Virus record (IMG/VR): IMGVR_UViG_3300013131_000255
Location: 1-23,121 of that record
Reading direction: 5' to 3' (one strand)
Source: a virus
DNA length: 23,121 nucleotides
Every line of letters starts with the position of its first letter. Within the stretch, counting starts at the first letter, position 1. Shown in pieces: positions 1 to 23,121 of the stretch. The position numbers and the translations under genes are program-made. The notes beneath the pieces are model-generated. The model made no database searches. It worked only from the letters and a program-made list of their open reading frames with translations, and was not told the origin of the DNA.

Positions 1-774
1 GAAACATTATCTTCTGATAAATCTACTACTATAGATATAATTAAAAAATATTTCGGAAAAAACACTGAACTATCTAAAGAACTACATTTATATAATGCTT
101 TGCTAAAAGAGCAATTTAAATCAGAGGCACGAGCATTAGATTATATACGTACGGTTAAGTCTGCACATAGTAAACTGAATCAGAGCGTTTTAAAAAGACA
201 ACGATATAATTTAGTTAAAGAAATTTCAGAAAAGTTTGTATTCGAAAATATGTCAAAAATACATATTAATAATTACAAAGTTTTAGCTTCTATTAACATG
301 ATTTTTGAACATGAGGAATTTGATAATCCTAAACAGATAATGGAATGCAAAAACGTTATTGTTGATAATAGCTTATTAACAGAACGAGTGCAACCTAAAA
401 AAGATCCGGTATTAGAAAACTTTTCCACACAACCAAAAGAAGTACGTTTATTAGCATATAAATTACTAGTAGATAAATTCAATGAAAAATATTCCGGGTT
501 AGATGAATCACAAAAACATTTGTTGAATAAGTATATTACCAATGTTAATGATACAACTACATTCAGAGAATACGTACAAAAAATAATACCTACTATAAAA
601 AAACAACTTGCCGAACAAGCTAAATTAGTAGACGATCGAGTAGTTAAGATTAAAGTTGAAAAACTATCTGAAATGCTTTGCAATGTAGAAAATTTAAAAA
701 CTATTAAAGAATCACATGTACTTTCTTTGTTACGTTATTTTGATTTAATTCGAGAACTAAAAGGTATTCATTAA
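1..774 (+). CDS. Unknown helical protein of the head-gene cluster (5' end cut)
   Basis: The frame is open from the first base of the window, so the gene starts upstream; an internal TTG at 100 is not a convincing start because 33 more in-frame codons precede it. The visible 257 residues are rich in Lys, Glu, Asn and Leu, with long predicted helices, no signal peptide, no membrane segment and no catalytic motif I recognise. The C-terminal part alternates Leu/Ile and charged residues like a helical bundle. Its stop overlaps the next start (TAATG at 772-776), so the two are probably translationally coupled and belong to the prohead cluster. In T4 the genes before the protease encode the portal and small prohead core proteins; this sequence does not look like a portal. 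Function unassigned; a role in head assembly is inferred from position only. Confidence 0.75.
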   Translation, partial: ETLSSDKSTTIDIIKKYFGKNTELSKELHLYNALLKEQFKSEARALDYIRTVKSAHSKLNQSVLKRQRYNLVKEISEKFVFENMSKIHINNYKVLASINMIFEHEEFDNPKQIMECKNVIVDNSLLTERVQPKKDPVLENFSTQPKEVRLLAYKLLVDKFNEKYSGLDESQKHLLNKYITNVNDTTTFREYVQKIIPTIKKQLAEQAKLVDDRVVKIKVEKLSEMLCNVENLKTIKESHVLSLLRYFDLIRELKGIH

Positions 775-1463
775 TGAAGTCGTTTTTAAAAGAAATAGAA
801 GATAAATTTTTAGATTTAGAATCTGCCGAGTCTTGCAACGAATGTGGGTATACTATGTCTGAATGTATGTGTGAACAAGATTTGGATGAAATATCTACTA
901 CCGGTGGAGTTGCTGGTTATAATACGCCAAATGCGTTTAGTAAACATGGTGCGGATGATGATACAGTTGAAACATTAGGATATAAACGTGTTAATGAATC
1001 GACCCATAATCTAGAAAAATATCAACGTCCAGAATTCCCAGAAGCTGAATATATGGAAAAGTTTGCATATGCAACAGATGGTGAAACTTGGCAGCATGAA
1101 GAGTATGAATATCCATCGAAAGACTTATCACAATTACCAGGACAGTCTAAACGAAAAGATATAACTATACAACATAAATTAGGTGAAATGATAGATTCTA
1201 AATATGAACAAATAATCGAAGGTTATCGTAGTTTTGCAAATGGAGATCCGAAAAAAACGCCAGAACGTAAAGTTAAAGAAACTATACAAGAAATTGCAAA
1301 AAAACTTCAAGAAATTGAAACAATGGTTAATTATAATAGTCGATTAAAAACAGAATCAGGTGTTACATCGAATGCATACGGACCTAGCACAAAAAAAGCT
1401 TTAACAAAAATATCAGAACGATTAATAAAAATATCAGAACGAGTAAGATCATTAGGAGAATAA
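774..1463 (+). CDS. Unknown acidic head-cluster protein with N-terminal Cys cluster
   Basis: 229 residues. Residues 1-16 form an amphipathic helix ending in LDLES, which resembles the N-terminal tracts of the following genes. Next comes a compact cysteine group at about residues 21-33 (C-x2-C-x6-C-x-C), a spacing that could bind zinc. The middle is acidic and aromatic (Tyr, Trp, Glu) and looks disordered; the C-terminal 90 residues are helical, with a heptad-like KISERLIKISERVRSLGE ending. The start is set by the TAATG overlap with the upstream gene. The protease start lies 4 nt after the stop. In T4 the small core proteins gp67 and gp68 sit just before the protease, so a prohead core role is plausible but rests on position alone. 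Confidence 0.8.
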   Translation: MKSFLKEIEDKFLDLESAESCNECGYTMSECMCEQDLDEISTTGGVAGYNTPNAFSKHGADDDTVETLGYKRVNESTHNLEKYQRPEFPEAEYMEKFAYATDGETWQHEEYEYPSKDLSQLPGQSKRKDITIQHKLGEMIDSKYEQIIEGYRSFANGDPKKTPERKVKETIQEIAKKLQEIETMVNYNSRLKTESGVTSNAYGPSTKKALTKISERLIKISERVRSLGE

Positions 1464-1467
1464 TAAT

Positions 1468-2100
1468 ATGTCAAAACATGTCTTAGTAGAATATATGCCA
1501 TTTAAGCCAATTGGTTCATTAACTGAATCGAATGGTGCTGCATATGGGATACCTGGTGGTTTTGTTGTTCAAGGAGTTTTGCAAAGAGCAGGTGCTAAAA
1601 ATCAAAACGGTCGAGTATATCCTAAACATATATTAGAACGTGAATGTAAACGATACCAGGTAGAATATATCGATCAACACAGAGCATTAGGTGAATTAGA
1701 TCATCCGGAGTCATCTGTTGTTAACTTGAACAACGTGTCTCATAACGTATTAAAAATATGGTGGGATGGTAATGATTTAAAAGGAGCAGTACAAATTTTA
1801 GATACACCATCAGGTAATATTTTAAAAGCATTATTTAAAGCTGGTATTACATTGGGTATTTCTTCTAGAGGATTAGGTTCGGTAAAAGAATTACGAAACG
1901 AAGGTGTTGTTGAAGTACAAGAAGATTTTGAATTGATTTGTTGGGACTTTGTATCAAATCCATCAACTCACGGAGCATTCATGAGACCGACTCATATGCA
2001 TGAATCAGTAAATAAAAATAGTGTTAAAACAAATAAATACGCAGGTGTACATGAAATTATTACATCTATACTTTGCGAAGATGGAAAATGTAGGATATAA
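1468..2100 (+). CDS. 21: Prohead core protease, T4 gp21-like (serine peptidase)
   Basis: 210 residues, close to T4 gp21. This protease works inside the prohead, degrading scaffold and trimming capsid proteins before DNA packaging. Visible family blocks: NGRVYPKHIL at about 47-56, GELDHPES at 75-82 with the probable catalytic His79, an IWWDGNDLKG strand block at 97-106, ITLGISSRGLGS at 127-138 carrying the probable nucleophile Ser132 or Ser133, and CWDFVSNPS at 158-166, where Asp160 may complete the active site. The order and spacing match T4 gp21 as I know it. The N-terminus contains SLTE-S at 17-21, a fit to the T4 cleavage rule (L/I)-x-E, so self-trimming there is likely. An AGGAG sits before the start. 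It lies among head genes upstream of the scaffold and capsid genes, as in T4. Confidence 0.93.
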   Translation: MSKHVLVEYMPFKPIGSLTESNGAAYGIPGGFVVQGVLQRAGAKNQNGRVYPKHILERECKRYQVEYIDQHRALGELDHPESSVVNLNNVSHNVLKIWWDGNDLKGAVQILDTPSGNILKALFKAGITLGISSRGLGSVKELRNEGVVEVQEDFELICWDFVSNPSTHGAFMRPTHMHESVNKNSVKTNKYAGVHEIITSILCEDGKCRI

Positions 2101-2102
2101 TT

Positions 2103-2516
2103 ATGATATTCAAACAAGACAATTTAAATCGTATCATATCGATATTAAATGAATCAGAAGAAAAAGCTGGTGTATTTAAAGAACAACCAGCACCATTGTC
2201 ATTAGAAGAAAAACGACATTTTGTAGATTCATTGCGCCAGTATTCACAATTAGGCGAAGTAATGTATGGTAAAAAACAACTTCAAGAAGCAGTTAATCAT
2301 ATTACTAAAATGGTTGAAACTGCAACTCGTATGATATCTGAATCAGATGATGATGTAGTAGAAAAAGTTGCAGCATCTCGACATCTTAAAACATTGAGCG
2401 AAGCAGTTAAAGAACTTCAAAAATCTGCTAACGAGGTTTTGATACATGAACGCAGAATGGCCGCAGCATATGAAGATATTGCTACTGGATTACAAAAATA
2501 TTATGATATTGGGTAA
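2103..2516 (+). CDS. Small helical prohead-associated protein (unknown)
   Basis: 137 residues starting 2 nt after the protease stop. The first 17 residues form a hydrophobic/basic helix ending in ISILNE-S, a good match to the (L/I)-x-E site cut by T4-type prohead proteases, and to the capsid-targeting peptides of T4 internal proteins. The rest is almost entirely helical and charged, with likely coiled coils around residues 30-70 and 80-125. No membrane segment or enzymatic motif. Position between protease and scaffold plus the N-terminal tract suggest an internal head or core protein; this is inference, as I do not recognise a named family. Confidence 0.8.
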   Translation: MIFKQDNLNRIISILNESEEKAGVFKEQPAPLSLEEKRHFVDSLRQYSQLGEVMYGKKQLQEAVNHITKMVETATRMISESDDDVVEKVAASRHLKTLSEAVKELQKSANEVLIHERRMAAAYEDIATGLQKYYDIG

Positions 2517-2556
2517 TTTGGAATTTAGTTAGAAATTAATTATATTAAGGTAAATA

Positions 2557-3039
2557 ATGAATCGATTTAAAAAATTATATAGAGACTTTTTCGGATTAAA
2601 CGAATCAGTTCCTGGTAAGATAGAAACAACAGATCCAAAACAAGCTGAAGAAATGGCAAAAAAGGGTATAGCTGTTAAATTAGTAAAACCTGGAATGAAA
2701 ACTGAATCAGAATTAGATGAAGCTGAACTTTTAAATCATATGGATGATTATAGAGGCGGAATAGAATATGTAATTGTAGATCCAGCACAAGCACAAACAA
2801 CTGCTGATGATATTCGTCAATGGGCAGAAAAAAAAGGTTTTAAAGTAATTAAACAAACAGTATCGGCATCTGGTAAAGTAGGATATTTTTATTTTCGATT
2901 AGGCGAAAATCCATATAAAGAATCAAAGAAAATTCAAGGATATATTTCACAATTACCGGTAGTTAAACATTTCAGATTCAATGTTAGAAATGAACAGCCA
3001 AATAATCCACCTGCAGAAAAAAGAACACCAAATATATAA
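2557..3039 (+). CDS. Putative internal head protein with cleavable N-terminus (unknown)
   Basis: 160 residues. The N-terminus MNRFKKLYRDFFGLNE-S is basic and aromatic and ends in LNE, very like the short capsid-targeting peptides of T4 internal proteins, which end in (I/L)-x-E and are removed by gp21. A second possible site, LDE-A, lies at residues 53-56. The remainder (about 65-150) reads as a small mixed alpha/beta domain: strand around IEYVIVD, helix around TADDIRQWAEKKG, then strands FKVIKQ and VGYFYFRLG. A 40-nt AT-rich gap precedes it with AAGG upstream of the ATG. The fold has no assigned function; packaging into the prohead is the best inference. Confidence 0.8.
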   Translation: MNRFKKLYRDFFGLNESVPGKIETTDPKQAEEMAKKGIAVKLVKPGMKTESELDEAELLNHMDDYRGGIEYVIVDPAQAQTTADDIRQWAEKKGFKVIKQTVSASGKVGYFYFRLGENPYKESKKIQGYISQLPVVKHFRFNVRNEQPNNPPAEKRTPNI

Positions 3040-3042
3040 TTT

Positions 3043-3288
3043 ATGAGTAAAAAACAAAAACAACATCAAATGATTCTACCAGGTAATCCATTAGGAGTTA
3101 AAGTAGTAGGATCAAGTCGTGAAGATTTAGCATCCGCACTTAAAACATGGAAACGCAAAGTAAAAGCATCTGATGTATTAGAGACAGTTAAAGATCGTAA
3201 AGAATACACGAAACCAACTGTGTCTCGCAGAAAAGAAAAAATAGATGCAATTTATATGCAACGAATTAAAGATTTAAGAAACATTTAA
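3043..3288 (+). CDS. rpsU: Ribosomal protein bS21-like protein
   Basis: 81 residues, very basic. From about residue 18 it follows the bS21 pattern: a short strand (VKVVG), the helix ALKTWKRKV at 32-40, a second helix with VLETVKDRKEY at 45-55, then KPTVSRRKEKIDAIY at 57-71, matching the Leu/Lys-rich helix, Arg-x-x-Tyr/Phe-x-KP and basic tail of bacterial S21. bS21 sits on the 30S platform near the anti-Shine-Dalgarno end of 16S rRNA and affects initiation. Here there are about 16 extra N-terminal residues; a start at Met10 (ATG at 3070) would give a more standard 72 residues. Neither start has an obvious Shine-Dalgarno sequence, unlike most neighbours. It is the last gene before a strong terminator, so it should be co-expressed with head genes. 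Phage-borne bS21 is known from environmental phages; assignment here is by eye. Confidence 0.8.
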   Translation: MSKKQKQHQMILPGNPLGVKVVGSSREDLASALKTWKRKVKASDVLETVKDRKEYTKPTVSRRKEKIDAIYMQRIKDLRNI

Positions 3289-3309
3289 TTTTTAATTTTA
3301 TTAATTTTT

Positions 3310-3340
3310 AAGCCTCAACAAAAAAGTTGGGGCTTTTTTA
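3310..3340 (+). terminator. Intrinsic terminator after the bS21-like gene
   Basis: A 10-bp stem, AAGCCTCAAC (3310-3319) with GTTGGGGCTT (3326-3335), has one G-T wobble and an A6 loop, and is followed by a T run (3334-3339). This is a textbook Rho-independent terminator. It separates the protease/bS21 unit from the scaffold/capsid unit. Confidence 0.93.
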
Positions 3341-3481
3341 CTGTTTTTTATTTTAGGTTATATATATTATTAGAATACGCTATCGATTTCATTCTTTATA
3401 TAGCGTTTATTATATATTAAATTCTATTAAGATTCTAAATAATCTTATTTCCAAAACAACCAATTTAAGGAGAAAACAAGT
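3341..3481 (+). promoter_or_regulatory. Leader/promoter region of the scaffold-capsid unit
   Basis: About 140 nt of non-coding AT-rich DNA lie between the terminator and the scaffold start, the longest gene-free gap in the window. Two inverted repeats are visible: ACGCTAT (3377-3383) with ATAGCGT (3400-3406), and TAAGATT (3428-3434) with AATCTTA (3441-3447, 6-nt loop). A strong Shine-Dalgarno TAAGGAG (3466-3472) lies 9 nt before the ATG. Because a terminator lies just upstream, a promoter for the highly expressed scaffold and capsid genes should be here. Several TATA-like tracts exist (3358-3370, 3396-3402, 3409-3420) but no single one can be chosen by eye. Confidence 0.55.
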
Positions 3482-4501
3482 ATGGCAAAATCTGATTTGC
3501 TAAAACAAGCAATCGCAGACGCAAATGCTGTTAAAGAAACTGCATTAGCTAATGCAAAAATTGCGTTACAAGAAGCATTTGCTCCTCGTTTAGAAAGAAT
3601 GTTATCAACAAAACTTTCTAAAGAGTTAGAAGATGAAGAAGAAAATCCAGAGGCAATGGCTGGTGATGAAGAAGCTGGATTAAGCGATGAAGCTGGAATG
3701 GATGCAGAAGCTGGAATGGGTGGAATGCCTGATTCAGTAGGTGTTGGGTTAGATTTCGATCAAGATGGTGATTATGATTTATCTGGCGTATTAGGCGCCG
3801 ATGATGAAGAAGAAGCATTACCAGGTGATGAAATTGCACCAGCAGAAGAAAATCCAGAAGATGAGTATAACGAAGGTTATGCACATGACGAAGAAGATGG
3901 CGATTTAGAATTAGAATCTATTATTCGTGAATTAGAAGGTGATCTAGAAGAACCAGCAGCCGAAGATGAAGAAATGGGCGAAGGGTATGATATGGGTCAT
4001 GACGAAGAAGATGAAGATTTAACAGAAGACATCGATTCTATCATTGAAGCAATTTTACGTGAAGACGAAATGGCTAATCCTGAAGCTGCTGATGAAGAAG
4101 AAGAAGTTGTTGAAGCATTGAAATCTGAAGTTGCTGAAAAAGAAGAAGAACTTCAAGAAGCATACCGTACGGTTAAACAACTTAAATCTATCATCAATGA
4201 AGTTAATCTTCTTAATGCAAAACTTCTTTATACAAACAAATTGTTCCGCAATTTTGAATTAAACGAATCTCAGAAAATGAAAGTTATTGAAAACTTTGAT
4301 AGAGCTGGGAACACAAGAGAAGTAAAATTAGTATTTAGTACATTAGCTGAATCATTTACACGTCCAGCAACTAAGAAAAGAGTAGTAAAAGAGTCTTATG
4401 CATCTAAACCGACTGCAACAACAGCTCCAAAATCTGCTCCAATTCTTAATGAAGGATTTGAATTAGCTAATAGATGGAAAAAATTAGCAGGATTGCTATA
4501 A
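3482..4501 (+). CDS. 22: Prohead core scaffolding protein, T4 gp22-like
   Basis: 339 residues, extremely acidic. This protein forms the internal core on which the capsid shell assembles and is later degraded by the gp21-like protease. Residues 1-50 are helical; 50-215 are a low-complexity Glu/Asp region with two similar copies of an EGYxxx-HDEED...SII-E block (about 131-150 and 167-191); 205-250 is a coiled coil; 258-292 (FELNESQKMKVIENF...FSTLAES) aligns in pattern with the LTESQKEKV segment near the end of T4 gp22. It ends with NRWKKLAGLL. Many LxE sites (for example LNE at 260-262 and 322-324) suit protease degradation. Residues 91-99 (DFDQDGDYD) resemble a calcium-binding loop. A good Shine-Dalgarno and the immediately following capsid gene support the call. 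Confidence 0.88.
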   Translation: MAKSDLLKQAIADANAVKETALANAKIALQEAFAPRLERMLSTKLSKELEDEEENPEAMAGDEEAGLSDEAGMDAEAGMGGMPDSVGVGLDFDQDGDYDLSGVLGADDEEEALPGDEIAPAEENPEDEYNEGYAHDEEDGDLELESIIRELEGDLEEPAAEDEEMGEGYDMGHDEEDEDLTEDIDSIIEAILREDEMANPEAADEEEEVVEALKSEVAEKEEELQEAYRTVKQLKSIINEVNLLNAKLLYTNKLFRNFELNESQKMKVIENFDRAGNTREVKLVFSTLAESFTRPATKKRVVKESYASKPTATTAPKSAPILNEGFELANRWKKLAGLL

Positions 4502-4519
4502 TTAAAAAGGAAAGAAAAA

Positions 4520-6187
4520 ATGAGTATTTCAAACTTATTACAAACAAATGATTTCGTTCAAAGAAATCAAGCAAAAGCTTTACAAGCAAAATGGGAAAAA
4601 ACGGGACTATTAGAAGGTCTTAAAAGTGAAACTGAAAGAGCAGGTATGTCTCAATTGCTTGAAAACCAAGCTCGTCAGTTAGTAAAAGAAGCATCACAAA
4701 CAGGTACAGCACAAGGATCTGAAGAGTGGGCTGGTGTTGCACTTCCATTGGTACGTCGTATCTTTGCTGAGTTTGCTGCAAAAGAATTTGTTTCAGTTCA
4801 GCCAATGAACTTGCCATCAGGTCTTATTTTCTATCTAGACTTTAAATATGGTACAGCTCAACCTGGATTTGATGATGATAATTTAAATAGAACGGGTGAT
4901 CCATTCGGTTCTCCAAATGCCGATGATTCATTGTTTGGTGTTACTACTACTGGTAATGATCCATCAGGAGGTCTTTATGGTGCTGGTCGTTTTGGTTATT
5001 CACTTAACAATACTGCATCAGTTGTAACTATCACAACAGGATCAGTAGGTGCTGCAGATTTTAATTATGATTCAAATTATACAGGATCAGCAGCTCAATA
5101 CGTAAAAGTAACATTCACTGCACCATCAACAGCTGATTTATATGCAGTTCGTTCATTTACATTAACTTCTGGATCTACTGAGTATGTACCGGTACAAGCT
5201 TTCTCTAAAATTGATAGCTCATATAATGTAACTATGATCGTAACTGGATCTGCATTTGGATCTGGTAACTTATTCTATACAGCTACAAGCGGTCAAGCTC
5301 CTAAATTAAACTTCTCAGTTCAACCGAATGATTATTCACGCGGTGACTTTGAAGATAAAAATCCATTCAAAGGTACCGCATATGGTACTTCTGGTATTAA
5401 CCAAGGTACGGATATTGATATCCCAGAAATTAACCTTGAAATGCAATCAGATCCAATCGTTGCTAAGACTCGTAAGTTGAAAGCAGTTTGGACTCCTGAA
5501 TTCGCTCAAGACTTAAATGCTTACCATTCAATTGATGCTGAAGCTGAATTGACTTCAATGTTGTCTGAGTATGTATCAATGGAAATTGATCTAGAAATCT
5601 TAGATATGTTGATTTCTGCAGCTCCAACTACTGAGTATTGGTCAGCATTAAATAACAACTTCTGGAACGGATCTGGATTTACACAATCAGGTGCTGGTGC
5701 AGCTACTGCAGTTGGTGATGGATACTATAACACTCAAGGTGGATGGTTCCAAACATTAGGTACTAAACTTCAAAAAGTATCTAATAAAATTCACCAAAAA
5801 ACTTTAAGAGGTGGTGCTAACTTCCTTGTAACATCTCCTGCAGTTGCAACTATTCTTGAGTCTATCCCAGGATTTGCTGCTGATACAGATGGTAACAAAA
5901 TGGAATTTGCAGCTGGTGTACAAAAAATTGGTGCAATCAATAACCGTTACACAGTTTACAAAAACCCTTACATGCAAGAGAATGTAATCTTGATGGGCTT
6001 CAGAGGTTCTCAGTTCCTTGAAACTGGTGCTGTATTTAGTCCATACATTCCACTTATCATGACTCCATTGGTATATGATCCAGTTAACTTCACTCCACGT
6101 AAAGGTGTTATGACACGTTACGCGAAGAAAGTAGTTCGTTCTGAATTCTACGGAAAAGTATACGTACACGGATTGAATACACTTTAA
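4520..6187 (+). CDS. 23: Major capsid protein, T4 gp23-like
   Basis: 555 residues, slightly longer than T4 gp23. It builds the hexamers of the icosahedral head. Key matches to T4 gp23: LVRRIFAEFAAKEFVSVQPM at 77-96 followed by NLPSGLIFYLDFKYG, and a block at about 298-350 with KTRKLKAVWTPEFAQDL and IDAEAELTSMLSEY, the capsid-floor signature. The first 50-60 residues are a helical pro-region; LLE-G (30-33) and LLE-N (46-49) fit the prohead protease rule, the second being close to where T4 gp23 is cut. Residues about 125-285 are Gly/Ser/Thr-rich beta-type sequence without a clear T4 match, probably an insertion displayed on the capsid. AAGGAAAG precedes the start, and a terminator follows the stop. 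Confidence 0.95.
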   Translation: MSISNLLQTNDFVQRNQAKALQAKWEKTGLLEGLKSETERAGMSQLLENQARQLVKEASQTGTAQGSEEWAGVALPLVRRIFAEFAAKEFVSVQPMNLPSGLIFYLDFKYGTAQPGFDDDNLNRTGDPFGSPNADDSLFGVTTTGNDPSGGLYGAGRFGYSLNNTASVVTITTGSVGAADFNYDSNYTGSAAQYVKVTFTAPSTADLYAVRSFTLTSGSTEYVPVQAFSKIDSSYNVTMIVTGSAFGSGNLFYTATSGQAPKLNFSVQPNDYSRGDFEDKNPFKGTAYGTSGINQGTDIDIPEINLEMQSDPIVAKTRKLKAVWTPEFAQDLNAYHSIDAEAELTSMLSEYVSMEIDLEILDMLISAAPTTEYWSALNNNFWNGSGFTQSGAGAATAVGDGYYNTQGGWFQTLGTKLQKVSNKIHQKTLRGGANFLVTSPAVATILESIPGFAADTDGNKMEFAAGVQKIGAINNRYTVYKNPYMQENVILMGFRGSQFLETGAVFSPYIPLIMTPLVYDPVNFTPRKGVMTRYAKKVVRSEFYGKVYVHGLNTL

Positions 6188-6210
6188 TCTTTGTAAAAGT
6201 TAGGTAAAAG

Positions 6211-6248
6211 AAAAGGGTAGTCGAAAGGCTACCCTTTCTTACTGTTTT
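6211..6248 (+). terminator. Intrinsic terminator after the major capsid gene
   Basis: AAAGGGTAG (6212-6220) pairs with CTACCCTTT (6229-6237). T-G and C-G pairs extend the stem to close a GAAA tetraloop (6223-6226), giving 11 bp. A broken T tract (TTTCTTACTGTTTT) follows. It lies 23 nt past the capsid stop and should end or attenuate the capsid transcript. Confidence 0.85.
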
Positions 6249-6249
6249 G

Positions 6250-6263
6250 ATATTTATAATAAA
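6250..6263 (+). promoter_or_regulatory. Candidate late promoter element before the 91-aa gene
   Basis: ATATTTATAATAAA lies between the capsid terminator and the next ATG at 6279. The same 14 bases occur at 22341-22354, and variants occur in four other gaps. Position just after a terminator and about 16-29 nt before a start suits a promoter -10-type element. T4 late promoters use TATAAATA; the match here is only partial. Confidence 0.4.
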
Positions 6264-6278
6264 GAAATAAGATTATAT

Positions 6279-6554
6279 ATGGCAGTAGAAAGACATAAGT
6301 ATTCAATGCAGGCGATTATTCGTTATGATGGCCGACTTGTAGACGTATTGGACCGTATCCGAGCTGTACGTTTAGTATTAATGGTACATATAGAAAAGGA
6401 TTTAGGACCAGATAAAGAATTAGTTACAATTAAAGTAATGACCCCATATCCGGCTAGAAAAACATATGAAGCTATCAGACAAATGTGTTTAGGTAAAATT
6501 GAAACATTAAAGGATATGTCTTTACAAGAATCAACACTTACAAAATTATTTTAA
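6279..6554 (+). CDS. Small ferredoxin-fold-like protein (unknown)
   Basis: 91 residues. The pattern reads strand (YSMQAIIRYD), helix (LVDVLDRIRAVRLV), strand (LMVHIEKD), strand (ELVTIKVMTPYP), helix (ARKTYEAIRQMCLG), strand (IETLKDMS), i.e. beta-alpha-beta-beta-alpha-beta as in small ferredoxin-like or ACT-like domains. Similar short proteins with an RIRAV helix seem familiar from environmental T4-like phages but have no role I can name. It follows the capsid terminator and a candidate promoter, has only a weak AAAGAAA upstream, and precedes the PhoH gene by 12 nt, so the two probably share a transcript. Confidence 0.75.
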   Translation: MAVERHKYSMQAIIRYDGRLVDVLDRIRAVRLVLMVHIEKDLGPDKELVTIKVMTPYPARKTYEAIRQMCLGKIETLKDMSLQESTLTKLF

Positions 6555-6566
6555 CAAGTTATTATT

Positions 6567-7235
6567 ATGGCAGCATTATCAAACAAGGAAAAAACTCCTC
6601 CAAAAAACGACATTAAGTTTTCAATAACATTGTCAGAAGAACAAAAAGCCGCAAAATCAAAAATATTAGAAACGCCATTTAATTTTATTATTGGTAAAGC
6701 TGGTTCTGGTAAAACATTGCTAGCAGTACAAATTGCATTGGATATGTTCTTTAAACGCAGAATAGATAAAATTATCATAACTCGTCCAACTGTGTCAAAT
6801 GAAGATAATGGATTTTTGCCAGGAACATTAGCAGAAAAAATGGATCCGTGGTTAGTTCCGATTCGAAGCAATATGCGTAAAGTATATAACAAACCAGAGT
6901 TATTAGATAAAATGGAAAAGGAAGAAAATATAGAATTGGTTTCTTTAGCACACTTCCGCGGACGTACATTTGATAATGCAGTTTGTATAGTAGATGAATT
7001 TCAAAACTTGACTAAACAACAGTTGCAAATGGTATTGTCTCGTTTAGGTAAAGATAGTATTATGATATTAACAGGCGATAGATATCAAATAGATTTAAAA
7101 TTTAATAATGATTCGGCAGTTCATGAAGTACCTAAAATTAAACCATCTCGTTTTGTAAATGAAATTATTTTAACAGATAATCATCGTCATGAAGCGTTAG
7201 AGGAGATTTTAAACTTGCTAAATGAAAAGTATTGA
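6567..7235 (+). CDS. phoH: PhoH-family P-loop ATPase
   Basis: 222 residues, the usual size of phage PhoH. Walker A GKAGSGKT is at 43-50. The family block around 82-99 (NGFLPGTLAEKMDPWLVPI) is clear, RGRTF is at 131-135, Walker B with VDEFQNLT is at 142-149, and the sensor-like ILTGDRYQIDL is at 167-177. These make the family assignment secure. PhoH proteins are predicted ATPases linked to RNA metabolism and, in some hosts, to phosphate starvation; phoH is very common in marine T4-like phages, but its biochemical role in infection is unknown. No clear Shine-Dalgarno is visible. Its place between capsid and neck genes implies late expression. Confidence 0.95.
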   Translation: MAALSNKEKTPPKNDIKFSITLSEEQKAAKSKILETPFNFIIGKAGSGKTLLAVQIALDMFFKRRIDKIIITRPTVSNEDNGFLPGTLAEKMDPWLVPIRSNMRKVYNKPELLDKMEKEENIELVSLAHFRGRTFDNAVCIVDEFQNLTKQQLQMVLSRLGKDSIMILTGDRYQIDLKFNNDSAVHEVPKIKPSRFVNEIILTDNHRHEALEEILNLLNEKY

Positions 7236-7249
7236 TATTTATATGTAAA
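7235..7249 (+). promoter_or_regulatory. Candidate promoter element before gp13
   Basis: ATATTTATATGTAAA overlaps the last base of the phoH stop codon and lies 11-25 nt before the gp13 start at 7261. It is a variant of the ATATTTATA-TAAA element seen in other gaps of this window. Confidence 0.3.
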
Positions 7250-7260
7250 AAGGGAATATA

Positions 7261-8499
7261 ATGGATTACAGCGAAAATAGACCAATCTGGCCAGGCAGTT
7301 CATCATTTACTGTTGGGTCTACACCATTTGGATTTTTCGATGCAGATCCAATATTCCAACAACAAGCAGATAGTTTTGCAAAATTTGCAGCACAACATGT
7401 TGGATATCCAATCATGGATGTAGAATTAATTGATATTAATTTTTATACAGCATTGGAAGCAGCTACAGTTGAATACTCAAATCAAATTAATCAAGTTAAT
7501 ATTGTAAATAACCTATTAAATACATTAGGTGTACAAACAGGTTCTGCATTTTTAAATGGAGGTAGTTTTACTGGTAAAACTGTTGGTACATCATTAAATT
7601 ATATTACAAAATTATCTAAAGCGTACGGTACAGAAGCAGATAGCGGTGGAAATGTAAAATGGCGTAAAGCTGTTATTAACATACAACCCGGACAACAAAC
7701 TTATAGTATACGAGAAGCAGTTTCAGCATCATTAGCTGCTGAATCGGCATCATTATCAACTACTAGTTCAGTTGAAATTCGCAGAGTATTACATAACACA
7801 CCGCCAGCTATTGTTAGATATTTTGATCCATTCGTAGGAACAGGATTGGGTTCTCAGCAATTATTAGATTCATTTAACTTTGGTGGATTCTCCCCATCTA
7901 TTAGTTTCATGATGATGCCAGTTCATGCAGATTTATTAAGATTGCAAGCAATTGAATTTAATGATCAAATTCGTAAGTCTCATTATACTTTTGAAATACA
8001 CGGGGATGATATTAAATTTTGGCCTGTGCCGACATCCGGTACCGGTTCTTCGGCATCTTCATTATTTTATAGCAAAGTATGGATCGAATATTTATTCGAA
8101 GAAGAAAAAGATCAACAAGCATTTTTATTTGGTAATACCGCACTTATAAACGGTGTTGTAAGTGACGCATCAAATATACCATATACATATCAAACATATA
8201 GTACAATTAATGATATGGGTAGAGCTTGGATATTTAAATACGGTGTTGCACTAGTTAAAGAAATGTTAGGATACGTTCGTGGTAAATATTCATCAGTACC
8301 GATTCCAAATGCTGAAGTAACACTTAACGGATCTGATTTAGTATCACAAGGACAATCTGAAAAAGAAGCATTAATAACGCAGCTTCGAGAATTTTTAGAT
8401 AAATTAACTAAAGAACAAATGTTAACGCGTCAAAATGCAGAAGCAACACAGATGAATGAGTTGTTAGCAAAGGTTCCGCTTAAAATTTATGTTGGATAA
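7261..8499 (+). CDS. 13: Neck protein, T4 gp13-like head completion
   Basis: 412 residues against about 309 in T4 gp13. gp13 binds the portal after packaging and, with gp14, forms the neck to which the tail attaches. The N-terminal VGYPIMDVELIDINFYTALE at 47-66 parallels the T4 start (small helical domain after a P-x-x-x-VEL motif). The C-terminus is the strongest match: WIFKYGVALVKEMLG, then LNGSDLVSQGQSEKEALITQL at about 355-375 and the terminal KIYVG, comparable to the T4 ending with [20 protein letters not shown] and GILVG. The extra length is mostly Ser/Gly-rich sequence near residues 90-190. It is preceded by AAAGGGAA and followed at once by gp14. Confidence 0.85.
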   Translation: MDYSENRPIWPGSSSFTVGSTPFGFFDADPIFQQQADSFAKFAAQHVGYPIMDVELIDINFYTALEAATVEYSNQINQVNIVNNLLNTLGVQTGSAFLNGGSFTGKTVGTSLNYITKLSKAYGTEADSGGNVKWRKAVINIQPGQQTYSIREAVSASLAAESASLSTTSSVEIRRVLHNTPPAIVRYFDPFVGTGLGSQQLLDSFNFGGFSPSISFMMMPVHADLLRLQAIEFNDQIRKSHYTFEIHGDDIKFWPVPTSGTGSSASSLFYSKVWIEYLFEEEKDQQAFLFGNTALINGVVSDASNIPYTYQTYSTINDMGRAWIFKYGVALVKEMLGYVRGKYSSVPIPNAEVTLNGSDLVSQGQSEKEALITQLREFLDKLTKEQMLTRQNAEATQMNELLAKVPLKIYVG

Positions 8500-8508
8500 G
8501 GAGGATGA

Positions 8509-9024
8509 ATGGCACTATTTGGCGGGATGCGAGATGCAAAATTTTTAGCATCAATTAACAGAGAATTACTAAACGCAATTATAGATACTGAAATAGAATT
8601 TTTTAAACTGCATATAGAAACTAGTAATTCAAATATATACGGCGAGTCTGAAAATAAATCATACTATGATTCTATATTAATTCCTTGTTTAATCACTAAA
8701 GAAGGAAAAACTGCAAATATGGATGATTATGGTCATTCATATACAAGAACAGCTCAGTTTGGAGTGTCGCGAGATATATTAGAACGTGCAGATTTTTATC
8801 CAGAAGTTGGTGACATAATATTTTGGGATAATGAATATTATGAAGTTGATAACGTAGATGCAAATCAGTATTTTGCAGGAAAAAATCCAGAAACATGGCC
8901 AAACGGTGCAAATCATGGTTATAGTGTTTCTATCATGATAGATACTCACGCAACAAGACAAACGCCACAAGGTATTAAAAATTTAAGACGCGGTGGTGAT
9001 AATAAATTTGGATACAAACAATAA
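8509..9024 (+). CDS. 14: Neck protein, T4 gp14-like
   Basis: 171 residues, shorter than T4 gp14 (about 256). The supporting segment is PEVGDIIFWDNEYYEVDNVD at about 97-116, comparable to the GDLIYF...LFEINWVEP stretch of gp14, together with the order gp13-gp14-gp15. The following YFAGKNPETWPNGANHGYSV continues the beta-rich domain. The protein would cap the connector with gp13. It has the strongest Shine-Dalgarno in the window, AAGGAGG at 8498-8504, overlapping the gp13 stop. The C-terminus is basic and Gly-rich. The next gene overlaps it by TAATG at 9022-9026. Confidence 0.72.
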   Translation: MALFGGMRDAKFLASINRELLNAIIDTEIEFFKLHIETSNSNIYGESENKSYYDSILIPCLITKEGKTANMDDYGHSYTRTAQFGVSRDILERADFYPEVGDIIFWDNEYYEVDNVDANQYFAGKNPETWPNGANHGYSVSIMIDTHATRQTPQGIKNLRRGGDNKFGYKQ

Positions 9025-10226
9025 TGCCTAGATATAACAAACAAAATATCGACCGGAAAAGTAATAAACCTAACCCGCCTACAACTGAAGGGTTAACTCC
9101 TGATTTGTTATTGAATAGAGCTGCACAAACACGCAGAGATGATGATATAATACGCAATGAAAAACGTACTTTATATGACATCGATTATGCAATTAAATGG
9201 TATATTGACAACGAAATTCAACCACAAATAACAGATAAAGATGTTTTAATACCAGTTCCTACTATATTTTCTAACGGTGAAAAATGGGACAATGTACGTA
9301 GATTAGGATATTTACGTGATGAAAAAGGTATGTTACAGTCTCCATTAATCTTATTAAAGCGTAATAGTGCCGTAGAACGAGATAATTTACGTACATTGGA
9401 TGTTAATCGTATTCCTAGTAGCAACTTGTTAACACATAAACAAAAATATAATGCTAGAAATCGTTATGAAGATGAACTATTTCCAATACCAACAAATCAA
9501 CCAGCATCATCTGAAAAGATATATGTTATAGATGTTCCTAAATATGTAACTGTTGAATATGATATGATGATTTGGTGTGATTTTACTTCACAACTAAATG
9601 ATGTTATTGATCAAATATTACCATATGGTAGATATTTATGGGGCAATGATGGAAATCGATTCACTACTAGTATCGGCAGTATAACATTTGAAACAGTGAA
9701 TACCGTTGGGGAAGACCGATTGGTTCGGGCAAGTGTACCATTAACTGTATTAGGAACATTGTTATCAGAACAAGAATCCCGAGTATCTACATTGAAAAAA
9801 ATGTATTCTGTAAAAAAAGTAGTATTCGATTACACAGTAACAGATGAATTATTGTTTACTACTACAAAAGTACCTCAAGAAATTCTACAAATGGGTGGTG
9901 GTACTATAGTTACCGGCGGAGGTAATCAAGTACAGATAACAAACAACATATTTTCATATTTAGTTGCAACTCGAGATGAAACTGCTACATATTCAAATTC
10001 AACAACAGTTACAGTATCTGCACAAGCAGCATTAAACCCAGTTACATTTACCGCAGCAACAAAAAATGAATTTGATGTATATATAAATGGTCAATATATT
10101 GATAAAGTATGTTATACCTGGACACCTAGTGATACTGGTACACAGACAATGATATTTGATACATCAACATTAGGATATTCTATAGACAGCAATGATACGG
10201 TAATAGTAAATGGGAGATGGGCATAA
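9024..10226 (+). CDS. 15: Tail completion/sheath stabiliser, T4 gp15-like, with extra C-terminal domain
   Basis: 400 residues; T4 gp15 has about 272. gp15 caps the tail tube and sheath and docks the tail to the neck. The T4-like core shows LIPVPTIFSNGEKWDNVRR at about 75-93 (T4 has a RVPITYAS...W segment), then DMMIWCDFTSQLNDVIDQIL at 179-198 followed by PYGRYLWGNDG, matching the helix-strand block around VEQILPYF of gp15, and a conserved beta stretch to about 250. Residues 290-400 are an addition: Gly-rich linker, then beta-rich sequence ending FDVYINGQYIDKV...VIVNGRWA, which resembles modules in phage fibres. Its start overlaps the gp14 stop and its stop overlaps the next start. Confidence 0.75.
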   Translation: MPRYNKQNIDRKSNKPNPPTTEGLTPDLLLNRAAQTRRDDDIIRNEKRTLYDIDYAIKWYIDNEIQPQITDKDVLIPVPTIFSNGEKWDNVRRLGYLRDEKGMLQSPLILLKRNSAVERDNLRTLDVNRIPSSNLLTHKQKYNARNRYEDELFPIPTNQPASSEKIYVIDVPKYVTVEYDMMIWCDFTSQLNDVIDQILPYGRYLWGNDGNRFTTSIGSITFETVNTVGEDRLVRASVPLTVLGTLLSEQESRVSTLKKMYSVKKVVFDYTVTDELLFTTTKVPQEILQMGGGTIVTGGGNQVQITNNIFSYLVATRDETATYSNSTTVTVSAQAALNPVTFTAATKNEFDVYINGQYIDKVCYTWTPSDTGTQTMIFDTSTLGYSIDSNDTVIVNGRWA

Positions 10227-10531
10227 TGAGACAGTTTAAACCCGGACAATTACGCCCTGGCTTATTGTATGATATTACCTCATCATATGCATTAACCGCA
10301 TCATATGCACTTAATCAACAAGAATCATATAGAATTGTGTCAGGTAGTATAACAGCACAAGTAGATACTTCAAACAATATATTTTTAATTAAAAATGCAG
10401 GTACTAATGTATTAACTGTATCACAAAGTGGAGTAGTTGTATTAGCAACACAATCTGCAGAACTAACAGACACAGCACCGGTAGGTGGTATATATTTTAC
10501 ATCATCTTCATTTTTTGTAGGACTAGAATAA
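10226..10531 (+). CDS. Small Ser/Thr-rich virion or fibre-associated protein
   Basis: 101 residues from ATG 10226, which overlaps the gp15 stop as TAATG with GGGAGATGGG upstream; an in-frame ATG at 10217 would add MGI but has a poorly spaced ribosome site. The protein begins MRQFKPGQLRPG, then SSYALTASYALN, a repeat visible in DNA as TCATATGCA at 10283 and 10301 (18-nt period), and a beta-type tail with NIFLIKNAGTNVLTVSQSGVVVL. The SYAL/ASYAL wording is shared with the large fibre protein at 12149, so it probably belongs to the same fibre or adaptor assembly. No enzymatic motif. Function unknown. Confidence 0.75.
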   Translation: MRQFKPGQLRPGLLYDITSSYALTASYALNQQESYRIVSGSITAQVDTSNNIFLIKNAGTNVLTVSQSGVVVLATQSAELTDTAPVGGIYFTSSSFFVGLE

Positions 10532-10539
10532 TTAGATAT

Positions 10540-10554
10540 ATATTTATATAAAAA
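10540..10554 (+). promoter_or_regulatory. Candidate promoter element before the first fibre gene
   Basis: ATATTTATATAAAAA lies in the 35-nt gap after 10531 and 13 nt before ATG 10567. It is a variant of the recurrent ATATTTATA-TAAA element and is followed by AAAAAGGAT, a likely ribosome site. Confidence 0.33.
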
Positions 10555-10566
10555 AGGATAATTTAA

Positions 10567-11640
10567 ATGGCAACATGGAAAAAGGTCATTGTCTCGGGCA
10601 GTAACGCAAATCTAACGGCATTACAAGTAGACAACTTAACATCCGGTCAAGTAGTAATTGGAGGCGGGGCTAGTAACCTTTCTACAACGGCTATTAATGG
10701 TACTGGAAATATTGTAGCAACAACGGGCGCATCTGGACTATCACATTCTGGTAGTTTTTCCGGATCATTTCAAGGCGATGGTTCTCAGTTAACAGGTATA
10801 ACTGCGGGTAGTTTAACTAATACACTTACATTTGGTGAAGGTTTAGGTGGAGCTGTTTCATTTAATGGATCTGCAGCTGTTACATTAACGGTATCGGGCG
10901 CAGCTGATTTAACAAGCAATACAATTGTAAAATGGGATGATACTGATGGTAAATTCCAACCAACTAGTTTAGCAGACAATGGTACTGTTGTTTCTGGTGC
11001 ATCATCTATTCAGTTAACAGGAGCAAATTCATCATTAACAGGATCATTTACTGGTTCATTCACCGGAGATGGATCGCAATTAACCGGTATTGCAACTACA
11101 CTGACTATTGATGCAGACGCCGGCGGTCCTAGCACAGTAGCATTAGCAACACAAACATTAGATATTCAAGGTACTGCTAATGAAATCGAAACATCGGTAT
11201 CCGGCCAGACTATTACAATTGGATTACCTAACGATGTAACAATTGGTAATAATTTAACCGTTACTGGCGATTTATTTGTTAATGGTACTGCTACATATAT
11301 TAATACACAAGATTTATATGTAGAAGATAAATTTATACTATTAGCATCTGGTTCAGCTGGTACAACAGATGGTGGTATTGTTATTGACAGAGGTTCTGAA
11401 GCCGCGGGAAATATTGCGTTCGGATTTGATTCAGCCACAGGTCGTTGGGGATTCCAAGATGGATTAATTGATACATCCAATGCATTAGATCCAACTGCAG
11501 CATCTGGTGTAAGCGGTTCATTTATGTCATATGTATTCACAGAAGCATCACATGGTGCAACAAAACCAACTACCGGTGAGTTTGCTAAAGAAGGTGCAAT
11601 TTATACAAATACAGACGGCACGGTTTGGATTTATGCATAA
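10567..11640 (+). CDS. Tail fibre protein with GDGSQLTGI repeats
   Basis: 357 residues, rich in Gly, Ser, Thr and Ala and low in Cys and Met, as in trimeric phage fibres. It starts MATWKKVIVSGS, a module shared with the fibre at 12149. Two copies of a SGSF-x-GDGSQLTGI motif lie at about 61-78 and 158-175. A further familiar fibre block, GDLFVNGTATYINTQDLYVE at about 235-254, continues into DKFILLASGSAGTTDGGIVI; comparable blocks occur in marine T4-like fibres. It should be a structural part of a host-binding fibre. It has no catalytic motif. Neighbours are the small protein upstream and two tiny genes downstream. Confidence 0.82.
   Translation: MATWKKVIVSGSNANLTALQVDNLTSGQVVIGGGASNLSTTAINGTGNIVATTGASGLSHSGSFSGSFQGDGSQLTGITAGSLTNTLTFGEGLGGAVSFNGSAAVTLTVSGAADLTSNTIVKWDDTDGKFQPTSLADNGTVVSGASSIQLTGANSSLTGSFTGSFTGDGSQLTGIATTLTIDADAGGPSTVALATQTLDIQGTANEIETSVSGQTITIGLPNDVTIGNNLTVTGDLFVNGTATYINTQDLYVEDKFILLASGSAGTTDGGIVIDRGSEAAGNIAFGFDSATGRWGFQDGLIDTSNALDPTAASGVSGSFMSYVFTEASHGATKPTTGEFAKEGAIYTNTDGTVWIYA
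10774..11091 (+). repeat. Two in-gene copies of the GDGSQLTGI module
   Basis: Copies at 10774-10800 and 11065-11091 encode GDGSQLTGI after a GSF-rich run; the DNA has drifted at synonymous sites (GGCGATGGTTCTCAGTTA against GGAGATGGATCGCAATTA), so selection acts on the protein. A more distant copy (GDGSDLFNV) occurs at 22141-22167 in a different gene. Confidence 0.7.
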
Positions 11641-11670
11641 AATTTTATATATTTAGATTAAAGAGTTATA

Positions 11671-11856
11671 ATGGGTATTATAGATAAAAAACCAAATTCC
11701 TCTCCCGGTAACTCTGGGGAGGAATTTACTTTAGATAAAATAGAAATTGAATATTTATTGGATTTGATTAAAAATTCATCATTTCCAGGAACACATTTAG
11801 AAATGTTATATACAGTAGTATATAAATTACAACAACAATATTTATCAAAAAAATAA
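11671..11856 (+). CDS. Small conserved-looking protein (61 aa, unknown)
   Basis: 61 residues. The first 20 are Pro/Ser/Gly-rich and probably flexible; the rest is helical (FTLDKIEIEYLLDLIKN and LEMLYTVVYKLQQQYLSKK). No membrane segment. An AAAGAG lies 9 nt before the ATG and an ATATTTAG tract (11649-11656) resembles the promoter-like element. It is followed 6 nt later by another small gene with a similarly helical product; the two look like a pair. Function unknown; position inside the fibre cassette is the only clue. Confidence 0.65.
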   Translation: MGIIDKKPNSSPGNSGEEFTLDKIEIEYLLDLIKNSSFPGTHLEMLYTVVYKLQQQYLSKK

Positions 11857-11862
11857 TAAGTT

Positions 11863-12036
11863 ATGTTAACACTTCAAGATTTAGGGGTATTGCGACAAGC
11901 ATTAGATACAGTTACAATTACTGGTAAAGATGCAAAATATATTGCTGAATTACAAACAAAATTAGAACAAGAAATTCTTAAAGTATCTAATAATAACACT
12001 CCGGTTTTAGACAAAGTACAACCTTCAAAAAAATAA
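11863..12036 (+). CDS. Small helical protein (57 aa, unknown)
   Basis: ATG at 11863, TAA at 12034-12036. The product begins MLTLQDLGVLRQALDTVTI and has a long helix through IAELQTKLEQEILKVSNN, ending VLDKVQPSKK. It is too short to be listed by a 60-residue cut-off. It begins 6 nt after the preceding small gene, reads in the same direction, fills an otherwise empty 290-nt gap, and has codon use like its neighbours, so it is likely real. No strong Shine-Dalgarno is seen. The helix could form a short coiled coil. Function unknown. Confidence 0.6.
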   Translation: MLTLQDLGVLRQALDTVTITGKDAKYIAELQTKLEQEILKVSNNNTPVLDKVQPSKK

Positions 12037-12054
12037 TGTTATTTTCCTAGTTTT

Positions 12055-12070
12055 ATATTTATTATAAAAT
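12055..12070 (+). promoter_or_regulatory. Candidate promoter element before the large fibre gene
   Basis: ATATTTATTATAAAAT sits at the start of a 112-nt gap before ATG 12149. It belongs to the ATATTTATA-TAAA family seen in this window. Between it and the ATG lies a short less AT-rich stretch (12079-12110) containing GGCACACACACGGC, so a longer 5' leader than elsewhere is possible. Confidence 0.33.
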
Positions 12071-12148
12071 ATATTGTTGGCCGCAAGGAAGTAGGCACAC
12101 ACACGGCATAAGTGTATGTATCTAACCACAATATGAAAAGGAAATAAT

Positions 12149-14509
12149 ATGCCAAATTGGAAAAAGGTCTTAACCTCCGGATCTGCCGGAGAACTTGCAT
12201 CTTTATATGCGCCGAGTATAACAGGTTCTCTATTAGGAACTGCATCTTATGCAACTCAAGCACTATCGAGTTCATATGCTTTAAACGGTGGTGTAACACA
12301 ATTATTAGCAGGACCTAACATAACTCTTTCCCCAACAACGGGTAAAGGACAAGTAACTATTTCTGCTACTGCTGGAGGGCCTTCCTATAATACAGCAACC
12401 GGGTCTTATGGATCTTTTTATGACACAACTACACAAACAAATCCTGTAGGTAATATTCCACGTTTAATGTCTTTCAACACAACAGACATTACAAACGGAG
12501 TATCCATATCAGGATCAACATCTCCATACAACACATATATTAAAACAGAAAACCCAGGTGTATATAATATCCAGTTTTCAGCTCAAATAGATAAAACAGA
12601 CGCTGGAACTGATGAAATAGTAATTTGGCTTAGTAAAAATGGTATCGATTTAGCAGATACTGCTACTACAATCACATTAAGTGGTAACAACGATAAACAA
12701 GTAGCAGCTTGGAACTGGTTCGTAAACTCAGCAGCTAATGACTATTACCAAATAATATGGTATTCAGCAGATACCGATTTAAGACTCTTAGCTGAAACCG
12801 CAGGTGGTGGACACCCAGGCATTCCTTCAGTAATATTAACTGTAAATAGAGTAGATCAATTTTTATCAAATACCGGATCATTTAGTGGATCATTTACGGG
12901 CCAATTAATTGGTACAGCATCTTGGGCAACAAATGCAATAACTGCAAGTTATGTTTTAAATGCAGTATCATCTAGTTTTGCTAGTACTGCGAGTTATGTT
13001 AATTCATTAAACCAAGACGTAATAATTACCGGGTCTTTAATAGTATCAGCATCAGGAACAACCAATGATTTATTAATCGGTTCAAACAAATTATTTGTAT
13101 CCTCCTCCGGTGATGTCGGTATTGGGATTACATCATCACTTAATGCAAAATTACATGTTAATAATACTGGTGCCGGTAATTCATTCCTAGTAGAAGATGA
13201 CACAAATCCGGATTCAACACCATTTGTTATTGGATCTACAGGTAATGTTAGTATAGGTACTGGAAGTGTTGGTACCTATAAATTAGATGTTGTTGACGTT
13301 GATCCACAATTAAGAGTTTACGGAACTTCAAACAATAGAGCGTTTAGGTTATATCCTACTAACGGTGCTATTGAAGCGGATAATACAAGTTTTTATTTAA
13401 ATAGGGTATCAACAACTAATATATTATTAGGTGCCGGTGGTGGTAATACGGGAGTAGGCTCAGTTCAATCACCTGCATATAAACTTCATGTTTCCTCTTC
13501 TGGAACAACCGCTCTAGGAGTAGATGTTCCTGATGGGAACACCGTTTCATTATCATTACGCAGAAGAGATAATGATAGTGCATGGTTATTTAATTTAGCA
13601 GGAAACGATTTAAGAATATATAATAGTAGCGGAAGTGGTACGGGAAATGATATTTTATTTGGGGTTGATTCTAGTGGTAATAGCGTAGCAAATAATGTTG
13701 GTATTGGAAAAACTGCACCAAACGCTAAATTAGATGTTTCTGGTTCTACTATTATATCTGGATCATTAACTACTACATCATCTGTATTTTTTAAAAATTT
13801 ACCTAATACATCAACAAGTAATACTGTATATTATAATACAACTACCGGTGAATTAACATATGCAACCGCCGGCGCAGGATCATCTGATTTTCCATATACC
13901 GGTTCTGCCATTATATCAGGATCATTAATAGTAACCGGATCAGTTAATGTAACCCAAAATATAACAGGCTCACGAATGTATTTGTCTGGGTCTATTGGAA
14001 CAGTATCTGGCTCAACATTAATATTATATGGGTCCGGCTCTACAAATCCAATATTCACAGTACAAGGATCACAAGGTGAATTATTTTCCGTAACAGATAA
14101 CTTATCAGGATCATTATTCTCAGTTAATGATATTTCCGGATTACCAGTATTAGAGGCATTCTCAGATAATACAGTATTACTAGGTAGTTACCAAGATCCG
14201 ATGTTAATTACAACTACAAAGCTAGTAACTACAGCATCAGGAGCCTTCAATATATATAGTTTACCTACAGCATCATATGATACAGCATTCTATGAATATT
14301 CGATCAGATCTGGTTCAAATGCACGTGCTGGTTCGATTATGGCTATTCAATCAGGATCATCGGTAAATTTCACTGAAACTACAACAACTGATTTTGGATC
14401 TACTGCAGGATTTGCATTTACCGTTTTAATATCCGGTGCTAGTATGATATTAACAGGATCAGCAACAACATCGGGTTGGACAATAAAAACAATAGTAAAA
14501 GGTTTATAA
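12149..14509 (+). CDS. Large tail fibre protein with C1q-like domain
   Basis: 786 residues. Order of parts: MPNWKKVLTSGS at 1-12, shared with the fibre at 10567; GTASYATQALSSSYA at about 30-44; a jelly-roll, C1q/TNF-like block at about 78-236 (SYGSFYDTT, GVYNIQFSAQ, EIVIWLSKNG, PSVILTVNRV); GSF/GTASWAT/TASYV linkers at 240-292; fibre shaft repeats with DVGIG-AKLHV and NVSIG-YKLDV near 320-390, and again near 510-530; and a C-terminal beta domain from about 690 (YDTAFYEYSIRSGSNARAGS to the end). Such proteins form trimeric fibres with receptor-binding domains. The jelly-roll and C-terminal domains are candidates for host contact. AAAGG precedes the start. A short GC-rich hairpin (12175-12191) lies in codons 9-15. 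Confidence 0.85.
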   Translation: MPNWKKVLTSGSAGELASLYAPSITGSLLGTASYATQALSSSYALNGGVTQLLAGPNITLSPTTGKGQVTISATAGGPSYNTATGSYGSFYDTTTQTNPVGNIPRLMSFNTTDITNGVSISGSTSPYNTYIKTENPGVYNIQFSAQIDKTDAGTDEIVIWLSKNGIDLADTATTITLSGNNDKQVAAWNWFVNSAANDYYQIIWYSADTDLRLLAETAGGGHPGIPSVILTVNRVDQFLSNTGSFSGSFTGQLIGTASWATNAITASYVLNAVSSSFASTASYVNSLNQDVIITGSLIVSASGTTNDLLIGSNKLFVSSSGDVGIGITSSLNAKLHVNNTGAGNSFLVEDDTNPDSTPFVIGSTGNVSIGTGSVGTYKLDVVDVDPQLRVYGTSNNRAFRLYPTNGAIEADNTSFYLNRVSTTNILLGAGGGNTGVGSVQSPAYKLHVSSSGTTALGVDVPDGNTVSLSLRRRDNDSAWLFNLAGNDLRIYNSSGSGTGNDILFGVDSSGNSVANNVGIGKTAPNAKLDVSGSTIISGSLTTTSSVFFKNLPNTSTSNTVYYNTTTGELTYATAGAGSSDFPYTGSAIISGSLIVTGSVNVTQNITGSRMYLSGSIGTVSGSTLILYGSGSTNPIFTVQGSQGELFSVTDNLSGSLFSVNDISGLPVLEAFSDNTVLLGSYQDPMLITTTKLVTTASGAFNIYSLPTASYDTAFYEYSIRSGSNARAGSIMAIQSGSSVNFTETTTTDFGSTAGFAFTVLISGASMILTGSATTSGWTIKTIVKGL

Positions 14510-14510
14510 T

Positions 14511-15239
14511 ATGGCGTTTAATTGTAGTCCTAAAATAGTTACAGACGGATTAGTTTTGTATTTAGATGCTGCTAACTCTAAGAGTTATGTATCTGGTTCT
14601 ACAACTTGGAATGATATTTCACGTGGTGGAAATAATGGAACATTAGTAAACGGACCAACTTACAGCAGTGCAAATGGTGGTTCAATTGTGTTTGATGGAG
14701 TGAATGAATATGTGAATAGCAACTATAAACCAGTATTAGTATCTGGTAATAGCTACTCTCACTCAGTATGGTTTAGAACAACATCTGCAACTGTAGGCGA
14801 TGGGGGAAGTAATAGAATGATAGGAGCTCGAGACAATACAAAAACCGGTTCCCCACTTATTGAAGCCGCTGTAAATCTATTTAATAATAATACCTTAGCA
14901 TTTCTAGCTAGAGGTGCAAATGGAACAAGACGAGATTTAGAAGTTACTAATATATCTGTTAATGATGGCGTTTGGAGACATTTTCATTGCCAAATACTGT
15001 CTAATGGTTATACTCAAATTTATCTGAATGGTATATTAGTGGGACAGAATACGTTAGGCGTAGATACTAATATAAATTTATCAGGCCAGCCTTTAGTAAT
15101 AGGTGCTAGAAGTTTAGAAGGTAATATTAGTGCTTGGCTTAATGGAAATATTGCCAATGCTCAAATCTACAACAGAGCACTCTCAGCAACAGAAGTCCTC
15201 CAAAACTACAACGCAACTAAAACGAGATTTGAATTATGA
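14511..15239 (+). CDS. LamG/concanavalin-A-like lectin-fold protein (copy 1)
   Basis: 242 residues. The start VTDGLVLYLDAANSKSY at 10-26, then WNDISRGGNNGTLVNGPTYS and IVFDGVNEYV, is the standard opening of phage and bacterial LamG-like jelly rolls. HSVWFRT, the IYLNGILVG strand around 167-175 and the GNIANAQIYNRALSATEVLQ block near the end complete the fold. Such domains usually bind glycans or act as fibre-tip adhesins; no hydrolase residues are obvious. It starts 1 nt after the big fibre stop, has no signal peptide, and overlaps the next small gene by ATGA. A second copy lies at 15490. Confidence 0.88.
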   Translation: MAFNCSPKIVTDGLVLYLDAANSKSYVSGSTTWNDISRGGNNGTLVNGPTYSSANGGSIVFDGVNEYVNSNYKPVLVSGNSYSHSVWFRTTSATVGDGGSNRMIGARDNTKTGSPLIEAAVNLFNNNTLAFLARGANGTRRDLEVTNISVNDGVWRHFHCQILSNGYTQIYLNGILVGQNTLGVDTNINLSGQPLVIGARSLEGNISAWLNGNIANAQIYNRALSATEVLQNYNATKTRFEL

Positions 15240-15493
15240 TAGAAAATTATACAGATAGACAATTCATGATATTTTCAATGTCAGAATTACCACTTATTGA
15301 TTTTTCACAAGTATTAGAAACATCCATAGATACAATTAGGATTTCGGTAGATGGTACTAAAACATTTGTTAAATGGGAAGGAGATATTCCTAATTGTATA
15401 TTATCTCTAACAACGTCCGAAGGTCCTTATACATATGGAGAAATATTAACTATTTTAACAGGACCTGAATGGTCACCGAATGATATAATATGA
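15236..15493 (+). CDS. Small protein coupled between two LamG genes (unknown)
   Basis: 85 residues, coupled to both neighbours by ATGA overlaps (15236-15239 and 15490-15493). The sequence is acidic, with MIENYTDRQFMIFSMSELPL at the start, a strand-rich middle (TIRISVDGTKTFVKWEGDIP, CILSLTT) and a Pro/Trp-rich end (LTGPEWSPNDII). It has no membrane helix or known motif. The tight coupling suggests it is made in fixed proportion to the LamG proteins and may be a chaperone or adaptor for them. That is inference from gene order. Confidence 0.75.
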   Translation: MIENYTDRQFMIFSMSELPLIDFSQVLETSIDTIRISVDGTKTFVKWEGDIPNCILSLTTSEGPYTYGEILTILTGPEWSPNDII

Positions 15494-16239
15494 GTACAGT
15501 AAGCAACTGGCGCGGTCCTAATTACGTAAATGATCAACTGGTGTTATATGTTAGCGCCGGATCTCCTAATTCATATTATAATCGACCAACCGATCCTACC
15601 ACGTGGAAAGATATATCTCGTAATACAAATAATGGTACGTTATATAATACACCTACATACGATTCTGCAAATGGTGGGGTATTGATATTTGATGGAACAA
15701 ATGAATATACTGATTTTGGTACAGTTTTACCAATTAACGGATCATCTACAGTATCTATTTCGATGTGGATATATGTAACAACGAATACACTTAAATTAAT
15801 CTTTAGTAGATATAACACATCAGCTGTAACGCGTTTAGCAGATTATGTAGGTCTAGTAAATGGTACTACGGGAATGGCCCCTAGAATGTATATTGGTACT
15901 ACGACAAATTACACATTTTGGACAGCTACTTCGGAAGCTGTTAGTTTAAACACTTGGACTAATTTAACATTCACAATGAACGGTGCATCGACTGATGTTA
16001 AATGTTACGTTAATGGAGTTAATATTGCTGTAACTAGTACAACTGCTGGCTCATCGCCTTCCGGATTTGATACTGAAAAATTAGATCGCCGTTGGAAAAT
16101 AGCATCAGCAATAGGTGCAGGCGGAACTCCATCATATTATGGTTTAAAAATGGGGGACTTGCTTATTTATAATAAAACATTAACAGCTGCTGAAGTTCTA
16201 CAAAATTATAATGCTTCTAAAACTCGTTTTGGGTATTAA
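15490..16239 (+). CDS. LamG/concanavalin-A-like lectin-fold protein (copy 2)
   Basis: 249 residues, clearly paralogous to the protein at 14511: YVNDQLVLYVSAGSPNSYYN, WKDISRNTNNGTLYNTPTY, GGVLIFDGTNEYTDFG, then VSISMWIYVTT, VKCYVNGVNI and the shared ending LTAAEVLQNYNASKTRFGY (copy 1 ends LSATEVLQNYNATKTRFEL). The middle, where ligand loops would be, differs strongly (FSRYNTSAVTRLADYVG, MYIGTTTNYTFW). The predicted role is glycan binding or adhesion on the virion. It overlaps the preceding small gene and is followed by a 59-nt gap with a promoter-like element. Confidence 0.87.
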   Translation: MSTVSNWRGPNYVNDQLVLYVSAGSPNSYYNRPTDPTTWKDISRNTNNGTLYNTPTYDSANGGVLIFDGTNEYTDFGTVLPINGSSTVSISMWIYVTTNTLKLIFSRYNTSAVTRLADYVGLVNGTTGMAPRMYIGTTTNYTFWTATSEAVSLNTWTNLTFTMNGASTDVKCYVNGVNIAVTSTTAGSSPSGFDTEKLDRRWKIASAIGAGGTPSYYGLKMGDLLIYNKTLTAAEVLQNYNASKTRFGY

Positions 16240-16252
16240 ATAATATCTATAC

Positions 16253-16270
16253 ATATTTATATATAAATAA
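16253..16270 (+). promoter_or_regulatory. Candidate promoter element before the 178-aa gene
   Basis: ATATTTATATATAAATAA sits 28 nt before ATG 16299 and contains an exact TATAAATA, the T4 late promoter core. AGGGAAAG upstream of the ATG is a likely ribosome site. This is the best single late-promoter candidate in the window. Confidence 0.45.
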
Positions 16271-16298
16271 CCAAGTTACTGGATAGGGAAAGTAATAA

Positions 16299-16835
16299 AT
16301 GGCAAATGAATTCATAATAAAGAACGGTTTCCGGTCACAAGGAAACTCTGAAATAACCGGATCAATTGATGTTAGTGGTTCTGTTATATTTGCAGCAATA
16401 CCTAATAATACAACGACTGATGTATTATATTATGATGTTGCAACAGGAACGGTTTCACATGGTACTGCGCCAAGCGGCCCTGGCGGATCTACTGACACTG
16501 GTTCATTGTTAAAAACAGCTTCATTTTCAGATCCAAACATAGTATTTACAAAAGGGGATAGTAGTACATTTAATGTAGATATATCTGGATTAAATGCACC
16601 TATAGCGCTATATGCAACATTAACATCGAGTATATTGTCAGGGACTACCGTTATATTACCAGGGGCATTAACATATTTCAGTTCATCTGCATATGAATAT
16701 CTAGAAGTGCACGTTAACGGTATACAAATGCGGTATGACATTGATTTTATCCCGATTACAACAGCATCAGTACAATTTAATATAACGATCCCATCCGGAT
16801 CCGAACTAATTTATAAGAGTTATAAAAGGCCTTAA
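16299..16835 (+). CDS. Short fibre/adaptor protein
   Basis: 178 residues. The opening ANEFIIKNGFRSQGNSEITG, followed by SIDVSGSVIF, is a wording common at the N-terminus of environmental phage fibre proteins and may be the attachment end. The middle is Gly/Ser/Thr-rich (APSGPGGSTDTGSL). The C-terminal 50 residues (YEYLEVHVNGIQMRYDIDF through ELIYKSYKRP) form a compact beta module related in pattern to the extra C-terminal domain of the gp15-like protein. It probably forms a small fibre or an adaptor joining larger adhesins. A gap with a TATAAATA-containing element precedes it, so it may begin a transcript with the genes to 22335. Confidence 0.75.
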   Translation: MANEFIIKNGFRSQGNSEITGSIDVSGSVIFAAIPNNTTTDVLYYDVATGTVSHGTAPSGPGGSTDTGSLLKTASFSDPNIVFTKGDSSTFNVDISGLNAPIALYATLTSSILSGTTVILPGALTYFSSSAYEYLEVHVNGIQMRYDIDFIPITTASVQFNITIPSGSELIYKSYKRP

Positions 16836-16838
16836 AAC

Positions 16839-17141
16839 ATGGAAACACCTATATTACAAAAACGATTATTAGAATTATTACCTAGTAACATTCAACTATT
16901 ATACGGTATAATAAAATCTGGCGGTGCTACGGTTCAGGATGATACTGTTACTATTTCAGCACCATATCAATTTGTTAAATCTGAACTAGAACAACAACGA
17001 GATACTGTACGGGAATATCAAGAACAGTATCTTCGCGAAATACAACAACAAGATCCGAATGCTAATATTCCAGCAAATGAAACTGCAATGTTTTTGGATA
17101 TTATTAAAATATATGAAGTGGTATTACAACAACTAGGATAA
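16839..17141 (+). CDS. Small helical protein before the giant gene (unknown)
   Basis: 100 residues. It begins METPILQKRLLELLPSNIQLLYGII, continues with a strand pair around TVQDDTVTISAPYQFVK, and then a long helix SELEQQRDTVREYQEQYLRE that looks like a coiled coil. It starts 3 nt after the upstream stop with AAAAGG in range, and the 1536-aa gene starts 3 nt after its stop. The size, coiled coil and close coupling could suit a trimerisation partner or chaperone for the large protein. No family recognised. Confidence 0.72.
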   Translation: METPILQKRLLELLPSNIQLLYGIIKSGGATVQDDTVTISAPYQFVKSELEQQRDTVREYQEQYLREIQQQDPNANIPANETAMFLDIIKIYEVVLQQLG

Positions 17142-17144
17142 TTT

Positions 17145-20100
17145 ATGGCTATAATAACAGCAAAAACCGGTTCAGCTACTCCATTAAACGTATTAGATCC
17201 AAATACATGGGTAGGAGGTGTAGTACCTGGCCCTGCAGACATAGCAGTATTTCCACACCATCCATATACGCAACAGTTTTATTTTCCAGATGCTGCGTCA
17301 TCATTAGTAACACCATATGCGAATTATATATTTCCATGGTCATCGTCATTAGATGGTAGAGTTAGAATACGTTTATATGGTAATACTGGGTTTTCTGCAA
17401 CATCTGGTAGTTTTTTATTTAAAACAAATGCTGCATTTAAAAATTATATTAAAGTTGATTATAACTACATGACTGGTACTACTACTAATACATTCTTACA
17501 TAGTTGTAGTATCGATCGTTCGTATAGCAATACTACATGTTCGGTAGTACCTGGTGATAATTGGATTATATCTGGTAGTTATGAGTTTGATGATAATTAT
17601 GCATTAGGATATATGGCAACGGGTAATAACCAATTAATTCCATTTACGGGATCGTCGCCAGCTTCGGGAGCTATGCAAGGACCGTTAATGTATGAATTAA
17701 CAGGATCCCAACAATGGACGGTTGGTACCGTACGTATGGGCGATCATAATCAGTTTATATTAAAAAATACATCAAAATTAATATTAGCAACTGGGTCAAC
17801 TCCGTCTGTAGATTTCTTTACAAACGGTGCTAATTTCAGTACATTGATAGTACAAGATTCTGCGACAATTGAAGTTAGTAGCAGTTTAAGAAACAACGTA
17901 CAAGGTCAATTAAACACCGGAATATATTTAAATAGTACCGGAGGTAATTTTGTATTATTATCCGGATCTGCAAACTATTCAGCATCATTTACTACTACTA
18001 GTAGCGTTGCTGGTGATAATTACATAGAAGTGCAAAATGCAAATGCATTCGATGTTGGTGATTGGATAACTATTCAACAAGATACTAACATAGTAGGTAT
18101 TATGAATTTATCCGGATCTACGACTTCTAGTTTCCCATCTACCGGTAATATATTAAACCCAATTGGTTCATATTATTCTAAACCATTAACATGGTTAGAT
18201 GCTATAACAACAGGTACACCAGAAACAGATGAAGTTGTACGTATAGAAAAAATTAGTGGCAGTAAACTTTATGTTTCAAAAAGATTAGGATATCAAGGAT
18301 ATATACATCAAAATTTAGGTACATTTACATACAAACAGTTTGCCGAAACATTTAAAAAACCGGTACAATACTTCTCTGGATCTAGGCGTGTATTATTAGC
18401 AGAAACAAACCATCATGCCTTTAAAACAGGTGATTGGGTTGCAACAAATGAGGGGGTATATCGGGTATTAGAAACAAATACATATTTAAGTCAATCTAGA
18501 TTCGTAGACTTCACAAAACCAGAAACTCAAGCAGTACAAGAATTTTGTAAATCTCCATATGCATTTTCTGGATCTGGTTATTCTGGAGCAACGACAACAC
18601 CAACATATGCAGATTCATATTTTTCATATAATTTCATGACTACCGGTTCTAGAAATGGAAAATACTCATTTTATCTAAATAGCGCTAGTTTATCAAATAA
18701 CTCAACAGCTGCTAACTATTTAACAGCAACATACGGTATGCGTGGCAATTTCTTTATATCAGGTAGCTGGTTTAAAGAAGGAGAAATTGAGTTATCTGGC
18801 AGTTTAATACAAGATTTTACAAAATATAGCGGAAGTTTATATGAGTCAATAGGCTTAGTATGGCCAGTAAAACCATCACAACGTGAAGATTATAATTTAC
18901 ACACAGTATCATATGGAGATGTATATTATCCTAAAGAAAACAATGCATTTGGAGTTCGTGGAGATGGTGTAATATATTTTAATGTGGATGGAGCTGTCGA
19001 CATTAACCGAGATGGTTTAATATATGTAAGTGGTAGTAATAAACGAGATTTTTATAATGATAATGACTTTTTTACGAACTTACCAACATCATCATTTACA
19101 TCTATTGGATCGGAAGTTAATTTAAAAGTACGGGTACAAGATAATTATACTGAATTATTAGCAAATGGAGTTAGTTTAGGAAAATGGTCATCTATTAATG
19201 ATGCTGGTGGTATTTCTGTACAGATGCGTCGATATGCATCATTATTTTCAGTTTCTATTAAAAATTTATATGATTTAATCATATTAGATACAGAAGATGA
19301 AATTGCGCCATTACAAGATATACGAGAAGCTGGTTTAGAAGAATCACATTTTGCTAATAAAACAGTTAAATGGTGGGCTACTGAAGTAGAAGATGAAATG
19401 GGTCATCGAAATTTAGTATGGGACTATTGGAGAACAAAAGGACAAACCGGAATAATGCCGTACTTGCATAGTTTTACTTATGCACATAATAATATCAATA
19501 CTTGTCAAGGTTATCTAACTGCATATCAAGGTAGTAGATTTTTAAATTTTAGCCCAACATATAATTATGGATTTACTCAACCAGTAAACATGACAGCTAG
19601 TGTTGCTGGTTTAAATTATTTAACAATTGATATGGGTACGCCTGTTACATTTGATACAATTGGTATTAGTCCAGCAGTAGGAGGCGGTTATACAGGTATA
19701 GAATCTGGATATCCGTCTAATGCCATAGGTTGGGCTAACATAATGCGAAACATTAAATTTGAAGTTTCTGATACGCCAGATTCGTGGCAAGAAGTTTATG
19801 CAACACAAGATGATTTGAGAATTAGTGCCGGGTCAGGCGCTATTCGATATTATACATTCCCAAGCGGCAGCGTAACTAAACGATTTATACGTTATCATAA
19901 TGCGGCGGGTAATCGATCATCAGAATATACCGGTTTAAGTTTGTTTGGGGTATATAATTTTCAATCAGCATCTGGATATACACCTAGCACTCAAAATCAA
20001 GTAAAACTTCGAAGTGTTAAAAATATTCGAGTAGGCGATTCTATAATGTTTTGGAGTAAACAGTATGGTAATTCTGTGCGCGGAGTCACACAAGGTACAG

Positions 20101-21755
20101 ACAACGGAGCTAACTTCAATCAGTTAAATACTAATTTATCCCAAGGCGCTACATTTGTAAACAATTTATTAACGGGATCAAATACACCTACCGATGGATA
20201 TAAACGTAGTTATGATATTATATCAATATCCGGTAGTGTTGTAACGCTAGATCGGCCGGTAGCAAATGAATACATCGGTCCGGGTACTATTGTAATGAAA
20301 ACAAACCGCGGTACTGTTTCTTTAAAGAAAAATGCATTTAATGACCGATGCGGTATATACGTAGCAAATAACTGGAATCATATAAAGGTACAAAATGCAT
20401 TAGTTGAAGGATTGATATATAACATAACCGCAACGAACCAAGCATCATCTCCACAATACTTAATGAAAATTGAAGACGTTGGGATAGATTGGGGACAAGA
20501 TTTATCTTGTATTACCGCACAAATGGGAGTGTTTAAAAACTTAGTTTTAGCCGGCGGAATAACTACTTCATATAGATATCAACAATATCTAAATTCGCCA
20601 TTCGTTGCATTTAATACATTCCAACGATTGGCATACAATACCAGTTTAGTATTCACCCCAGCAAATTATACTGTTTATAATCATAATATATTTTCTCATT
20701 TAAATGATGGCATACAATATGATTTAAACGTAAATGCACTATATCCGCAATGGATACGTAGAAAAACATATATAAAACATAATTTCTTTGATAATTACCG
20801 TAGTACTAATCAATTTTTTGAAAACTTAGGTGAAGAAGGTATACTGAAAAATATTGAATATAGTAACAATGTTGCATTATCTGTATCTCATAATTATGGA
20901 CCTCGATATACGTCATGGACTGCATTTATACCTAGCGCTAACCAACGAGTAAAAACAGCATATGATATGCAGCATTGGGCGCCCAATTCCTTAGTACCAA
21001 TTGGTAACTCGGGTCGATCTGCATATTTAGCAACAACCGGCGAGACATTAACCCATGGTGTATTAATACGAAATGCCCCGGCTCTAGCAGGAAAAGATTA
21101 TATATTATTAGGGGCAATTTCAACCACAGCATACACTATGATACGCAAAGATGCGGATTGGTACAACGTATTATATTGCGGTACTGATAAAACATATATA
21201 GCCCATGCATATGCACAAACAACTGATTTAGGATGTATATTCAATGTTAATGAACAAAGTGATGTTACATTTGATTTATCATTTGCATATAAATTTTCAC
21301 CATATATAAAATATACATATGACCCAAACCGGTCATTATATCATGGTGTGGATTTTTATACTCCAAAAATTTTATTAATAGATAACAATGATTTCCGGGT
21401 AATTGATAGTGATAATACAAATTTAAAATCATTAACTGCTACAAATATTTCATACAATAAAACTTTTAATTTATCACCTGGTATATATAGTTTGATATTT
21501 GCATGGAATACGCCATATACATCTCAAATAGGAAATGTTGCATTTTCATATAAAAACATGAAATTTTCTATATTAACAGATAATGTTAACAATGTAACAG
21601 TAACAAAAAATACATGGGATATACATCGACTATTGGAAAATGAAAATTTAAACCAAATTGAATATTTAAGACCAACGAATATAGGTGCTCCAACGGTAGC
21701 TCGTGTTGTAAATAACGTTGCAACTACGACTAAATTTAATAATGTGAGGATATAA
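17145..21755 (+). CDS. Giant virion adhesin/tailspike: G8-like, beta-helix and discoidin-like domains
   Basis: 1536 residues. The N-terminus has NTWVGGVVPGPADIAVF at 20-36, a pattern like the start of G8 domains (W-x-G-G-x-x-P-x-x-x-D). Two FDVGDWITI/IRVGDSIMFW segments (about 302-313 and 960-970), each followed by an IEKISGSKLYVSKRLGYQ or ISISGSVVTLDRPV strand, are typical of G8-linked parallel beta-helix proteins. Residues about 824-940 (LTIDMGTPVTFDTIGIS, KFEVSDTPDSWQEVYATQDD, KRFIRYHNAA, LSLFGVYNF) fit an F5/8 type C (discoidin) domain, a carbohydrate-binding fold. From about 1000 to 1260 there are short strand turns with Asn ladders suggesting beta-helix. No catalytic residues can be named. 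It is probably a tailspike-like adhesin or depolymerase. AGGAT lies just before the ATG. Confidence 0.85.
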   Translation: MAIITAKTGSATPLNVLDPNTWVGGVVPGPADIAVFPHHPYTQQFYFPDAASSLVTPYANYIFPWSSSLDGRVRIRLYGNTGFSATSGSFLFKTNAAFKNYIKVDYNYMTGTTTNTFLHSCSIDRSYSNTTCSVVPGDNWIISGSYEFDDNYALGYMATGNNQLIPFTGSSPASGAMQGPLMYELTGSQQWTVGTVRMGDHNQFILKNTSKLILATGSTPSVDFFTNGANFSTLIVQDSATIEVSSSLRNNVQGQLNTGIYLNSTGGNFVLLSGSANYSASFTTTSSVAGDNYIEVQNANAFDVGDWITIQQDTNIVGIMNLSGSTTSSFPSTGNILNPIGSYYSKPLTWLDAITTGTPETDEVVRIEKISGSKLYVSKRLGYQGYIHQNLGTFTYKQFAETFKKPVQYFSGSRRVLLAETNHHAFKTGDWVATNEGVYRVLETNTYLSQSRFVDFTKPETQAVQEFCKSPYAFSGSGYSGATTTPTYADSYFSYNFMTTGSRNGKYSFYLNSASLSNNSTAANYLTATYGMRGNFFISGSWFKEGEIELSGSLIQDFTKYSGSLYESIGLVWPVKPSQREDYNLHTVSYGDVYYPKENNAFGVRGDGVIYFNVDGAVDINRDGLIYVSGSNKRDFYNDNDFFTNLPTSSFTSIGSEVNLKVRVQDNYTELLANGVSLGKWSSINDAGGISVQMRRYASLFSVSIKNLYDLIILDTEDEIAPLQDIREAGLEESHFANKTVKWWATEVEDEMGHRNLVWDYWRTKGQTGIMPYLHSFTYAHNNINTCQGYLTAYQGSRFLNFSPTYNYGFTQPVNMTASVAGLNYLTIDMGTPVTFDTIGISPAVGGGYTGIESGYPSNAIGWANIMRNIKFEVSDTPDSWQEVYATQDDLRISAGSGAIRYYTFPSGSVTKRFIRYHNAAGNRSSEYTGLSLFGVYNFQSASGYTPSTQNQVKLRSVKNIRVGDSIMFWSKQYGNSVRGVTQGTDNGANFNQLNTNLSQGATFVNNLLTGSNTPTDGYKRSYDIISISGSVVTLDRPVANEYIGPGTIVMKTNRGTVSLKKNAFNDRCGIYVANNWNHIKVQNALVEGLIYNITATNQASSPQYLMKIEDVGIDWGQDLSCITAQMGVFKNLVLAGGITTSYRYQQYLNSPFVAFNTFQRLAYNTSLVFTPANYTVYNHNIFSHLNDGIQYDLNVNALYPQWIRRKTYIKHNFFDNYRSTNQFFENLGEEGILKNIEYSNNVALSVSHNYGPRYTSWTAFIPSANQRVKTAYDMQHWAPNSLVPIGNSGRSAYLATTGETLTHGVLIRNAPALAGKDYILLGAISTTAYTMIRKDADWYNVLYCGTDKTYIAHAYAQTTDLGCIFNVNEQSDVTFDLSFAYKFSPYIKYTYDPNRSLYHGVDFYTPKILLIDNNDFRVIDSDNTNLKSLTATNISYNKTFNLSPGIYSLIFAWNTPYTSQIGNVAFSYKNMKFSILTDNVNNVTVTKNTWDIHRLLENENLNQIEYLRPTNIGAPTVARVVNNVATTTKFNNVRI

Positions 21756-21756
21756 T

Positions 21757-22335
21757 ATGAAGTTCAAAGTAATAAATGCAGAACCATTACAATTTCATAA
21801 TGAATATGGAGACTTAACTGGTACTATTTTAATATCATCATCCGGTGATATGATTTTACGTCCAGAGTCTGGATCGAGCAATGCTATTATAATCGGAGAT
21901 CAGACTACCACCGGCACTGTAGAATTTGGTACCGTTGCAGCACCAGTTACATTGGATTTATTAGGTGGCGGTACTATTACTAGTAATGGTAATACATTGT
22001 ATGTGGGTGCAACTGGTGATACTGTTATAATTAACAATCCTCAACTAAACAATGCAATGTTTACCTCATCGCTTAATGTAACCGGATCTATACTTGTAAC
22101 AGGTGTAGTAACTGCTAGTTATTTTATTGGAGACTTTAGTGGGGATGGTAGCGATTTATTCAATGTAACGGCATCCTATCTCAATCCATTAGCACAGACA
22201 GTCCAATTAAATGGTGCTTTAATAATAACAGGATCTACAACAATATCTGGATCTATTACAGGATCGTCTGGTAACAACGTAACATCGGATGCGCTGATGC
22301 AGGCTACATTGTTATATTTATCTAACAATTTTTAA
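21757..22335 (+). CDS. Fibre-like virion protein with GDGSDL motif
   Basis: 192 residues. The first part (MKFKVINAEPLQFHNEYGDL) looks like an attachment end; then a Gly/Thr/Ser beta-rich shaft (ILISSSGDMILRPESGSSNA, TVEFGTVAAPVTLDLLGG). At about 117-145 comes VTASYFIGDFSGDGSDLFNV-TASYLN, a divergent copy of the GDGSQLTGI module of the fibre at 10567. The C-terminus repeats TGS/SGS triplets before a short helix ending LYLSNNF. GAGGAT precedes the ATG by 6 nt. It likely joins or extends the adhesin encoded upstream; no receptor-binding domain is obvious. Confidence 0.78.
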   Translation: MKFKVINAEPLQFHNEYGDLTGTILISSSGDMILRPESGSSNAIIIGDQTTTGTVEFGTVAAPVTLDLLGGGTITSNGNTLYVGATGDTVIINNPQLNNAMFTSSLNVTGSILVTGVVTASYFIGDFSGDGSDLFNVTASYLNPLAQTVQLNGALIITGSTTISGSITGSSGNNVTSDALMQATLLYLSNNF

Positions 22336-22340
22336 TCAAA

Positions 22341-22354
22341 ATATTTATAATAAA
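22341..22354 (+). promoter_or_regulatory. Candidate promoter element before the 142-aa gene
   Basis: ATATTTATAATAAA, identical to 6250-6263, lies 12 nt before ATG 22367 in a 31-nt gap. The distance leaves little room for a transcript leader, so it could also be part of the translation start region. Confidence 0.35.
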
Positions 22355-22366
22355 TAAAGAACACAT

Positions 22367-22795
22367 ATGGCAACAAGTTTAACATTTACAGGAGCTTTAT
22401 TAGCATCATCATCATTTCTAGTAAGTTCATCACAATTAACACCGGTAGTTATCGCACAAGGCGGTACTGCAGGAAGTAGAATTTATAGTATAGCAGTTCA
22501 AACTAATTCAACCACCGCAGCTAACCATGTATTAGGACTTTCTAGTTCAGCTGGTATCGCTCGTTTAGGTACATTAGCAGTAACAGCTAACTCAGGATAT
22601 ACAGCAGGTACTGCTATTTTCGATTATTTCGGTAATGCATTATATGCAGGTGTATTTCAAAAACAAAAAGATGCAAATGGTGTACCATATTACAATTTAC
22701 CACCAAATACATTCTTAACCATGCAAACATCGGCATCAGTGTTTTTATCATCTGGTACTACATCTAGTATTTTCGTTAACGGCGAATTCTATTAA
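22367..22795 (+). CDS. Small virion-type protein (142 aa, unknown)
   Basis: 142 residues, Ser/Thr/Ala/Gly-rich and free of Cys. The first 30 residues are hydrophobic with repeated Ser (ALLASSSFLVSSSQLTPVVI), but there is no basic start or signal cleavage pattern. The body looks beta-rich (RIYSIAVQTNSTTAANHVLG, GTAIFDYFGNALYAGVF, FLTMQTSASVFLSS, SSIFVNGEFY). This resembles small capsid- or tail-decorating beta-sandwich proteins, but I do not recognise the family. The next gene starts 2 nt after its stop, implying one transcript. Confidence 0.72.
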   Translation: MATSLTFTGALLASSSFLVSSSQLTPVVIAQGGTAGSRIYSIAVQTNSTTAANHVLGLSSSAGIARLGTLAVTANSGYTAGTAIFDYFGNALYAGVFQKQKDANGVPYYNLPPNTFLTMQTSASVFLSSGTTSSIFVNGEFY

Positions 22796-22797
22796 AC

Positions 22798-23121
22798 ATG
22801 GCAAGATCAGGTTTTGAACGTGGTTTAAACCAAGCCAGATTACAAGGAGTAAAAACCGGTTTAGGAATGGCTGGTTATCGCACTGGATATGCCGGCGGAG
22901 TTACCGATGGAACGGCTAACAAGGATAAAACACAAGATCCGGTGTTATTAGCATCTGCTCGTAACGATTGTCCATTCTTTTATTGGAATGCTGATAACAT
23001 GACATTGTCTGGTACAAACGTAACCGCAGTAACCAATTTATTAAAAACATTCAATCCATTAACACAATCTACTATTTCATCATTCACAGTAAAAAGTGAT
23101 CCATTATATGTTGCTCGAGCA
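22798..23121 (+). CDS. Unknown virion-type protein (3' end cut by window)
   Basis: ATG at 22798; open for 108 codons to the window end. The first 35 residues are basic and Gly-rich (MARSGFERGLNQARLQGVKT, then GLGMAGYRTGYAGG). The next part contains LASARNDCPFFYWNADNMTL and a Thr/Ser-rich stretch, suggesting a virion surface or tail protein. It is in the same operon as the preceding 142-aa gene. Too little is visible for a family call. Confidence 0.65.
   Translation, partial: MARSGFERGLNQARLQGVKTGLGMAGYRTGYAGGVTDGTANKDKTQDPVLLASARNDCPFFYWNADNMTLSGTNVTAVTNLLKTFNPLTQSTISSFTVKSDPLYVARA

Follow-up and report, generated by a model that had tools for sequence, protein, structure and literature searches.

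Shine-Dalgarno sequences on head genes accompany an N-terminally extended bS21 protein in a lineage of T4-like phages

We found that Shine-Dalgarno sequences (SDs) on the head genes of a T4-like phage lineage accompany a particular type of phage-encoded ribosomal protein bS21, which suggests that this protein alters the message choice of the host ribosome late in infection. The window, by which we mean the whole stretch of DNA analyzed here, is a virus record of 23,121 bases and seems to be part of a T4-like phage genome. bS21 is reported to be by far the commonest ribosomal protein carried by phages (PMC9976891), and its presence in phages, its location near head genes and the hypothesis that it replaces the host protein were already published (PMC6375957, PMC9723584). 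New are the fixed co-directional place of the gene, the conserved extension of its product, the lack of an SD at this gene in an SD-rich operon, and the association of SDs with the bS21 type. The papers on phage bS21 that we found do not report on SD use in these phages, and none of the papers found describes a co-directional extended bS21, an SD-less bS21 gene amid SD-bearing head genes, or a link to SDs.

Results

A true bS21 gene in the head-gene cluster

The ORF at positions 3043-3288 (plus strand, 81 aa and a stop codon) encodes a true bS21. Its product matches the Pfam family Ribosomal_S21 (PF01165) with 41.3 bits at a cut-off of 27 (E=1.3e-10), and no other PF01165 match was found in the window record. 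Further, the ORF matches PHROG 21469 ("ribosomal protein S21"), and the product aligns to solved bS21 chains, including that of the Flavobacterium johnsoniae ribosome (7jil). An AF2 model built from 33 relatives (mean pLDDT 86) shows helices at residues 26-43, 45-52 and 58-80 and thus the helical architecture expected for bS21; a Foldseek search with this small helical model gave no significant match. Hence the family pattern read in the product by the first-pass annotation was confirmed by both the profile and the predicted fold which it had named as checks. According to the alignment with 7jil (offset 17), Tyr71 of the phage protein (codon at 3253-3255, plus strand) is the counterpart of F. 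johnsoniae Tyr54, a bS21 residue that stacks on the anti-SD tail (PMC9976891). The Bacteroidia-type aromatic residue is therefore present at the stacking position. In the window clade the equivalent residue is Tyr in 31 and Phe in 18 cases, while it is Tyr in all of the 80 Bacteroidota bS21 proteins among the matches listed.

The gene is surrounded by head genes, all on the plus strand. Upstream are the genes for the prohead protease (Peptidase_S77, gp21-like; 1468-2100, Pfam E=3.6e-33) and for two proteins with conserved positions and no assigned role, one with an early [LI]xE motif (2103-2516) and one located directly 5' of bS21 (2557-3039), the end of which is 3 nt from the bS21 start. Directly downstream, a consensus scan revealed a terminator-like hairpin of 10 pairs followed by a T-run (3310-3335, plus strand), and so the earlier placement of the gene between head genes and a terminator holds. 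Then follow the gene for an acidic, scaffold-type protein (3482-4501), which is located between protease and capsid genes like T4 gp22 and gave no family match in comparisons with Pfam and PHROG, and the major capsid gene (gp23 family; 4520-6187, Pfam E=1.1e-75). Family matches were also found for PhoH (starting at 6567) and a head-tail adaptor-like protein (starting at 7261). Scans of the window for tRNAs and Rfam families found no feature.

Several other properties of the window were observed. The early [LI]-x-E motif is present in the head-cluster proteins encoded at 774-1463, 1468-2100, 2103-2516 and 2557-3039 and in 97-100% of their orthologues. It resembles that of the T4 prohead core proteins, which are cut by gp21, and the head-cluster ORFs which carry it and have no assigned role may encode internal core proteins. 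SGS-rich segments such as SGSFSGSFQGDGSQLTGI are common to the virion or tail proteins encoded at 10567-11640, 12149-14509, 16299-16835 and 21757-22335. Two related proteins are encoded at 14511 and 15490, and the 1536-aa protein encoded at 17145 is without a family match.

Relatives of this locus were gathered with bS21 (57 loci) and then again with the protease, since selection on bS21 itself was to be avoided; the search for loci relied on short patterns matched exactly, and gene starts were called mechanically. Among the 68 loci newly gathered with the protease, 61 carry bS21 on the same strand between the orthologue of ORF 2557-3039 and the scaffold gene, and the other seven end short of this spot, so that bS21 is present in 61 of 61 informative loci. 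Thus, bS21 is a fixed core gene of the head cluster in this T4-like clade, and it is co-directional with the head genes in all loci. In the Bacteroidetes phages described by Chen et al. 2022, for which late expression was seen in metatranscriptomes, bS21 likewise neighbors protease, capsid and terminase genes in a T4-like module and has an aromatic residue at position 54; however, these phages encode bS21 on the other strand than their head genes (PMC9723584).

The conserved N-terminal extension

Codons 1-17 (3043-3093, plus strand) encode a phage-specific basic extension, MSKKQKQHQMILPGNPL. There are 31 residues ahead of the ALK motif in the window protein and 14 in 79 of the 80 Bacteroidota homologues among the matches listed, the remaining homologue having an in-frame upstream ATG; the extension itself is absent from all 80. 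The extra N-terminus, estimated previously at about 16 residues, thus amounts to 17. A scan of bacterial genome contigs with patterns derived from the family alignment gave no bacterial relative by those patterns, so that no bacterial genome was seen to carry the extension.

All complete clade members start with M[SN]K[KH]xKxH...[PAS]G. In 81 distinct coding sequences K3, K6, H8 and G14 are invariant, while the codons of K6, H8 and G14 vary, and a simple pairwise estimate of dN/dS in these sequences is approximately 0.17 for the extension and 0.26 for the core. Judged from these sequence comparisons, the extension is under purifying selection. M10 was considered as an alternative start and rejected, because it is conserved in 22 of the 81 sequences only. 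In sister clades a looser form of the extension recurs, with a basic stretch followed by [ILV]PG and a valine-containing stretch.

SD sequences ahead of the head genes and their absence at bS21

To score SDs in distinct clade sequences, we computed how strongly the 22 nt ahead of a gene start pair with the 16S tail ACCUCCUUU, and the threshold was a pairing better than -5 kcal/mol. In the window, SDs on the plus strand precede the genes of the protease (AGGAG at 1454-1458, -7.3 kcal/mol, conserved in the clade), the scaffold-type protein (AAGGAG at 3467-3472, -8.2 kcal/mol) and the capsid protein (AAGGA at 4507-4511, -5.8 kcal/mol), and the gene at 8509 has the SD AAGGAGG at 8498-8504 (-11.1 kcal/mol). 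In the clade an SD was found in 100% of 37 distinct upstream regions of the protease gene, 100% of 50 of the scaffold gene, 98% of 60 of the capsid gene and 93% of 27 of the ORF at 7261. The motif is mostly located 5-9 nt ahead of the start and is rare further upstream. The region upstream of bS21 (3021-3042, plus strand) has a pairing of 0.0 kcal/mol, and none of 63 distinct bS21 upstream regions passes the threshold. The missing SD noticed by the first-pass annotation is thus a property of the whole clade. Right before the bS21 start, many otherwise divergent clade members (for example L018, L038 and L062) have a GTTAT or AGTTATAT stretch, where the window has ATAATTT; this stretch may be an SD-independent initiation context.

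The pattern in Bacteroidota is the reverse. A strong SD was found at 75% of the 80 rpsU genes among the matches listed and at 0.7% of 149 neighboring genes, in line with the description of rpsU as the SD-bearing gene among SD-less ones (PMC9976891). The strong Bacteroidia-type SD is thus missing in the clade (0/63 vs 75% of 80 in hosts).

SD use in the clade is not limited to structural genes. With hand-set gene blocks in the four window-clade genomes (G001-G004), 41% of the structural and 21% of the other genes have an SD (odds ratio 2.6, p=4e-6), and the non-structural genes are still at approximately threefold background, which weakens the idea that SDs occur only in late genes. By the same measure, phage T4 has SDs at 57% of its late and 47% of its early and middle genes.

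SDs and bS21 in the wider lineage

We collected 252 distinct capsid loci from capsid relatives of the window, of Flavobacterium phage vB_FspM_immuto, of Mel-JY01 and of the huge phage LR756508, and judged the absence of bS21 within contigs. In the set used for the capsid tree, which consists of related and thus not independent sequences, 108 of 117 loci with bS21 carry a capsid SD, compared with 3 of the 63 loci without bS21, in all of which protease, scaffold and capsid genes are present. The bS21 state changes at least six times on the capsid tree. The supported independent pairs (3.3 concordant and 0.4 discordant of approximately 5) go in the same direction as the overall association and alone are not significant because they are too few. 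Genome-wide, 11 bS21-bearing genomes are enriched in SDs (14-29% vs 4-10% in shuffled sequences), and three genomes without bS21 show no enrichment; PF01165 was absent from the whole records of G013, G014 and G015.

There are exceptions. Capsid SDs of weak to moderate strength occur in G015 (L384) and its relatives, which have no bS21, and a scaffold SD is found in part of the bS21-less clade. In a subclade without bS21 (L293-L299, L308, L309 and L318) we observed a strong AAGGAG ahead of the scaffold gene, while the capsid gene and the genome as a whole are without SDs. On the other hand, no SD enrichment was found in the viral contigs L555-L564, which resemble the phages of Chen et al. and carry a bS21 of host length, without extension, in opposite orientation to the head genes, nor in the sampled parts of the bS21-bearing huge phages LR745206 and LR756502. 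The idea that bS21 alone implies SD use was therefore rejected; rather, SD use tracks the extended or divergent bS21 type.

vB_FspM_immuto, isolated on Flavobacterium, shares the head-module lineage of the window, with 55% identity in the capsid and 54% in the protease, but has neither bS21 in the head cluster nor SD enrichment. Mel-JY01 (PP395634), recorded as a Microcystis phage, has a capsid protein approximately 54% identical to that of the window, bS21 between the protease and scaffold genes, and SD-using genes; unlike in the window, neither the KKQKQH extension nor the aromatic residue is present in its bS21, and an SD precedes the gene for this protein.

Host and promoters

The bacterial bS21 proteins closest to the window protein, 80 of which were kept, are from Bacteroidota, one of them titled Chlorobi; this holds among the matches listed, from a scan based on a pattern that favors some phyla. 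Based on this similarity and on their relatives, the phages of the window clade probably infect Bacteroidota. When 20 kb of the window were compared with CRISPR spacers from 396 genomes of the phylum, all matches were weak, short or of low complexity.

Bacteroidota promoters follow the pattern TTG-N17-22-TAnnTTTG. This pattern is found upstream of genes 20 times in Mel-JY01 (1.3 expected) and 11 times in G007 (0.7 expected), both of which are bS21-bearing relatives with a non-aromatic residue 54. In Mel-JY01 (PP395634.1; L168, L169, L483 and L484) we observed TTGCATA...GTAnnTTTG 30-50 nt upstream of many genes and no occurrence of the promoter pattern on the reverse strand. The recorded host of this phage, Microcystis elabens, may be wrong; our literature search found no paper on Mel-JY01. 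No such promoters were found in G001-G004, and their absence there is uninformative, because they are also missing in vB_FspM_immuto with its known Flavobacterium host. For the window clade, in which neither these promoters nor a convincing spacer match was found, the Bacteroidota host is inferred.

A further element, TATTTATA, is located approximately 20-40 nt upstream of gene starts, often just past a terminator (in the window at 6251, 7236, 10541, 16254 and 22342). Throughout the lineage, also in G001-G004, vB_FspM_immuto and Mel-JY01, its occurrences are enriched on the coding strand, and it is the reverse complement of TATAAATA of T4. It looks like a shared late promoter element.

Discussion

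In the class Bacteroidia, mRNAs of the bacteria are without SDs. Bacteroidia ribosomes hide the anti-SD tail of the 16S rRNA in a pocket partly formed by bS21, and in F. johnsoniae bS21 governs the choice between SD and SD-less mRNAs: Y54A exchange or loss of the bS21 C-terminus increases the translation of an SD mRNA 3- to 5-fold, and the latter also decreases initiation on SD-less mRNAs (PMC9976891). In E. coli, both the SD and the 3' end of the 16S rRNA are in contact with the N-terminal region of bS21 (PMC10123108). The phage protein belongs to the same family, and its expected ribosomal site is the one used in the autoregulation of F. johnsoniae rpsU; however, in the host rpsU has the SD and the other genes are SD-less, whereas the phage pattern is reversed (PMC9976891).

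Based on these observations we favor, at slightly less than even chances, the reading that host bS21 is displaced by the phage protein, which enables SD-blind Bacteroidota ribosomes to use the SD-marked late phage mRNAs. A more far-reaching proposal, which we put forward tentatively and would sooner doubt than trust, is that the protein acts as a switch of the initiation mode, turning ribosomes with an occluded anti-SD into SD-reading ones which prefer SD-marked phage mRNAs over SD-less host mRNAs, the switch gene itself being kept SD-less for unmodified ribosomes. The phage bS21 mRNA would be read by unmodified host ribosomes, which could translate it because its gene lacks an SD, and this would start the switch. 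The phage-specific protein would be made together with the late head proteins and would substitute for host bS21 in the small subunit of the ribosome, where its basic N-terminal extension would make the anti-SD usable; in sister clades the loss of Tyr54 could also help. SD-marked late phage mRNAs would then be initiated ahead of SD-less host mRNAs. The weakest step is the release of the anti-SD in the window clade: the Tyr or Phe kept at position 54 should favor its hiding, and thus the extension would have to free it. Also at odds with the favored reading are the SD use beyond late genes (structural 41%, rest 21%), the approximately five supported independent transitions, which alone are not significant, the capsid or scaffold SDs of some bS21-less phages, and the host of the window clade, for which neither Bacteroidota promoters in G001-G004 nor a convincing spacer match was found. 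Further, the one tested phage bS21, that of Pelagibacter phage HTVC008M, entered E. coli ribosomes but impaired translation (Mizuno et al. 2019, PMC6375957). That protein differs from the window protein in its length of 67 aa, its alphaproteobacterial origin and the absence of a reported link to SDs (PMC6375957).

The association could also arise from a difference in hosts, if the bS21-bearing phages infected SD-using bacteria and their bS21-less relatives SD-less Bacteroidota; the SDs would then match the host, and bS21 would top up or replace host bS21 with the initiation mode unchanged. T4 in E. coli likewise has SDs throughout, Mel-JY01 was recorded from Microcystis, many sister-clade bS21 proteins lack the Bacteroidia aromatic residue, and neither promoters nor spacers directly link the window clade to a host. 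We nevertheless regard this explanation as unlikely, given that the window bS21 is closest to Bacteroidota bS21 among the matches listed and keeps Tyr/Phe54, that Mel-JY01 and G007 combine Bacteroidota-type promoters, SDs and bS21, and that the absence of an SD at bS21 alone in the operon is left unexplained. Still less probable to us is that phage bS21 replaces the host protein and gives phage messages an advantage through different contacts within the mRNA exit channel, with the anti-SD staying hidden and the SDs not being the selecting feature. Substitution together with N-terminal divergence near the mRNA was proposed by Chen et al. (PMC9723584), and both the aromatic residue 54 of the window clade and the Chen-type phages with bS21 and without SDs agree with it, but the strong, normally spaced head-gene SDs and their absence in bS21-less relatives are not explained in this way. 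Last, encapsidation was raised as a possibility for phage bS21 (PMC9723584), and the position between head-maturation genes would suit an internal protein delivered at infection, with the extension as a capsid-targeting tag. This we consider highly improbable: none of 70 bS21 N-termini was found to have a T4-type targeting segment with the motif [LI]-x-E of the protease at its end, while the motif is present near the N-terminus in 97-100% of the neighboring head-core candidates. A capsid-targeting role of the extension was rejected on this ground.

In summary, the interpretation of the first-pass annotation is partly supported: its family assignment, the head-gene setting and its idea that late translation is tuned by replacement of host bS21 fit the data and are already in the literature (PMC9723584, PMC6375957); the two oddities it listed, the extension and the absent SD, are real and informative, while the head-gene SDs and their link to bS21 had been overlooked. 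The lineage is related to phages that infect SD-blind hosts; within it, head-gene SDs occur with an extended bS21 and are mostly missing without it, and this pattern gives a specific, testable answer to the question of what bS21 does for phages. If true, this would be an example from nature in which a virus reprograms the specificity of ribosomes through the swap of one ribosomal protein, and possibly a tool for specialized translation in Bacteroidota.
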